Of a stretch of DNA of 64,000 nt, positions 1-64,000 are shown piece after piece. A program made the position numbers and the translations under genes. Source of the stretch: Tepidicaulis marinus (GTDB lineage Bacteria; Pseudomonadota; Alphaproteobacteria; Parvibaculales; Parvibaculaceae). The notes beneath the pieces were generated by a model. The model was not told where the DNA came from, searched no databases, and worked only from the letters and a program-made list of their open reading frames with translations. Location: positions 186,001 to 250,000 of the forward strand of contig NZ_BBIO01000001.1 in the NCBI RefSeq assembly GCF_000739695.1. Direction: 5' to 3'. Numbering within the stretch: position 1 is the stretch's first letter; each line of letters opens with the position of its first letter.

Positions 1-1134
1 GGGGGCAAGACAGCGCACTTTTTGCTCGATCAGCGCAGCCAATTCTTCCAGCCCCTGCCCCTTCTTTACAGATATGGGGAGAAACTCCCGGCCACAAAGC
101 CCGGCAACCGGGACCTGTTCCGGAGCCGAATCCAGATAGTCGGATTTATTGAGCACACACACATCATCCGGCGTGGCTTCCTCGAAAGACCCCAATATCT
201 CGTGTCCTTCCGGGTTGACCGCTGCCATCACGATCCGGAAATCCGCCGTCTCTGCCCGGGCCAAGGCCCGCCGCACACCTTCCGCTTCCACGGCATTTTC
301 CGCCTCACGCAGCCCCGCCGTATCGGCCATCGTCACCGGCAGGCCGGCAAGCTCCATCCGCGCCTCGATCACATCGCGCGTCGTCCCCGCTTCTTCCGAG
401 ACAATGGCCGCTTCCCGCCCGCAAAGCCAATTGAGGAGGGAGGATTTGCCGGCATTGGGCGGGCCGACAATCGCGATCTCCAGCCCCCGGCGCACCAGCT
501 CGCCCCGGTAGCCATCGGCCAGCACCGCCTCGATCTCCGATTTGAGCGCGCCCAGACCCGGCAGAATGGAGGCGCCAAGCCCTGCGCCCACATCGCCCTC
601 TTCTTCCCCGAAATCGATATCAGCTTCCACATAGGCGCTCATAGCGATAAGCCGCGCGCGCCAATCTTCCGCCTTCTCCTTCAGCGCTCCGGTCATCTGG
701 CGCAGCGCCTGTTCGCGCTGGCCTGCCGTTTCCGCGTCGATGAGATCGGCAAGGCCCTCGACTTCCGTCAGATCGAGGCGCCCGTTCTCGAAAGCCCGCC
801 GCGTGAAGGCGCCCCGCTCGGCCGGCGCCAGGCCCGGAAGCCTTGTCAGCGCGCCGAGCACCGCCTCCACCACCGCGCGCCCGCCATGGACATGCAGCTC
901 GGCGACATCTTCGCCGGTAAAACTCGCCGGACTTTTGAAAAAGAGCACCAGCGCCTCATCAAGCCAGGCCCCGGTTGCCGGATCGCGCAGCCGCCGCAGC
1001 ACCGCCTGGCGCGGCGCGCCCGGCTCCCTGCCGCTCAGCTTTTCTATAGCCGCGCCTGCGCCCGGCCCCGAAATCCGGATTACCGCCACCCCGCCTTTAC
1101 CTGGCGGTGTAGAGAGCGCAAAGATCGTTTCCAT
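1..1134 (-). CDS. mnmE: tRNA modification GTPase MnmE (TrmE), C-terminus cut by window edge
   Basis: MnmE works with MnmG to add the (carboxymethyl)aminomethyl group to U34 of some tRNAs. 378 codons are visible; the last ~60-70 residues, including the expected CIGK-type C-terminus, lie beyond position 1. The start ([15 protein letters not shown]) matches the family N-terminus and follows a folate-binding-type N-domain. The G domain is clear: P-loop GPPNAGKS at residues 224-231, switch II DTAGLRE near 269, and NKSD at 329-332. It lies on the minus strand downstream of the rho/hem block, an arrangement usual near the alphaproteobacterial origin. The facing gene at 1339 is divergent. Confidence 0.97.
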
Positions 1135-1338
1135 TCCGAATCGAGCCCTTCCCGTCCGGCTGTCCCCAAGGCCCAACAGCCACAGGATTTTCGCAATCAC
1201 TTCATGGACATAGAGCTTGCCGCCCTGATACCGTCCGCTACATATCGGAGGGGCGGTTTCCTGCCCCCGGCGCGCCCTCTCCAGGCGGCCCGGCCCCCGC
1301 GCCTCTCACGTCCCCGCGCCTCTTACGTCAAGGACCCC

Positions 1339-3369
1339 ATGACCCAGACCCGCGCTCAGAACCAGCTTGCCAGCCAAACCAGTCCCTACCTTCTCCAGCA
1401 CAAGGACAACCCCGTGCATTGGCGGCCCTGGGGCCCCGAGGCGCTGGCGGAGGCGAAAGCTTCGGGCAAGCCCATCCTGCTTTCGGTCGGCTATGCCGCC
1501 TGCCACTGGTGCCATGTCATGGCGCATGAGAGTTTCGAGAACCCCGAAATCGCCGCACTCATGAACGATCGTTTCATCAATATCAAGGTCGATCGCGAGG
1601 AACGGCCCGATATCGATGCCATCTATATGTCCGCCCTGCACATGCTCGGCGAACAGGGCGGCTGGCCGCTGACCATGTTCCTGACGCCGGACGGCGAGCC
1701 TTTTTGGGGCGGCACCTATTTTCCGCCCGAGCCGCGTTACGGCCGCCCCGGCTTCCCGCAAATCCTGCAGGAAATTTCGCGCATCTTCCGCGAAGAGCCG
1801 CAAAAAGTCGACGCCAATCGCACCGCGCTGACGAAAGCCTTGCAGGCCCGCTCGTTGAAAGACGCGCGCGGCACCCCGCCGCCCGATCTTGCGGCCCGCG
1901 TCGCAGGCAAGCTTCTGCAGGTGATGGACGCGCAAAATGGCGGCATCCAGGGCGCGCCCAAATTTCCGCAAACCGGCATTCTGACGCTGCTTTGGCGCAA
2001 CTATCTGCACACGGAAGATGAGGCATTCGCTGCCCCCGTGCGCAAGGCGCTCGATCACATGTGCGAAGGCGGTATCTATGATCATTTGGGCGGGGGCTTT
2101 GCCCGCTACTCTGTCGATGCGCAGTGGCTCGTACCGCATTTCGAAAAGATGCTCTACGACAATGCCCTGCTTCTCGATCTTCTGACCCTTGTCTGGCGCA
2201 CCACCGGCGATGCCCGCTATGCCGCGCGCATCGAAGAGACGGTGACCTGGCTCAACCGGGAAATGATCGCCGATGGCGGAGGCTTTGCCGCCAGCCTCGA
2301 TGCGGATAGCGAGGGCGAGGAAGGCAAGTTCTATGTCTGGTCGGCGGCGGAGATCGATGCCGCCCTTGGCGAGGATGCGGCACTTTTCAAACAGGCCTAT
2401 GACATTAGCCCTGCCGGCAATTGGGAAGGCAAGAGCATCCCGAACCGCCTCCATGCCGCGGATGCCCCGTTCGATACCACCCTCGATAACGAACTGAAAC
2501 CCTCCCGCGCCGCGCTTCTTGCCTTGCGCGAGGAGCGCGTGCGCCCCGGCTGGGACGATAAAGTCTTGAGCGATTGGAACGGTCTTGCCATCGCCGCCCT
2601 TGCCCGCGCCGGTGCCGCTTTCGAGCGCCGCGACTGGGTGGAGCTTGCCCAGCGCGCCTTTAACTTCGTTACCGGCACCATGTATGTGGGCGGAAGGCTT
2701 TTCCATTCCTGGCGGCAGGCGAAACTGCAGCACCGCGCCATGGCGGACGGACTTGCCGCGATGATCGATGCGGCCCTCGCACTCTTTAAAGCCACGGGCG
2801 CGCGCGCCTATATCGAGCAGGCCGAAGCCTGGGTGGAAGAGCTCGACACGCATTACTGGGCCGAACCGCAAGGGGGTTATTATTTCACGCCCAATGATGC
2901 CGACGCGCTCATCACCCGTATCCGCACGGTCCAGGACGATGCAACGCCTGCCGCCAACGGCATGCTGCCCGGCCTCCTCGTCAAGCTCCATGCGCTGACC
3001 GGCAAGCTGCATTATCTTGAGCGCGCCGATCAGATCCTTGCCGCCTTTGCAGGCGAGGCCGAGCAGAACGCCTTCCCGCTTGCCTCTTTCCTTGTCAGCC
3101 TCGATACCCGTCTCAACCTCGTGCAGATCGTGCTCATCGGCGAAGGCGATGCGCTGGCTCCTTTCCGCGCCGCCGCCGCCCGCGCCCCGCTTGGCGATTA
3201 TGTGCTTGAGGAACTGGCGCCGGGAGACGACTTGCCGGATGCCCATCCCGCAAAAGGCAAAACCCAGCAGGAGGGCAAGCCCACCGCCTATATTTGCCGC
3301 GGCGATACCTGTTCCCTGCCGGTCACGGACCTGGCAGAGTTCGAAAAACAACTCGGCGCTGCCCGCTGA
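1339..3369 (+). CDS. DUF255 thioredoxin-fold / six-hairpin protein (YyaL, SPATA20-like)
   Basis: A 676-residue cytoplasmic protein of the YyaL family: an N-terminal thioredoxin-like domain (DUF255, about residues 5-165) followed by an alpha/alpha-barrel resembling glycoside epimerases. The hallmark [14 protein letters not shown] lies at the N-terminus, and the CHWC redox-type motif is at residues 55-58, followed by HVMAHESFE and DREERPDID. Length is normal for the family. The reading frame stays open far upstream because it is antisense to mnmE; the true start is the ATG at 1339, preceded by AAGGA at 1329-1333. The biochemical role of the family is not established. It faces away from mnmE. 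Confidence 0.9.
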
Positions 3370-3465
3370 CGGGCACGCGCCAAGCAGCTAAGCTGCGCGC
3401 AGTAACATCGAACCGGCGCGCCCCGCGCGGCCGCCGCCTCTAAAAGCCATAACAGGGAGATACAC

Positions 3466-4179
3466 ATGCCCGGTAATTTTCTGCCAGGACAGGACGTCAC
3501 CATCAAAGGCCCGGACGGGGATTTTTCGGGCTATCTATCCGTGCCCAAATCCGGCTCCGGTCCCGGCATCGTCGTCATTCAGGAAATTTTCGGCGTCAAC
3601 CAAGTGATGCGCGACATCACCGAATGGCTGGCCGATCAGGGATATGTCGCGCTCTGCCCCGATCTCTTCTGGCGCATCGAGCCCGGCATCCAGATCACCG
3701 ATAAGACGGATGAAGAATGGAAACAGGCTTTCGATCTTTTCGGCAAGTTCGACGTCGATAAAGGCGTGACCGACATTCAAGCGGCGATCGATCATTTGCG
3801 CGGGCTCGATGCCTGCACCGGCAAGGTCGGCGCGGTCGGTTATTGCCTCGGCGGCCAGCTTGCCTATCTCACCGCCGCGCGCACCAATGCGGACGCCGCT
3901 GTCGGTTATTACGGCGTCAACATTCAAAACCTGCTCGGCGAAGCCAAAAACATCAAAAAGCCCCTCGCGCTGCATGTGGCAGGCAAGGACGAGTTCGTGC
4001 CCAAAGAAGCCCAGGAACAGATCATTGCCGGGCTGCAGGATCATCCTGAGGTCACGCTCTATACTTACCCCGAGCGCGACCACGCTTTCGCCCGCGAAGG
4101 CGGCGCGCATTATCACCCCGCCGACGCAAAGACAGCGAACACGCGCACACTCGATTTCTTCAAGAAAAATCTGGGTTGA
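3466..4179 (+). CDS. Dienelactone hydrolase family protein
   Basis: A 237-residue alpha/beta hydrolase of the dienelactone hydrolase family. The cysteine nucleophile sits in GYCLGG (Cys127), the acid is Asp175 in AGKDEF, and the histidine is His206 in DHAFAR, giving the C-D-H triad typical of the family. No signal peptide is seen, so it should be cytoplasmic. An AGGGAG ribosome site precedes the ATG. It is followed 72 bp later by a quinone oxidoreductase on the same strand, suggesting co-transcription. The substrate cannot be told; many paralogues do not act in chloroaromatic degradation. Confidence 0.9.
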   Translation: MPGNFLPGQDVTIKGPDGDFSGYLSVPKSGSGPGIVVIQEIFGVNQVMRDITEWLADQGYVALCPDLFWRIEPGIQITDKTDEEWKQAFDLFGKFDVDKGVTDIQAAIDHLRGLDACTGKVGAVGYCLGGQLAYLTAARTNADAAVGYYGVNIQNLLGEAKNIKKPLALHVAGKDEFVPKEAQEQIIAGLQDHPEVTLYTYPERDHAFAREGGAHYHPADAKTANTRTLDFFKKNLG

Positions 4180-4251
4180 CGGCCGCTGACGATAAGGGAG
4201 GCGCTTGCCTCCCTTATCCCTTTGCCGCGCCCCCTTCAAAGGAACCGCCCC

Positions 4252-5226
4252 ATGATCAAAGCCATCCGCATCCACGAGACCGGCGGACCGGGCGTCATGA
4301 AACTCGAAGAGATCGAGCTGCCCGCCCCCGGCAAGGGCGAGGTCCGCATCCGCCACAAGGCGATCGGCGTCAATTTCATCGACACCTATCATCGCACGGG
4401 TCTTTACCCGCTGCCCCTGCCCGTGGGCCTCGGGCTGGAAGCTGCCGGCATTGTCGAGGCGGTGGGCAACGGTGTGACGAACCTGAAAGAAGGCGACCGG
4501 GTGGCTTATGGCGCGGGCCCCCTCGGCGCTTATGCCGAGGCGATCAACGCCCCGGCAAACCGCATCGCCAAGGTGCCGGACGGGGTGAGCGATGAGCAGG
4601 CCGCTTCCCTCATGCTGAAAGGCATGACGGTCCGCTATCTCTTCAAGGAAACCTATCCTTTGAAAAAAGGCGACACGGTGCTTTTCCATGCCGCGGCCGG
4701 CGGTGTCGGCCTCATTGCCTGCCAATGGGCAAAGGATATGGGCGTCAAGCTGATCGGCACCGCGGGCTCGGATGAAAAATGCGCCCTCGCCAAATCCCAT
4801 GGCGCGGCCCATGTCATCAATTATTCCAAGGAAGATGTGGTGGCCCGGGTGAAAGAGATCACCGGCGGCAAAGGCGTGCCTGTGGTTTATGACGGGGTCG
4901 GTAAGGACACATTCGAAATCTCATTGGACTGCCTCTCCCGGCGCGGCCTCCTTGCCACTTTCGGCAATGCCTCCGGGCCCGTCACCGGGGTCAATCTCGG
5001 TATCCTCACTCAAAAGGGGTCGGTCTATGTCACCCGCCCCTCGATGATGGATTACCTCGTCACCGACGAGGAGCTTGCCGCCACCACCGCCGATGTCTTC
5101 GATGCGGTCGCCCGCGGCGCCATCAAGATCGATGTCAACCAGCGCTACGCCCTCAAAGACGCCGTCCAGGCCCATAAGGATCTGGAGGGGCGCAAGACCA
5201 CCGGCGCAAGCGTGCTGCTGCCTTAA
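4252..5226 (+). CDS. qor: Quinone oxidoreductase, zinc-free MDR family (Qor-like)
   Basis: A 324-residue medium-chain dehydrogenase/reductase expected to reduce quinones with NADPH. The GroES-like N-domain starts MIKAIRIHETGGPGVMKLEE; the Rossmann part carries the dinucleotide motif HAAAGGVGLIACQWAK around residue 150, the signature of the zinc-free quinone reductase branch, and lacks the zinc cysteines of alcohol dehydrogenases. The frame opens at 4222, but the ATG at 4252 has AAAGGA just upstream and gives the standard N-terminus. It ends before a strong bidirectional terminator shared with rho. Confidence 0.9.
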   Translation: MIKAIRIHETGGPGVMKLEEIELPAPGKGEVRIRHKAIGVNFIDTYHRTGLYPLPLPVGLGLEAAGIVEAVGNGVTNLKEGDRVAYGAGPLGAYAEAINAPANRIAKVPDGVSDEQAASLMLKGMTVRYLFKETYPLKKGDTVLFHAAAGGVGLIACQWAKDMGVKLIGTAGSDEKCALAKSHGAAHVINYSKEDVVARVKEITGGKGVPVVYDGVGKDTFEISLDCLSRRGLLATFGNASGPVTGVNLGILTQKGSVYVTRPSMMDYLVTDEELAATTADVFDAVARGAIKIDVNQRYALKDAVQAHKDLEGRKTTGASVLLP

Positions 5227-5232
5227 ACGCGG

Positions 5233-5274
5233 ATTGGAGGAATTCGGTCCTTAAAGGACCAAAGATTCTCCAAT
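5233..5274. repeat. Long imperfect inverted repeat behind qor
   Basis: A 42-bp near-palindrome: outer arms ATTGGA/TCCAAT, middle arms GAAT/ATTC, and a perfect inner GGTCCTT-A-AAGGACC at 5246-5260. It starts 6 bases after the qor stop and precedes the terminator hairpin at 5302. It could protect the qor mRNA 3' end or be a transcription-factor site; the sequence alone does not decide. Confidence 0.55.
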
Positions 5275-5293
5275 AACGAAGATTGCTGCTTTA

Positions 5294-5329
5294 AAAAAAT
5301 TCACCCCGGGAAAATTCCCGGGGTGTTTT
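5294..5329. terminator. Bidirectional rho-independent terminator between qor and rho
   Basis: Stem CACCCCGGG (5302-5310) with CCCGGGGTG (5317-5325), loop AAAATT, preceded by an A-run and followed by TTTT. It therefore has a U-tract in both directions and serves the convergent qor (+) and rho (-) genes. Confidence 0.85.
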
Positions 5330-5355
5330 AACGTCCAAGTAACCGTAAGTTCCGA

Positions 5356-6621
5356 TCAAGTATTCATACTGTCGAAGAACTCGGCATTGTTTTTCGTCTG
5401 CTTGAGCTTGTCGAGCAGGAACTCGATGGCGTCCACCGTGCCCATCGGGTTGAGGATCCGGCGCAGCACATACATCTTCTGCAGCTCGGCCTTGTCGATA
5501 AGAAGCTCTTCTTTCCGGGTGCCGGATTTGAGAATATCCATGGCCGGGAAGACGCGCTTGTCGGCCACCTTCCGGTCGAGCACGATTTCCGAGTTACCCG
5601 TGCCTTTGAATTCCTCGAAGATCACTTCGTCCATCCGGCTGCCGGTATCGATCAGCGCCGTGGCGATGATGGTGAGCGAGCCGCCTTCCTCGATATTACG
5701 CGCCGCGCCGAAGAAGCGTTTCGGGCGCTGCAGGGCATTGGCGTCCACACCGCCGGTCAGCACCTTGCCAGAGCTCGGCACCACCGTGTTATAGGCGCGC
5801 CCGAGGCGGGTGATGGAATCGAGCAGGATCACCACATCGCGCCCATGTTCGACCAGGCGCTTGGCTTTCTCGATCACCATTTCAGCGACCTGGACGTGGC
5901 GCACCGCCGGCTCATCGAAAGTCGAGGAAATCACTTCCCCCTTCACCGAGCGCTGCATATCCGTCACTTCTTCCGGCCGCTCGTCGATCAAGAGCACGAT
6001 CAAATAGCATTCAGGATGATTGGCGGTGATGGAATGAGCGATGTTCTGCAGGAGCACCGTCTTACCCGTACGCGGCGGCGCGACGATCAGCGCGCGCTGG
6101 CCTTTGCCGAGGGGCGCCACCATATCGATTACGCGGGCGGAACGATCTTTCAGGGTGGGATCGTCCACTTCCATCTCGATCTTCTCATCCGGATAAAGCG
6201 GCGTCAGATTGTCGAAATGGACTTTGTGGCGGGTCTTTTCCGGCGATTCAAAATTGATCGTGTTGACCTTGAGCAGCGCGAAATAGCGCTCGCCGTCTTT
6301 CGGTCCCCGGATCTCCCCTTCCACCGTATCCCCGGTGCGCAGCGAAAAGCGGCGGATCTGCGAGGGGGAGACGTAAATATCGTCAGGCCCCGGCAGATAG
6401 TTGGCCTGCGGCGAGCGCAGAAAGCCGAACCCGTCCTGCAGCACTTCCACCACCCCTTCACCGATAATATCGATGCCTTGTTCGGCCAGTTTTTTCAAAA
6501 TGGCGAACATCATGTCCTGGGTGCGCAGCGTACTGGCGTTTTCCACTTCCAGCTCTTCGGCAAAAGCCAGAAGTTCCGTGGGGGATTTGGACTTGAGATC
6601 CTGCAGTTTAATCTGCTGCAT
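5356..6621 (-). CDS. rho: Transcription termination factor Rho
   Basis: A 421-residue hexameric RNA helicase that ends rho-dependent transcripts. The N-terminus reads [23 protein letters not shown], then come the cold-shock-like RNA-binding domain (GFGFLRSP) and the ATPase core with Walker A APPRTGKT near residue 180 and [18 protein letters not shown] in the C-terminal half. The frame is open to 6711, but homologues begin at the MQQIKLQDL methionine (6621). It leads away from the putative origin with hemJ, hemH and hemE upstream. A ~310-bp leader precedes it; rho genes are often autoregulated through such leaders. Confidence 0.97.
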
Positions 6622-6932
6622 GAAGCTGACCTTGAGCTTGAAAGAAACCGCGTAAAGCCGTTTCGAATGATTTGAGAAGAAGTCTGAAGGCGGGAAGTTG
6701 GAACCCTTCACCCGGCCCGGCTGCTAAACGGCTCATACGCCGCCAACGGCCAATACCTTGTGTGAGCTCTCTCGCGCTCTCACCTGCCGGCCCAGAAATG
6801 TTTTGAAATGCCTGTCCCGGAGATGAGCGGCGGCGCCACAAGAAACGGCGCGCCGGACCGTTGTGATCGGCCAACGGGAGAAATATACGTCAAAAGCCGC
6901 CGATTACAAACAGTCTCCCGCGCACAAATGTG
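6622..6932 (-). promoter_or_regulatory. rho leader / hemJ-rho intergenic region
   Basis: 311 bases without a convincing gene. A candidate promoter for rho on the minus strand has -35 TTGTAA (6904-6909), a 16-bp spacer and -10 TATATT (6882-6887), giving a leader of ~250 nt. I saw no strong intrinsic terminator after hemJ. Short frames here look like noise. Confidence 0.35.
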
Positions 6933-7376
6933 TCAAAAGGGCCGCACAATCACCATGATCACGATAAAAATCGTCAGGAGCGGCGGCACTTCATTGGCGA
7001 TGCGCAGGAATTTCGATGTATGCGGGCGCTCATCGGCGCCGTAAAGCCGGCACCATTTTACCAGCACGCCGTGATAGGCGGACATAGCAATAACGAGCGT
7101 CAGCTTCACATGGAACCAGCCTTCGGAAAGAAGCGAGGGAATGGTGAGAATGAGCAGGATGCCGAAGAGCCAGGTCGCTCCCATCGCCGGATTGACGATG
7201 CGCTTTAAAAGCAGCTCTTCCATACGCTTATAATTTTCCGAGAGCACCGATCCTGTTTCGGTTTCGGAATGATATACGTAAAGCCTTGGAAGATAATACA
7301 TTCCCGCCATCCAGAAGATAACGGAGATGATGTGAAACGCTTTGATCCAGAGATAAAAGGGCTGCAGAAATTCCAT
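6933..7376 (-). CDS. hemJ: Protoporphyrinogen IX oxidase HemJ
   Basis: A 147-residue inner-membrane protein that oxidises protoporphyrinogen IX to protoporphyrin IX in bacteria lacking HemG and HemY. It has about four hydrophobic segments. The family histidine is seen in WIKAFHIISVIFWMAGMYYLPRLYVYH, and the C-terminal part carries NEVPPLLTIFIVIMVIVRPF. The frame extends to 7502, but the MEFLQPFYLWIKAFH start at 7376 fits the usual 140-150 residue length. It lies between hemH and rho on the same strand, so ferrochelatase and its substrate-making enzyme are neighbours. Confidence 0.93.
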   Translation of the reverse strand: MEFLQPFYLWIKAFHIISVIFWMAGMYYLPRLYVYHSETETGSVLSENYKRMEELLLKRIVNPAMGATWLFGILLILTIPSLLSEGWFHVKLTLVIAMSAYHGVLVKWCRLYGADERPHTSKFLRIANEVPPLLTIFIVIMVIVRPF

Positions 7377-7438
7377 CGTTCCGGTTTCGACTCTTTTAAG
7401 TTTTGATCCCTGGAGCCCGCTGGAAGGCTTTTCTTCCG

Positions 7439-8494
7439 TCAGGAAATCCCGGCAATAGCCCGCTCGGCCGTACATACATGCCCCGGCGCATCTTCCGGGC
7501 AAAGCACGCCGGTATTGTTCAGGCTTTCAAGCACCAGCCGCGCCAGCCCGTCGATAAAACCCCGCTCGGTGCCCACCGCCGCAACCCGCACATAAGCCGG
7601 CACCCCGCTTTCACGCGCCAGTTTGCCATATTCGATATCGAGCTCCACCAGCGTTTCCGAATGTTCGGAGACAAAAGCGATGGGCACGACGACCAGCGCC
7701 TTGCCCTCGGCGCCCGCCCGCTCGATTTCCTTGTCCGTGGCCGGGCCGATCCATTCGAGCGGCCCCACCCGGCTTTGATAGCAGGTCTGCCAGTCGAGAC
7801 CCGGAATGGCCAGCTCCTTGACGATCGCCGCGCAGCTTTGCTCGACCTGGGCCTGATAAGGATCGCCGTCCTCGATGACTTTTTTCGGCAGGCCGTGGGC
7901 GGAAAAGAGCACGCGGGCTTTTTCCGGCCCGCCCGCTTCTTCGAGCGCCGGGCGGATCAGCCCGGCATAAGAAGAAATGAAACCGGGTTCGGTTGGGTAA
8001 CAGCAAACCACATGAACGGGCGCTTTCAGTCCGGCTTCCCCTGCCGCGCGCATCCAATCCTTGAACGAGGATTCGGTCGTTGTTGTGGAATAGTGCGGGT
8101 AAAGCGGCAAGAGAACGATTTCATCGGCGCCCCAGGCTTTCACCTGCGCCGCCGCTTCATCGGCAAAAGGATGCCAGTAGCGCATGGCAAGAAAGGTCTT
8201 TGCCTCGATTTTCCCCGCCGCCGCCTGGTCCGCCAGCACCTCTTCCAGCGCCCGGCCTTGCGCCTCAGTCAAAGGCACGAGCGGCGAGCCGCCGCCGAGC
8301 TCCGCATAAATCTCCCTGGCAATTGGCGCGCGGCGTTTTGAAATCAGCTTGGCGAGCAAAAAGCGGAACGGATTGGGAATGCGGATAATCGCCGGATCGT
8401 TGAAGAGATTGAACAGGAAGGGCTGCACCGCCTCGGGCTTGTCCGGCCCGCCCAAATTCATCAATACGATGGCAACTTTGCGCCGTCCGGTCAT
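7439..8494 (-). CDS. hemH: Ferrochelatase HemH
   Basis: A ~351-residue enzyme that inserts ferrous iron into protoporphyrin IX, the last step of haem synthesis. Family marks are VLMNLGGPDKPEAVQPFLFNLF at the N-terminus, the catalytic histidine in LFSAHGLPKK and the metal-site glutamate region SEHSETLVELD. Two starts are possible: a GTG at 8506 that overlaps the hemE stop (GTGA), and the ATG at 8494. I prefer 8494 because AGGTGA lies at a good distance before it; either way translation is probably coupled to hemE. Downstream is hemJ, 62 bp away. Confidence 0.95.
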   Translation of the reverse strand: MTGRRKVAIVLMNLGGPDKPEAVQPFLFNLFNDPAIIRIPNPFRFLLAKLISKRRAPIAREIYAELGGGSPLVPLTEAQGRALEEVLADQAAAGKIEAKTFLAMRYWHPFADEAAAQVKAWGADEIVLLPLYPHYSTTTTESSFKDWMRAAGEAGLKAPVHVVCCYPTEPGFISSYAGLIRPALEEAGGPEKARVLFSAHGLPKKVIEDGDPYQAQVEQSCAAIVKELAIPGLDWQTCYQSRVGPLEWIGPATDKEIERAGAEGKALVVVPIAFVSEHSETLVELDIEYGKLARESGVPAYVRVAAVGTERGFIDGLARLVLESLNNTGVLCPEDAPGHVCTAERAIAGIS

Positions 8495-8502
8495 GGGATT
8501 GC

Positions 8503-9540
8503 TCACCTGAAATTACGGATGAAGTCCAAAAGCTCAGCCACATGCTCAGGCGGGGTTTGCGGCACGATGCCATGGCCGAGATTGAAGATGAAAGGCCCAT
8601 CTCCCAGCGCCTCGAGAATACGCGCCGCCGCGGTTTTCATTTCCTCCCCGCCTGCCACCAGCAGCAGCGGATCGAGATTGCCCTGCACGGGCCCCAAAAC
8701 CTGCACATTGTCCCGCGCCCATTCAGGCGCGATGGCGGTATCGAGACTGACGGCGCTCACCCCCGTCGCCTTGAAATAGTCCGCATAAGCCGGCCCTGCC
8801 CCTTTCGGGAAAGCGATGACCGGGATATGGGGCGCTGCCTCTTTCAGCCGCGCGCGGATCTGGCGCACAGGCTCCACGCACCAGCGCTCGAAATGGGCCG
8901 GCGGCAAGGACCCTGCCCAAGTATCGAAAAGCTGAATGGCTTCCGCCCCTGCCTCGATCTGGGCGAGAAGATAATCGCCCGTCGCCTCGATGAGGAGATC
9001 GATCAGCACCTGAAATTCATCGGGCGCGCGGTAGGCCCAGAGCTTGGCCGCCGCTTGATCGGGCGAGCCGCGCCCGCCCACCATATAGGTCGCAACGGTC
9101 CAGGGCGCCCCGGCAAAGCCGATCAGCGCCGTCTCGCGGGGCAGTTCCTTGGAAAGCCGGCGCACCGTCTCAAAGACCGGAGAAAGATGATCGAGCAGCC
9201 CGTCCTTGCTTAACGCGGAGAGTTCCTGCGGACCCGTCACGGGTTTCAATACCGGGCCGATCCCCTCTTCAAAACGCACGTCCTGGCCGAGCGCGTCCGG
9301 GATCACGAGAATATCGGAAAAGAGGATCGAAGCGTCGAAGCCGTAGCGGCGGATCGGCTGCAGCGTGACCTCGACCGCGAAATCCGGCGTATAGCAAAGA
9401 TCGAGAAAGCTGCCCGCTTCTTTGCGCACTTGCCGGTACTCGGGCAGATAGCGCCCTGCCTGGCGCATCATCCAGATCGGGGGCACATCGAAAGACTGGC
9501 CCTCCAGGGCGGCGAGAAATTTCTTCTTGGGCTCGGTCAC
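8503..9540 (-). CDS. hemE: Uroporphyrinogen III decarboxylase HemE
   Basis: A 345-residue cytoplasmic enzyme that decarboxylates uroporphyrinogen III to coproporphyrinogen III. The N-terminus has the family signature PPIWMMRQAGRYLPEYR, with YTPDFAVEVTLQPIRRYGFDASILFSDILVIPDALG following, including the invariant aspartate. The start is a GTG at 9540; the ATG five bases upstream hits a stop at once. It begins the hemE-hemH-hemJ-rho string and borders the probable replication origin, just as hemE does in Caulobacter. Confidence 0.97.
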   Translation of the reverse strand: MTEPKKKFLAALEGQSFDVPPIWMMRQAGRYLPEYRQVRKEAGSFLDLCYTPDFAVEVTLQPIRRYGFDASILFSDILVIPDALGQDVRFEEGIGPVLKPVTGPQELSALSKDGLLDHLSPVFETVRRLSKELPRETALIGFAGAPWTVATYMVGGRGSPDQAAAKLWAYRAPDEFQVLIDLLIEATGDYLLAQIEAGAEAIQLFDTWAGSLPPAHFERWCVEPVRQIRARLKEAAPHIPVIAFPKGAGPAYADYFKATGVSAVSLDTAIAPEWARDNVQVLGPVQGNLDPLLLVAGGEEMKTAAARILEALGDGPFIFNLGHGIVPQTPPEHVAELLDFIRNFR

Positions 9541-9716
9541 GTCATTGCCTGTTTGTCGCGCCAGCCTAAGGGAAAGAGCTGGCCATCTTGTTTCCCGTCT
9601 TGCTTACATGCTCGCGTCTTGAATTGCGAGCTTGCAGGTTGCCGCAGGCACCTGCCTCTTATTGGCAGCGCCTTGGAAGGCTGCGTCCTTAAAGGCGCTT
9701 TTTGGAGGTCCCCGGT

Positions 9717-9725
9717 TTATCCACG
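9717..9725 (+). promoter_or_regulatory. DnaA-box-like nonamer TTATCCACG
   Basis: Eight of nine bases match TTATCCACA. It overlaps a GANTC site (GAGTC at 9725-9729). It is the nearest box to hemE in the probable origin. Confidence 0.6.
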
Positions 9726-9931
9726 AGTCCTCCTTCCATCTAAGAATCTATGAAAAGGATGTAGTGGGTAGTGGTTGCCTGTGGATGGTGAGGATCAAAT
9801 TTGGTCCGGATTCCGCTCACATCAAGCATGACGCTAAAATCTTCTCCGCCCTATGAGGCACGAATGTGCAAAAGCAAGCTTCCGTGAAAAAGCGCGCCGG
9901 ATTCCAACAGCTTGAATATAAGCGCCCAGGT

Positions 9932-9940
9932 TGTGGAAAA
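9932..9940 (-). promoter_or_regulatory. DnaA-box-like nonamer TTTTCCACA (minus strand)
   Basis: TGTGGAAAA on the plus strand; the minus-strand reading matches the DnaA consensus at eight of nine bases. Confidence 0.6.
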
Positions 9941-9985
9941 CGGGGATGGCCTGAATGAACCGGAGGCGGAATTTCATATCCGCAC

Positions 9986-10003
9986 TTATCCTCTTTATCC
10001 CCA
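9986..10003 (+). promoter_or_regulatory. Two abutting DnaA-box-like nonamers
   Basis: TTATCCTCT (9986-9994, 7/9) is followed directly by TTATCCCCA (9995-10003, 8/9). The pair is in tandem on the plus strand in the probable origin. Confidence 0.5.
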
Positions 10004-10106
10004 AGGGCACAGGCGCATCTGTTCAGAGAGGAACGAGTCTGTTCGCTGAAAAGATCTTACCGGGGGCAAAAATTTTGGCGCCTGTCCCTTCCCCGCCTTG
10101 CCCCCG

Positions 10107-10125
10107 TTACCCACAGTTTTCCACA
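10107..10125 (+). promoter_or_regulatory. Two closely spaced DnaA-box-like nonamers
   Basis: TTACCCACA (10107-10115) and TTTTCCACA (10117-10125), one base apart, each 8/9 to the consensus and both on the plus strand. This is the densest DnaA signal in the region. Confidence 0.65.
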
Positions 10126-10279
10126 GGCTGCCTGCCTATATGCGCAAGTTCGTCCTCTGTTTGGCGCAAACCCGGCGGGCGGGAAAAAACTGGCACCTCA
10201 CGGTCTCAATCAGTAGCTTCTCTCCCAATGATGTTTCCCGGCAAGGCACGCTGCCTTACCGGGCTTAAGGACTAGGTAC

Positions 10280-11101
10280 ATGGCCGGACGGCGCGTCTTT
10301 CATCTTCATCTTGTCTCCGATGCGACGGGGGAGACCTTGAACGCGGTCGCCCGGGCGGCCTGCGCGCAATATGAAGATGTGCGGGCGATCGAACATGTCT
10401 ATGCGCTGGTGCGCGGGCCCAAACAGCTCGAGCGGGCGTTGGGGGAAATCGAGGAAGCGCCGGGCATGGTCATGTTCACCATGGTGAATGATGATTTGCG
10501 CGCGAAACTCGAAAAGCGCTGCCTGGAACTTGAAGTGCCCTGCATCAGCGTGCTCGACCCGGCGATCAATGCGCTCGGCTCGTATCTCGGCCGCGAGATT
10601 TCGCACAAGCCCGGCGGCCAGCACATCATGGATCAGGAATATTTCGACCGGATCGCGGCGCTCAATTTCACCATGGCCCATGATGACGGCCAGAGCCCCG
10701 GCGATCTTGACGAGGCCGACGTCATTCTGGTGGGTGTCTCGCGTACCTCGAAAACACCGACCTGTATTTATCTCGCCAACCGCGGCATCAAGGCGGCGAA
10801 TATTCCCCTTGTTCCGGACATTCCCTTGCCGGCGGAATTGGAAACCGCGAAAAAACCGCTCATCATCGGGCTGGTTGCCAATCCGGAACGCCTCATTCAG
10901 ATCCGCCGCAACCGGCTCTTGTCGCTGAATGAAAAAACCGAAACCGATTATGTGGACCGCGCGGCGGTGGCCGCGGAAGTCGCCCATGCCCGCAAGCTCT
11001 ATAGCCGCAATGGCTGGCCGGTGATCGATGTCACCCGCCGCTCGATCGAGGAAACGGCGGCCGCCGTGCTCAATCTTTATACCCGCAAGGAGAATGCATG
11101 A
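10280..11101 (+). CDS. ppsR: PEP synthase / PPDK regulatory protein (DUF299, PpsR)
   Basis: A 273-residue bifunctional kinase/pyrophosphorylase of the DUF299 family, which controls phosphoenolpyruvate synthase or pyruvate phosphate dikinase by reversible phosphorylation. The N-terminus FHLHLVSDATGETLNAVARAA and the P-loop-like GVSRTSKTPTCIYLANRG are family marks. This is the gene called RP001 in work on alphaproteobacterial origins, and it flanks the probable oriC. It is followed by maf; their coding regions overlap by four bases (ATGA), suggesting coupled translation. Confidence 0.93.
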   Translation: MAGRRVFHLHLVSDATGETLNAVARAACAQYEDVRAIEHVYALVRGPKQLERALGEIEEAPGMVMFTMVNDDLRAKLEKRCLELEVPCISVLDPAINALGSYLGREISHKPGGQHIMDQEYFDRIAALNFTMAHDDGQSPGDLDEADVILVGVSRTSKTPTCIYLANRGIKAANIPLVPDIPLPAELETAKKPLIIGLVANPERLIQIRRNRLLSLNEKTETDYVDRAAVAAEVAHARKLYSRNGWPVIDVTRRSIEETAAAVLNLYTRKENA

Positions 11102-11697
11102 TGGGGGATCATCTGCCGCTCCTCCTGGCCTCTGCCAGCCAGGTGCGCGCCGATCTTTTGCACGGGGCGGGCCTGCCTTTCGATATTTGCGTCTCGCCCG
11201 TCGATGAGGAGGAAGCCAAACAGCGCCTTTCCAGCGAGCCCGATGCGCTGGCGATGGAGCTTGCGCGGCTGAAAGCCTGCGCGGTCTCCCTCGACACGCC
11301 CGCCACTCTTGTCATCGGCGCCGATCAGGTGCTTTCCTGCGAGGGGAAAAAATTCGACAAGCCCCGCGACATGAAAGAAGCGCGCAAGAACCTGTCTTTC
11401 TTTCGCGGCAAAACCCATACGCTGCATTCCGCCGTCACGCTGGCGCTCGATGGCGAGATCGTCTGGTCGCATGGGGACCGCGCGCATTTGACCATGCGCG
11501 ATTTCTCCGACGCCTTTCTCGATCATTATCTGCGCCAGGCGGGGGAGAAAATTCTCAAAAGCGTGGGCTGCTATCAGCTCGAAAGCGTGGGCGTGCAGCT
11601 CTTCGAGAAAATCGACGGGGTCTATTTCACGATCCTCGGCCTGCCGCTTTTGCCGCTCTTGGAAGAATTGCGCGCCAGAAAAGTGATCCTCGCATGA
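11098..11697 (+). CDS. maf: Maf family nucleotide pyrophosphatase
   Basis: A 199-residue Maf/HAM1-fold nucleotide pyrophosphatase thought to hydrolyse non-canonical or modified nucleoside triphosphates. The N-terminus [16 protein letters not shown] matches the family LILASxSxxR motif, and [18 protein letters not shown] carries the conserved active-site aspartate. AAGGAGA lies before the ATG, which overlaps the ppsR stop; the stop of maf in turn overlaps the start of aroE (ATGA). The three genes therefore form a tight operon. Confidence 0.93.
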
Positions 11698-12572
11698 GTG
11701 AGAAATCTTTAGGTACGCCTACAGCGCCCAATGCCAAGCGCCGGGTCTGCGTCATCGGCTGGCCGGTGGAGCATTCCCGCTCGCCGCTGATCCACAATCA
11801 TTGGATCGCAGAGCACGGCATCGAAAACGCGGTTTATGAAAAACTCGCCGTGCCGCCGGAAGAGGCCAAGGAAACGTTGCAGGGTCTCGATGCGCGCGGC
11901 TTTATCGGCGCGAATGTCACCGTCCCCCATAAAGAGACGGCCTTTACCGCCATTCCCCGCCACGACAAGATGGCCTCGCGCGTGCGCGCGGTGAACACGC
12001 TCGTCAAGACAGAGGAGGGATGGGAAGGGCGCAATACGGATGGCTACGGGTTCATCGCCAATCTGAAAGAAGGCGCGCCTTCCTGGCAGAAAAACAAGCC
12101 GGCCGTTGTCGTCGGCGCGGGCGGGGCCTCGCGCGCTATCATTGCCGCGCTTTGGGAAGAAGGCGTCAACGATATCCGCCTTATCAACCGCACGCGGCTG
12201 AAATCGGAAAAACTGGCAGGTGATCTCGGCGTCCCGCTTCTCGTGATAGATTGGGAAAACCGTAATCAGGCATTGCCGGGCGCCGGGCTTCTCGTCAACA
12301 CGACCTCGCTTGGCATGAAGGGAAGCGAGCCGCTCGATATCGATTTAAGCGGGCTGAGCAAAGAAGCGGTGGTCACGGACATCGTCTATACCCCGCTCAT
12401 CACGCCGCTGCTTGAAGCGGCGCGCGCCAGAGGCAATCCCATTGTCGACGGGCTCGGCATGCTGCTGCATCAGGCGGTGCCCGGTTTCGAAGCCTGGTTC
12501 GGCGTGCGCCCTGAGGTCACGCCCGCTCTGCGCAAGCTCATTCTGGACGATCTTGGACAAAAAGCAGACTGA
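11694..12572 (+). CDS. aroE: Shikimate dehydrogenase AroE
   Basis: A 292-residue NADP-dependent enzyme reducing 3-dehydroshikimate to shikimate in aromatic amino acid synthesis. The substrate-binding S-R-S ([11 protein letters not shown]), the catalytic lysine in NVTVPHKE and the aspartate in NTDGYGF are present, as is the NADP loop [11 protein letters not shown]. It has a short N-terminal extension of about 15 residues before [10 protein letters not shown]. It overlaps maf by four bases and is followed 15 bp later by coaE. Confidence 0.96.
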
Positions 12573-12587
12573 ACGAAGAAGAACGAT

Positions 12588-13229
12588 ATGAAAAACGACG
12601 TGCTCCTTATCGGCCTAACGGGCTCGATCGGAATGGGAAAATCGGAAACCGCCAAAATGTTCGCAAGGCTCGGCGTACCGGTCTATGACGCGGACGCCGC
12701 CGTGCATGAACTTTATGCGCCGGGGGGCGCGGCGGTCGCCCCGCTCGAGGAAGCTTTTCCCGGCACGGTGAAGGACGGCATGGTCGACCGGGAGGAGCTT
12801 TCCAAGCGCGTTCTCGGTAAACCCGATGAGCTGAAAAAACTCGAAGCCATCGTCCATCCGCTGGTGGGCGAAGCGCAGCGCGCTTTCCTGCAAAAAGCTA
12901 TGGCTGAGGATCAGCCCATGGTGCTGCTCGACATTCCGCTTTTGTTTGAAACGGGCGGGCGCGAGCGGGTCGATGTCATTGTCGTCGTCTCCGCCCCTTA
13001 CGACGTGCAGCACGAGCGCGTGCTTGCCCGGCCCGGCATGACAGCGGAAAAATTCGATGCGATCCATGCCAAACAGGTGCCGGATGCGGAAAAGCGGGCG
13101 GGCGCCGATTTCATCGTCGAAACCGACAAGGGCCTTGAGCACGCCTTCGAGCAGGTCAAAGAAATCGTGAATAAATTACAAGGCCGGCCCGGCAAGATTT
13201 TGCCCAAGATGCTGGCGCAAATGGGCTAG
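12588..13229 (+). CDS. coaE: Dephospho-CoA kinase CoaE
   Basis: A 213-residue P-loop kinase catalysing the last step of coenzyme A synthesis. The Walker [12 protein letters not shown] is at residues 8-18, followed by [12 protein letters not shown], the [11 protein letters not shown] motif and the lid region. Start and length are normal. It follows aroE closely and precedes dnaQ, the order maf-aroE-coaE-dnaQ being common beside alphaproteobacterial origins. The CoA pathway gene coaA also lies in this window, at 29899. Confidence 0.96.
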
Positions 13230-13281
13230 ACTCGGATCCCACGCGGGGGGTGCGCGCGGGTACAAGTGATGAGGGGAAGCC

Positions 13282-13986
13282 ATGCGGGAAATCGTTCTCG
13301 ATACGGAAACGACGGGCATCAGCGCGGCGGACGGGCACCGGCTGGTGGAAATCGGCTGTGTCGAGCTCGACAATCATGTGCCGACGGGCCGCGTCTTTCA
13401 TGAATATCTGAACCCCGAACGCGAGGTCGATGCGGGCGCACTGGAAGTGCACGGGCTTTCCAACGAGTTTCTCTCCGACAAGCCGCTTTTTGCCGATATA
13501 GCCGAACGGTTTCTGGAATTTGTCGGCGATGCGCCGCTCGTCATTCACAATGCCGCTTTCGATATGGGCTTTCTCAACGCGGAATTGAAACGGCTGGGCC
13601 GTCCGCCGCTTCCCGATGAACAGGCCATCGACACGCTTGCCATCGCGCGGCGCAAATTCGCCGGCGCGCAAAATTCGCTCGATGCGCTTTGCCGCCGTTT
13701 CGGCATCGACAATTCCAACCGCACCAAACACGGCGCATTGCTCGACGCCGAGCTTTTGGCGGAAGTCTATCTGGAACTTGTGGGCGGGCGGCAATTCGGC
13801 CTCGGCCTTGCCGGTCAGAAAGATGCAGGCGGCGAGGCCGGTATGCGCAGGCTCTCGCACCTGCCCAAACGCGAGGCCCGGCCAAAGCCGCTTAACTCCC
13901 GCCTCAGCGACGCCGAGCGCGAAAGCCACGCCGCTTTTATCGCAAGCTTCGGCGCGCCCGCGCTCTGGACCAGCTCGAAAAACTAA
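13282..13986 (+). CDS. dnaQ: DNA polymerase III epsilon subunit (proofreading exonuclease)
   Basis: A 234-residue 3'-5' exonuclease of the replicative polymerase. DEDDh residues are visible: DTETTG at residues 7-12, [10 protein letters not shown] in the middle, and the [20 protein letters not shown] block with its catalytic His and Asp. The C-terminal tail past residue ~190 should bind the alpha subunit. GGGGAAGCC precedes the ATG. It converges with secB, whose stop lies 23 bp away; I saw no clear hairpin terminator between them. Confidence 0.96.
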
Positions 13987-14009
13987 AGGCCGTGCCGAGC
14001 ACCGGACGT

Positions 14010-14498
14010 TTATGCGTCGGGCGTTTCCTGGGCGCTGGCTTCGGCTTGTGCCTGTGCCATTTGCTGGCGGTAAAGACCGGAGAAATCGATCGGGTCGATC
14101 ATCAGCGGCGGGAAGCCGCCATCGCGCACCACATCGGCAACGATCCGCCGCGCGAAGGGGAAGATCTGACGCGGGCATTCGATGAGCAGCACCGGCTGCA
14201 GGCTTTCCTGGGGAATGTTGGCGAGCCGGAAGATGCCGGAATAGACAAGCTCCACAAGGAAGAGCTGTTTGTCCTCGGACTTCGCATCCACGTTCAGCTT
14301 CAGATCGACTTCATAGTCGCTTTCGGCCAGCTTGCGCACGCCGACATCCACATGAACGGAAATCTGGGGCGGGCCGCTTTGCTGAGTGAGGGAGTGCGGC
14401 GCGTTCGGGCTTTCAAAGGAAAGGTCCTTGATATACTGGGTTACGACGCGCAGCTGCGGCCCGTTTTCTTCTGCCGCGTTGGTATCCGTTTCACTCAT
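14010..14498 (-). CDS. secB: Protein-export chaperone SecB
   Basis: A 162-residue tetrameric chaperone that keeps preproteins unfolded and hands them to SecA. Family blocks are VVTQYIKDLSFESPNAP near the N-terminus, the LVELVYSGIFRLANIP strand and the C-terminal FARRIVADVVRDGGFPPLMIDPIDFSGLY. The acidic-rich N-tail and Ala/Gln-rich C-tail are usual in alphaproteobacteria. GAGG precedes the ATG. The fxsA gene lies upstream on the same strand. Confidence 0.96.
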   Translation of the reverse strand: MSETDTNAAEENGPQLRVVTQYIKDLSFESPNAPHSLTQQSGPPQISVHVDVGVRKLAESDYEVDLKLNVDAKSEDKQLFLVELVYSGIFRLANIPQESLQPVLLIECPRQIFPFARRIVADVVRDGGFPPLMIDPIDFSGLYRQQMAQAQAEASAQETPDA

Positions 14499-14594
14499 GC
14501 CTGATCCGCCTCTCGATATGCAGGAAAGGAGGTTTGGCTAACACGGAACGGGCTGCCTCACAAGCGCGCAGCACTGTCTTGGAGGGGCATTGGC

Positions 14595-15167
14595 TTAAGG
14601 CCGCCAGGGCGAATGGGGATTGGGCTTGCCGTTGGGCTTGTCCTTGCCGGGGCGCTCCTCCCCGCCCTCCTCTTCGATGACTTCCCCTTCGATAATGGGT
14701 CCGCCCCGGCTGGGCTGGCCGCCGAAAGGATCGCCTGAAAAAGGATCGCGGGCCGGGCCTTCTCCGCCGGGCCGCCTGCCCGGACCTGCGCCATAGACAT
14801 GCACCTGCCCCCGCGCCATCAGCGCGCGCAAAATCTTTTTGCCGAGCGCCAGGCGGATCGAGGGCACGAAAAGCAGAAGACCGGCCGTATCGGTAATAAA
14901 ACCCGGCGTGAGCAGCAAAATCCCGGCAACGGCAAGAAAAAGCCCATGCACCATTTGCTCCACCGGTACTTGGCCCTCGTTCATGGCGGCCTGCGCCTTG
15001 GCGAAGGTGGCAAGGCCTTGCGCTCTTAAGAGCCAGGTCCCGGCGAAAGCGGTGGCGATGACGATGGCGAGCGTCGGCATGACGCCGATGGCGGCGCCTG
15101 CCTCGATAAAGACCGCGATTTCCGCGATCGGAACGCCAACGAAAAGAAGAAAAAGGAGTAGGGGCAT
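14595..15167 (-). CDS. fxsA: FxsA family membrane protein
   Basis: A 190-residue inner-membrane protein of the FxsA family, whose member in E. coli relieves F exclusion of phage T7 when overexpressed; its normal job is unclear. Hydrophobic segments span about residues 1-45 and 70-105 (VHGLFLAVAGILLLTPGFITDTAGLLL, the family signature). The tail past ~120 is rich in Gly, Pro and acidic residues and should be cytoplasmic. It faces away from the Tim44-like gene across a 356-bp gap and is followed by secB. Confidence 0.92.
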   Translation of the reverse strand: MPLLLFLLFVGVPIAEIAVFIEAGAAIGVMPTLAIVIATAFAGTWLLRAQGLATFAKAQAAMNEGQVPVEQMVHGLFLAVAGILLLTPGFITDTAGLLLFVPSIRLALGKKILRALMARGQVHVYGAGPGRRPGGEGPARDPFSGDPFGGQPSRGGPIIEGEVIEEEGGEERPGKDKPNGKPNPHSPWRP

Positions 15168-15523
15168 AAAGATCAGGGACTTTCTGTCGTTTCATGGGCG
15201 CGGCGCCCGGCGGCGGGCTTTTCGCGCCAAATGGGGCCGGAAAAGCCGCTCTTTGCGCGCCTGCGGCAGCAAGGCGCACTTTTCTGCGGATAATCTGGCA
15301 TTAGCTCGCTACTTGGCCTAGGTTATAAAGAACATATGTGGTGAAAAAGGGACCGCGCCAAGCACAGGACGGTAAGTGAGCCGTTGATAAGAGAAGACGG
15401 CGTGCGGGCTCTTTCGAAAACCGCTGGCAAAAGCCTAGAGACAAAGGCCTAGAGGCAAGAGCCGAAAGCAAGCGAGCGTTCGCGCGAAACCCCGCGCTTG
15501 AAACGCACCAAAGGAACGGTTTC
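15168..15523. promoter_or_regulatory. fxsA / Tim44-like divergent intergenic region
   Basis: 356 bases with no credible gene. An A/T-rich patch GGTTATAAAGAACATATG at 15321-15338 is a plausible promoter core. A tandem near-repeat, GCCTAGAGACAA (15433-15444) and GCCTAGAGGCAA (15447-15458), has a 14-base period. An AAAGGAACGG ribosome site lies before the ATG at 15524. Confidence 0.4.
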
Positions 15524-16246
15524 ATGGGAAACGGCTTCGACCTACTCAATATCATTCTGCTGATCGCCGCGGTTCTGGTGTTCTGGCGGCTGCGCTCCGT
15601 GCTCGGTCAGCGCACCGGTCATGAACGCCCGCCTTACGATCCTTATTCGGCCTCGAACGGGCGCGGCCCGCAGGAGGAGGCCGACGCTGCGGGCAAGGCG
15701 GAGAGCGATGGCAAAGTCATACCCATGCCCGGCCGCGCCATGCCGTCCGCGCAGGAGGGCCCGCTTTCCGGGCGCTTGCAGCATGTTGAGCCCGGCGCCC
15801 AGCAGGGCCTGACGGAAATTGCCCTCACCGACCGCATGTTCGATCCGGAAGGATTTCTGGAAGGGGCGCGCGCTGCCTATGAGATGATCGTCACGGCCTA
15901 TGCCGAAGGGGACCGCGAGACGCTGCGCCCGCTGCTCTCCGATCCCGTTTATGCGAGTTTCGAAGGGGCGATCAGCGCGCGCGAAGAAAAGAACCTGAAA
16001 ATGGAATTCGCCCTGATCGGGCTGAAATCGGCGGACATCAAAACCGCAAAGCTTGCCGATACGAAAGCGCGGATCGGCGTCAAATTCGTCTCCGAACAAT
16101 CCACCGTCACGAAAAACGAAGACGGCATCGTTGTCGAGGGCGATCCGGTGACCGTGCACACCGTCACCGATATCTGGACCTTCGAGCGCGACACGCGCAG
16201 CCGCGACCCGAACTGGCAGGTCGTGGCGACGGAAGCCGGCGCCTGA
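15524..16246 (+). CDS. Tim44/TimA family protein
   Basis: A 240-residue protein of the Tim44-like family, bacterial relatives of the mitochondrial import component; in Caulobacter the homologue is membrane-linked. The N-terminus FDLLNIILLIAAVLVFWRLRSVLG is a single membrane anchor, followed by a ~60-residue low-complexity linker and the Tim44 domain (about residues 90-238) with FLEGARAAYEMIVTAYAEGDRETLRPLLSD. It begins a run of same-strand genes, mltA-smr-xre. The function in bacteria is poorly known; an envelope or export role is inferred. Confidence 0.9.
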   Translation: MGNGFDLLNIILLIAAVLVFWRLRSVLGQRTGHERPPYDPYSASNGRGPQEEADAAGKAESDGKVIPMPGRAMPSAQEGPLSGRLQHVEPGAQQGLTEIALTDRMFDPEGFLEGARAAYEMIVTAYAEGDRETLRPLLSDPVYASFEGAISAREEKNLKMEFALIGLKSADIKTAKLADTKARIGVKFVSEQSTVTKNEDGIVVEGDPVTVHTVTDIWTFERDTRSRDPNWQVVATEAGA

Positions 16247-16250
16247 GGCG

Positions 16251-17522
16251 ATGATCTGCCGATGGGCCGCGCCGCGCCTTTTCCCTGCCAAACCGGCGTT
16301 TGCGGCTGCCTTCATGGCCGCTTTGGCGCTTGCCGCCTGCGCCGAGCAGGAAAAGAAGGCAGAGGCACCTTCCCCCCCAAAGGGGGCTGAAGCGGTGGCG
16401 GAAACCTCTCTCACCCGGATTTCTTTTGCCGAGCTGCCCGGCTGGCAGGGCGATGATCATGCCGCAGCGCTGGCCGCCTTCCGCCGCACCTGCCCCGTCA
16501 TTGCCGCCCGCCCCGCCGGCGCGCCGCTCGACCCGCGCATGGACGGCAAGGCCGGGCTCTCGGGTCTTGCCGGGGCCTGGGCGGGGGCCTGCGCCCAGGC
16601 GGGCCGGGTCGCCGCGAATGAGGCCCGCGCCTTTTTCGAGACCCATTTCACCCCTTATGCGCTGGCAGCGGGCGGAAAAGAGATAGGCCTGTTCACCGGC
16701 TATTACGAACCGGAATTTAAAGCGGCCCGCTCGCCGGGCGGTGCCTATCAAACTCCCCTGCGCGGCAAGCCCATGGATCTTCAAACCATCGATCTTGGCG
16801 CGTTCGATCCCGAGCTTGAAGGCAAACGCATCAGAGGCCGGGTGGAGGGCGCGCGTTTCGTGCCTTATCCCGACCGGGCAAGCATCGAGGCGGGCAATGT
16901 GGGCCCGGGCGCTGCGCCTTTCGTCTGGCTCGCCGATCCGGTGGACGCCTTTTTCCTGCATATTCAAGGCTCGGGCCGCCTTCTCATGGAAGACGGGACG
17001 GCCATGCGGGTCGGCTTTGCGGCAAAGAACGGGCGGCCCTATACGCCCATCGGCCGGGTCATGGCGGCGCGCGGATTCCTTTCCCGCGAAAATATCTCCA
17101 TGCAGTCGATTCGCGATTGGCTGAAAAACAATCCCGAAAAACGCCAGGCAATCTTGAACGAGAACCGCTCCTATATTTTCTTCCAGGAAATAGAAGGCTC
17201 GGACCCTGAACTCGGGCCGGTGGGCGCGGCAGGCCGCCAGCTCACCCCCTGGCGCTCGCTGGCGGTGGACCGGTCGGTCCATGGCCTCGGCGCACTCCTT
17301 TGGCTCGAGACGGAATTGCCGGGCGGTGCACCCTTCCGCCAGCTCATGGTGGCCCAGGATACGGGCTCGGCCATCAAGGGCCCCATCCGGGGTGACATCT
17401 TTATGGGCTCGGGCAGCGCGGCCGGCGAGATCGCCGGCAAGATGGCGGGCCAAGGCCGGCTCTTTTTGCTCCTGCCGAAATCCGCGGGCGCTGCGGCGTC
17501 CTTGAGCTCCCCGCGAGGCTGA
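16251..17522 (+). CDS. mltA: Membrane-bound lytic murein transglycosylase MltA, lipoprotein
   Basis: A 423-residue murein transglycosylase that cleaves glycan strands to form 1,6-anhydromuramyl products. The N-terminus has a hydrophobic signal ending ALALAAC, a lipobox that would anchor it to the outer membrane. The MltA domain includes GLFTGYYEPEFKAARS and VDAFFLHIQGSGRL; the C-terminal 3D domain has MVAQDTGSAIKGPIRGDIFMGSG with the catalytic aspartate. It starts 4 bp after the Tim44-like gene and ends one base before smr, so the three are probably one transcript. Confidence 0.94.
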   Translation: MICRWAAPRLFPAKPAFAAAFMAALALAACAEQEKKAEAPSPPKGAEAVAETSLTRISFAELPGWQGDDHAAALAAFRRTCPVIAARPAGAPLDPRMDGKAGLSGLAGAWAGACAQAGRVAANEARAFFETHFTPYALAAGGKEIGLFTGYYEPEFKAARSPGGAYQTPLRGKPMDLQTIDLGAFDPELEGKRIRGRVEGARFVPYPDRASIEAGNVGPGAAPFVWLADPVDAFFLHIQGSGRLLMEDGTAMRVGFAAKNGRPYTPIGRVMAARGFLSRENISMQSIRDWLKNNPEKRQAILNENRSYIFFQEIEGSDPELGPVGAAGRQLTPWRSLAVDRSVHGLGALLWLETELPGGAPFRQLMVAQDTGSAIKGPIRGDIFMGSGSAAGEIAGKMAGQGRLFLLLPKSAGAAASLSSPRG

Positions 17523-17523
17523 G

Positions 17524-18186
17524 ATGGCCCGCAAGCGCCCCGCCCGCCCCCTGTCACCGGAAGAAAAGAAACTCTGGAAAGAGGTGACGGAGACCGTCAC
17601 CCCCGCGCCGGGCCGTATGGCCCCGCTGCCCGAGATGGAGGAAGACGGGATGAAAGCCTCCGGTAAGGCCGGTACGGAGGCGAATCCTTCCCCGAGATCT
17701 GCGGCCAAAAGCACGAGCCGGAAAGGCGGTGCGCCCGCGCCCTCCGCGAAGACCCTGCCCCCTCAAAGACTCGCCGGCAGCGAAATTATCCGCCCCCCAA
17801 GTCCGCCCCCGCTCACCGGGCTCGACCGGCGCACCTCTCAGCGCCTCTCGCGCGGGCAGATCGAGCCCCAAGCCTTTCTCGATCTTCACGGCGAAACGAA
17901 GATGACCGCCGAAATGCGCCTTACCCGTTTTTTGCAGGATGAGCGCGCCCGCGGCACCCGCGTCGTCTTGGTGATCACCGGCAAGGGCAACGCGCCCCAT
18001 TCCCGCCACACGCTGCACGGCCATGAGTTTTATCATGCGCCCGAGCGCAAAGCCGTGCTGCGCCAGCTCGTGCCGGACTGGCTGCATGGGGACCGGCTGC
18101 GAGGGCTTGTCGCCGGGTTCCAGCCCGCCCATCCCCGTCATGGCGGCGGCGGCGCGCTTTATGTCTGGCTGAGACGCAAGCGATGA
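17524..18186 (+). CDS. Smr/MutS2 C-terminal domain protein
   Basis: A 220-residue protein with a disordered Lys/Pro/Ser-rich N-terminal half and a C-terminal Smr domain (about residues 105-218). The domain shows FLDLHGETK, VLVITGKGNAPHS and GGGALYVWLRRK. Smr domains bind nucleic acids and some nick DNA or RNA; the substrate here is unknown. It starts one base after the mltA stop and overlaps the next gene by four bases. Confidence 0.9.
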   Translation: MARKRPARPLSPEEKKLWKEVTETVTPAPGRMAPLPEMEEDGMKASGKAGTEANPSPRSAAKSTSRKGGAPAPSAKTLPPQRLAGSEIIRPPSPPPLTGLDRRTSQRLSRGQIEPQAFLDLHGETKMTAEMRLTRFLQDERARGTRVVLVITGKGNAPHSRHTLHGHEFYHAPERKAVLRQLVPDWLHGDRLRGLVAGFQPAHPRHGGGGALYVWLRRKR

Positions 18187-18560
18187 CTCCCTTCGGCGAA
18201 AAACTCCGCGCTCACCGGGAGCGCAAGGGCCTCAGCCAGGCGGAGCTCGCCAAGGCGGTGGGGGTAAGCGCGGCCTATCTTTCGGCGCTGGAGCATGGAT
18301 ACCGGGGGCGGCCCGGCTTCGATCTTGTTCAGCGGATCATCGGCACGCTCGGCATTATCTGGGACGAGGCGGAAGAACTCGTCGCCCTTGCCCGTCTCTC
18401 TCATCCCAAGGTTACGATCGACACGGCCGGCCTTCATCCAAAGGCAACGGAGGCGGCCAATCTGCTCGCCAAGGAGATCCGGTTCCTGCCTGAAAAAGAT
18501 CTCGACGCGCTGCTGCGTCTTCTCGAAAAAGCGCGCAAATCCGGGCCCGACTCGCGCTGA
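18183..18560 (+). CDS. XRE-family helix-turn-helix regulator
   Basis: A 125-residue protein with an N-terminal Cro/C1-type HTH: GEKLRAHRERKGLSQAELAKAVGVSAAYLSALEHGYRG over residues 4-45. The rest is helical and ends in a Leu/Lys/Arg-rich segment. It overlaps the smr stop (ATGA) and is the last gene of the Tim44-mltA-smr run. Such a regulator downstream of mltA-smr is common in alphaproteobacteria; the target genes are unknown. Confidence 0.88.
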   Translation: MTPFGEKLRAHRERKGLSQAELAKAVGVSAAYLSALEHGYRGRPGFDLVQRIIGTLGIIWDEAEELVALARLSHPKVTIDTAGLHPKATEAANLLAKEIRFLPEKDLDALLRLLEKARKSGPDSR

Positions 18561-18636
18561 GCGGTAGATGACGCGAGACCGGATTCGTTTTCAGCGAAGA
18601 AATGAGAAGGCCGAGGCGCACGGAACGATGAGGCTC

Positions 18637-18656
18637 CGCCGCCTTTGAAGGCGGCG
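18637..18656. terminator. GC-rich hairpin between xre and hslU
   Basis: Perfect 9-bp stem CGCCGCCTT/AAGGCGGCG with a TG loop between convergent genes. No U-tract follows on either strand, so it is at best a weak or rho-assisted terminator. Confidence 0.4.
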
Positions 18657-18734
18657 CGGATTCGCGCTTTGCGAAGGGTCTACGCGGGGCGGATTCACCA
18701 ACTTGTTCCGCTGCCGGATTGAAAATTGACGAGG

Positions 18735-20042
18735 CTAGAGGATAAAGCGGGTCAGATCCGTGTTTTTCGCCAGCTCGCCTACATGCTCATCCACATACGC
18801 CTTGTCGATGGTCACGCTCTCCCCGCTCCGGTCCGACGCCGTATAGGAAATATCGTCCAGCACCCGCTCCATGATCGTATGGAGCCGCCGGGCGCCGATA
18901 TTTTCCACGCTGGTGTTGATTTCGGCGGCGAGCCCCGCCAGTGCGTCGATCCCGTCTTCCGTGAAATCGAGGGTCACACCTTCCGTTTCCATCAGCGCTT
19001 TATACTGCTTGATGAGGCTGGCTTCCGGTTCGGTGAGGATGCGGCGGAATTCTTCCTTCGCCAGCGGCTGCAGCTCGACGCGGATCGGCAGGCGCCCCTG
19101 CAATTCGGGCAGAAGGTCGGAGGGCTTGGCGAGATGGAAGGCGCCTGAGGCGATGAAAAGAATATGGTCGGTCTTCACCGTGCCGTGCTTGGTGCTGACC
19201 GCCGTTCCCTCGATAAGGGGCAGAAGGTCGCGCTGCACCCCTTCCCGGCTGACATCGGCGCCCTGCCGGTCGGCCCGGGCGCAGATCTTGTCGACCTCGT
19301 CGAGAAAGACGATGCCGTCATTTTCCACCGAACGGATAGCGTCCTGCACCAGCGCGTCCTGGTCGAGCAGCTTGTCGGATTCCTCGGCAATGAGGATGTC
19401 ATGGGAGTCTTTGACGTACATTTTCCGCGGTTTTGTGCGCCCGCCAAAGGCTTTACCGAAAATATCCCCGAGATTGACCATACCCATCTGACCGCCGGGC
19501 ATACCGGGTATGTCCATCATGGGCATACCGCTGGCGCTCTCGGTCACCTCGACCTCGATCTCTTTATCGTCCAGCTCGCCGGCCCGCAGCTTGCGCCGGA
19601 AGGCCTCCCGCGTCGCTTCGGAGGCGCCGGCGCCTACCAGCGCGGACAGCACCCGCTCCTCGGCGGCCAGATGCGCGCGCGCTTCCACTTCCTTGCGCCG
19701 TTTCTCCCGCATGAGCGTGATGGCGCTTTCCAGAAGGTCGCGGATGATCTGCTCTACGTCCCGGCCGACATAGCCGACTTCGGTAAATTTCGTGGCTTCC
19801 ACTTTAATGAACGGCGCTTCAGCGAGTTTCGCGAGCCGCCGGGAGATTTCCGTCTTGCCGACCCCGGTCGGGCCGATCATCAGAATGTTTTTCGGCAGCA
19901 CTTCCTCTTTCAGGGAGCCTTCGAGTTGCTGGCGGCGCCAGCGGTTGCGCAGCGCAATGGCGACGGCGCGTTTGGCCTCATGCTGGCCGACAATATAGCG
20001 GTCGAGCTCGGAAACGATTTCGCGGGGTGAAAAGCTGGTCAT
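18735..20042 (-). CDS. hslU: HslU, ATPase subunit of the HslUV protease
   Basis: A 435-residue AAA+ unfoldase that feeds proteins into the HslV peptidase. [37 protein letters not shown] is the standard N-terminus; Walker A is [10 protein letters not shown] near residue 58 and Walker [12 protein letters not shown] in the middle, with the intermediate domain between. The C-terminus DLTRFIL is the tail that inserts into HslV. The frame is open to 20144, but the start at 20042 matches the family. It lies 61 bp downstream of hslV on the same strand. Confidence 0.97.
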
Positions 20043-20103
20043 TTGAGTGCCTGGGAAGTGCCTGGTTGCAGAACGGCTGAATTTAAAAGCAGGTGGCGTG
20101 CGT

Positions 20104-20670
20104 CTAGCGGGCGGAGGGGAGTTTCTCCACCACGATATTCTCATTGGTATAGACGCAGATCTCGGCGGCGATCTTCATGGCGCGGCGTGCGATTTCCTCG
20201 GCGCTGAACTCGGTATCCATCAGCGCGCGGGCTGCGGCAAGGGCGAAATTGCCCCCGGAGCCGATGCCGATCACACCGGCCTCCGGCTCCAGGACATCGC
20301 CGTTACCGGTGAGAACGAGGGATGCTTCCGCATCCGCAACGATCATCATGGCTTCCAGCCGGCGCAAATAGCGATCGGTGCGCCAGTCCTTGGCAAGTTC
20401 CACGCAGGCCCGGGTGAGCTGGCCGGGATATTGGTCGAGCTTGGCTTCCAGCCGCTCGAACAGCGTCATCGCGTCTGCCGTCGCCCCGGCAAAGCCGCCC
20501 ACCACTTTGCCGCCGGGCCCGAGCGGGCGCACCTTGCGGGCATTGCCTTTGATCACCGTGTCGCCGAGGGAGACCTGGCCGTCGCCCGCGACCACCACCT
20601 CGCCGTCCTTGCGGACTGTCAGGATCGTCGTGCCGTGCCAGGAAGGAAGAGGCGAGCTTTCGTGAGGCAT
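20104..20670 (-). CDS. hslV: HslV, peptidase subunit of the HslUV protease
   Basis: A 188-residue threonine peptidase forming the chamber of HslUV. The N-terminus [20 protein letters not shown] carries a 13-residue pro-segment; cleavage before Thr14 would expose the nucleophile, with GDGQVSLG and the conserved lysine of KGNARKVR following. A pro-segment of this sort is usual in alphaproteobacteria. It sits directly upstream of hslU in the normal hslVU order. Confidence 0.97.
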
Positions 20671-20798
20671 ATGTCATGTCCGGGTGGTGGAAGGGCGGCG
20701 CAAGGCCGGGCCGGGAAACCGGCCCGCACGGCCTAACATGTGGCGCCCTTCCCGCCAAGATCAAGAAGCGCTCCGCCCGGCATGTCTGTCTGCAGGTT

Positions 20799-21443
20799 TT
20801 AGGTCAGGCCTACATGCTCGAAGGGTCCCGGATCGCCGCCCAGCTCGCGCACTTGCTCTTCCAGCTGCTTGATTCGCCCTTCCAGCCGCGCGAAGGCCGG
20901 TTCCAGCAGGTCGGGGGAATAACGCGGCATGATGTGCTGGTGGCAATTCGTGTCCCAGGCGTCCACCGTGATGATGATCGCCCGTTCCACCGCCGCGTTA
21001 TAGCCTTCCGGCTTCAGGCTGCGGATCAGCTCATTGTCGCGCTCTTCCACCCGCGCGCGGCCCCAGATTTTGACGCGCCGCCGGGTCGGATAATCCATCA
21101 GGAAGAGAAAGCATTTCGGATTGTCTTTCAGATTGCCGATGGAAATATATTGCTTGTTTCCGGCGTAATCTGCGAATCCGAGTTCATGTTTGTTCAGGGG
21201 GCGCAGAAAGCCTTTCGGCCCGCCCCGGTGCTGAATATAGGGCTGGCCTTCCGCATTGGCGGTGGAAAAATAAAACGAATCCGTATTCGCCAGCCTTTGG
21301 ATCAGATCTTCATTCACTTCGCCGCGCCAACCCATGGTTTGCTCATATCTTTCGTAGAATGTGCGGCTGCCCAGCCGCTCTTGTTCCGCTTTCACCGTGG
21401 GGGTGAAGCCAATATCGGTAATATAGCGGCGTTCTTCGCTCAT
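20799..21443 (-). CDS. Pyridoxamine 5'-phosphate oxidase-fold protein
   Basis: A 214-residue split-barrel flavin-binding-fold protein. Typical features are TDSFYFSTANAEGQPYIQHRGGPKGFLRPLN, GNKQYISIGNLKDNPKCFLFLMDYPTRRRVKIWGRA and the C-terminal CHQHIMPRYS. The last ~35 residues form a probable short coiled coil (LEGRIKQLEEQVREL). Many members bind FMN or haem rather than making PLP, so this is not called pdxH. It is co-directional with the HPP gene 18 bp upstream, and both diverge from a TetR gene. Confidence 0.88.
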   Translation of the reverse strand: MSEERRYITDIGFTPTVKAEQERLGSRTFYERYEQTMGWRGEVNEDLIQRLANTDSFYFSTANAEGQPYIQHRGGPKGFLRPLNKHELGFADYAGNKQYISIGNLKDNPKCFLFLMDYPTRRRVKIWGRARVEERDNELIRSLKPEGYNAAVERAIIITVDAWDTNCHQHIMPRYSPDLLEPAFARLEGRIKQLEEQVRELGGDPGPFEHVGLT

Positions 21444-21461
21444 AACGTGTCCTCCGTTCCT

Positions 21462-21986
21462 CTAGACCCAATAAAGCGGATAGGGGCGCCGGCCTGCGAG
21501 CCAATTCACGCCAATCCCGATCAAAACAATGAGAGCGCTGCCCGCCAGCACCGGATGCAGAAGCTGCGGCCAGGCCTCGGCAAGCCCCTGACCCGCCATC
21601 ATAAAGACCAGCGGATCGGCGCCTGCCGGCGGGTGGACGGTGCGCGTGAGCTGCATCGCGATAAGCGCCAGCGCCATGCCGGCGGCAAGCGCCAACGGCG
21701 TGGCGGGCAGGGGCCCGGCTAAAATGAGACCGATCATACTCGCGATCAAATGCCCGCCCACCACATGGCGCGGCTGGGCCAGCGGGCTTTCCGGCAGGCC
21801 GAAAACCAGGACGCAAGAGGCCCCGAAGGGCGCCATCAGCCAGGCAAGGCCGCTCCATTCGCTAAGGAGTCCGCAGGCCCCGATGGCCAAAAACGAGCCG
21901 AGCCCTGCCCAAGCAATGCGTTTGAGCGGCGGCACGCCGGGCCGGACGGGGGCGGGGGCTATTGGGGAAGCGGCGTCGAAGGGCAT
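21462..21986 (-). CDS. HPP family integral membrane protein
   Basis: A 174-residue membrane protein with about four hydrophobic helices and the motif TVHPPAGADPLVFMM that names the family. Some plastid and cyanobacterial HPP proteins take part in nitrite transport; for this protein the substrate is unknown. It begins a two-gene unit with the flavin-fold protein and faces a TetR regulator across ~115 bp, which suggests control by that regulator. Confidence 0.88.
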   Translation of the reverse strand: MPFDAASPIAPAPVRPGVPPLKRIAWAGLGSFLAIGACGLLSEWSGLAWLMAPFGASCVLVFGLPESPLAQPRHVVGGHLIASMIGLILAGPLPATPLALAAGMALALIAMQLTRTVHPPAGADPLVFMMAGQGLAEAWPQLLHPVLAGSALIVLIGIGVNWLAGRRPYPLYWV

Positions 21987-22044
21987 GGGAATTTTCCTAA
22001 GTGATACAGTTCGGTATATTTATAGCCCCAAAAGATGTTTTACA

Positions 22045-22058
22045 AGACCGTTTCGTCT
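22045..22058. promoter_or_regulatory. Candidate TetR operator AGAC-N6-GTCT
   Basis: AGACCGTTTCGTCT lies in the divergent region between the HPP gene and the TetR gene, 43 bp before the TetR start. Four outer base pairs are symmetric and the inner bases partly so. The placement and the AGACCG core suit a TetR-type operator. Confidence 0.35.
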
Positions 22059-22101
22059 CATTAGACTGAATTTGCCCGGCACCCTTGCAAGGAGACGCCC
22101 A

Positions 22102-22683
22102 ATGCCCCGCCCTTCCCGCCGCGACGATGTCGTGGACAGCGCCGTGAAGCTCTTCGCCGAAGAGGGCTTTCATGCGGTGGGCATCGACCGCATCCTCTCA
22201 GAGGGCGGGCTCGCGAAAATGACGCTCTACCGTCATTTCGACTCCAAACAAGCGCTCATTCTGGCTTCGCTCGACGCCCGCAACCGGCAAATCCTTGCCT
22301 GGTTCGGCCGCAAACTCGCCGAAAGCAACCTGCCGCCACCGGACCGGCCGCTCGCGCTTTTCGATGCGCTGGAAGAATGGATCGGCGGGGAAACCGAGCT
22401 CGGCCCTTTCAATGGCTGCATGTTCGTGCGCGCGGCGGGGGAGTTTCCGGATCTCGCCGATCCCATTCATAAGGCGGCGGCGGAAGCAAAAGAGAACCTG
22501 CGCGCGACGATCGTCTCCGCCGTGGAATTGGCAGGCTATTTGGAAGCGGAAGACTTGGCCGGTGAGCTCATGGTGCTGAAGGAAGGGGCGACCGTGCTCG
22601 CCCAGATTCACGGCTCCGCCGAGCCCGTCCAGCACGCACGGCGCACCGCCCGCGCCCGGCTGCGCGCCTGGCTGCGCGCGTAA
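22102..22683 (+). CDS. TetR/AcrR family regulator
   Basis: A 193-residue repressor with an N-terminal HTH ([50 protein letters not shown], residues 7-57) and a helical ligand-binding domain. The single cysteine in FNGCMFVRAAGEF marks the branch common in proteobacteria. AAGGAG at 22089-22094 fixes the start at 22102, although the frame is open upstream. It diverges from the HPP/flavin-fold pair, its likely targets. The ligand is unknown. Confidence 0.92.
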   Translation: MPRPSRRDDVVDSAVKLFAEEGFHAVGIDRILSEGGLAKMTLYRHFDSKQALILASLDARNRQILAWFGRKLAESNLPPPDRPLALFDALEEWIGGETELGPFNGCMFVRAAGEFPDLADPIHKAAAEAKENLRATIVSAVELAGYLEAEDLAGELMVLKEGATVLAQIHGSAEPVQHARRTARARLRAWLRA

Positions 22684-23024
22684 GGCAAAAAGCCGGAAAC
22701 CGCGCTTTCTGAGCTTTGCGCGCTAAGTAAATGAGTCCAGGGCGAAATTCCCTCCGCCGCGTAGATTCACTTTTGGTTAATTATAAGATCTTGGGTCTCC
22801 CCCTTAATCTGGAATCGCGCGTTTCCAGGCCCGGTACGTCTTACACAGGGATTTTATGGTTAACCTTTTCTAACCAATTGAGCGGCTAGGCTTTTTGTCT
22901 TGCGCCCTACCGCGCCAACCGGCGCGGGCAAAACCCTGTGGCGGCGGCTGGCCGCCCATGTTAGAAGCAGTCGAAACTGGCAGGCCTCAAGGCCCGCCGG
23001 GACACTTGAATGAAGGATGCTCCC
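22684..23024 (+). promoter_or_regulatory. hisB upstream region
   Basis: 341 bases between the TetR gene and hisB with no credible gene. An inverted repeat CTGGAA (22809-22814) / TTCCAG (22823-22828) has an 8-base loop but no U-tract. The A/T-rich runs around 22775-22790 and 22855-22880 are the likeliest promoter areas for the his operon. No his leader peptide with a run of histidine codons was seen. Confidence 0.35.
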
Positions 23025-23642
23025 ATGCTCGCCGAGACGGGCGGCCGCACGGCCACGGTGGAACGCAAAACGAAAGAGACGGAAGTCTTCGTCTCCCTGG
23101 ATCTGGACGGCACCGGCGATTACGACATCGATACCGGCATCGGCTTTCTCGACCACATGCTCGAGCAGCTCTCCCGCCACTCGCTGATCGATCTGAAAGT
23201 GCGCGCCGAGGGCGACCTTCATATCGACTTTCACCACACGACCGAAGATACCGGCATTGTCATCGGCGAAGCGCTGCGCCGCGCGCTGGGCGATCTGAAA
23301 GGCATCCGCCGCTACGCCTCCGCGCTCATCCCCATGGATGAGACGCTGACCCGCTGCGCCATCGATGTCTCGGGCCGGCCCTATCTCATCTGGAAAGTGA
23401 ATTTCACGAAGCCGAAGCTCGGCGACATGGATACCGAGCTTTTCCGCGAATGGTTCCAGGCCTTTGCCTTCAATGCCGGGATCACGCTCCACATGGAAAA
23501 TCTCTATGGGGAGAACAATCACCATATCGTGGAATCGAGCTTCAAGGCGCTTGCCCGTTCGCTGCGCGATGCGATCGAGATCGACCCGCGCAAGGCCGAT
23601 GCCATCCCCTCGACAAAGGGCATGCTGGGCACGAACGGCTGA
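23025..23642 (+). CDS. hisB: Imidazoleglycerol-phosphate dehydratase HisB
   Basis: A 205-residue monofunctional IGP dehydratase, sixth step of histidine synthesis; it lacks the phosphatase domain found in enterobacteria. Both metal-binding repeats are present: [14 protein letters not shown] with [15 protein letters not shown], and [20 protein letters not shown] chose the ATG at 23025, which has AAGGA at 23013-23017; the upstream ATG at 23010 lacks one. It opens the hisB-DUF2628-hisH-hisA-hisF run. Confidence 0.96.
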
Positions 23643-23774
23643 GGCAGCGTTTGCTTAACGGACCCGTTGCGGGGCTGGTCTTTTCGCTGGCAATCGCCTA
23701 AGTAAAGCGCGAAACCCGCAACGCACCGGGCGCGCTTTTGGCCCGCCCGCCGGATGCGCCGCCAAAGGTTCCGG

Positions 23775-24335
23775 ATGAAGTTCTACACCGTCCATCTCAA
23801 TGACGCGGAAACGCGCGAGACGCGCCAGATCGTCTTCGTCAAGGAAGGCATGGCCTGGCCGGCGCTTGCCGTGCCGCTGCTCTGGCTGCTTTATCACCGG
23901 CTCTGGTTCGAGGCGGCGGGCTATTTCGGTCTCTCGCTTCTTTTGACCGCTGGCCTCGTTTATCTGGGCTATGGCGAAACGCCAATCATGATCGCCTCTT
24001 TTGCCCTCCAGCTTTTGGTGGCGGCGGAGGGTAATGAGCTGCGCCGTCTGGCGCTTGCCCGTAAAGGCGCGCGCTTTGCCGCCATCGTGCATGGGGGCAG
24101 CGAGGAAGAAGCCGAGGAACGCTTCTTCCGCGATTATGAGGGCGCCTTGCCCGCGCCGCGCCCCGCGCCCGCCTGGGGCCTGCCGCTGAAAGGCGGTGTC
24201 TGGCCGGCAGCACATGAGCGGGCGGACGCCAAGAGCCAAGCGCAAGGCACGCCGCGTTCACCCCATGGGCGGGAGCAAGGCGGCGGCAATGATGTGCTCG
24301 GCGTCTTTCCCGAACCTTCCGGATGGGGCAGATGA
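23775..24335 (+). CDS. DUF2628 family membrane protein
   Basis: A 186-residue protein beginning [25 protein letters not shown], the DUF2628 signature, then two or three hydrophobic helices (about residues 35-90) and a cytoplasmic Pro/Gly-rich tail. A DUF2628 gene between hisB and hisH is a recurring feature of alphaproteobacterial his operons, but its role is unknown. AAAGG precedes the ATG. It overlaps the hisH start by four bases (ATGA). Confidence 0.87.
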
Positions 24336-24970
24336 AAGTAACAATCGTCGATTACGGCTCGGGCAATCTGCGCTCGGCGCAAAAGGCTTTCGAGCGCATG
24401 GCGCGCGAAGCAGACCTTACCGCCGATATTCTCGTGACGCCCGACCCGGAAGAAGTGCTGAGCGCCGACCGCGTGGTGCTGCCCGGTGTCGGCGCTTTCG
24501 GCGATTGCCGCCAGGGGCTCGGCAAGCTGACCGGCATGATCGAGGCGCTGGAAGAAACGGTCATCAAAAAAGGCCGTCCCTTTCTCGGCATCTGTGTCGG
24601 CATGCAGCTCATGGCAAGCGCCGGGCACGAGCACGGCACCCATCCGGGCCTTGGCTGGATTAAGGGCGATGTCGTGCCCATTGAGCCCGCGGATGAAAAC
24701 CTGAAAGTTCCGCATATGGGCTGGAACGAGCTTCACATTTATGGGGCGCATCCGGTGCTGGAAGACCTTGGCGCGACCCATGCCTATTTCGTGCACTCTT
24801 ATCATTTGAAAGCGGCAAACCCGGGGGAGGTTCTGGCCGAGGTGGATTATGGCGGCAGGCTCACTGCCGTCGTTGCGCGCGACAATATGATCGGCACGCA
24901 GTTCCACCCGGAAAAAAGCCAGACGCTCGGCCTGTCCCTTATCCGCAACTTCCTTCACTGGAAGCCCTAA
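24332..24970 (+). CDS. hisH: Imidazole glycerol phosphate synthase subunit HisH
   Basis: The 212-residue glutaminase subunit that supplies ammonia to HisF. The nucleophile is Cys88 in [11 protein letters not shown], and the catalytic His-Glu pair is in [10 protein letters not shown]. The N-terminus [15 protein letters not shown] is standard. The start at 24332 overlaps the DUF2628 stop; an in-frame ATG nine bases upstream (24323) is possible. It is followed by hisA 17 bp later. Confidence 0.96.
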
Positions 24971-24987
24971 CGTTTTGGAGACCTGAG

Positions 24988-25719
24988 ATGATCCTCTTTC
25001 CCGCCATCGACCTGAAAGACGGCCAATGCGTGCGCCTCGTGCACGGGCTGATGGATCAGGCAACGGTCTTCAACGACAACCCGGCGGCCCAAGCCCGCGC
25101 CTTTCAGGATGCAGGGTTCTCTTATCTGCATCTTGTCGATCTGAACGGCGCCTTCGAAGGCAAGCCCGTCAATGCCGGCGCGGTGGAGGCGATCCTGAAA
25201 GAGATCGATCTGCCGGTGCAGCTTGGCGGCGGCATCCGCGATATGGGCACGATCGACGCTTGGCTTGAAAAAGGCGTGACCCGCATCATCATCGGCACGG
25301 CGGCGGTGAAGAACCCGGAGCTCGTCATCGAGGCGTGCAAAAAATATCCGGGCCGCATTGCCGTCGGTCTCGATGCCAAAGACGGGCGCGTCGCGGTGGA
25401 AGGCTGGGCGGAGGTCTCAGACCTTACCGCCCTGGATATGGCGCGCCGCTTTGAAGATGCCGGCGTTGCCGCCATTATCTATACGGACATTTCCCGTGAC
25501 GGCGCGCTGCAGGGCCTCAATATCGAAGCAACGGTGGCGCTTGCCGAGGCGATTTCCATTCCCGTGATCGCAAGCGGCGGCCTTGCCTCCATCGAAGATG
25601 TGAAAGAGCTTTTAAAGACAGGCTGCAAAAACATCGAAGGGGCGATTTCCGGCCGCGCGCTTTACGACGGCCGTCTCAACCCGAAAGAAGTTATCGCGCT
25701 CCTGAAAGAGGCTGCCTGA
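24988..25719 (+). CDS. hisA: ProFAR isomerase HisA
   Basis: A 243-residue TIM-barrel enzyme that isomerises ProFAR to PRFAR, fourth step of histidine synthesis. The first catalytic aspartate is in [17 protein letters not shown] (Asp8), the second in [23 protein letters not shown] and [11 protein letters not shown] bind phosphate. GGAGACCTGAG lies before the ATG. Its stop overlaps the hisF start. Confidence 0.97.
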
Positions 25720-26477
25720 TGTTGAAGGTCCGCATCATTCCCTGCCTCGATGTAAAAGACGGGCGCGTCGTCAAAGGCGTCAATTTCGTCGGCCTGCGCG
25801 ATGCGGGCGATCCGGTGGAAGCGGCGAAAGCCTATGACGCGGCGGGCGCGGACGAGCTTTGCTTTCTCGACATTACCGCGAGCCATGAAAAACGCGGCAC
25901 CCTGATCGATGTCGTGCGGCGTACCGCCGAGCAATGTTTCATGCCGCTGACGGTTGGCGGCGGCGTGCGCACGGTGGACGATGTGCGCCGCTTGCTGCTT
26001 GCAGGCGCCGACAAAGTCTCGATCAATACCGCCGCCGTCACCAATCCGGATTTCGTGCGCGAGGCGGCGGAGAAATTCGGCAGCCAGTGCATCGTCGTTG
26101 CCATCGATGCGAAAACCGTGGCGCCCGGCAAATGGGAAATCTTCACCCATGGCGGGCGGGAACGCACCGGCATCGACGCGGTGGCGTTCGCGAAAAAAGT
26201 CGTGGCGCTCGGCGCGGGTGAAATTCTTCTCACCTCCATGGACCGGGACGGCACGCGCGAAGGCTTCAACCTGCCGCTCACCCGCGCCATTTCCGATGCG
26301 GTGCGGGTGCCGGTCATTGCCTCGGGCGGTGTCGGCACGCTCGATCATTTGGTGGAGGGTGTGACTGAAGGTCATGCCAGCGCGGTTCTTGCCGCCTCGA
26401 TCTTTCATTTCGGCGATCACACGATCGGCGAGGCGAAAGTCCACATGTCGAAAGCCGGAATACCGATGCGTCTTTGA
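25719..26477 (+). CDS. hisF: Imidazole glycerol phosphate synthase subunit HisF
   Basis: The 252-residue cyclase subunit that closes the imidazole ring and releases AICAR. The catalytic Asp11 is in [15 protein letters not shown]; the second aspartate is in [11 protein letters not shown]; phosphate loops [10 protein letters not shown] and [11 protein letters not shown] are present. The start overlaps the hisA stop. Unusually, the next gene is not hisE but a CYTH-CHAD protein 113 bp on. Confidence 0.97.
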
Positions 26478-26590
26478 GGCGCATCCGGCGCTGACTATAA
26501 GTCACGGCTGATTTCCGTTTGCCCCGTCTTCCGGCGCCCGTCATAGTCCTGTCATATGAAACCGGCCATGTGAAAATAGGCAGGTATGTC

Positions 26591-28111
26591 TTGCGCGAGA
26601 TCGAACTGAAATTGCTGCTGGATACGCGCGCCCTTACCCGCCTGCCAAAAACGGCCTGGGCGGGGCGGAGCAATCTCGCCGGTGTGAAGCGCAAGCGTCT
26701 GCGCTCCACTTATTTCGACATGCCGGATCTCGCGCTCAATGCGGCCGGCTTCACGCTTCGGGTGCGTGAGGCGGGCCGCGACCTCATTCAGACCGTCAAG
26801 GCAAAGCCGCGCGGCACGGGCCTCGCCCTTGATCGGGTGGAATATGAAAGCCCGGTCGGCGCCTCCACTGCGCTGCCCGATCTCAGCCTTTTGCCGGAAG
26901 AAGTGGCAGGCACCATCGAAAAGCTGTGCGGCGGCACCTCGCCCCGGCCCGCTTTTACGACCGATATCCGCCGCCGCACGGCCTATCTCAAAACCCCGGA
27001 CGCGCTGATCGAACTGGCTCTCGATGAAGGGGCCATTCTGGCCGGCGCGGAAAAAGAGCCGCTGCGCGAGTTGGAGCTTGAATTGAAAGAGGGCACACCG
27101 CTTGCCCTTTACCGGGAAGCCGCGCAGCTGCTCGAAGAAGTACCATTGCGCCTGTCGCTCCGCTCAAAGGCTGAACGGGGGTTCAGGCTTGCCTCAGGCG
27201 GCGCGATTTCTCCGGTCAAGGCCGGTCCGATCCAGCTTGAAGCAACCGCCACTGCCGGTGAAGCCCTGGAGGCCGCCCTTTCCAGCGCGCTTTCCCAGAT
27301 ATTGGCGAACGAGCCGGCCATTATGGAAGCGGGCGATCCGGAAGGCATTCACCAGATGCGCGTCGGCCTGCGCCGCCTGCGCGCCATAATCGGCCTTTTG
27401 GGGGATCATTCCGAAGAACTGAAAACGCTTTCACTTCAAGCAAAACATTATGCCGCGGTGCTGGGCCGGGCCCGTGATCTCGATGTCTTCGAGGAGGAAA
27501 TCCTGGCGCCCGTCGCCGCGCTCGATCTTCTGGAAACGGATCTGACGCCTTTGACCTCCGCCCTTGGCCGGGCGCGGAAGGCGGCTTGGCGGGACGTGCA
27601 GGCAGCGCTGAATGAACCTGAGTTCACGAAATTTCTTCTAAGCCTTGCCTGTGAGATCGAGCGCTTGCGGATGGCCGCGCCAGACGGTGAGCTTGCCGCC
27701 CCGGCACAGGAGGCCGGCGCTGCGCGGCTGGAAAAAGCGGCGGAGAAAGCGGCCAAGCTCGGGCGCAAATTCGCAAAACTTCCCCCGCCCGAGCGCCATG
27801 AGTTGCGCAAGAGGCTGAAAAAACTGCGGTATGCGGCGCAGGTCTTCGAGCCGCTTTTCAATGCCGGCAAAACCGCGCCCTATCTCAAGCATCTCGGCGC
27901 CTTGCAGGACAGTCTGGGGGCGCTGAACGATGTCGCGGCGGCCGAGGAGACCCTCGCCCGCCTGCCCGTTGCCGCCCAGTACCGCACGGCGGCCGCCCGC
28001 GCGTGCGGCTTTATTCTCGGCTATCACGGCCACCGCGCCGAAGAGGACCTGAAGGCGGCGGGAAAACTCTGGAAAAAATTTGCGAAGGTCCCGCGCTTTT
28101 GGCAGGGCTGA
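26591..28111 (+). CDS. CYTH-CHAD domain protein (inorganic polyphosphate-linked)
   Basis: A ~506-residue fusion of a CYTH triphosphate tunnel domain (residues 1-~200) and a CHAD helical domain (~220-500). The CYTH signature EIELK sits at the very N-terminus; KRLRSTYFDMPDLAL and FTLRVREAG follow. CHAD shows GIHQMRVGLRRLRAII and RHELRKRLKKLRYAAQVFEPLF, basic helices that bind polyphosphate. CYTH enzymes often hydrolyse tripolyphosphate. The start is uncertain: a TTG at 26591 with GGCAGG before it, a GTG at 26570, or a TTG at 26519. It sits between hisF and hisE, a place where I would expect no gene. Confidence 0.88.
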   Translation: MREIELKLLLDTRALTRLPKTAWAGRSNLAGVKRKRLRSTYFDMPDLALNAAGFTLRVREAGRDLIQTVKAKPRGTGLALDRVEYESPVGASTALPDLSLLPEEVAGTIEKLCGGTSPRPAFTTDIRRRTAYLKTPDALIELALDEGAILAGAEKEPLRELELELKEGTPLALYREAAQLLEEVPLRLSLRSKAERGFRLASGGAISPVKAGPIQLEATATAGEALEAALSSALSQILANEPAIMEAGDPEGIHQMRVGLRRLRAIIGLLGDHSEELKTLSLQAKHYAAVLGRARDLDVFEEEILAPVAALDLLETDLTPLTSALGRARKAAWRDVQAALNEPEFTKFLLSLACEIERLRMAAPDGELAAPAQEAGAARLEKAAEKAAKLGRKFAKLPPPERHELRKRLKKLRYAAQVFEPLFNAGKTAPYLKHLGALQDSLGALNDVAAAEETLARLPVAAQYRTAAARACGFILGYHGHRAEEDLKAAGKLWKKFAKVPRFWQG

Positions 28112-28260
28112 GCGGGCAGCGGACGCAGCGTCACCCATTGGCTTGAGCCATAAAAGCCGCAGTTTTTAGGCAAAACCTGCCTGTTTTTGTCGTACTTTCT
28201 AAGAACCTTTCAGGCAAATTGGCCCATAGATGAAGTGCCCGGCTCTGGGGGGAGGCCGGC

Positions 28261-29301
28261 ATGCCGAAGATGGGTGGCCGCTCCTCCATGACTGTACTTT
28301 CCGGATACCGGGTAACCCCCGAGCTCCTGCGCCGCTTACACGTTCTGCACCGCCGCTATATCCGCGGGATGCGCGACGGGCGGCGCGCCGTGCTGAAAGA
28401 TTGCAATCTCTCCGATCTCGTCATCACGGCCCATGACTTTTCCGATTCCGAATTCATTGCTTGTAATTTCAAGGGCCCGGTCCTGGTCGATACGCATTTC
28501 GAGCGGGCGAACCTCTTCGGCTCCTCCTTTACTCAGGCGGACCTCACCCGCGCGAACTTCTCCCGCGCCGACCTGCGCGGGGCGAAATTCGATGAAGCGA
28601 TCCTCACGCATACTGTTTTCAAGGAAGCGGATTTGCGCCGGGGCGAGGTGATCGGCACCGAGGGTAAACTGCTCTCCGCCCAGCCGGAAACCTCGTTCAA
28701 AAGCGCGCAGCTTGAAAAAACCGAGCTGTCGGGCTCCCGGCTCGGCGGGGCGGATTTTGCCGCCGCCCGGCTCAAGGGTGTGAGTTTCCAGAACGCCGAT
28801 ATGCGCTATTGCAGCTTCAAGGGCGCGGAAATGAGCGAAGTGGTGCTGCAGGGCGCCAATCTCATCGATGCGGATCTGCGCCAGGCCGCCCTTGATGAGG
28901 CGACCGAGCAAAGCACCAGCTTGATGCGGGCCCAGCGCGCCCGTCTCGGCCCTTCCGCCGACGATCTGCCGGGTATTCTCAAAGCCCATCTTGCCTGGGC
29001 CCAGAGCGGCGGGAAGAGGGGCGCGCGGGCCGATTTCAGCCAGATGGACATGAGCGGGCGCTATCTCGGCAAAGCGGTGCTGGCGGGCGCGGTCCTGCGG
29101 GGCACGGTGCTCACGGATGCCAATCTTTCCAATGCGGTGCTGGCCGCCTGCGATCTGCGGGACGCGGTCTTGCTGCGCACGGATCTGCGCGGCGCGGACC
29201 TGCGCGGGGCCGATTTGCGCGGCGCGCATCTGGCCAATGCGCTGCTTGACGATGTGCTGCAAGGCCGGATCGGGGAGGCCGGGCTCGCCACCCGCGCCTG
29301 A
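28261..29301 (+). CDS. Pentapeptide-repeat protein
   Basis: A 346-residue protein with two blocks of A(D/N)LXX-type pentapeptide repeats. The first runs over about residues 55-215 (ERANLFGSSFTQADLTRANFSRADLRGAKF); a ~45-residue non-repeat segment with SADDLPGILKAHLAWAQSGGKRG interrupts; the second block ends with LRGADLRGADLRGAHLANAL. The repeats would form a right-handed quadrilateral helix. The first ~45 residues are basic and arginine-rich. GGAGG precedes the ATG. No signal peptide is seen. Family roles range from gyrase protection to regulation; none can be assigned here. Confidence 0.85.
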   Translation: MPKMGGRSSMTVLSGYRVTPELLRRLHVLHRRYIRGMRDGRRAVLKDCNLSDLVITAHDFSDSEFIACNFKGPVLVDTHFERANLFGSSFTQADLTRANFSRADLRGAKFDEAILTHTVFKEADLRRGEVIGTEGKLLSAQPETSFKSAQLEKTELSGSRLGGADFAAARLKGVSFQNADMRYCSFKGAEMSEVVLQGANLIDADLRQAALDEATEQSTSLMRAQRARLGPSADDLPGILKAHLAWAQSGGKRGARADFSQMDMSGRYLGKAVLAGAVLRGTVLTDANLSNAVLAACDLRDAVLLRTDLRGADLRGADLRGAHLANALLDDVLQGRIGEAGLATRA

Positions 29302-29519
29302 GGCGCATCTTCCCGCTGGGCCTTCCCTAAAGGTATTCCTTGGCGCCGGTCAGTCCTTTCAGCGCTGAAAAAGCGGCCTCAACATTGGGCCCATTCCCCC
29401 TTTGCCCTTCGCTGGCGCTTCTGCCACAAATCTGATACGAAGACACGCCCCGCAAGGCGGGTTTCCCGCGGCTTTGGGCCGGTCTGGAACTCTAAAGTGA
29501 ACTGAAGAGGCAGGATAAG

Positions 29520-29885
29520 ATGGCGCAGGAAGCCGGTGACGGCCGTCAGCTCGACCGCTTGTTCGAGACCATCGCCGCCCGCAAGGGCGCCGACCCGGAC
29601 GCGTCTTATACCGCCAAGCTCCTGCATCGCGGCGTTGAAAAATGCGCGCAAAAAATGGGCGAGGAGGCGGTGGAAGCCATCATCGCGGCCACCGCGCGCG
29701 ATAAAGCGGGCGTGATTTCGGAATCCGCCGACCTTCTCTATCATTGGCTGGTGCTTCTCGCCGCCTCGGACGTGACGCCGCAAGAGGTCTACGCTGCGCT
29801 CGCCCGCCGCGAGGGCACATCCGGCCTTGCCGAAAAAGCAGCGCGCCAGAAGACTGACAAGAACGCTGCGCCCAATAAAAACTGA
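29520..29885 (+). CDS. hisE: Phosphoribosyl-ATP pyrophosphatase HisE
   Basis: A 121-residue all-alpha enzyme of the MazG-like fold, second step of histidine synthesis. Family features are [25 protein letters not shown] and [17 protein letters not shown], the acidic metal-binding helix. The C-terminal tail is Lys/Ala-rich. It is separated from hisF by the CYTH-CHAD and pentapeptide genes but retains its usual neighbour coaA 13 bp downstream. Confidence 0.95.
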
Positions 29886-29898
29886 AAGGGGCCGCCTT

Positions 29899-30936
29899 AT
29901 GACAAGCGCGGAACAAAAGTCGTCGGCAGGTCCGGGTGAGGCGCAAAGCGCTAAAGGCAAAGAGCAGGCAAGCGCGGAAGAAGCCAAGCTCCGCCTGACA
30001 AGCGATCTTTCCCCTTACCGGCATTTTGAAACCGCCGATTGGGGCGATCTGCGTGAGGACACGCCGCTCACTCTGTCGGAGGCCGATCTTGAGGTGCTGC
30101 GCGGCTGGGGCGAGCGCATCTCGCTCGATGAAGTGAGCCAGGTCTATCTGCCGCTTTCCCGGCTGCTCAATCTTTATGTGGGCGCCACCCAGGACCTTTA
30201 CCGCGTCACCTCGCAGTTCCTGCGTCAGAACCACGCCAAAGTGCCTTACATTATCGGCATTGCCGGGTCTGTTGCCGTGGGCAAAAGCACGACGGCGCGT
30301 ATTCTGCGCGAGCTTCTGGCCCGCTGGCCGAACCATCCGAAAGTCGACCTCGTCACGACCGACGGCTTTCTCTATCCCAATGCGGTGCTTGAAGAGCGCA
30401 ACTTGATGGGCCGCAAGGGCTTTCCGGAAAGTTTCGACATCAAGCGCCTGGTGCGCTTTCTCACCGATGTGAAATCGGGCTGCAAGCGCGCGGCAGCCCC
30501 CGTCTATTCCCACTTCTCCTATGACATCGTGCCGGGGGAAGAAGTGGTGGTCGAGCAGCCCGATGTGCTGATCGTGGAAGGGCTGAATGTGCTGCAGGGC
30601 CCGCGCATTTCCGATGGCGGCGCGCCGGAGCTCATCGTTTCGGACTTCTTCGACTTCTCCGTCTATATCGATGCGGATGAAGAAGTGATCCGTGACTGGT
30701 ATATCCAGCGCTTTTTGGACCTGCGCAAAACCTCGTTCCAGAACCCGGACGCCTATTTCCACCGCTACGCCAATCTGACGGATGAAGAAGCGGTGAAGGT
30801 CGCCGACGGTATCTGGACCTCGATCAACCTGGCGAACCTGCATCAGAACGTGCTTCCGACGCGCCAGCGCGCCGACCTCATCCTGCGCAAGGGTACGGAT
30901 CACTCGATCAAGGATGTGTACCTGCGCAAGCTTTAA
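29899..30936 (+). CDS. coaA: Type I pantothenate kinase CoaA
   Basis: A 345-residue P-loop kinase, first and rate-limiting step of CoA synthesis from pantothenate. Walker A is [45 protein letters not shown] is the family block; the C-terminal half has [26 protein letters not shown]. It has an extra ~35 charged residues at the N-terminus. GAAAGGGG precedes the ATG at 29899; the frame opens earlier but would overlap hisE. It converges with the PfkB gene, sharing four bases. Confidence 0.96.
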
Positions 30937-31928
30937 AGCAGGTCTTTTTCTTCCGCGAGGTCTTTCAGCGAAATCATGGGCCGCGGCCCGTAATGGCTGA
31001 TGGATTCCGAGGCTGCAAGCGAGCCGAGCTGGCCGCAGCGTACCGGGCCGTAGCCGCGCGCCAGGCCGAAGAGGAAGCCTGCCGCATAAAGATCGCCCGC
31101 GCCGTTGCTGTCGACGATTTTCGGAATTTTCACCGCATCCACCACATGCACCTCGCCGTCGGCGATGATGACGGAGCCGGCCTCGGAGCGTGTCAGCGCG
31201 GCGAATTTGCAATCCTTGCGCACGGACTGCAATGCGGCGTCGAACTCATCCACCTCATAAAGCGACATGATTTCGGCTTCATTGGCAAAGAGAAGATCGA
31301 CCTCTTCTTTTGCCAATTTGCGGAACTCGTCGCGGTAGCGGTCGACGCAGAAGGAATCCGAGAGGGTGAGCGAGACCACGCGCCCGGCTTCATGGGCAAT
31401 GCCCGAGGCTTTGACGAAAGCTTCCTTCGCGCGGGGCGGGTCCCAGAGATAGCCTTCCATATAGGTGATGGCGGAGGCCTTGATCAGGTCTTCGTCGATA
31501 TCGTCCGGGCCGATGCCGCCGGCAGCGCCCAGAAACGTGTTCATCGACCGCTGGGCATCCGGGGTCACGAGAATGTAGCAGCGCGCGGTGGAAGGCCCGT
31601 CTGTTGCCGGGACGGTGTCGAAATGCACCCCCATGGATTTCAGATCGTGCTGGAAGACTTTACCCAGCTGATCGTCGCGCACCTTGCCGAAATAAACGCC
31701 CTTGCCGCCCAGCGAGGCGATGCCCGCGATCGTGTTGGCGCAGGAGCCGCCGGAAACTTCCACCGCCGGGCCCATTTTCGCATAAAGCTCTTCGGCGCGC
31801 GGCTCGTCGATCAGCGTCATGCCGCCTTTCTGGATGCCGTTGGCGATCAGAAACTCGTCCCCCGCTTCGGCGATAATATCCACAATGGCGTTGCCGATCC
31901 CGGCGACATCGAAGCGGGCTGTGCTCAT
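30933..31928 (-). CDS. PfkB-family carbohydrate kinase, adenosine kinase-like
   Basis: A 331-residue ribokinase-fold kinase. The N-terminus [49 protein letters not shown] and the catalytic GAGD in [14 protein letters not shown] are clear; Ser-Asn replaces the more common Thr-Thr or Thr-Cys before GAGD. The overall pattern resembles the adenosine kinase branch, phosphorylating adenosine or a related sugar nucleoside. It is convergent with coaA and divergent from the EI24 gene. Confidence 0.9.
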
Positions 31929-32111
31929 TCCGTATCCTGTCCGTCAAATTGCGTCTTTAGTTTGCTGGGGCGGCAGTATAGGGACGCAGCGCCAAGGAAC
32001 AAGCGCCGATCCTCCCTATGCCGGGCCGGCTTGTCATCAAGGCCAAAGCCGCTAAGCTGGCCGCTCCCGCGTCCCAAGCTGAAAGTGGACAAGCGAAGGA
32101 TAAAAGACCCG

Positions 32112-32774
32112 ATGTTCAAAGCCGCGCTGACCGCCGTGTCGGATATTTTCTCGCCCCCCTTCCGCGCCGTGCTCTGGAAGTCGCTGGCCCTGACGCTGGC
32201 GCTGCTCGTGGCGCTGGGTTATGGGGCGCAGTGGGGCATCGCCGCCATTCCGGATATGGAATGGGCCTGGGCAAACACCACGGTCGATCTTCTGGCGCAG
32301 TTCATTCTGGTCATCGTGCTTATCGTCATGCTGATGCCGGTCGCCTCGCTCTTTGCCGGGCTTTTTCTGGAAGAGATCGCAGGCGCGGTAGAAGACAAGA
32401 ACTACCCTGCCGATCCGCCCGGCAAGGACCAGCCCTTCTGGCAGGGGCTCTGGCTTGCCTTGAAATTCACCGCCGTGCTCGTCGTGCTCAATCTTCTGGC
32501 TTTGCCGCTTTACTTCATTCCCATCGTGGGGGTCGCGGTCTTCTGGCTCTTGAACGGCTATCTGCTGAGCCGGGAATATTTCGAGCTTGTGGCGCTGCGC
32601 CATCTGGGGCCGAAGGAGGCCGCTTCCCTGCGCCGGACGCACCGGCTGCGGCTTTTGACGGCGGGCTTTCTGGTAGCGGCGCTTGCCAGCGTGCCCTTGC
32701 TCAATCTCTTTGTGCCGCTCTTTGCCACCGCTTTCATGGTTCATGTCTATAAGAGGATTACCCGGCTTGCGTAA
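32112..32774 (+). CDS. EI24/CysZ-like membrane protein
   Basis: A 220-residue inner-membrane protein with about four long hydrophobic stretches and the family phrase LLNGYLLSREYFELVALRHLGPKEA. It belongs to the EI24/CysZ-like group; CysZ aids sulfate uptake in enterobacteria, but membership alone does not show the substrate. AAGGA lies before the ATG at 32112. Its end overlaps the start of the next gene, a small lipoprotein, so the two are probably co-translated. Confidence 0.88.
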   Translation: MFKAALTAVSDIFSPPFRAVLWKSLALTLALLVALGYGAQWGIAAIPDMEWAWANTTVDLLAQFILVIVLIVMLMPVASLFAGLFLEEIAGAVEDKNYPADPPGKDQPFWQGLWLALKFTAVLVVLNLLALPLYFIPIVGVAVFWLLNGYLLSREYFELVALRHLGPKEAASLRRTHRLRLLTAGFLVAALASVPLLNLFVPLFATAFMVHVYKRITRLA

Positions 32775-33186
32775 CTCGCCCTTTGCTTTTGCCGCCCCGC
32801 TTATGGCGGCGGCCCTCATGCTTGCTGCCTGTGAAAGTCCGGGCCGCGCGCAGTTTGCCCCGCGCGCCGAGCCTGCGCCGCAGCAACAGGCAAGCGCCTC
32901 GCCTGCCCTTGATCCCGCGCCCGCGCCGGCCTCGCTTTTGGGTGCAGGAGCGGAGGGCATCCGCGCCAAGCTCGGCGCGCCCGATTTCGTGCGCAAGGAA
33001 CCTGGCGCCGAAATCTGGCGCTATGGCGGGGAAGCCTGCACGCTGCTTGTGATCTTTTATGAAGAGGGGGCTGAAATGCGCGCCTCTCATATCGATGCGC
33101 GCGCGCCGGGCGGCGGCGCGGCGGATAAAGGCGCCTGCGTTACCTCCGTCAATAAGGCGCTGCAGCTGGGCGCCCGCCCCGCCTGA
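32767..33186 (+). CDS. Small lipoprotein with BamE/SmpA-like pattern
   Basis: A ~139-residue lipoprotein: a hydrophobic N-terminus ending ALMLAAC gives a lipobox, followed by a Pro/Ala/Gln linker and a small domain IRAKLGAPDFVRKEPGAEIWRYGGEACTLLVIFY. The LG-x-P-D-F-x-R-x-E-G-x-x-x-W-x-Y pattern recalls the BamE/SmpA fold, but I infer no Bam role. The start is uncertain: a TTG at 32767 (AGAGGA upstream, overlapping the previous stop) or an ATG at 32743. The two cysteines after the lipobox may form a disulfide. Confidence 0.75.
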   Translation: MRNSPFAFAAPLMAAALMLAACESPGRAQFAPRAEPAPQQQASASPALDPAPAPASLLGAGAEGIRAKLGAPDFVRKEPGAEIWRYGGEACTLLVIFYEEGAEMRASHIDARAPGGGAADKGACVTSVNKALQLGARPA

Positions 33187-33219
33187 GCCGGAACCGAGAC
33201 TGGAACCTGAGGCAGCAAC

Positions 33220-33576
33220 ATGACGCAGAAGGCGCCGCCTCTTTTCAATTTTCTGGATGTGCCGCGCCCGCAAGGGCCGGGTGAAACGCTCGAGGTATTG
33301 CTGGCCCGCAAGGGCGTGCGGCTCGAGCGGATCGTCTCCCTCGGTCATGCAACGCCTGAGGGCGAGTGGTACGACCAGCGGCAAGACGAATGGGTGATGC
33401 TTGCCGCGGGCCGCGCCGCGCTTCTTATCGAGGGCGAGGAAAAAGCGCGGGAGATGAAAGCGGGCGACTGTCTTTTTCTGCCCGCCCATTGCCGCCACCG
33501 GGTGACTTGGACGGACCCGGAAAGCCCGAGCGTCTGGCTCGCGCTGCATATCATGCCTGAGGGAGACCGGGCCTGA
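33220..33576 (+). CDS. Cupin domain protein
   Basis: A 118-residue single-domain cupin. EGEWYDQRQDEWVMLAAGRAALLIEGEEKAREMKAGDCLFLPAHCRHRVTWTDP fits the two cupin motifs with a conserved Pro-x-x-x-x-H metal region, though the first motif has Asp/Glu rather than the usual two histidines. It lies between the lipoprotein and nth, and converges with nth with six bases between stops. The function is not predictable. Confidence 0.85.
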   Translation: MTQKAPPLFNFLDVPRPQGPGETLEVLLARKGVRLERIVSLGHATPEGEWYDQRQDEWVMLAAGRAALLIEGEEKAREMKAGDCLFLPAHCRHRVTWTDPESPSVWLALHIMPEGDRA

Positions 33577-33582
33577 ATGAAA

Positions 33583-34227
33583 TCAGGCCGCCGTCGTCTT
33601 GCCCTTAAAGCGGCAGAGATCGGCGACGATGCAGGAAGGGCAATCGGGCTTGCGCGCCTTGCATGTATAGCGCCCATGCAGGATCAGCCAGTGATGGGCA
33701 TGAAGCTTGAATTCATCGGGCACGGCCTTTTCGAGTTTCTTTTCCACTTCAAGCGGCGTTTTGCCGGGGGCAAGGCCGGTGCGGTTGCCGACGCGGAAAA
33801 TATGCGTGTCGACCGCGATGGTCGGCTCGCCGAAAGCGACATTGAGAACGACATTCGCCGTCTTGCGCCCGACGCCCGGCAGCGATTCCAGCGCGGCGCG
33901 GTCACGCGGTACCTCGCCGCCATATTCTTCGATCAGTTTGCGTGAGAGCGCGATGACGTTCTTCGCCTTGTTGCGGTAAAGGCCGATGGTCTTGATTTGA
34001 TCGCGCAGCTTCGCCTCGCCGAGCTTTACCATTTTTTGCGGTGTATCGACGGTCTTGAAAAGCTTTTCCGTTGCCTTGTTGACGCCGACATCCGTTGCCT
34101 GGGCGGACAGGGCAACGGCCACGACCAGCGTGTAAGGATTGGTGTAATTGAGCTCGGTCTTGGGCTCGGGCAAGGCCGCGGCAAGGCGCGAGAAGAACGT
34201 ATGGATATCGGCTTTTTTCATGCGCAA
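33583..34227 (-). CDS. nth: Endonuclease III
   Basis: A 214-residue bifunctional DNA glycosylase/AP lyase that removes oxidised pyrimidines. The helix-hairpin-helix LPGVGRKTANVVLNVAFG holds the catalytic lysine, VDTHIFRV the catalytic aspartate, and the C-terminus has the 4Fe-4S pattern C-x6-C-x2-C-x5-C (CKARKPDCPSCIVADLC). Length is normal. It lies downstream of the cation efflux pair on the same strand, with a 44-bp gap. Confidence 0.96.
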   Translation of the reverse strand: MRMKKADIHTFFSRLAAALPEPKTELNYTNPYTLVVAVALSAQATDVGVNKATEKLFKTVDTPQKMVKLGEAKLRDQIKTIGLYRNKAKNVIALSRKLIEEYGGEVPRDRAALESLPGVGRKTANVVLNVAFGEPTIAVDTHIFRVGNRTGLAPGKTPLEVEKKLEKAVPDEFKLHAHHWLILHGRYTCKARKPDCPSCIVADLCRFKGKTTAA

Positions 34228-34271
34228 AGCCTAGCCATTTCCGCACCGCCCGCAAGCCTGATACGCGCCCC

Positions 34272-35252
34272 TCAGCCGCGCGGCGCGACCTCGACGGTCA
34301 GATGCGAAAGCTGCGGCAGGCCGGCAAGCTTCTGCTTGTAATAGGCGGGCGGCTCGGGCCGGTCCGTCTCGATGGAAAGGATCGCCGCCATATGCCCCGG
34401 CCCGACGCGCCAGAGGTGAAAATCGGCAAGCCTGTCCCCGTCTTCTTCGATGCGCCCGGCAATATGCGCGTGCAAATCCTCATCGGGCAGCGTGTCGAGC
34501 AGCACCGCGCCCGCATCGCGCATCAGCGTCCAGGACCAGCGCGCGATCACGATGGAGCCGACAATCCCCATGATCGGGTCCATCCAGACCCAGCCATAAG
34601 CGCGCCCGGCAAGCAGGCCCAGAATGGCGAGCACCGAGGTCAGCGCATCGGCAAGCACATGGAAATAGGCGGAGCGCAGATTGTTGTCGCGCGTGTCATG
34701 GGTGTGATGGTGGTGCGTGTGGCCGTGCCCATGACTATGCCCGTGCCCGTGCCCATGGCCATGACTATGACCGTGACTATGCCCATGATCATGGCCGCCT
34801 TGATGCAGCAGAAAGGCGCTGAGCAGATTGACGCCAAGCCCCAGCACCGCAACGGCAATCGCCTCGTTGAAACGGATGGCAATGGGATCGATCAGCCGGG
34901 AAACGGATTCGGCCGCGATGCCGAGCGCGAAGACCGCCAGAATGACGGCGCTGGCAAAGCCGGCCAGATCCCCCACCTTGCCGGTGCCGAAACCGAAAAC
35001 AGGGTCATGGGCGTGGCGGCGGGCATAAAGATAGGCGAGTGCCGCAATGGTCAGCGCGCCGGCATGGGTTGCCATGTGAATGCCGTCCGCCAGCAGCGCC
35101 ATGGAGCCGAAGGCGATCCCGGCCACGATTTCGCCGACCATCATGGCGGCGGTCAGCGCGATGACGGCCCAGGTGCGCCGTTCGTTGCGCGCGTGGTCGG
35201 CGCCGAGAAAGACGTGATCATGCGTGCCGCTCTCTGCCTTCGGGCTCTGCAT
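34272..35252 (-). CDS. dmeF: Cation diffusion facilitator, DmeF/CzcD-like metal exporter
   Basis: A 326-residue inner-membrane antiporter expected to export divalent metals such as Co, Ni or Zn. Six helices and HxxxD-type sites are present (LLADGIHMATHAGALTIAALAYLYARRHAHDP). A cytoplasmic loop between helices IV and V is made almost wholly of His and Gly over ~30 residues (encoded near 34705-34800), likely a metal sensor or sponge. AAGGAG lies before the ATG. It follows the RcnR/CsoR-family regulator by 9 bp, the dmeR-dmeF arrangement. Confidence 0.92.
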   Translation of the reverse strand: MQSPKAESGTHDHVFLGADHARNERRTWAVIALTAAMMVGEIVAGIAFGSMALLADGIHMATHAGALTIAALAYLYARRHAHDPVFGFGTGKVGDLAGFASAVILAVFALGIAAESVSRLIDPIAIRFNEAIAVAVLGLGVNLLSAFLLHQGGHDHGHSHGHSHGHGHGHGHSHGHGHTHHHHTHDTRDNNLRSAYFHVLADALTSVLAILGLLAGRAYGWVWMDPIMGIVGSIVIARWSWTLMRDAGAVLLDTLPDEDLHAHIAGRIEEDGDRLADFHLWRVGPGHMAAILSIETDRPEPPAYYKQKLAGLPQLSHLTVEVAPRG

Positions 35253-35261
35253 GGGCTCTCC

Positions 35262-35528
35262 TTAAAGATATTTCGCGATCTCGCGGAACTTGGCGAGTTC
35301 CTCTTCCATCTCCGGCGGCAGCGGGCCTGTCATTTCCGTCAGGTGATGGTCGATGTGATGCAGGATCATGGTCTTCTTGCCGTTTTCCAGCGCCCGGACC
35401 ACCGCCTGCATCTGCTGGGCGATGTCGAGCCCGTCCCGGCCTTCCTCGACCATGCGGATGACGCTGGCAAGGTGGCCTTGCGCGCGCTTCAGCCGTTTCA
35501 GGATGTCCGGGTTATTGGCGTGGCTCAT
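35262..35528 (-). CDS. dmeR: RcnR/CsoR-family metal-sensing repressor, DmeR-like
   Basis: An 88-residue all-helical repressor of the DUF156 family that probably controls its own operon and dmeF. The family core PDILKRLKRAQGHLASVIRMVEEGRDGLDIAQQMQAVVRALENGKKTM is present, and His-rich HHIDHHL supplies metal ligands. The position that holds the nearly invariant cysteine (helix 2, RxCxDIxxQ) is glycine here, and the protein has no cysteine at all, which is odd. The frame is open to 35639, but MSHANNPD at 35528 is the family start and follows the operator at 35540. Confidence 0.9.
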   Translation of the reverse strand: MSHANNPDILKRLKRAQGHLASVIRMVEEGRDGLDIAQQMQAVVRALENGKKTMILHHIDHHLTEMTGPLPPEMEEELAKFREIAKYL

Positions 35529-35539
35529 GGGCTTGTCAT

Positions 35540-35556
35540 ATCCCCCTGGGGGGGAT
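35540..35556. promoter_or_regulatory. Probable operator of the dmeR-dmeF operon
   Basis: ATCCCCCTGGGGGGGAT, a C-tract/G-tract palindrome flanked by A/T, 11 bases upstream of the dmeR start. RcnR and CsoR proteins bind sites of this kind. Its position next to the start codon suits autorepression by metal-free DmeR. Confidence 0.72.
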
Positions 35557-35628
35557 GAGTCAAACCCCTGTTTCGGCGTCTTGCGGCGGGGCTTGCCGCG
35601 CCGGGGGGCCGGGCCTATTTTCAAGCCC

Positions 35629-36141
35629 ATGCAGCCCATGGAAGATCAGGCGCCGCTCCGCCCCCCGCTTTATTTCGATGCCGTGCTCACCCCGCACCGC
35701 TCGCTTTCGCCGCGCGGCTTTCTGGTCATGATGGGGCTGGTGGGGATCGTCAGTTTCATTTCCGGCATGGCCTTTTTGATGATGGGGGCCTGGCCGGTTT
35801 TCGGGTTTTTCGGGCTGGATGCGGCGCTTATCTATTTCGCCTTCCGCCTGAATTACCGCGCGGCCCGCGCTTATGAGACGGTGCAGATTTCGCAAGGCGA
35901 GGTGCGGGTGCGTAAGGTCGATGCGAAGGGCAATGTGACGGCCTGGAGCGCGCCGCCCTATTGGGCCCGTGTCGATTTGCATGAGGAAGAAGAGGCGGAG
36001 GAAAACACCCGCCTCTCGCTAATCTCCCATGGCCGCGCCGTGGTGGTGGGCGCCTTCCTTGCGCCTTTCGAGCGCAAGGAGCTAGGCGAGGCGATCCGCC
36101 AAGGCCTTGGCGATGCGCGCCGCGCCGGCACTCCCGTTTAA
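35629..36141 (+). CDS. DUF2244 family membrane protein
   Basis: A 170-residue protein with two adjacent membrane helices (about residues 31-72: FLVMMGLVGIVSFISGMAFLMMGAWPVFGFFGLDAALIYFAF) followed by a cytoplasmic beta-rich domain (YETVQISQGEVRVRKVDAKG). This is the DUF2244 layout, common in alphaproteobacteria and of unknown function. The N-terminus has two possible methionines (35629 and 35638); no clear ribosome site distinguishes them. It diverges from dmeR over ~100 bp and converges with gpmA. Confidence 0.85.
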   Translation: MQPMEDQAPLRPPLYFDAVLTPHRSLSPRGFLVMMGLVGIVSFISGMAFLMMGAWPVFGFFGLDAALIYFAFRLNYRAARAYETVQISQGEVRVRKVDAKGNVTAWSAPPYWARVDLHEEEEAEENTRLSLISHGRAVVVGAFLAPFERKELGEAIRQGLGDARRAGTPV

Positions 36142-36150
36142 GAGCCGCGC

Positions 36151-36783
36151 TTAAGAATAATCCCGCTCGATCAGAATTTTCTTGGAGAGCACTTCGCCCT
36201 TATCGCTGAGCTCGTAAACGATGGGCGCGCCGGTTGCGATATTGAGCGCTATCACCTCCTCCTGGTTCAGCTTGTCGAGCTGCATGACGAGCGAGCGCAG
36301 CGAATTGCCATGGGCGGCAACGAGCACGCGCTCGCCTTTCAAGACGCGCGGCAGGATTTCCTTTTCGAAATAGGGCAGCACGCGCGCTGCCGTATCCTTC
36401 AGGCTTTCGCCGCCGGGCGGGGGAATGTCATAGGAGCGGCGCCAGATATGCACCTGCTCCTCGCCCCATTTTTCCCGCGCATCGTCCTTGTTGAGACCGG
36501 AAAGATCGCCGTAATCGCGCTCGTTGAGCGCCTGGTCGCGGATGACGGGCAGGTCCTCCTGGCCGAGTTCGGCCAGGATCAGATCGTTCGTATGCTGAGC
36601 GCGGGTAAGCACGGACGTATAGGAGACATCGAACGTGTAGCCGGCCTCTTTCAGCGCGCGGCCCGCGGCTTTGGCTTCTTCGATGCCTTTTTCCGTCAGG
36701 TCCGGATCGCGCCAGCCGGTGAAAAGGTTTTTCTCGTTCCAATCGCTCTGCCCATGGCGGACCAGCACCAGCAAATTACCCAC
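36151..36783 (-). CDS. gpmA: 2,3-bisphosphoglycerate-dependent phosphoglycerate mutase
   Basis: A 210-residue glycolytic enzyme interconverting 3- and 2-phosphoglycerate through a phosphohistidine. [29 protein letters not shown] carries the phosphorylated histidine, and [18 protein letters not shown] the second. The length is that of the short alphaproteobacterial form. The start is a GTG at 36783. It is followed by DUF2244 in convergent orientation and lies 57 bp downstream of dapB. Confidence 0.95.
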
Positions 36784-36840
36784 ATTTCACTCCGTTCTAT
36801 CAAACCGCCCGGATGGCTAAAGCTACGCCGGGCTCATCCT

Positions 36841-37659
36841 TCAAAGCTCTTTAAGGCCCAACACGTCGGCCATGCCGAAAAGGCCGGGGCCTTTGCCCTG
36901 GCCCCATTTGGCCGCCGCCACCGCGCCGCGCGCGAAAATCGCCCGGTCCTCGGCCACATGGGAGAGTACGAGGCGTTCTTTTTCGCCCGCGAAAATCGCC
37001 GAATGCTCGCCCACCACCGAGCCGCCGCGCAGCGTGGCAAAGCCGATATCGCCTTTCTTGCGCGCGCCTTTTTGCGAATGCCGGTCGAGATCGCTGACTT
37101 CTTTGAGGTCGGTGCCGCGCCCCTTCGCTGCCGCATTGCCGAGCAAAAGCGCGGTGCCGGACGGCGCATCGACCTTGTGCTTATGGTGCATTTCTAGAAT
37201 TTCGATATCCCAGTCCGCATCGAGAATGGCAGCGACCTGGCGCACCAGCGAGCCCAGCAGATTGACCCCGAGGCTCATATTGCCTTCCTTGATAATCGTC
37301 GCGTGGCGCGCGGCAGCGGCGATCTTGGCGTTGTCCTCCTCGGAAAAGCCGGTCGTGCCGATGACATGAACGATGCGCGCCTGGGCGGCCAGCGCGGCAT
37401 GTTCGCAGCTTGCCTCGGGCACCGTGAAGTCGATCACCGCGTCCGCGTCCTTGAAAACGGCTAGGGGGTCGGCGGAAACCTCGATGCCGAGCGGCTCGGG
37501 GCGCCCGGCAAGAATGCCCAGATCCGCGCCGATATGCGGGGAGCCCTCAGGCTCCGTGCCGCCAGAAAGGGTGCAGCCTTCGGTCTCCAGCACCTGCGCC
37601 AGCAATTGCCGGCCCATGCGCCCGCCTGCCCCTGCAATCGCAATCTTGATCTCGCTCAT
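36841..37659 (-). CDS. dapB: 4-hydroxy-tetrahydrodipicolinate reductase DapB
   Basis: A 272-residue enzyme of lysine and diaminopimelate synthesis. The NAD(P) loop [15 protein letters not shown] is at residues 5-19, the substrate motif [19 protein letters not shown] includes the catalytic His-Lys, and [19 protein letters not shown] lies near the C-terminus. The frame opens to 37797; the ATG at 37659 is the family start. A perfect inverted repeat lies ~25 bp upstream. gpmA follows on the same strand. Confidence 0.96.
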
Positions 37660-37683
37660 GGGAATACCCCGATATCTCACATC

Positions 37684-37699
37684 GCGCCTTAAAAGGCGC
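37684..37699. repeat. Inverted repeat in the dapB leader
   Basis: GCGCCTT-AA-AAGGCGC, a perfect 7-bp stem 25 bases upstream of the dapB start. It may be an operator or a small leader hairpin; it is not followed by a U-tract. Confidence 0.4.
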
Positions 37700-37772
37700 C
37701 CGGGCGGTATATCAGGGGAAGGGGAAGGCGTAAATCCGCTAAGGGCAGCCCTCAGCCAAGCCGCCCCCAAAG

Positions 37773-37805
37773 AAAAAGCCGCCATACCTTCCGGCATGGC
37801 GGCTT
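37773..37805 (-). terminator. Rho-independent terminator after the first porin
   Basis: On the minus strand, AAGCCGCCATGCC and GGTATGGCGGCTT form a 13-bp stem with one G-U wobble and a GGAA tetraloop, followed by TTTTC. It starts ~46 bases after the stop of the porin at 37851. Confidence 0.85.
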
Positions 37806-37850
37806 ATCTTGGATCAGGTCCGGGCGGGGAAGGCTCCCTGCCCGCGCCTA

Positions 37851-39131
37851 TTAGAAATCGAGCTGAATACGCGAGACCACAGCGTCAATATCTTCATCCG
37901 TGCCGGCGGCCACCCGGTCCACTTCAGCGTGAATGTAGTTCAGCATCAGGCGGACATTCGGGTTGAAGTAATAATTGGCGCCGAGCGTGTAATTGTCTTC
38001 CTCGCCGTTCGTGGCGGCGGCGCTGGCCTCCGACAGATCGACGGTGGAATAGCGGGCGGCAAGTTCGATGGCGTTTTCCGCCTTCACGCGGCCGAAGGTG
38101 CCCTTCTTGGCGTTATAGGGACGCGACTGCCCCGTCACGAACCAGCTGGCGAAGACATAGCCGCCTTCCAGGTCCGCATCGCCGAGACCGGCTGTGCGCT
38201 CGACCGTCGTCCAGTGATATTCACCCTGCAGCGAGAAGGGGCCGAAGACCACGGCGGCTTCCGGGCCGACCTGGATCATCTTGTCCACATTGTTGACGGC
38301 GCCGGTATTGACGATGCCGCGCCCGTCATTGAACTCGGGGCGCAGATTGAAGCTGACCGTGTCGTTTTCAACGCCGCGGTAGCTGCCGGCAACACCCAGA
38401 TGCACGGCGCGGTTTTCTTCGGCGATCGGCGCGTAATGCGTACGGCCCGTCACGGCCCAGTCGGTCGTCTGGTTGTTGATGCCGCCATTATTGATGCCAT
38501 CGGTGAAGAAACCGGCGGCAATGCCCCAATTATCGCCGCCCGTATTGGCGCTGAGGCCGATATTGCGGCCCGGCGCAAAGACGTTGGGCAGGCCGCGCTC
38601 GATAAAGGTGATGTAGTTGGAGCCGGTCAGCTCTTCGAGCGAATAGGGCTCTTTATGGTTACCCGCGGTCACCGACACACCGCCGAGATCCGTCGACACA
38701 TAAGCATCCTTGATGCGGACCTGATCGTTTTCAAGGCCGACCTGAAGCTTGTATTTCCAGTCGCCGGCGATCTTGCCCGACACGTCCCACCAGAAGCGGC
38801 GGATCTCGGCGCCATTGCCGATCTGCGTCACATCGTCATCGACGATCGTCGCATCGAGATGCAGGCGGCCGCCGAAGCGGATCGACCAATTGCCGTCGCG
38901 GCTGGAAATCTGGAGTTTTTTGGAATCGAATTTCGGCAGATCGGAAAGATCGGCCGTGCGCGATTCAAGTTCTTGCAGCCGTGTGTCGCGTTCCACGACC
39001 AGGCTTTTAAGTTCGCGCAGCTCGTTTTCGAGCGCATCGATGCGCGAGTTGACGTCATAGCCGGCAAAGGCCGGGCTTGCGAGCATGCCTGCAAGGCCGA
39101 GGCCCGCCAGCACAGCGTTCGTTTTCTTCAT
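37851..39131 (-). CDS. Outer-membrane porin, phosphate-selective OprP/OprO-like (first copy)
   Basis: A 426-residue porin. The N-terminus MKKTNAVLAGLGLAGMLASPAFA is a cleavable signal peptide; the mature start GYDVNSRIDALENELRELKSLVVERDTRLQELES is a trimerising coiled coil; the rest alternates beta strands and ends in QLDF, a C-terminal aromatic for Bam recognition. Features such as GRLHLDATIVDDD and LMLNYIHAEVD fit the Porin_O_P family. The ATG at 39131 is preferred over 39140. The upstream region carries CtrA-type sites and a partial Pho-type repeat. A second copy lies upstream. Confidence 0.9.
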   Translation of the reverse strand: MKKTNAVLAGLGLAGMLASPAFAGYDVNSRIDALENELRELKSLVVERDTRLQELESRTADLSDLPKFDSKKLQISSRDGNWSIRFGGRLHLDATIVDDDVTQIGNGAEIRRFWWDVSGKIAGDWKYKLQVGLENDQVRIKDAYVSTDLGGVSVTAGNHKEPYSLEELTGSNYITFIERGLPNVFAPGRNIGLSANTGGDNWGIAAGFFTDGINNGGINNQTTDWAVTGRTHYAPIAEENRAVHLGVAGSYRGVENDTVSFNLRPEFNDGRGIVNTGAVNNVDKMIQVGPEAAVVFGPFSLQGEYHWTTVERTAGLGDADLEGGYVFASWFVTGQSRPYNAKKGTFGRVKAENAIELAARYSTVDLSEASAAATNGEEDNYTLGANYYFNPNVRLMLNYIHAEVDRVAAGTDEDIDAVVSRIQLDF

Positions 39132-39152
39132 CTGTCCCATCCCTCGTTTCGG

Positions 39153-39185
39153 CTTGATGCCGGGAATGTGACAGTTTTGTAACGA
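39153..39185 (-). promoter_or_regulatory. Partial Pho-box-like direct repeats before the first porin
   Basis: Read on the minus strand: TCGTTACAAAA, CTGTCACATTC, CCGGCATCAAG, three 11-bp units. Only the middle one is a good CTGTCAT match. It lies just 22 bp from the start codon, close for a PhoB-activated promoter; TACAAA inside it could instead be the -10 of a CtrA-activated promoter. Confidence 0.35.
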
Positions 39186-39191
39186 GACGGG

Positions 39192-39206
39192 TTAAGACCG
39201 GCTTAA
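39192..39206. promoter_or_regulatory. CtrA-type site TTAA-N7-TTAA
   Basis: TTAAGACCGGCTTAA matches the CtrA consensus exactly. It lies 61 bp upstream of the first porin start, with TACAAA (minus strand, 39176-39181) placed as a possible -10. Confidence 0.6.
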
Positions 39207-39273
39207 ATCCTCCGTGACCGGAGGACATTTATTTTGTGAAGTGAACAACGGTCATTTCAAAAGTAATGTCTTG

Positions 39274-39288
39274 TTAAGCCCCGGCTAA
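39274..39288. promoter_or_regulatory. Second CtrA-like site TTAA-N7-CTAA
   Basis: TTAAGCCCCGGCTAA, seven of eight consensus bases, part of a threefold imperfect repeat (39192, 39274, 39296) sharing the core TAAG-CCC-GGCT-AA. Confidence 0.45.
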
Positions 39289-39331
39289 ATCCTGACTAAG
39301 CCCTGGCTCAAAGCGCTAGTCATTACCCAAT

Positions 39332-39362
39332 AAAAAAACCGCCCGGTCCGAAGACCGGGCGG
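39332..39362 (-). terminator. Rho-independent terminator after the second porin
   Basis: On the minus strand, CCGCCCGGTC-TTCG-GACCGGGCGG, a perfect 10-bp stem with a UUCG loop, followed by seven Ts. It is a very strong intrinsic terminator 29 bases after the stop at 39391 and separates the two porin transcripts. Confidence 0.95.
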
Positions 39363-39390
39363 CAAGCGACTGACTGCGAGGGGTCGCTTC

Positions 39391-40719
39391 TTAGAAGTCC
39401 ACAGCGAGGCGAGCGCCGAGGGAGTGGGCTTCTTCGTCCTGCGTCGCGCCGGTGGGGTGGTCCACATCGGCATAGACGTAGTTGACGATGGCGCGGACAT
39501 TCGGGTTGAAGTAGTGGTTCAAGCCGAGCGTGTAGTCCGTCTGTTCGCCGCGGTCGGCGTTGGTGATGCCATTGTCTTCGAGGTCGAGGTAAGACACGCG
39601 GGCGAGAATTTCCCAGGCGCCTTCCGTTTTCAGACGGTCGAATTTGCCCGAACCTGCCTTATAGGCGGAAGCGCGGGATTCGCCGGTCAGGAAGTAGCTC
39701 AGGTACACATAACCGCCATGCAGGTCGATGTCGGAGTTGCCTGCAGTGCGGCCAACCTGCGTCCAGGAATATTCAGCCTGTGCGGAGAAGGGACCTGCCA
39801 CGAAGGCGACTTCCGGGTTGATCGACCAGGTGTCGTCCACATTGGCGATCGTGCCGGTGTCCACCAGACGGTCGGCATTGTGAATGCCGGGGCGCTGACG
39901 GAAACGGGCCGTGCCGTCCTGATCGCTCAGGTAGTAGCCGGACAGGCCGAGATGAAGGAGCGAGCCGCCCTTCTTGTCGAGCATCGGCGCAACCGTGGCG
40001 CGGGCCACGATGCCGTTGTCTTCGTTCGAACCATTGTCCGAACCGTCGACGAGATCGCCGGCAAACATGTAAGCCACGTTGACGCCGTAATTGTCGCCGC
40101 CGAAGCTCACGCCGCCGCCGAGATTCTTGCCCGGTGCGAAGACGTTGTTGTTGCCGCGTTCCAGGAACGAGATGAAGCGCGACGAGGTCTGCTCTTCAAG
40201 GCTGTACGGCATTTTGAACTTACCGACGGTCAGCGCAGCCGGTTTCCAGCCCACGTAAGAGATGTAGGCTTCTTCAAGATCGACCGTGTCGGACGGCGCG
40301 TCGAAACCGGCTTCGATCTTATATTTGAAATCGCCGCCGAGCTTGCCCTTCAGGCCGAAACGGGTGCGGCGCAGTTCAACGCCGGCGCCGATGTCATGGC
40401 CGTTCTGCAGGTCGTCCTGGTCCGCGATCGAGGCATCGATCTGAATGCGGCCGAAGAGTTCCATAGAGTATTTGCCGTCAGCCGACGTGATCTTCAGCTT
40501 CTTGCCGTCGAATTTCGGGAAGTTTTCGATGCCCGTGGTTTTGGCTTCCAGAGCTTCGATTTTCGCATCGCGCGAGTCGACCTGCGACTTGAGTGCGCGA
40601 AGTTCGTTTTCAAGTGCATCGATACGCGCGTTCACGTCGTATCCAGCAAAGGAGGCACCGGCGGTGCCAAGAGAAAGCGCAGCAAACGCAACGCCCCCCA
40701 GCAGAGCTTTCTTAAACAT
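39391..40719 (-). CDS. Outer-membrane porin, phosphate-selective OprP/OprO-like (second copy)
   Basis: A 442-residue porin paralogous to the one downstream. MFKKALLGGVAFAALSLGTAGASFA is the signal peptide; the mature protein opens GYDVNARIDALENELRALKSQVDSRDAKIEALEAK, almost the same coiled coil as its neighbour; SMELFGRIQIDASIADQDDLQNGHDIGAGVELRRTRFGLKGKLGGDFKYKIEAGFD is the Porin_O_P core. It ends LAVDF. GAGGAG precedes the ATG. Four PhoB-type direct repeats lie 54 bp upstream, so phosphate limitation should induce it. Confidence 0.92.
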   Translation of the reverse strand: MFKKALLGGVAFAALSLGTAGASFAGYDVNARIDALENELRALKSQVDSRDAKIEALEAKTTGIENFPKFDGKKLKITSADGKYSMELFGRIQIDASIADQDDLQNGHDIGAGVELRRTRFGLKGKLGGDFKYKIEAGFDAPSDTVDLEEAYISYVGWKPAALTVGKFKMPYSLEEQTSSRFISFLERGNNNVFAPGKNLGGGVSFGGDNYGVNVAYMFAGDLVDGSDNGSNEDNGIVARATVAPMLDKKGGSLLHLGLSGYYLSDQDGTARFRQRPGIHNADRLVDTGTIANVDDTWSINPEVAFVAGPFSAQAEYSWTQVGRTAGNSDIDLHGGYVYLSYFLTGESRASAYKAGSGKFDRLKTEGAWEILARVSYLDLEDNGITNADRGEQTDYTLGLNHYFNPNVRAIVNYVYADVDHPTGATQDEEAHSLGARLAVDF

Positions 40720-40773
40720 ATCTATCTCCTCGTAAGGCGGAAATTGCCCCGGTCGAGAGGAGGTTTAGGGGGG

Positions 40774-40817
40774 CTGTGTGACGGCGGGCTAACAGAAGTG
40801 TGACAGTGAAATGACAA
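40774..40817 (-). promoter_or_regulatory. Extended Pho box: four 11-bp direct repeats before the second porin
   Basis: Read on the minus strand the units are TTGTCATTTCA, CTGTCACACTT, CTGTTAGCCCG and CCGTCACACAG, contiguous and in register; each begins with a match to the PhoB half-site CTGTCAT. CTAAAC, five bases past the last unit (40763-40768), is a possible -10. The arrangement is that of tandem PhoB sites and the gene encodes a phosphate-selective porin, so function and site agree. Confidence 0.78.
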
Positions 40818-40893
40818 GCCCACACTGTTGCCTCAGAAACACATAAAATTTGCCTGAGATTTATGCGGGCCGGGCGCGGGGGGCTGGACAACG

Positions 40894-40919
40894 AAAAAGG
40901 GCCGCTTGCGGCGGCCCTT
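40894..40919 (-). terminator. Rho-independent terminator overlapping the dnaJ stop
   Basis: AAGGGCCGC-CGCAA-GCGGCCCTT on the minus strand followed by a short T-run. The left arm begins inside the dnaJ stop codon (40918-40920), so the terminator starts essentially at the end of translation. Confidence 0.85.
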
Positions 40920-42069
40920 AATTGTTTTGCAGTCCGTCCAGGAAGCCTTTGACCTTGGCAAAAAAGCCGGAACTTTCCGGGCTTGTGTCCTCGCTGGAGG
41001 CGTCCTGGAACTCTTTGAGCAATTCCTTTTGCCGCTTGGAGAGGTTCATCGGCGTTTCGACGCCCACCTGAATATAAAGATCGCCGAACTGGCGCGCGTG
41101 CAGCACCGGCATCCCTTTGCCGCGCAGGCGGAACTGTTTACCGGCCTGGGTGCCTTCGGGAATTTTCACCTTCACCTTGGTGCCGGCAAGGGTGGGCACT
41201 TCGATCTCCCCGCCAAGGGCCGCCGTCGTCAGCGAGAGCGGCACATGGCAGAAAAGGTCCGCCCCGTCGCGCTGGAAGAGCTTATGCGGCTGCAGCGAAA
41301 GGAAGATGTAAAGATCGCCCGCCGGCCCGCCATGGAGCCCGGCTTCGCCTTCGCCTGCAAGGCGGATGCGCGTGCCGTCTTCCACACCGGCGGGGATATT
41401 GACCGCCAGCGTGCGCTCGTTCTGCACCCGGCCCGCCCCGCCGCAATCGGCGCAAGGGTCCTGAATGATCTGGCCGCGGCCATGGCATTGCGGGCAGGTG
41501 CGCTCGATGGTGAAGAAGCCTTGCTGTGCGCGCACCTTGCCCACGCCCTGGCAGGCCGGGCAGGTGACGGGGCTGGAGCCGGGCTTGGCGCCCGAGCCAG
41601 AGCAGGTCTCGCAGGCCACTTGGGTCGGCACGCGGATCTGCGCCTTCTTGCCCTCGTAAGCTTCCTCGAGCGTGATTTCCATATTGTAGCGCAGGTCCGC
41701 CCCGCGCGCCCGGCCGCCATCGCCGCGCCGTCCCCGGCGCCCGCCCATGAACTCGCCGAAGAGATCGTCGAAAATATCCGACATGGAAGAGGAGAAATCC
41801 GGGCCGAAGCCGGGCCCGCCCTTGAAGCCGCCGCCCATGCCGTTTTCAAAGGCGGCATGGCCGTACTGGTCGTAAGCGGCGCGCTGCTGTTCGTCTTTCA
41901 GCACGTCATAGGCTTCGTTCAGCTCTTTGAACTTGTGCTCGGCTTCCGCGTCGCCCGGATTGCGGTCGGGGTGATATTTTTTGGCAAGGTTGCGGTAGGC
42001 TTTTTTCAGCTCATCCGCATTGGCGGACCGCTCGACACCCAGGACTTCGTAATAGTCGCGTTTGGACAT
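40918..42069 (-). CDS. dnaJ: Chaperone DnaJ (Hsp40)
   Basis: A 383-residue co-chaperone that stimulates the DnaK ATPase and delivers substrates. The J domain has [11 protein letters not shown] with its HPD triad; a G/F region ([18 protein letters not shown]) follows; the zinc-binding domain has four CxxCxGxG-type repeats ([32 protein letters not shown]). I chose MSKRDYYE at 42069, which has GGGTGA upstream; an ATG at 42078 is also in frame. It is 63 bp downstream of dnaK. Confidence 0.97.
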
Positions 42070-42131
42070 TTCATTCACCCGTCAGAAAGGGCGCGCGAGA
42101 CGGTTGCCCGCCTCGCGCCGCGTCCCCTCCT

Positions 42132-44045
42132 TTAGGAGGCGTCCTTTTTGTTTTCGTCGTCGACTTCTTCGAAATCGGCATCGACGACGTCATCGCCTTC
42201 GGCGCTTTCAGAGCTGCCGCCCTCTGCGCCTTCTTCGGCCTGGCTGGCGGCATAAAGCGCTTCGCCCAGTTTCATGGAAGCCTGGGTCAGCGCCTCGAGC
42301 TTGGCGCGCACTTCGTCCATGTCCGTGCCTTCGAGCGCGGTTTTCAGTTCGCCGAGGGCGTTTTGAACCGGGCTCTTCACATCGTCGGAGAGTTTGTCGG
42401 CATTGTCCTCGAGGGTTTTTTCCGTGGCATGCACCAGCCCTTCGGCCTGGTTGCGCAGTTCCACTTCCTCGCGCCGCTTCTTGTCCTCGTCCGCATGGGC
42501 TTCGGCGTCTTTGACCATCTGTTCGATGTCTTCATCCGAAAGACCGCCGGAGGCTTGAATGCGGATCGACTGTTCCTTGCCGGTCGCCTTGTCTTTCGCG
42601 CCGACCGACACGATGCCGTTGGCGTCGATGTCGAAGGTCACCTCGATCTGCGGCACGCCGCGCGGGGCGGCGGGAATGCCGACGAGATCGAACTGGCCGA
42701 GCAATTTGTTGTCGGCAGCCATTTCACGCTCGCCCTGGAAGACGCGGATCGTCACAGCCGACTGATTGTCTTCGGCGGTGGAGAAGACCTGGCTCTTCTT
42801 CGTCGGGATCGTGGTGTTGCGGTCGATGAGGCGGGTGAAGACACCGCCCAGCGTTTCGATGCCAAGCGAGAGCGGCGTGACGTCGAGCAGCAGCACGTCT
42901 TTCACATCGCCCTGCAGCACGCCGGCCTGAATGGCCGCACCCATGGCGACAACCTCGTCCGGGTTCACGCCTTTATGCGGCTCTTTGCCGAAGAAGGTTT
43001 TCACCGCTTCGTGCACTTTGGGCATGCGCGTCATGCCGCCCACCAGCACCACTTCGTCGATATCGCCGGCGCTCAGGCCCGCATCCGACAGCGCCTTCTT
43101 GCAAGGCTCGATGGTGCGTTTGACGAGGTCTTCGACCAGCGCTTCGAGTTTCGCGCGGGTCAGTTTCATCGTCAGGTGTTTCGGGCCCGACTGGTCGGCG
43201 GTGATGAAGGGCAGGTTCACTTCCGTCTGCGTGGCGGAGGAAAGTTCGATCTTGGCTTTTTCGGCCGCTTCCTTCAGGCGCTGCAGCGCCAGCTTGTCGG
43301 AGCGCAGATCGATGCCGTTCTCTTTTTTGAATTCGTCGGCAAGATAATCGATGATGCGCATATCGAAGTCTTCACCGCCAAGGAACGTGTCCCCGTTGGT
43401 GGATTTCACTTCGAAGACGCCGTCGCCGATTTCCAGAACCGAAATATCGAACGTGCCGCCGCCAAGGTCGTAAACGGCGATCGTCTTGCCGTCTTTCTTG
43501 TCGAGGCCGTAGGCAAGGGCGGCCGCGGTCGGCTCGTTGATAATGCGCAAGACTTCAAGGCCCGCGATCTTGCCGGCGTCTTTCGTTGCCTGGCGCTGGG
43601 CGTCGTTGAAGTAGGCGGGAACGGTGATGACGGCCTGCGTCACTTTTTCGCCGAGCGAGGCTTCGGCGGTCTCTTTCATCTTCTGAAGAATGAAAGCGGA
43701 AATTTCCTGCGGGGAATATTTCTCGCCGCGCGCTTCCACCCACGCATCGCCATTGTCGGCTTTGACGATGGCGTAAGGCACCATGTCCTTGTCTTTTTTC
43801 GTGGTGGGATCGTCATAGGAGCGGCCGATCAGGCGCTTAATGGCGAAAAGCGTGGCTTCGGGGTTCGTCACCGCCTGGCGCTTGGCCGGCTGGCCGACAA
43901 GCCGTTCGCCGTCTTCGGTAAAGGCGACCATCGACGGGGTCGTGCGGACGCCTTCGGAATTTTCAATAACCTTGGGCTGCGTACCTTCCATGACCGCGAC
44001 ACACGAATTCGTCGTGCCAAGGTCGATGCCGATAACTTTTCCCAT
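42132..44045 (-). CDS. dnaK: Chaperone DnaK (Hsp70)
   Basis: A 637-residue Hsp70. The N-terminal ATPase begins [21 protein letters not shown], with the phosphate loops [17 protein letters not shown] and [13 protein letters not shown]; the linker [19 protein letters not shown] leads to the substrate domain; the C-terminal tail is acidic and ends [12 protein letters not shown]. The start at 44045 has GAGGAAAG before it. dnaJ follows. The partner grpE is encoded at 51890, next to hrcA. Confidence 0.98.
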
Positions 44046-44403
44046 ATCTTTCCTCATTGTTTGCGGCAGACCGCCTGGGCCTTCATAGCACCCATGCCGG
44101 TCCCCTAAATGGATTTGGAAACGGTTTCAACCGGTTAGGGCGTATATATGAAGGCGGAGCTTGCCCCGCAAGGCTCTCCGGCCACAGGTGAGACAATTTA
44201 ATCACATTGCCGCCCTCCTTGAGCCTTCCCCGGGCAACGCCGGAGAGGCCTCAAAAAGGCGGGTAAGCAGCGTGGGCCCCTCATACCCCAAAAGCGCGGG
44301 GGCGTTAACGGGCTTTTGGGGTAAATATCCGATTAATCTTTCGCCGCTAGCCTGACCTGCGAATAAATGGGGATGAGCGGCGAAAGACGCGGAGATTTAA
44401 GAC
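44046..44403. promoter_or_regulatory. dnaK / 44404-gene divergent intergenic region
   Basis: 358 bases with no credible gene. For dnaK, the minus strand has TTGAAA (44125-44130), a 13-bp spacer and CATTTA (44106-44111), a possible heat-shock sigma promoter, with a small inverted repeat CGGTT-TC-AACCG. I found no CIRCE (TTAGCACTC-N9-GAGTGCTAA). On the other side, TAAA-N7-TTAA (44322-44336) is one base off a CtrA site upstream of the 44404 gene. Confidence 0.4.
44286..44321. repeat. Inverted repeat upstream of the 44404 gene
   Basis: CCCCAAAAGC (44286-44295) and GCTTTTGGGG (44312-44321), a perfect 10-bp stem with a 16-base loop, 82 bases before the start of the unknown gene. No U-tract follows. 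It may be a leader hairpin or protein-binding site. Confidence 0.5.
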
Positions 44404-45120
44404 ATGGCAATTTCCGGATTGGGCGGCGGATCGGTCTTTTCGAAACTGGCGCAAAGCGCGCCGGGCCTCAAAGGCAGTGCCCTTCTTTCCAATATCACCA
44501 GCGTGACCATCGGCGCCCAGGCGGCTGGCCAAAACGAGCTGATCGTGGCGGGCATCGAAAAGCAGATCCAGCGCCTTCAGGGCTTTAACCCGAATATTTC
44601 CGAACCGCAGTCCCGCCGCCTGGCCGAGGCGCGGGCCGAGATCCAGCAGATCGAGCGGAACCAGAGCCCGGCGGGCCTCTCCGACAGGCTCGAAAAGCGG
44701 CGCATTCAGCTTTTCGAGGAATCCTACAAAATCCTCGGCAAGCGCTATGTGGACATCGATTCCAACCCGAAGCTGAAGGAAATCCAGGACAAGATCGACG
44801 CGCTCCTGGAACCGCCGCTGCGCGGGGAAAAGCAGGCGCGGCTGGAACGCCTGCGCAAGCTGGAGCAGAACTATCAGCGCCAGTTCTTCCGCAACCCGGG
44901 GAATGAGTCGAACATTCGCCAGCTGACCAATACGACGCGGCAGATCGCTTCGCTCGTGCCGCCGCGCCTTTTCAACGAGCTCTCGCCCGCCGAGCGGCGC
45001 GAATATGATGCGCTTGCCAAACAGGGCAACGACATTGCCGGGACGGAAGTGTTCCTCTCCTCCCAGACGCAGATCAAAATCGAGAGCCTGCAGCGCACGA
45101 TCGGCCGCTTCACCGGCTGA
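44404..45120 (+). CDS. Unknown coiled-coil protein
   Basis: A 238-residue protein I do not recognise. The N-terminal ~35 residues are Gly/Ser-rich and mildly amphipathic (MAISGLGGGSVFSKLAQSAPGLKG); no signal peptide or membrane helix is clear. From about residue 45 the sequence is helical and highly charged, with heptad-like runs (LAEARAEIQQIERNQ; ARLERLRKLEQNYQRQF) and no cysteine. Codon use matches its neighbours. It stands alone between divergent dnaK and a convergent histidine kinase gene. The Gly/Ser start and coiled coils recall secreted filament or axial proteins only loosely. Confidence 0.78.
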   Translation: MAISGLGGGSVFSKLAQSAPGLKGSALLSNITSVTIGAQAAGQNELIVAGIEKQIQRLQGFNPNISEPQSRRLAEARAEIQQIERNQSPAGLSDRLEKRRIQLFEESYKILGKRYVDIDSNPKLKEIQDKIDALLEPPLRGEKQARLERLRKLEQNYQRQFFRNPGNESNIRQLTNTTRQIASLVPPRLFNELSPAERREYDALAKQGNDIAGTEVFLSSQTQIKIESLQRTIGRFTG

Positions 45121-45161
45121 CGGTTTTCTCTTTCAAGATGGAAGATCAAGCGGCCATCCGC

Positions 45162-46259
45162 TCACACGTGCCGGATGCGCCCGCCTTGCCGGGTTTCCGG
45201 CGCGCCGCTCTGCGGGCTTTTCAGCGGCAGGAGAAGGCGCACGCGCGTGCCTTTTCCCGGTGCGCTTTCAAGGCTCAAATGCCCGCCCATGAGCTGCGTG
45301 AGCGAGCGGCAGATGGAAAGACCGAGCCCCGTGCCGCCATAGGTACTGGCGGTCTGGGCGCTGGCCTGGCTGAAGGGCGTGAAGAGGCGTTCCTGCGCCG
45401 CCTCGTCCATGCCGATGCCGGTATCGGTGACGGCGAGCGTGAAGGCGCTTGTGCCCCCGCCGCTCTCATCCTCAGCCGGCCCCGCGCTCAGCGTGATGGT
45501 GCCGTGCTCGGTGAATTTCAGCGCATTGGAAATCAGATTGTTGAGCACTTGGCCAAGGCGGTGAGGATCGGTATGGATCCGTTCTGGCGTGCCCGGCGCC
45601 AGGCGCAGCTCGAAATGCAGGCCTGCTTCCTCGGCCCGCCCCTCCCAGAAGAGCTTCGTGCGCGCCAGAAAGCGCGGCAGGTTCACCTCATCGGGATCGA
45701 GCTCCATCTGACCGGCTTCGAGCTTTGCGTGATCGAGCAGATCGTTCAGCGTGCGCAGCATGCCCTCGCCGGTTTCCTTCAGCACCGCCAGATGCTCGTC
45801 CGGGTTTTCATCGTTGCGCCGCTTTTGCAAAAGCTCGACAAGCCCCAGCATGCCCGAAAGCGGCGAGCGGATTTCATGACTGACGGTTGCAAGCAGTTTC
45901 GATTTGGAGGCGTCGGCGGCTTCCGCCCGCGCCACCGCCTCGCGCAATGCGCCATTGGCATCGTAAAGCTGCAGCATGCGTTTGAAGCTCATGCGCCCCA
46001 GATGCGGCGTTGTCACCGCCGTCATGCCAAAGGCGAGCGCCACGCCGATCAGGATATATTGCAGGGGCGCATCGATCAGCCAGTAGAAGAGGCCGGTGAA
46101 ACTCGTCGTGCCGGCGACAACGATGACCGTCAGCCACAAGGTCGCCTGCCCGATGCCGCGCTGGGTCAGCACCTTATGCAGAAAAGCGGCGAGAGGGGCG
46201 TCGTCGAAATCCCGCACCCGCGCGCGCTTGTTGTGTGACCGCTCGTTCTGGTCCAGCAT
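45162..46259 (-). CDS. Orphan sensor histidine kinase, two-helix membrane anchor
   Basis: A 365-residue histidine kinase. Two membrane helices (about residues 38-85) have almost no periplasmic loop between them, so the signal is probably cytoplasmic or within the membrane. HisKA has LLATVSHEIRSPLSGMLGLVELLQ with the phospho-acceptor histidine; the ATPase domain has NNLISNALKFTEHG (N box), DTGIGMDEAAQERLFTPF and YGGTGLGLSI. It ends after the G2 box with no receiver domain. No response regulator is adjacent. It converges with the 44404 gene. Confidence 0.92.
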   Translation of the reverse strand: MLDQNERSHNKRARVRDFDDAPLAAFLHKVLTQRGIGQATLWLTVIVVAGTTSFTGLFYWLIDAPLQYILIGVALAFGMTAVTTPHLGRMSFKRMLQLYDANGALREAVARAEAADASKSKLLATVSHEIRSPLSGMLGLVELLQKRRNDENPDEHLAVLKETGEGMLRTLNDLLDHAKLEAGQMELDPDEVNLPRFLARTKLFWEGRAEEAGLHFELRLAPGTPERIHTDPHRLGQVLNNLISNALKFTEHGTITLSAGPAEDESGGGTSAFTLAVTDTGIGMDEAAQERLFTPFSQASAQTASTYGGTGLGLSICRSLTQLMGGHLSLESAPGKGTRVRLLLPLKSPQSGAPETRQGGRIRHV

Positions 46260-46347
46260 CTTTACTCGCTTCGGGCGCAGCTGGCACCCTCATCCCCCAA
46301 GAAACCAGTCTCGCATCAAAAAGTAGTGAGAAAGTTGACGGGCTCCC

Positions 46348-47007
46348 ATGTCCTTAAGCTTTTTGCAAACCTTGGCCGATCTGCCCCAGCCCATTCCGGG
46401 CCTGCCGGAAGGGGTGCGCTATTACCCTTCGCTTCTGGGCCGCAGGCGGCAGGAAGCGCTGCGGGGCGCGGTGGAAGAGGCCCTCAAAGAGGCGCCTTTC
46501 TATGAGCCGCGCCTGCCCCGTTCGGGCAAGGCCATGTCGGTGCGCATGAGCAATATGGGCCCGCTCGGCTGGCTGACGGATAAGGAAAAGGGCTACCGCT
46601 ATGAGCCCCGCCATCCCGTCACGGGCGCGCCCTGGCCGCCGATCCCTGAGCTTTTGCTGGAACTTTGGGCGCGGCTCACCGCCTATCCGGCGCCGCCGGA
46701 AGCCTGCCTGATCAATTATTACGGACCCGTATCGAAAATGGGCGCCCATCAGGACCGCGACGAAGCGGCGCTGGATGCGCCGGTGCTCTCGGTCTCACTT
46801 GGGGATTCGGCGAGATTCCGCCTCGGCGGGCTGAAGCGGTCCGACCCTTCCCGCCAGATTCTCCTGCATTCAGGCGATGTGCTGATCCTGGAGGGACCCT
46901 CGCGGCTGCGCTTTCACGGCATCGACAGGATATTGGGCGGCTCGAGCGGGCTTTTGCCTGGCGGCGGGCGGCTCAATCTCACCCTGCGCCGGGTGACGGC
47001 GCCTTGA
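46348..47007 (+). CDS. alkB: AlkB-family 2-oxoglutarate/Fe(II) dioxygenase
   Basis: A 219-residue oxidative demethylase expected to repair 1-methyladenine and 3-methylcytosine. The iron ligands are the His and Asp of GAHQDRDE and the distal His of RLRFHGIDRI; the 2-oxoglutarate arginines are in GGRLNLTLRRV. LINYYGPVSKMGAH and SVSLGDSARFRLGG are family blocks. The length matches E. coli AlkB. It is divergent from the histidine kinase. No Ada-type regulator is adjacent, so the usual adaptive-response link is not seen here. Confidence 0.92.
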   Translation: MSLSFLQTLADLPQPIPGLPEGVRYYPSLLGRRRQEALRGAVEEALKEAPFYEPRLPRSGKAMSVRMSNMGPLGWLTDKEKGYRYEPRHPVTGAPWPPIPELLLELWARLTAYPAPPEACLINYYGPVSKMGAHQDRDEAALDAPVLSVSLGDSARFRLGGLKRSDPSRQILLHSGDVLILEGPSRLRFHGIDRILGGSSGLLPGGGRLNLTLRRVTAP

Positions 47008-47017
47008 GGACGCGCGC

Positions 47018-47066
47018 AAAAAAACCCCCGGCCGGGGATTGGGGGGACCGGCCAGGGGTTTCAAAG
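47018..47066. terminator. Bidirectional terminator between alkB and the small membrane protein
   Basis: Arms AAACCCC-C-GGCCGG (47022-47035) and CCGGCC-A-GGGGTTT (47048-47061), with one mismatch, a G-rich loop and A/T runs outside both arms. It serves the convergent alkB and 47122-47367 genes. Confidence 0.75.
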
Positions 47067-47121
47067 AACCGGGCAAACGCAAAACGTGGGGGGCGCCCGG
47101 TCTATGGGTCTTAAGGGCCGC

Positions 47122-47367
47122 TTACTGGATCAGCGCGGCGGCGGCCAAAAGGGCCAGAGCCGCGCCGCCCGTACGCATGGCCAGTTTCGAGGCCATAGGC
47201 GACGTCAGGAAGCGAAGGGCCGTGCCGTGCGGGCGGGCCGTCACATCCCGCATCGCGGCCCGCGCCGGTGCCTGCGCGCCCTGGGGGGTGCGCTGAACCG
47301 GGGTGAGGAAGGTGGCGGTGGCGTAGCTCGCCGCCATTCCATCCATATATCCACGAATTGGGTTCAT
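47122..47367 (-). CDS. Small single-pass membrane protein, unknown
   Basis: An 81-residue protein with a C-terminal hydrophobic helix (GGAALALLAAAALIQ) and a basic, Ala/Pro/Thr-rich N-terminal part, as in tail-anchored proteins. A perfect AAGGAG lies 7 bases before the ATG at 47367, so translation is credible despite the small size. It faces a LysR gene across 167 bp that holds two inverted repeats, and it ends at a good terminator. I know no family. The LysR protein is its obvious candidate regulator. Confidence 0.68.
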   Translation of the reverse strand: MNPIRGYMDGMAASYATATFLTPVQRTPQGAQAPARAAMRDVTARPHGTALRFLTSPMASKLAMRTGGAALALLAAAALIQ

Positions 47368-47430
47368 GTTAATCTCCTTTGAGAACAAAGCGCTCTCATC
47401 TCTACGCGGCTTATATGGCGGTTCATTCTA

Positions 47431-47451
47431 AAAATGACAAACGATCATTTT
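47431..47451. promoter_or_regulatory. Inverted repeat AAAATGA-N7-TCATTTT
   Basis: Perfect 7-bp arms (47431-47437 and 47445-47451) in the divergent region of the LysR gene and the small membrane protein. T-N11-A-type spacing suits a LysR-family operator. Confidence 0.55.
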
Positions 47452-47460
47452 TCATGATAT

Positions 47461-47479
47461 ATGTGAGGTAATTTCACAT
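47461..47479. promoter_or_regulatory. Inverted repeat ATGTGA-N7-TCACAT
   Basis: Perfect 6-bp arms. The core TGTGA...TCACA resembles CRP/FNR-type half-sites, but the spacer is 7 rather than 6; it may instead be a second LysR site. It lies 56 bp before the LysR start. Confidence 0.5.
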
Positions 47480-47534
47480 GTGCGACATCCGGGCGCAGGC
47501 TATGGATGGGGCCAGATGAAATCCGGAGAACATC

Positions 47535-48434
47535 ATGAGCAGACGTTTGCCCCCCTTATCCATGCTGCGCAGCTTTGAGGCGGCGGCGCGCCATCTCAGT
47601 TTCAGCCGGGCGGCCGAGGAATTGTCGGTGACCCATTCCGCCGTCAGCCATCAGATCAAGGGGTTGGAGGAATGGCTCGGCTGCGCGCTTTTCCGCCGCT
47701 CCGGCCGGGCGGTGCATCTCACCCAGGCGGGCGAACGTCTGCTCGGCCCGCTCACCCGCGCCTTTGACGGCATGGACGATGCGGTGCGCGCCGTTACCCG
47801 CATGGCCGCGGACCGGGCGGTGGTGGTGAGCGTGGAGCCGGCTTTTGCCGCCCGCTGGCTGGTGCTCCGGCTCGACCGGTTTTATCAGCGCCATCCCAAT
47901 CTGCGCCTCCATCTCGTGCCGACCCCGGAAATGGTGGATCTGACGAAAGGCGATGTGGATGTGGCGATCCGCTATGGGCGGGGCAATTGGCCGGGGCTGA
48001 AAGCGGAAAAGATCATGGGCGCCGCCGCCTTTCCCGTGCTCAGCCCGGCGCTGATAAACAAGGACACCCCGCTCGAAAAACCGGATGATCTCGCCCGCTT
48101 CACGCTCATCCATGAGGACACGACCGAAGACTGGGCCGCCTGGCTCAAGGCGGCGGGCGCGGCGGCGGTGGATGCCGGGCGCGGGCCGATTTTCGATGAC
48201 GGGCATCTGGCGCTGGAAGCGGCGACCATGGGCCAGGGCGTGGCGCTGGCCGACGAAGCGCTGGCGGCGGCAGCCTTGCAGGACGGACGGCTCGTGCGGC
48301 CCTTCGATCTGATGCTGGAGACGAGTTCCGCCTATTATGTCGTCACCGCGCCGGCGAGTGAGGCGCGCGCCGATGTGAGCGCCTTTTGCACCTGGCTGCT
48401 CGAGGAAGCCCATGGGCCCCGGCCCGCCGGTTAG
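47535..48434 (+). CDS. LysR-family regulator, GcvA-like
   Basis: A 299-residue LysR regulator. The winged HTH is LPPLSMLRSFEAAARHLSFSRAAEELSVTHSAVSHQIKGLEEWLGCALFRRSGRAVHLTQAGERLL; the opening PPLxxLRxFEAAARHxSFxxAAxEL is typical of the GcvA subgroup. The effector domain has GDVDVAIRYGRGNWPGLKAEKIM. CGGAGAA precedes the ATG. It is divergent from the 81-residue membrane protein and the inverted repeats between them are its likely operators. The effector is unknown. Confidence 0.93.
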   Translation: MSRRLPPLSMLRSFEAAARHLSFSRAAEELSVTHSAVSHQIKGLEEWLGCALFRRSGRAVHLTQAGERLLGPLTRAFDGMDDAVRAVTRMAADRAVVVSVEPAFAARWLVLRLDRFYQRHPNLRLHLVPTPEMVDLTKGDVDVAIRYGRGNWPGLKAEKIMGAAAFPVLSPALINKDTPLEKPDDLARFTLIHEDTTEDWAAWLKAAGAAAVDAGRGPIFDDGHLALEAATMGQGVALADEALAAAALQDGRLVRPFDLMLETSSAYYVVTAPASEARADVSAFCTWLLEEAHGPRPAG

Positions 48435-48649
48435 TGCTTCCCCGGCCATGGTGCGGGCCCGCGATGCGGGTCCAAGATGCGGCTCAAAGAACCGGCTAAG
48501 CAGGGATAGGGGACGGCTGATTAAGGCAATGGTTAAAGAAATCCATCAATAAACCCACTGAAAAACAGGTCATTAACCAGTTTTCTTTGCCTTGTCGTAA
48601 CTGCTTGGGCGCCATGATGCCATTCGATTAAAATTTTGCGAGTGGCGCA

Positions 48650-50227
48650 GTGATCCTAACGGCCATCAGGAACGGGCAGTCTGACCTGGCGCAGAAAATG
48701 CGCGAGGCGGCCCCCGAGTCTGCGCCTGCATCCAAGCCCGACGCTGACATGCAGGAATCGCCCATGGCCGAGGGGATTCCCGACATGACCCGTCAGGTCC
48801 CGCCATTCTTCGCGAAGATGCTGAACATCGTGGCGGCGGCTGCGCTGATCTCCGTTATCCATCAATCTGTCTTCGTTGCCATGACGGGCCGCGCGGGCCT
48901 GTTCGAATATATCGCCGTGCCGCTTTTTGCGGTCTTCGTGGCGCCGACGATCTTCTATTTCACCGTCAATCCGGCGCGCCACCAGCACATTCCCCGGGTC
49001 ATTTTCTGGCTCTATTGGGGGATCATGGCCTATATCGGCGCGGGCTTTCTCAATTCCCTCAGCCAGGGACTGGGAACCGATTATGGTATTCATTTCGCCG
49101 CCTGGGCGGTCATCGCCTATCTGATCGCGGTGGCAACGCAGCCGGTCAAACGCGCGCAGATCATGTGCTGGAGCGGCTTCGCCTCGCTTTGCGCCGTCTC
49201 GGTTTTCTTTCTCGTCTATTCCGGCGCGAACATTCTCACCGATCCGCAGACCGTCACCTTCGTAAGCATCATGGGCAGCCAGGCGGCGGCCATTGCCGTC
49301 CTCTATGTGCTTTCGGTTTTCCGCCAGGAGCAGCTTGCCGACCGCCAGCGCGCCAAAGTCTGGCAGCATGCCTCCGAAGAGATGATCCGCTATGCCCAGC
49401 AGGCCGACCGGGCGCGGCGCGATGCCGAAGAAGCGCGCAGCTCGGCGGAAGCGGCGATGCGGATGCGCGACCGTTTCGTTGCCAATATCAGCCATGAGCT
49501 CAGAACCCCGCTCAATGCCATTTTGGGTTTTGCCGAGGTGATCGAGCGGGAAACCTATGGCGCCCATTCGGATGGGCGCTACGGCGAATATGCCGGCGAT
49601 ATCCGCCGTTCCGGCCGGCACCTGCTTGGGCTGATCAATCAGATCCTCGACTTCTCGCGGATGGAAGCGGGTGAAATCAATCTGAAGCTGGAACAGGCCG
49701 ATGCCCGCGAGGTCGTCTCCGAAAGCCTGCGCCTCATCGCGCCGCTTGCCGAGGCGAAACCGGATATCTCGGTGCAGTTCGAACCCGGCCCGTCCATTCC
49801 ACTGACCACGGACACCCAGGCGCTGCGCCAGATCGTCACGAACCTCGTGTCCAACGCCATCAAGTTCACCGACCGGGGCTATGTCGATGTGCGTCTGAAT
49901 GAAGAGGGGTCCGACATGCTCACCCTCACCGTGACCGATACGGGCTGCGGGCTGAGCGAGGATGCGCGCCGCCGTGTCTTCACGCCTTTCTACCGTGTCG
50001 CGCGGCAAGGCAGTGATGCGGGCGGCACCGGCCTCGGCCTTGCCATCGTCAAATCGCTGGTTGAAGGGCTGGGCGGCACGATCGATGTGGAAAGCCAGCC
50101 GGGCCGGGGCTCCACATTCCAGATTCGCCTGCCGCGCAGGCTGGGCGAGCGCACGGATTCGCCCTTGGCGAGCGTTCCGGCGGAGCCGCGCGAGGCCCCG
50201 CCGCAGAACATGATCGTCTATCTTTAA
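48650..50227 (+). CDS. Orphan membrane histidine kinase, multi-helix sensor
   Basis: A 525-residue kinase: a polar N-terminal tail (~50 residues), six membrane helices (about 55-225), a long coiled linker (RAKVWQHASEEMIRYAQQADRARRDAEEARSSAEAAMRMRD) and a PleC/DivJ-type core. HisKA has RFVANISHELRTPLNAILGFAEVIERETYG with the acceptor histidine; the ATPase has NLVSNAIKFTDRG, DTGCGLSEDARRRVFTPFYR and GGTGLGLAIVKSLVEGLGG. The GTG at 48650 is the listed start; ATGs at 48749 and 48764 are alternatives. No response regulator is adjacent. Confidence 0.92.
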   Translation: MILTAIRNGQSDLAQKMREAAPESAPASKPDADMQESPMAEGIPDMTRQVPPFFAKMLNIVAAAALISVIHQSVFVAMTGRAGLFEYIAVPLFAVFVAPTIFYFTVNPARHQHIPRVIFWLYWGIMAYIGAGFLNSLSQGLGTDYGIHFAAWAVIAYLIAVATQPVKRAQIMCWSGFASLCAVSVFFLVYSGANILTDPQTVTFVSIMGSQAAAIAVLYVLSVFRQEQLADRQRAKVWQHASEEMIRYAQQADRARRDAEEARSSAEAAMRMRDRFVANISHELRTPLNAILGFAEVIERETYGAHSDGRYGEYAGDIRRSGRHLLGLINQILDFSRMEAGEINLKLEQADAREVVSESLRLIAPLAEAKPDISVQFEPGPSIPLTTDTQALRQIVTNLVSNAIKFTDRGYVDVRLNEEGSDMLTLTVTDTGCGLSEDARRRVFTPFYRVARQGSDAGGTGLGLAIVKSLVEGLGGTIDVESQPGRGSTFQIRLPRRLGERTDSPLASVPAEPREAPPQNMIVYL

Positions 50228-50251
50228 GCTGGCCCGAACGCCGCCCCCGGC

Positions 50252-50956
50252 TTAGCGCAGGAAGGGCGAGACGCCAAAGACCATTTCATGGGTCATCAGC
50301 ACTGCCGCCCAAAGCACCACGGCCGCCAAAGGCCGCCACCAGCCGATTTCGCCCAGCGCGAGTTTTGTGCGCCCGCTGAGAATCGCCACAAACGGCAGGT
50401 TCGAGGTTTGCCTGGCGAACTTGCGCCAGCTCTCGCCCATTTTCTTGGCCCTTTTGCGGTCGATGGAAAAGGTGCCCACCAGCGCGACGGTGAGAAACGT
50501 GCCGAACAGCGCCTGCGAGGCGCGGTCGCCATTTGCCCCCAAATGAAACGCCGCCCAGATGATGACGCTCCAGAGAAAAGGATGGCGGGTGATGCGCACC
50601 ATGCCTTGCACGGCGTCGTCTTTTTCCGCCGCCGCTTCCCCGCCGACGGATGTGGGGTTCGGCGTCAAAAGGCCGGGCACGCCGATAAGAAAAGCCACCA
50701 GCAGGATCAGCGCGCCTGAATGGGCAAGCCAGACCGGCGCTTGCCAGTAAACGGTGTTCTCAGTACTGACCACCGCATCATTGTAGCTCATGGCCAGCCA
50801 GACAATGGCGCCGATCGAAGCCAGCGAGAAGAGCGCCATATAGGCTTTCTCGCCGATCATATCGGTAATGATCCGGCGCAGCACCGTGCCGGAAATTACC
50901 AGATGCAGCCCCATGAAAAGCGCCGCAGCCAGATAAAGCTCGGTCATATCCTGCAT
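50252..50956 (-). CDS. nnrU: NnrU family membrane protein
   Basis: A 234-residue integral membrane protein with about six helices. LYLAAALFMGLHLVISGTVLRRIITDMIGEKAYMALFSLASIGAIVWLAMSYNDA and ITRHPFLWSVIIWAAFHLGANGD match the NnrU group, which is linked with nitrite and nitric oxide reduction and related to isoprenylcysteine methyltransferase-like proteins. GAGGAGGA precedes the ATG at 50956. A quinol nitric oxide reductase lies 11 kb away. I saw no FNR/DNR box (TTGAT-N4-ATCAA) upstream. Confidence 0.88.
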   Translation of the reverse strand: MQDMTELYLAAALFMGLHLVISGTVLRRIITDMIGEKAYMALFSLASIGAIVWLAMSYNDAVVSTENTVYWQAPVWLAHSGALILLVAFLIGVPGLLTPNPTSVGGEAAAEKDDAVQGMVRITRHPFLWSVIIWAAFHLGANGDRASQALFGTFLTVALVGTFSIDRKRAKKMGESWRKFARQTSNLPFVAILSGRTKLALGEIGWWRPLAAVVLWAAVLMTHEMVFGVSPFLR

Positions 50957-51126
50957 GAAAGGTCCTCCTCATCCCCTCGCCCGGCGTGAATTTCGCTAGC
51001 ACGTGCCGGGTCCGGATCATTCTTCGGGCTGAGGCGCGCGAATTCAAGCCATGGCTTTGCCCATCCGCGCGCAGGCGCGTGTGCAATTGTGCGGCAAGGC
51101 GGGAGGAAGGTTGCGTGCAGGGCGCG

Positions 51127-51783
51127 TCAGGGGGAAAGCGCGAGGCCTTTTTTCAGCTGCTTGCGGCCCTGTTTTGTCAGGATCCCCATCAAAATGAACC
51201 GGGTCAGCTCCGCCGTCCGTTCCGGCCGGCCCGTTCCCGAGCCGGAGCGCCAGGCAAGGCGCACCGCGCCGTGCAGCGCGGACTGCACCCCGAAAAGCAG
51301 CAGGTCGTCGGGGCGGGGCTCGATCAGCTCGGCATTGACCCCGGCGCGCAAAATCGCCAGGAGCCGGTCGCGCAATTGCTGCTCGATCATGCCCCAATCG
51401 GCCCGCATCGGCACGGGCAGGCGCCGGCGGAAACTGACCCGCCCGCAATATTGCATCAGGTTGCGCTCTTCGGGAGGCAGGTCGGCCAATTGCCAGAAAG
51501 CGGCGGTATAAGCGGCCAGCTGGTCGAGCGGCGGGGCTGCATCGTCGATCGCCTCAATCCGCGCCAGAAGACGCCGGTCGATCTCCATGGCAAGGCGCGC
51601 ATAAAGCTCGTCCTTGCTGGCGACATGTTTATAGACCGTGCCCTTGCCGATCTGCGCTTTCGCCGCGATCTCGTCGATCGTCACGAGCTCCCAGTCCTCG
51701 CGCTGAAAAAGCTCCCGCGCGGCGGCAAGAATGGCGCTCTCGCGTTCCTCGAAAAGCGGGCGGGCGGGGGCGGTGTGTTCCAT
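51127..51783 (-). CDS. TetR/AcrR family regulator
   Basis: A 218-residue repressor with an N-terminal HTH: ESAILAAARELFQREDWELVTIDEIAAKAQIGKGTVYKHVASKDELYARLAM (about residues 14-65). The C-terminal domain is helical with no metal-site motif. A perfect palindrome lies 26 bp upstream of its start, in the leader, which points to autorepression. NnrU lies 170 bp downstream on the same strand, but a functional link is not shown. Confidence 0.92.
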   Translation of the reverse strand: MEHTAPARPLFEERESAILAAARELFQREDWELVTIDEIAAKAQIGKGTVYKHVASKDELYARLAMEIDRRLLARIEAIDDAAPPLDQLAAYTAAFWQLADLPPEERNLMQYCGRVSFRRRLPVPMRADWGMIEQQLRDRLLAILRAGVNAELIEPRPDDLLLFGVQSALHGAVRLAWRSGSGTGRPERTAELTRFILMGILTKQGRKQLKKGLALSP

Positions 51784-51808
51784 AGAGACCTCGCGCAGGA
51801 TAAAGGAT

Positions 51809-51825
51809 AGTGACCAAGGGTCACT
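51809..51825. promoter_or_regulatory. Probable TetR operator AGTGACC-AAG-GGTCACT
   Basis: A perfect 7-bp inverted repeat with a 3-base spacer, 26 bp before the TetR start and between it and grpE. TGACC-N-GGTCA cores of this sort are common TetR operators. Confidence 0.68.
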
Positions 51826-51889
51826 CGCGGGGTCCCTTACTAGCTTTCTACTATGTCAGCTTGATGACGCCGGACCGGGAAATCCCGGC

Positions 51890-52549
51890 TTAGACCGTGG
51901 TGTCGACCTTGCCGCCGGCGCCGCCGCCATTGCCGCCTGCCTCGCCCTTGGCAAGGCCAACGCGGGCAGCGCGCAAGAGCCGGTCGCCGATCATATAGCC
52001 GGTCTCCACCACCTGAACGATGGCGCCGCTGGGCAGGCCGGTATTCGGGATCTCGAACATGGCTTCATGGAAATTGGCGTCGAATTTGTCGCCGGGCTGC
52101 GGCGCGATGGGTTTGATGCCATGGCGCTCGAAGGTCGTGTGCAGCGCGCGTTCCGTCATCTCCACGCCCTCGATGATGGCGCTGGCATTGGCGCGCTCTT
52201 CTTCGGGCACTGCATCGATAGCGCGGCGCAGATTGTCGGCAACGGAAAGGACGTCGCGGGCAAAGCTGGCCGCCCCGTAGCGGGCCGCATCCTGCTTCTC
52301 GCGCTCGGCGCGGCGGCGCGTGTTTTCAAGCTCGGCGGCAAGGCGCAAAAGCCGGTCCTTGGTTTCGGCAAGCTCGGCCTCGAGCGCGTCCGCGTCTTTG
52401 CCGCCCTCTTCGCCTTCCAGAATGGAGGGGTCTTCATTGACGGCGGCTGCCGCCTCCGCGCCCATCCGGGCACCGGCATCCGGCGCGCCTTCGCCATTTT
52501 CCTGCGGCGTGTCGTCAGACGGGGTCTTGGCCGGTTTTTCCTCACTCAT
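51890..52549 (-). CDS. grpE: GrpE, nucleotide exchange factor of DnaK
   Basis: A 219-residue GrpE that releases ADP from DnaK. An acidic N-terminal tail leads into a long coiled coil (EAELAETKDRLLRLAAELENTRRRAEREKQDAARYG), then the beta domain with FEIPNTGLPSGAIVQVVETGYMIGDRLLRAARVGLAKG. The N- and C-terminal tails are longer than in E. coli, as usual in alphaproteobacteria. hrcA lies 118 bp upstream on the same strand. Confidence 0.97.
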   Translation of the reverse strand: MSEEKPAKTPSDDTPQENGEGAPDAGARMGAEAAAAVNEDPSILEGEEGGKDADALEAELAETKDRLLRLAAELENTRRRAEREKQDAARYGAASFARDVLSVADNLRRAIDAVPEEERANASAIIEGVEMTERALHTTFERHGIKPIAPQPGDKFDANFHEAMFEIPNTGLPSGAIVQVVETGYMIGDRLLRAARVGLAKGEAGGNGGGAGGKVDTTV

Positions 52550-52667
52550 GGGCTTTAAAACGTCCTGTTCTTAACGGTTCGAAACGTGTCTGGCTAAAGA
52601 CGGGCAAGAGATGCGCTTCCTCAGGGCCCGTGTCAAGGTATGGACCCTGCAGCTTGCCCCGCGCCGT

Positions 52668-53765
52668 TCAGCTTAAGGGCCCGCGGCTGAGCAGGCGGCT
52701 GACGACGCCGGCCGTATAATCGACCATGGGAATGATGCGCGCGTAATTGAGCCGCGTCGGGCCGATGACGCCGATCACCCCGACGATCTGCCGGTCCTGG
52801 TCGCGGAACGGTTTGACGACGACGGAGGAGCCGGAAAGACCGAAGAGTTTCGTTTCCGAGCCGATGAAAAGTTTCACCCCTTCCGCTTCCTCTGCAAGGC
52901 CGAGAAGCTGAACGACATCGGTCTTGTTTTCCAGTTCCTCGAAGAGGAGGCGCACGCGTTCCAGATCCTCCATGGCGGTGACATCGTCGAGAAGGCGCGA
53001 CTGGCCGGTGACGATGAGCGAGCGGGAAAGCAGCGCGTCGGGCCCCGATGCAGGCGCGCCCGCGCCCGCGCCCGACCAGGTGGCAAAACCTTCTTCGACG
53101 ATGCGGCTTGTCAGTTCCGAAATCTCCCGCCGGGTCTGCTCGATCTCCGCTTGCAGGCGGCGGCGCGCATCGGCGACGGAAAGGCCGCGCAGTTTGGCAT
53201 TGAGGAAATTCGTCGCCTCCTGCAGCGCGGAAGGCGGCAAGCCTTGGGGCAGGTCGATGACGCGGTTTTCCACCGAGCCGTCCTCGGTGACCATGACGAC
53301 CAGCGCGCGGCGCGCATCCATGGGCACGAATTCGACGTGCTTGAGGCGGGATTCGGTTTTGGGCGCAAGCACGAGCCCCGCGCAGCGCGAGAGGCCCGAA
53401 AGCAGCATGGAGGCTTCCCTGAGCGCTTCTTCCACGCTGCCCGCGCCTTTGTTGGACTGGGTGATCTGGGTTTCGATCTGGCTTTGCTCGTCCTCGGAGA
53501 GAACGCCGACCTGCAAGAGCCCGTCGACGAACATGCGCAGCCCCGCATCGGTGGGGATGCGCCCGGCGCTGGTATGCGGGGAAAAGAGCAGGCCGAGGGA
53601 TTCCAGGTCCGACATGACATTGCGGATCGAGGCGGCGGAAAGATCGACACCGAGATGGCGCGAGAGATAGCGCGAGCCCACGGGCTCGCCCGTCTCCAGA
53701 TAGGTTTCCACGATCCCGCGGAAAATCTCGCGGGAGCGGTCGTTTATGTCCCTGATGGCCACCAT
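52668..53765 (-). CDS. hrcA: Heat-inducible repressor HrcA
   Basis: A 365-residue repressor that binds CIRCE elements and is kept active by GroEL. The winged HTH has ETGEPVGSRYLSRHLGVDLSAASIRNVMSDLESLGLLFSPHTSAGRIPTDAGLRMFVD; the C-terminal part has VIGPTRLNYARIIPMVDYTAGVVSRLL. MVAIRDINDRSREIFRG at 53765 is the family start. Its promoter is at 53831-53859. No CIRCE is visible before hrcA, grpE or dnaK here, so the target, probably groESL, lies elsewhere. It is divergent from rph. Confidence 0.96.
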   Translation of the reverse strand: MVAIRDINDRSREIFRGIVETYLETGEPVGSRYLSRHLGVDLSAASIRNVMSDLESLGLLFSPHTSAGRIPTDAGLRMFVDGLLQVGVLSEDEQSQIETQITQSNKGAGSVEEALREASMLLSGLSRCAGLVLAPKTESRLKHVEFVPMDARRALVVMVTEDGSVENRVIDLPQGLPPSALQEATNFLNAKLRGLSVADARRRLQAEIEQTRREISELTSRIVEEGFATWSGAGAGAPASGPDALLSRSLIVTGQSRLLDDVTAMEDLERVRLLFEELENKTDVVQLLGLAEEAEGVKLFIGSETKLFGLSGSSVVVKPFRDQDRQIVGVIGVIGPTRLNYARIIPMVDYTAGVVSRLLSRGPLS

Positions 53766-53830
53766 CGTGAAATGGGCTTCCTTCAAAACGGCCCCCGGAA
53801 ACGGCGGAATGCCTTGATCTGCCGGGTAAA

Positions 53831-53859
53831 AATCTAGGCAGCCCATGGGGCCGCGTCAA
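53831..53859 (-). promoter_or_regulatory. hrcA promoter
   Basis: On the minus strand, -35 TTGACG (53854-53859), 17-bp spacer, -10 TAGATT (53831-53836). This predicts a leader of about 60 nt before the hrcA ATG. Confidence 0.55.
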
Positions 53860-53957
53860 TTGCCCTGCCCTTATGCGCGCGCTCCTGCTTGACACATAAG
53901 CCCGCGCCCGGTCTTGTGCGCCCCTTAAAGTGTCACATCTTGAAAGCAGGAGATGCC

Positions 53958-54677
53958 ATGCGTCCGTCCGGCCGTGCCCCCAACGAAATGCGCCCCGTTA
54001 TCCTCGAGCCGGGCTATGCGAAAAAAGCTGAAGGCTCTTGTTTCGTGCGCTTCGGCGACACGCATGTTCTATGCACCGCAAGCCTTGAAGAGCGCACGCC
54101 CCCTTGGCTGAAAGGCCAGGGCAAGGGCTGGGTGACGGCGGAATACGGCATGCTGCCCCGCTCCACCAATGAACGTATGCGCCGGGAAGCTTCGGCGGGC
54201 AAGCAGTCGGGCCGCACCCAGGAAATTCAGCGCCTGATCGGGCGCTCCTTGCGCGCGGTGGTGGATATGAAGGCGCTGGGCGAGCGGCAGATCACGGTGG
54301 ACTGCGATGTCATTCAGGCCGATGGCGGCACGCGCACGGCTTCCGTGACCGGCGGCTGGGTGGCGCTGCAGCAATGCGTTGCCTGGATGATGGAGCGCGG
54401 GATGCTCACCGCCTCGCCGATCAAGGACAATGTGGCGGCGATTTCCTGCGGCATTTATGAAGGCACGCCCGTGTGCGATCTGGATTATGCCGAAGATTCC
54501 ACCGCCGATACGGATGCGAATTTCGTCATGACCGGCACGGGCGGCATCGTGGAAATCCAAGGCACGGCGGAAGGCGAGCCTTTTTCGCAGGACGAGCTTT
54601 CCGCGCTGATGGGCCTTGCTAAAGACTCCATCGCCGATCTCGTGCGCCTGCAGAATGAGGCTGCGGGGCTTAAGTAA
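53958..54677 (+). CDS. rph: Ribonuclease PH
   Basis: A 239-residue phosphorolytic 3' exoribonuclease that trims tRNA precursors. [42 protein letters not shown] is the standard N-terminus; [38 protein letters not shown] contains the phosphate and RNA-binding arginines; [18 protein letters not shown] the catalytic aspartates. AGGAGATG precedes the ATG at 53958. TTGACA at 53889-53894 may be its -35. rdgB follows 41 bp later. Confidence 0.96.
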
Positions 54678-54718
54678 GCGGCCCCGCCTCAAGGAGCGGA
54701 CCCTTTAAAGGAGCAACT

Positions 54719-55333
54719 ATGAGCGCGCGTCTTTTCACCGAACCGAAGCTTGTCGTGGCAAGCCATAACCAGGGCAAGGTGCGGGAGATTGGGGAATTGC
54801 TCTCTCCTTTCGGTATCGAAACGGTATCGGCGGGCGCTCTCGGCCTGCCGGAGCCGGAAGAAACGGGCGCCACGTTCCGCGAAAATGCCGAGCTGAAAGC
54901 CCGCGCCGCCGCTGAGGCTTCCGGCCTGCCGGCGCTGGCCGACGATAGCGGCCTCGCCGTCCATGCGCTGGGCGGCGATCCCGGTATTTATTCGGCTCGC
55001 TGGGCGGGGCCGGAAAAAGACTTCCGCCTTGCCATGGAAAAGGTCGAGCGCGCGCTGGCCGAAAAGGGCGCGAGCGACCGCAGCGCGCATTTCGTCTGCG
55101 GGCTGGCGCTTGCCTGGCCGGACGGGCATGTGGAGTATTTCGAAGGCCGGGTCGATGGCCAGCTCGTCTGGCCGCCGCGCGGGGAAAAAGGCTTCGGCTA
55201 CGATCCGGTCTTTCAGCCGGAAGGCCATGAGATTACCTTCGGGGAAATGGACCCGGCGCGCAAACACGCCATGTCGCACCGGGCCGATGCTTTCAAGCAA
55301 TTGACGGATGCCTGCTTTGCCGCTGGACGATAG
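54719..55333 (+). CDS. rdgB: dITP/XTP pyrophosphatase RdgB (HAM1)
   Basis: A 204-residue house-cleaning pyrophosphatase that removes dITP, ITP and [22 protein letters not shown] is the N-terminal substrate loop, [46 protein letters not shown] the catalytic block with Asp-Asp, and [15 protein letters not shown] the C-terminal signature. AAAGGAG lies before the ATG. Its 3' end overlaps hemW by 26 bases, so the rph-rdgB-hemW genes are co-transcribed. Confidence 0.96.
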
Positions 55334-56501
55334 CGCCCGCGCCGCCTCTTCTCCCGCCGAAACCGAAGGCGGTTTCGGGGTCTATATCCATTGGCCCTTC
55401 TGCCTGTCGAAATGTCCTTATTGCGACTTCAACAGCCACGTGATGCGGGACGTGCCGGAAGACGCCTATGTCGATGCCATCATCCGTGAGCTGACATATT
55501 TCCGCGAACTTTCCGGCCCGCGCACGCTCACCTCGCTTTTCTTCGGCGGCGGCACACCGTCGCTCATGACGCCGCAGGCGGTGACCCGGCTCATCGATGC
55601 GGTGGCCGGGCTCTGGCATGTGCCCCAGGGCACGGAAATTTCCATGGAGGCCAATCCGACCAGCGTCGAGACGGCCTATCTGAAAGGCTATAAGAGCGGC
55701 GGCGTGAACCGCATCTCGCTCGGCGTGCAGGCGCTGAGCGACGATGATCTGCGCTTTCTCGGACGGCTTCATTCGGTGGGCGAGGCGCTTCAGGCGGTCA
55801 AACTCGCGCGCGATGTCTTCGAGCGCGTCTCCTTCGATCTCATCTATGCAAGGCCCGCGCAAACGCCCGCCGCCTGGCGGCGCGAGCTTGAAGAAGCCAT
55901 CTCTTATGCCGCCGATCATCTCTCGCTTTATCAGCTCACCATCGAGCCCGGCACGGCTTTCGAAAAACTTTTTAAAGCCGGATCGCTCCTGCCCCCCAGC
56001 GCGGACGATGCGGCAACGCTTTATGAAGTCACGCAAGAGGTGTGTGCGAAGGCGGGATTCGGGGCATATGAAGTCTCCAACCACGCAAAGCCCGGCGCTG
56101 AGTGCCGGCACAATCTCGTTTACTGGCGCTACGGCGATTATGCAGGCGCGGGGCCCGGCGCGCATGGGCGGCTCAGCGTTGAGGGCAAAAAAATCGCGAC
56201 GGAAACCGAGCGCCTGCCCTCCCGCTGGCAGGCAGAAGTAATGCGCGCGGGCCATGGCCTGACGCGCATGGAAGAAATCGCACCTGCCGAACAGGGCGAT
56301 GAAATGATGATGATGGGGCTCAGACTTTCCGAAGGCGTGCCGCTGGCCCGTTATGAAAAGCTCAGCGGACGGATTATCGAAGAAAAACGCCTCTTGCTGC
56401 TTGAAAAAGACGGGCTCATCACCCGGCGCGGCGGCCAGCTTTATGCCACGGCGCGCGGGCGCATGGTGCTCGACAAGCTGCTCGGCGAATTGCTCGTTTG
56501 A
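55308..56501 (+). CDS. hemW: HemW, radical SAM haem chaperone
   Basis: A 397-residue radical SAM protein of the HemW family (formerly called oxygen-independent coproporphyrinogen oxidase-like). The cluster motif C-x3-C-x2-C is in [14 protein letters not shown], the SAM GGGTP motif follows ([11 protein letters not shown]), and the C-terminal HemW domain is present. The short CNP-type replacement of the HemN C-tail motif indicates haem trafficking rather than decarboxylation. The start at 55308 overlaps rdgB; no strong ribosome site is visible, so coupling is likely. Confidence 0.93.
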
Positions 56502-56518
56502 GGCTTGCCGCCCGTCTC

Positions 56519-57892
56519 TTAGAAGGCGCGGGGGCGGAAGCTGGCGGGCGCAGGGTCGATCAGCACGGGCCCGGAAGACTGCACCTCGAAGACCGCAAGG
56601 CCGCGCTCATTCGTGCCGTCGGGCAGAAAGCGGAAAATCCCGTCCACCCCGGCAAAGCCGTCTTCGATAAGAAGCGCCTCGCGAGTGAAATCATCTTTGC
56701 CCGGCGCGCGTGCGAGCGCCGAGGTCAGGCTCACCGCATCGTAAGAAAGCGAGGCGATGAGCGGCGGCGTTTCCCCGAAATAAGAGCGGTAACGGGCCGA
56801 AAAGGCATCGCGCGCGGCGCGCGGCGGGGCGGCGTACCAGCCCCCCTGCACCGCAGGCTCGAGCCGCGTTGCAGGATCGTCCCAAAGCCCGGTGCCGAGA
56901 AACTTCACTTTGCGCGGGTCGATATCGAAATAGGGAAGAAGCGGCGCGGCGGATTTCAGCTCCGTACCGCCCGCGGCCAGCAGCACTGCATCGAAGGGCA
57001 CATCGCCGATCGTGTCCCGTCCTTCAAGGCGTTTAAGAGCGGCGGTATCGCCTGCCTCCTCAAGCCGGGCTTTTTCCGCTCGAAGCGCCGCGCGCCGCTC
57101 GTCATAGCGGGCAAGGCGGCGGGCCGGATCGAACATGGCCTGGGCATCGGCGGGATAGGTCTCCACCCGGTCGATCTGCAGCGCGCGGGCCGAGAGCGCC
57201 TGCAGGAAGGCGGCGCGCACCCGCTCGCCATAAGCCGTTTGCGGCAGGAAGGCGGCGAAGGTTTCGTATGATTGCAGGCCCGCATAATCGATGACGCGGG
57301 TCACGCTGTCTTCGGGCAGGAAAGAGAGAAGATAGGTGTTACCGCCCGCTACATTGCTATCCGTGGAAAAGGCGATGACGGGCACGCCGCGCGCCTCGGC
57401 GAGCGGGGCAACCGCGCTCACAGAATGGGCAAAGAGGGGCCCGAGAATGATTTCCGCTCCCTCGCGCAGCGCTTCTTCGGCGGCGGCGGCCGCGCCTGCC
57501 TCCGTGCCGCGCGTGTCCTTCGGCATCAGCAGAATATCGGCATTGCCGTTTTCAAAAAGCGCCATTTGGCCGGCATTTGCCAGCGCTTCGGCCACCGCGC
57601 GCACATTGCTTTGTGAAGCGCCGAGCGGCAAAAGCAGAGCGACGCGCACCGGCTCGCGCCCTTCCATATGGGGCGGGGTGAGGAAAGAGCCCGTGTCGAG
57701 TTTCGGCAGATCGGCGGGCGGCGGGGTAACGGCAATGGGCCGCTCGCCGGGCGGCGGCGTCACTTGCACGTCTTTCGGTGTCTGCCCGCAGCCGGAAAGG
57801 GCGAGCCCCGTACCGGCAAGGCCAAGAGAAAGAAGAAGAGAGCTGCTGCGTGCCGCGGAAAGAAGGGCGGAAACTGCCCGGGAAACCATCAT
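56519..57892 (-). CDS. LpoA-like penicillin-binding protein activator, lipoprotein
   Basis: A 457-residue lipoprotein with a signal ending GLALSGC (lipobox) and a periplasmic-binding-protein fold: VRVALLLPLGASQSNVRAVAEALANAGQMALFENGNADILLMPKDTRGTEAGAAAAAEEALREGAEIILGPLFAHSV. This is the LppC/LpoA family; in E. coli LpoA activates PBP1A from the outer membrane. It lacks the N-terminal TPR domain of E. coli LpoA. It faces rsmI-yraN across 218 bp, an arrangement seen in many proteobacteria. It is convergent with hemW. Confidence 0.9.
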   Translation of the reverse strand: MMVSRAVSALLSAARSSSLLLSLGLAGTGLALSGCGQTPKDVQVTPPPGERPIAVTPPPADLPKLDTGSFLTPPHMEGREPVRVALLLPLGASQSNVRAVAEALANAGQMALFENGNADILLMPKDTRGTEAGAAAAAEEALREGAEIILGPLFAHSVSAVAPLAEARGVPVIAFSTDSNVAGGNTYLLSFLPEDSVTRVIDYAGLQSYETFAAFLPQTAYGERVRAAFLQALSARALQIDRVETYPADAQAMFDPARRLARYDERRAALRAEKARLEEAGDTAALKRLEGRDTIGDVPFDAVLLAAGGTELKSAAPLLPYFDIDPRKVKFLGTGLWDDPATRLEPAVQGGWYAAPPRAARDAFSARYRSYFGETPPLIASLSYDAVSLTSALARAPGKDDFTREALLIEDGFAGVDGIFRFLPDGTNERGLAVFEVQSSGPVLIDPAPASFRPRAF

Positions 57893-58110
57893 CTTAAGAA
57901 CCGCCCGAATTACCTGGCGCCCGGCCTTGGCGGCGGGCGCTTGAACCTAACCTTGGCGCGCAGCCTAGCGCATTTTCCTGTGAAGGTGGACCCGTTTTAC
58001 GTCCAGAACCTGCCCGGTGCACGTGCGCCGGTGATTGCGCTTTTCTCTATTGCCGGGCACTTTGGCGCCATGATGACGAAAACTGGATTTCTTCCAGGCA
58101 AGGATGGTCC

Positions 58111-58986
58111 GTGACGGATAAGAAACAGGCGCCGGCGCCGCGAAGGGCCCTTGCCCCCGGCCTTTATGTCACCGCGACGCCGATCGGCAATGCGGGCGAC
58201 ATATCCTTACGCGCGCTCGATGTGCTCGCGAAAGCCGATGCGGTGCTGTGTGAGGATACGCGCGTCACCGGCGGGCTGATGCAGATTCACGGGCTGAAAG
58301 TGCAGCTCCTGCCTTATCACGAGCATAATGCCGCCGAGATGCGCCCGCGCATTCTTGCCCGCCTGGCGCGGGGCGAGGCACTGGCGCTGGTCTCCGATGC
58401 CGGGATGCCGCTCATTTCAGATCCGGGCTATAAGCTCGTGCGCGCGGTGCAGGAAGAAGGGCGCATGGTCACTTGCCTGCCCGGCGCGTCGTCGGTGCTG
58501 GCGGGGCTTGTCCTTTCCGGCCTGCCCTCCGACCGGTTTTTCTTCTCCGGCTTTCTGCCGCCCAAAGAAGCCGCACGGCGCGCGGCGCTTGAAGAGCTGA
58601 AAACCATTCCCGCCACGCTGATCTTTCTCGAAAGCCCGCGCCGCCTTGCCGCCTGCCTGAAGGATATGGCGGGTGTGCTCGGGCCGCGCGAGGCGGCGGT
58701 GACGCGCGAACTCACCAAGAAATTCGAAGAAGTGCGCCGCGCGGGCCTTGCCGAACTTGCCGCCCATTATGAAGAAGCGGGCGCGCCCAAGGGCGAGGTC
58801 GTGCTGGTGGTGGGCCCGCCGGAAAAAGCGGGCCCCGAGGCGGGCGATCTCGACACGTTGCTTGCCACGGCCATGGACGAGCTATCGCTGAAAGAAGCGG
58901 TGAAGGAAGTCACCGAAATGACCGGCCTGCCGCGCAAGGAGGTTTACCGCCGCGCGCTGGAGCTGAAAGAAAGCGGGCGGGAATGA
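58111..58986 (+). CDS. rsmI: 16S rRNA 2'-O-methyltransferase RsmI
   Basis: A 291-residue methyltransferase that modifies C1402 of 16S rRNA. The SAM-binding PGLYVTATPIGNAGDISLRALDVLAKADAVLCEDTRVTGGLM and LALVSDAGMPLISDPGYKLVRA, plus FFSGFLPPKEAARRAALEEL, are clear. The start is GTG at 58111 with AAGGA seven bases upstream. Its stop overlaps the start of the next gene (ATGA). The LpoA-like gene is divergent. Confidence 0.96.
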   Translation: MTDKKQAPAPRRALAPGLYVTATPIGNAGDISLRALDVLAKADAVLCEDTRVTGGLMQIHGLKVQLLPYHEHNAAEMRPRILARLARGEALALVSDAGMPLISDPGYKLVRAVQEEGRMVTCLPGASSVLAGLVLSGLPSDRFFFSGFLPPKEAARRAALEELKTIPATLIFLESPRRLAACLKDMAGVLGPREAAVTRELTKKFEEVRRAGLAELAAHYEEAGAPKGEVVLVVGPPEKAGPEAGDLDTLLATAMDELSLKEAVKEVTEMTGLPRKEVYRRALELKESGRE

Positions 58987-59354
58987 GCGAGGCCCGCCGC
59001 AAGATGCAGCGCCAGGAAGCGCAGCGCAGGGGCGCGCGCGCCGAAACGCTTGCTCTTTGGTGGCTGCGGGCAAAAGGCTACCGCCTGCTTGCGCGCAATT
59101 ACCGGCGCGGGGTCGGCGAGGCCGATCTTGTTATGGCGCGGGGCAAGCTTCTTGTCTTTGTCGAGGTCAAGCGCCGGGAGGACAAGGCGGCGGCGGGCGA
59201 GGCGATCCAGCCGCGCCAGCAGGCCCGCATCGCAAGGGCGGCGGAAGCCTTTATCGCTCAGCATAAGGAGCATTGGGAAAAGCATATCCGCTTCGATGCG
59301 GTGCTGATTTCCCCGCGCACCCTGCCCCGCCATATCGAAGATGCCTGGCGTTAA
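58983..59354 (+). CDS. YraN/UPF0102 family protein, nuclease-fold
   Basis: A 123-residue protein of the UPF0102 family with a restriction-endonuclease-like core: GARAETLALWWLRAKGYRLLARNYRRGVGEADLVMARGKLLVFVEVKRRED, with the Glu/Asp and ExK residues of that fold. Its cellular role is not established, though a Holliday-junction-like or repair nuclease role has been proposed. It is translationally coupled to rsmI and convergent with the methyltransferase gene at 59365. Confidence 0.93.
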   Translation: MSEARRKMQRQEAQRRGARAETLALWWLRAKGYRLLARNYRRGVGEADLVMARGKLLVFVEVKRREDKAAAGEAIQPRQQARIARAAEAFIAQHKEHWEKHIRFDAVLISPRTLPRHIEDAWR

Positions 59355-59364
59355 AGCCGCTCTC

Positions 59365-60012
59365 TTATTGCGGCGCGCGGGCGACGATAAAGGGCCGCCA
59401 ATCTTTCTTCTTTGCGCTGTGATAGGCCGTTTCCTCGATGCTGAATCCGGCGGTGCGGATCGCATCCTCGAGCGAGGCGGCGGTGAGCGAGGTAACGGAG
59501 GGCGCTTTGCCGAAAAGCTGCATCACCGGAATGGCAAGACGGATGAGCGGATTAATCTCGCCGATGCAGGGCGTTTTGGAGATGAAGAGCCCGCCCGGCG
59601 CAAGCAGCGCGCGGATATGGGCAAGGGCCGCCGGCAAATCGCCTGCCAGATGAATGTAATTGAACCCCAGAACAATGTCATAGCAGTCCGGTTCCTCGGC
59701 GAGCATTTCGGCGGTGGCTGCGCGAAAGCGGAGGCGCAAGGTAAGATCGCGGTCCTCGGCATCTGCCAGCCTTTCTTTGGCGATGGCGATCATTTCCCCG
59801 GAAATATCGGTGCCGAGATAGCTCTCGGCGGCATCCGCCAGACGCAGCGCCGCCGTGCCCGTGCCGCAGCCAAGTTCCAACACCCGCGCGCCCGGCGGCG
59901 TCAGTTCGCGCACACGGGCAAGCGTTCTGGCAAAGGCTTCCTCATCGGCAATGGCGGAAGCGGCATATTTGCGTGCGGCTTTATCCCAGAACCGCCGGTC
60001 TTTCTCGCTCAT
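59365..60012 (-). CDS. SAM-dependent methyltransferase, class I
   Basis: A 215-residue class I methyltransferase. Motif I is ARVLELGCGTGTAALRLADAA, followed by YLGTDISGEMIAIAKERL and the post-motif CYDIVLGFNYIHLAGDLPAALAHIRALLAPGGLFISKTP. The overall pattern is the Methyltransf_11/25 group; the substrate cannot be told. It is convergent with yraN (10 bp apart) and divergent from the DUF4336 gene. Confidence 0.9.
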   Translation of the reverse strand: MSEKDRRFWDKAARKYAASAIADEEAFARTLARVRELTPPGARVLELGCGTGTAALRLADAAESYLGTDISGEMIAIAKERLADAEDRDLTLRLRFRAATAEMLAEEPDCYDIVLGFNYIHLAGDLPAALAHIRALLAPGGLFISKTPCIGEINPLIRLAIPVMQLFGKAPSVTSLTAASLEDAIRTAGFSIEETAYHSAKKKDWRPFIVARAPQ

Positions 60013-60146
60013 TCTTTCTCATCCCCATTGCGCCCCATTGCGTATAGCGCTTTTCATATCAGTACCTCGCCGCGCTTTCATATGTAAGTATATGGACAGG
60101 CTTGCCGCGCAGGTGCACAGCGCGCTTTGCAAAGAAAGGGATGGGG

Positions 60147-60833
60147 ATGCTCGCGCCGATCGGGGAAGAGATATGGACGGCGGAAGGGCCGGAAGTTGAG
60201 GTTGCCGGTTTCCATTATCCTCTCCGCATGGCGGTGATCCGTTTGGGCAGCGGCGGGCTCTTCATCTGGTCGCCCGTTGCGCTGGACGAAGGTTTGCGGG
60301 AGGCCGTGGCGGCCTTGGGCACGGTGCGTTTTCTCGTGGCGCCCAATTCGCTGCACCATCTTTATCTTGCAGAATGGCAGAGCGCCTTTCCGGAGGCCGA
60401 AATCTGGGGGCCCGCGCGCCTTGCCGCAAAACGCAAAGACCTTACCTTTGACGGCATCCTGGAAGATGCGCCGCCTGCGGCCTGGGAAGGGGAAATCGAC
60501 CAGGTGCTCGTCACCGGTAATCTCATTACCGATGAAGCGGTGTTCTTTCACGAAAAAAGCGGCACGGTGATTTTCACCGACCTCTTGCAGCATTTCCCGC
60601 CCGGCGGGTTTTCCGGTTGGCGGGCGCTGATCGCAAAGCTCGATCTGATGACGGGCGATGAGCCCCATGTGCCGCGCAAATTCCGCCGCGCCTTCATCCG
60701 CCGCCGCGCCGCGCGCGAGGCGCTCCGCCGGGTGCTCGCCTGGCCCGCCTCCCAGGTGCTGATGGCCCATGGCGCGCCCGTGCGCACCGGCGCCCGCGCC
60801 TTTCTGGAGCGTGCCTTCCGCTGGCTTTTTTAG
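60147..60833 (+). CDS. DUF4336 family protein
   Basis: A 228-residue protein of DUF4336, a group with a metallo-beta-lactamase-like outline. MLAPIGEEIWTAEGPEVEVAGFHYPLRMAVIRLGSGGLFIWSPVAL and VRFLVAPNSLHHLYLAEWQSAFPEAEIWGP are family blocks; NSLHHLYLAEW holds the histidines of the HxxxxE region. I chose the ATG at 60147, which has AAAGGG upstream; a TTG at 60102 opens the frame. The function is unknown. It converges with the GNAT gene, whose stop is 13 bp away. Confidence 0.85.
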   Translation: MLAPIGEEIWTAEGPEVEVAGFHYPLRMAVIRLGSGGLFIWSPVALDEGLREAVAALGTVRFLVAPNSLHHLYLAEWQSAFPEAEIWGPARLAAKRKDLTFDGILEDAPPAAWEGEIDQVLVTGNLITDEAVFFHEKSGTVIFTDLLQHFPPGGFSGWRALIAKLDLMTGDEPHVPRKFRRAFIRRRAAREALRRVLAWPASQVLMAHGAPVRTGARAFLERAFRWLF

Positions 60834-60845
60834 CGGTAAGAAGGC

Positions 60846-61307
60846 TCAGCGCGTGAGGGTCTTGCTCATGTGAACGGCGATTGCGCCGTTCATCTCTTCC
60901 TCACCGTCGACCGTGTAACCGGTTTTCTGGTAGAGGCGCAGGTTGTCGGTAAAGAGCTTGTTCGTGAAGAGCCGGATGCGGGCGCTGCCGTGAGCTGCGG
61001 CAATTACCTCGCCATGGGCAAGCAGGAACCGGCCTAATCCTTGTCCTTGAAAATCCGGATGAACGGCGACGTTTTCAATCAGTGCAACCGGTTCTTGCAA
61101 ATTCATTTCGATCAATCCGGCAAGGTCCGGGCCGACATAGAGAAGATCGATGCGGTGCTTTTTTAGTGCGGCGCTGTAATCGGCCTGCATAGGTAAAGGC
61201 TCGCGCCCGCTGATGGGCAACCATTTGGCGTAAGCGGCGCGCGTTAGCGTCCGGATAGCGTCCGTGTCATTTTGGTCCGCGGTCCGCAGGACCGGTTGGC
61301 TGGGCAC
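60846..61307 (-). CDS. GNAT family N-acetyltransferase
   Basis: A 153-residue acetyltransferase. The acetyl-CoA loop is FQGQGLGRFLLAHGEVIAAA; LIENVAVHPD precedes it, and NLRLYQKTGYTVDG gives the C-terminal beta bulge. The start is a GTG at 61307 with AAGGA upstream. The substrate is unknown. It is followed in convergent orientation by the DUF4336 gene, and it lies 12 bp after the stop of the SirB-like gene on the same strand. Confidence 0.87.
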   Translation of the reverse strand: MPSQPVLRTADQNDTDAIRTLTRAAYAKWLPISGREPLPMQADYSAALKKHRIDLLYVGPDLAGLIEMNLQEPVALIENVAVHPDFQGQGLGRFLLAHGEVIAAAHGSARIRLFTNKLFTDNLRLYQKTGYTVDGEEEMNGAIAVHMSKTLTR

Positions 61308-61319
61308 GTCTTATGTCCT

Positions 61320-61721
61320 TCAAAGCAGCAGCGTGAAAACACCCAGCGGGTCATGGGCGCGGGCGACGGAGACAATATAAAGATAAAGCGCAAGTGCGGC
61401 GAGCCAGAAGCCGAGCCTTGCGCGCGGGGTCTTGGCGTATTTCAGCCCATAGGCGCCGAGCACGATATAGATGATCAGCAGTGCGACTTTCACGGTCAGC
61501 CAGTGATCGGCGAGGGGATATTGCTGCAGGATGACGGTGAGCATCATCGCGGAGGTGAGCAGCACCGTGTCGACCGTGTAACTCGTAAAGCGCACGGGCG
61601 CGGCCATGGGCCAGCTTGCTTTAAAAGCGTGCAGCCCCACCCCCCGCAAGAAGAAGATGAGGCCGCTCAGGATGACGGAGCCGATATGCACGGCGCGGAT
61701 TTCAAAATAGAACTCGATCAT
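61320..61721 (-). CDS. SirB-like small membrane protein
   Basis: A 133-residue inner-membrane protein with four helices and the pattern EIRAVHIGSVILSGLIFFLRGVGLHAF, typical of the SirB family of small membrane proteins. The frame is open upstream into norB's antisense; MIEFYFEIRAVHIG at 61721 has AGGA before it and gives the family length. It lies 47 bp downstream of the nitric oxide reductase gene and should share its transcript, so a role in that respiratory branch is inferred. Confidence 0.84.
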   Translation of the reverse strand: MIEFYFEIRAVHIGSVILSGLIFFLRGVGLHAFKASWPMAAPVRFTSYTVDTVLLTSAMMLTVILQQYPLADHWLTVKVALLIIYIVLGAYGLKYAKTPRARLGFWLAALALYLYIVSVARAHDPLGVFTLLL

Positions 61722-61768
61722 TTCAAAATCCTGCCGTGCATACCGCTGTGACGCAACGGGCGCGGGCC

Positions 61769-64000
61769 TTATGCCCGGGCCTTGGTGGTTGCCGCCCGTT
61801 CTTCTTCTTCCGTCGGCACGCCCTGATAGCGCGGACGCACCCAGAGCCCGATCACGAAGACCACAAGGGCCAGCGCGCCGATGGAGAAGATCGTGTCGCC
61901 CGGCACCCGCATCCAGACCAGAAGGTCGACGATGGGTTGCTGCATGAATTCCGCCGAGCGGGCCGACCAATAACCATTATTGATCGCCTCGATCAGCTGC
62001 ATCGTGCCGAGCGGCAGAAGCGTGAAGAGCGCCATCATGGCAAGGCCCACATTGAAGCTCCAGAAGGAGACTTTCAGCAGCCCTTCGTTCCAGGCGAGCT
62101 CGGGTTTAAGCCCGCGCAGGCAGAAGAGCACGAGGCCGATCCCCAGCATCCCGTAAACCCCGAAGAGCGCCGTATGCCCATGCAGCGGGGTAAGGTTCAG
62201 CCCTTGCATGTAATAGAGCGAGAGCGGCGGGTTGATGAGGAAGCCGAAGAGGCCCGCCCCCACGAGGTTCCAGAAGGAAACCGCGAGGAAGAACATGATC
62301 GGCCAGCGGTAGCGCTCCATCCAGGGCGTTGCCTTGCTCAGGCGGAACGTGTGATAGGCCTCGAAGCCGATATAGGCGAGCGGCACCACTTCAAGGGCGG
62401 AGAAGCTCGCCCCGAGCGCCAGCACCACGGTGGGTGTGCCGGCGAAATAAAGATGGTGCAAGGTGCCGAGCACGCCGCCTGCCATGAAGATGATGGTGGC
62501 GAAGAGCACGGCGACCGTCGCCGTCTGCAGTTTGAGAAGGCCGAGCCGCGTGAAAAGGAACGCGATCACGGCGGTGGCGAAGACCTCGAAGAACCCTTCC
62601 ACCCACAGATGGACGAGCCACCAGCGCCAATATTCGACCATGGAGATATGCGTGTTCTCGCCCCAGGCGAGCGCCGCGCCGAAGAAAAGACCGATGGCGA
62701 CGGTGGAAAGGAAGAGGAGGCCCGTGATCGAGCGGCCCGGCGCGCCCGGCCGCAGCGCCGGCCAAAGCGCCCGCCCGACAAGCACGAGCCAGAGCACCAG
62801 CCCGATAAAGAGGAAGATCTGCCAGAAGCGGCCCATATCCGCATATTCCCAGCCCTGATGGCCGAACCAGAAATTGTTTTCAAGGCCGAGCGTCTGCATC
62901 ACCGCGAACCATTGCCCGGCAAAGGAGCCGACCACGATGATGATGAGGCAGATCCAGAGGAAGTTGACGCCGAGCCGCTGATAGGGCGGCTCATAGCCGG
63001 AAATGGCAGGGGCGATGTAAAGCCCGGTGCCGAGCCAGGCGGTTGCGATCCAGAGCACCGCAAGCTGTGTGTGCCAGGTGCGGCTCAGCGAATAGGGCAG
63101 CACATTGGCAAGCTCGAAACCGTATTGCACCTGGCCTTCGACCTGATAATGCGCGGTGATGGCGCCGAGCAATATCTGCACGAGAAAGAGCGCAAGCAGC
63201 ACCCAGAAATATTTCGCCGTGGCGCTCATCGAAGGCGTGACCACCGTGCCGCGCATGGGATCGAAAGGCGGCAGGTCGTGCGGCTCTTCTTCGCGCCCAT
63301 GGGAGACGGCGTAATGCCAGCCCAGAAGCCCGATCCCGGCAAGCAGGAAGAGCACCGAGAAGGCGGACCAGACGAAGGAGCTGGCGGGCGGGCGGTTTTC
63401 GATCAAGGGCTCGCTCGGCCAGTTATTCGTATAGGTGATCGTGTCACCCGGCCGCTCCGTCCCGGCGGCCCAGGCGGTCCACCAGAAGAACGCGCCAAGC
63501 GCCTTGCGGTGCTCGGCATCCGGCACCGTGTCGTCTTTCATCGCATAGGCTTCGCGCAAGGGTTCGAAAGCGGGATCGTTGCCGAAGAGCTGCTCGTAAT
63601 GACCCGAGACTTTCTCGATGGCGCGGGCGCGTTCTTCGGCAAGCGTGATGGTGCCGGTGGCAGGGTCATAGGTATTGGTGCGGAAGAGCCCTTCGAGCCG
63701 GCCTTTCAGCGCTGCCTGGCGTTCGGGAGAGAGCGCGGCATAATTTTCCGCGCCTTCTTCCGCCGCCCAGGCATTGAGCACCGCCATGATTTCGCGGTGC
63801 AGCCAGTCGGCGCTCCAGTCGGGCGCCACATAGCCGCCATGCCCCCAGATCGAGCCGAGCTGCATGCCGCCCATGGATTGCCAGACCCGCCGGCCGAGCT
63901 CCATATCGGCGCGGGTGTAAATCGTTTCGCCAGCGGTGGAGACCACCTGCTCGGGCATGGGCGGGGCTTTTTGATAAATCTCGCGGCCCATCAGCAACAG
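61769..64000 (-). CDS. norB: Quinol-dependent nitric oxide reductase (qNOR), N-terminus cut by window edge
   Basis: 743 codons of a single-subunit NO reductase that reduces NO to N2O with electrons from quinol. The N-terminal part has REIYQKAPPMPEQVV and QSMGGMQLGSIWGHGGYVAPDWSADWLHRE, the qNOR extension with a fused cytochrome-c-like fold lacking haem c (no CxxCH). The heme-copper core has LSRTWHTQLAVLWIATAWLG, VHLWVEGFFEVFATAVIAFLF, VLGTLHHLYFAGTP and LHGHTALFGVYGMLG, supplying the haem and non-haem iron histidines. Only ~15-20 residues are missing beyond 64000. Confidence 0.96.
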   Translation of the reverse strand: MLLMGREIYQKAPPMPEQVVSTAGETIYTRADMELGRRVWQSMGGMQLGSIWGHGGYVAPDWSADWLHREIMAVLNAWAAEEGAENYAALSPERQAALKGRLEGLFRTNTYDPATGTITLAEERARAIEKVSGHYEQLFGNDPAFEPLREAYAMKDDTVPDAEHRKALGAFFWWTAWAAGTERPGDTITYTNNWPSEPLIENRPPASSFVWSAFSVLFLLAGIGLLGWHYAVSHGREEEPHDLPPFDPMRGTVVTPSMSATAKYFWVLLALFLVQILLGAITAHYQVEGQVQYGFELANVLPYSLSRTWHTQLAVLWIATAWLGTGLYIAPAISGYEPPYQRLGVNFLWICLIIIVVGSFAGQWFAVMQTLGLENNFWFGHQGWEYADMGRFWQIFLFIGLVLWLVLVGRALWPALRPGAPGRSITGLLFLSTVAIGLFFGAALAWGENTHISMVEYWRWWLVHLWVEGFFEVFATAVIAFLFTRLGLLKLQTATVAVLFATIIFMAGGVLGTLHHLYFAGTPTVVLALGASFSALEVVPLAYIGFEAYHTFRLSKATPWMERYRWPIMFFLAVSFWNLVGAGLFGFLINPPLSLYYMQGLNLTPLHGHTALFGVYGMLGIGLVLFCLRGLKPELAWNEGLLKVSFWSFNVGLAMMALFTLLPLGTMQLIEAINNGYWSARSAEFMQQPIVDLLVWMRVPGDTIFSIGALALVVFVIGLWVRPRYQGVPTEEEERAATTKARA

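Follow-up and report, generated by a model that had tools for sequence, protein, structure and literature searches.

A probable chromosomal replication origin between hemE and ppsR in a member of the Parvibaculum family

The stretch of DNA analysed here, referred to as the window, spans 64,000 bases and corresponds to bases 186001–250000 of contig C46 (420,028 bases), which is part of a draft genome of 3.48 Mb in 46 contigs. Positions are those of the window unless the contig is named. The genome falls within the Parvibaculum family; among named records, the closest ppsR was found in the Rhodobiaceae MAG UBA4490 (99% identical), followed by Parvibaculum species. The locus is composed of two genes and the gap that separates them:

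8503–9540, minus strand: hemE, uroporphyrinogen decarboxylase, left boundary of the gap (PF01208, 400 bits, E 9.5e-120)
9541–10279, no strand: candidate oriC region, 739-bp intergenic gap, marked by the skew switch and the proximity of parS
10280–11101, plus strand: ppsR/DUF299 (COG1806, RP001-like) kinase-pyrophosphorylase, right boundary of the gap (PF03618, Kinase-PPPase/DUF299, 318 bits, E 4.9e-95)

The first-pass annotation had described 739 non-coding bases flanked by genes that point away from them, and this description holds, with hemE on the minus and ppsR on the plus strand and Pfam support for both. Open reading frames were called on the plus strand within the gap (9430–9753 and 9955–10275), but the gap is treated as non-coding because these frames are merely mechanical and the region diverges between genera, with a mean per-position identity of about 31% (background 0.315). 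A scan of positions 7000–13000 against Rfam yielded no RNA family above chance. The G + C content of the gap is 53.6%, compared to 62% for the window, so that its AT content is above average, and it includes an easily melted stretch. Of 44 loci of relatives, 43 retain the divergent hemE–ppsR pair. So do 77 of the 80 named loci from alphaproteobacteria, and two of the three exceptions there end at a contig edge. An origin in the hemE/DUF299 context has been published for Caulobacter and Rickettsia (PMC1914354), in agreement with the earlier statement that the origin of Caulobacter and other alphaproteobacteria is placed there.

DnaA boxes were counted with the consensus TTATCCACA at up to one and up to two mismatches and compared to 2000 dinucleotide shuffles. 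The following boxes are referred to below:

9717–9725, plus strand: DnaA box TTATCCACG, 1 mismatch, shared with the sister species (L022)
9780–9788, minus strand: weak DnaA box CCATCCACA, 2 mismatches, adjoining the repeats; identity to other genera 0.76
9789–9797, minus strand: weak DnaA box TGATCCTCA, 2 mismatches, in tandem with the box at 9780–9788; identity to other genera 0.77
9932–9940, minus strand: DnaA box TTTTCCACA with one mismatch, found at the same position and in the same orientation in other genera
9995–10003, plus strand: DnaA box TTATCCCCA, 1 mismatch
10107–10115, plus strand: DnaA box TTACCCACA with one mismatch, first member of a tandem pair (identity to other genera 0.72)
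10117–10125, plus strand: DnaA box TTTTCCACA with one mismatch, second member of that pair (identity to other genera 0.84)

Five boxes with up to one mismatch were found in the gap (0.09 expected) and ten with up to two (1.4 expected), and neither count was reached in any of the 2000 shuffles. A perfect TTATCCACA box is absent from 9541–10279. Across the 420-kb contig, the gap is the sole cluster of at least three boxes with up to one mismatch, the runner-up windows of 739 bp holding two; the cluster of DnaA-like nonamers noted earlier is thus real and unique in the contig. The boxes stand out as conserved within the otherwise divergent gap, and the one at 10117–10125 ranks among its most conserved stretches. 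The spacing is also kept: measured from the reverse box at 9932, the tandem pair at 10107 and 10117 is located at 175 and 185 bp. A reverse box followed by a forward tandem pair at 174–175 bp and 184–185 bp was found across genera, in L021, L041, L044, L045, L047 and L062.

Two further elements are located at the hemE-side end of the gap:

9733–9765, no strand: least stable stretch of the gap in a nearest-neighbour stability profile, candidate DNA-unwinding element
9757–9778, no strand: conserved repeats GGATGTAGTGGGTAGTGGTTGC, DnaA-trio-like, likely unwinding repeats; recognised in an alignment of 23 origins; mean identity to other genera 0.66 (background 0.315)

Here, the weak box pair at 9780–9797, a short GC-rich spacer and the TAGTGG-type repeats at 9757–9778 form a block that is conserved family-wide, with TAGTGGATAGTGGATGCC and TAGTAGTAGTACCC as counterparts of the repeats in relatives. 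Box pair and repeats adjoin the least stable 31-mer of the gap, and together these elements are likely to constitute the unwinding site. The basal unwinding rule comprises a DnaA box, a spacer and DnaA-trios (PMC8287927). In the strict form used here (a box with up to two mismatches, a spacer of up to 16 and at least three consecutive NAN trios), the rule fails at the conserved repeats, which have a period of 7 instead of 3 bases, and for this reason we only infer an unwinding role of 9757–9778. Elsewhere in the gap, five matches to the rule were found, which is more than in shuffles (P 0.003), with no GAT trios among the matches listed. In a relative from genus g4 (L041), the conserved block takes the form of a textbook basal unwinding module, TTATCCACAGGGTACTACTACTA, from intergenic position 201 leftwards; it conforms to the strict rule and features three GAT trios, which were seen in none of 400 shuffles.

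Sites and genes of cell cycle regulation were compared as well:

9725–10039, no strand: five GANTC (CcrM-type) sites, starting at 9725, 9744, 9809, 9900 and 10035

The five GANTC sites claimed earlier are present. The contig mean is 0.64 per 739 bp and at least five sites occur in 0.5% of contig windows, but the number is not significant compared to shuffles of the gap's own AT-richer composition (about 2.9 expected, P 0.17). CtrA is encoded in the genome, scoring 425 bits against a curated cut-off of 350, and so are GcrA and a CcrM-like protein with a RAMA domain. The CtrA site TTAA-N7-TTAA was not found in the gap at up to one mismatch, and matches with two mismatches are at chance level (P 0.31). 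Control by CtrA sites as in Cori is therefore unsupported here, and CtrA probably does not act on this origin through its consensus site. The exact consensus is also missing from the origins of all family relatives scanned, despite the CtrA gene in this genome; a review notes that for most other alphaproteobacteria no CtrA sites of this type are seen at the origin (PMC4468827). The IHF consensus WATCARNNNNTTR yielded two matches with one mismatch in the gap (P 0.13).

Origins of Parvibaculum were observed to contain an inverted pair, GGTCATACCCG...CGGGTATGACC, inside the hemE–ppsR gap, with arms 75–76 bp apart. It occurs in 14 genomes, exactly once each and always in this gap (L023, L024, L025, L027, L029–L032, L034, L035, L037–L039 and L043; e.g. 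G011:C1:1388365–1388451). In L040, both arms are changed in concert, and the sequence between the arms is without covariation. The pair looks more like protein-binding sites than RNA, possibly sites of some origin regulator. The window's own genus lacks the motif. A hairpin of the Parvibaculum type in the gap studied here was rejected, given the missing motif and folding z-scores that differ between sister species (−1.2 and 0.5).

GC skew was computed on the 420-kb contig C46 alone, one piece of the 46-contig draft, and analysed with a two-level fit and block bootstrap. The skew changes sign along the contig, with a negative mean before the switch and a positive mean after it. This switch was best fitted at contig position 198 kb (95% range 184–217 kb), and the gap is located at 195.5–196.3 kb. 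The cumulative curve is nearly flat between 195 and 210 kb and reaches its minimum at 210,009, 14 kb to the right of the gap. In a closed relative (G011), a coarse skew sampled in 20 pieces of 20 kb each proved too noisy and patchy to place a switch at the ppsR locus, and the polarity of the KOPS-like motif GGGNAGGG was uninformative, with reverse sites outnumbering forward sites on both sides.

Exact parS sites were found just twice in the genome, at C46:183649 and C46:185738, which is 10–12 kb from the gap on the hemE side. They are located 2.35 kb and 0.26 kb to the left of the window start; one of them is inside rsmG, the other in the space between mnmG and mnmE. The neighbouring genes are mnmE, mnmG/gidA, rsmG/gidB, parA and parB, with Pfam support for MnmE, GidA, ParA and ParB. 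In 18 genomes, counting those with ppsR and parS on one contig and including the window's own, the distance between parS and ppsR ranges from 10.5 to 16.5 kb, again on the hemE side. In the genome of one relative (G012), exact parS sites occur as two equally spaced pairs, each on a contig of its own (C3:2089–4156 and C8:123340–125407), perhaps due to a duplicated region, a strain mixture or an assembly artefact.

Taken together, the sequence features indicate that the gap at 9541–10279 is very probably the chromosomal oriC and of the same kind as Cori of Caulobacter. The first-pass annotation had proposed an origin here, and the skew switch, the nearby parS sites, the box cluster and its conservation all argue for it. 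That annotation had named a skew minimum or a parS- or dnaA-linked box cluster elsewhere, with flat skew here, as evidence to the contrary. What was found instead is a skew switch here and exact parS sites close by, while the gene dnaA (C46:334201), 138 kb from the gap, lies in uniformly positive skew without a change, and the contig-wide scan showed no DnaA-box cluster at its locus. The dnaA locus was hence rejected as the origin.

These observations also bear on the reading that the boxes form a DnaA-regulated promoter or a DnaA-titration site for hemE and ppsR and that the origin is located elsewhere, e.g. at dnaA. Transcription is also under DnaA control in Caulobacter (PMC4468827), and since hemE and ppsR both start at the gap, promoters must be present in it. 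This reading is nevertheless highly improbable, as the skew changes sign at the hemE–ppsR locus, which also has the genome's only exact parS sites in its vicinity, the region around dnaA shows uniformly positive skew and no box cluster, and the arrangement of the boxes is kept across several genera. Even less probable is a gap that represents an ancestral origin, with initiation now taking place nearby inside the skew uncertainty (contig 184–217 kb). The breakpoint interval of about 33 kb and the displaced cumulative minimum leave space for such a shift, but no other window of the contig reaches three boxes with up to one mismatch, and the binding sites are still conserved in the own genus and in relatives.

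If the gap is the active origin, DnaA would bind the tandem pair at 10107–10125 and the weaker boxes in between, and would be guided from the weak pair at 9780–9797 onto the adjoining TAGTGG-type repeats at 9757–9778. It would then open the low-stability DNA at 9733–9765, where helicases would load and two forks would leave in opposite directions. Methylation of the GANTC sites by CcrM, together with GcrA, may time initiation. A more speculative and rather unlikely extension is that origins of this family unwind via a divergent module, consisting of a weak box pair and 7-base TAGTGGA repeats in place of regular trinucleotide trios, and that control by CtrA was replaced by another factor, which in the sister genus Parvibaculum would recognise GGTCATACCCG/CGGGTATGACC.

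With this origin call, the replication start and both replichores are fixed for the genome. The locus is also a clear case in which the hemE–ppsR position of the origin, the parS distance and the layout of the DnaA boxes persist in a lineage without CtrA sites of the Caulobacter type. The call is of use for annotation and for picking sites for origin plasmids, and changes no concept. As annotation it is useful but ordinary, because Caulobacter and many related bacteria share the origin position. A putative alphaproteobacterial hemE–ppsR oriC is of an already known kind, well supported and no surprise.

Compared to known systems, Cori of Caulobacter crescentus (hemE / CC0001-COG1806) has the same flanking genes as the gap described here, and the Caulobacter-type regulators CtrA, CcrM-like protein and GcrA are also encoded in this genome. 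The boxes differ from the G-box type, TGATCCACA, and the length of 739 bp compares to 531 bp in the Caulobacter MAG locus used for comparison. Cori has five CtrA sites (TTAA-N7-TTAA), whereas the gap has none at zero or one mismatch. Like the gap, Cori is characterised by clustered moderate or weak DnaA sites and not by perfect boxes (PMC1914354, PMC4468827). In Caulobacter, parS is located about 8 kb from Cori (PMC6399470), the corresponding distance here being 10–12 kb. The origin of Rickettsia prowazekii (hemE / RP001-COG1806) is flanked by the same pair (PMC1914354); CtrA and IHF sites have been reported for it, whereas in the gap CtrA matches are at chance level and neither of the two IHF-like matches reaches significance. 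While the basal unwinding system of Bacillus subtilis and others has 3-base trios and the repeats here, TAGTGGGTAGTGG, have a period of 7 without three consecutive NAN trios, both have two DnaA boxes in tandem and a short spacer rich in GC, and the GAT-rich repeats are oriented as expected.
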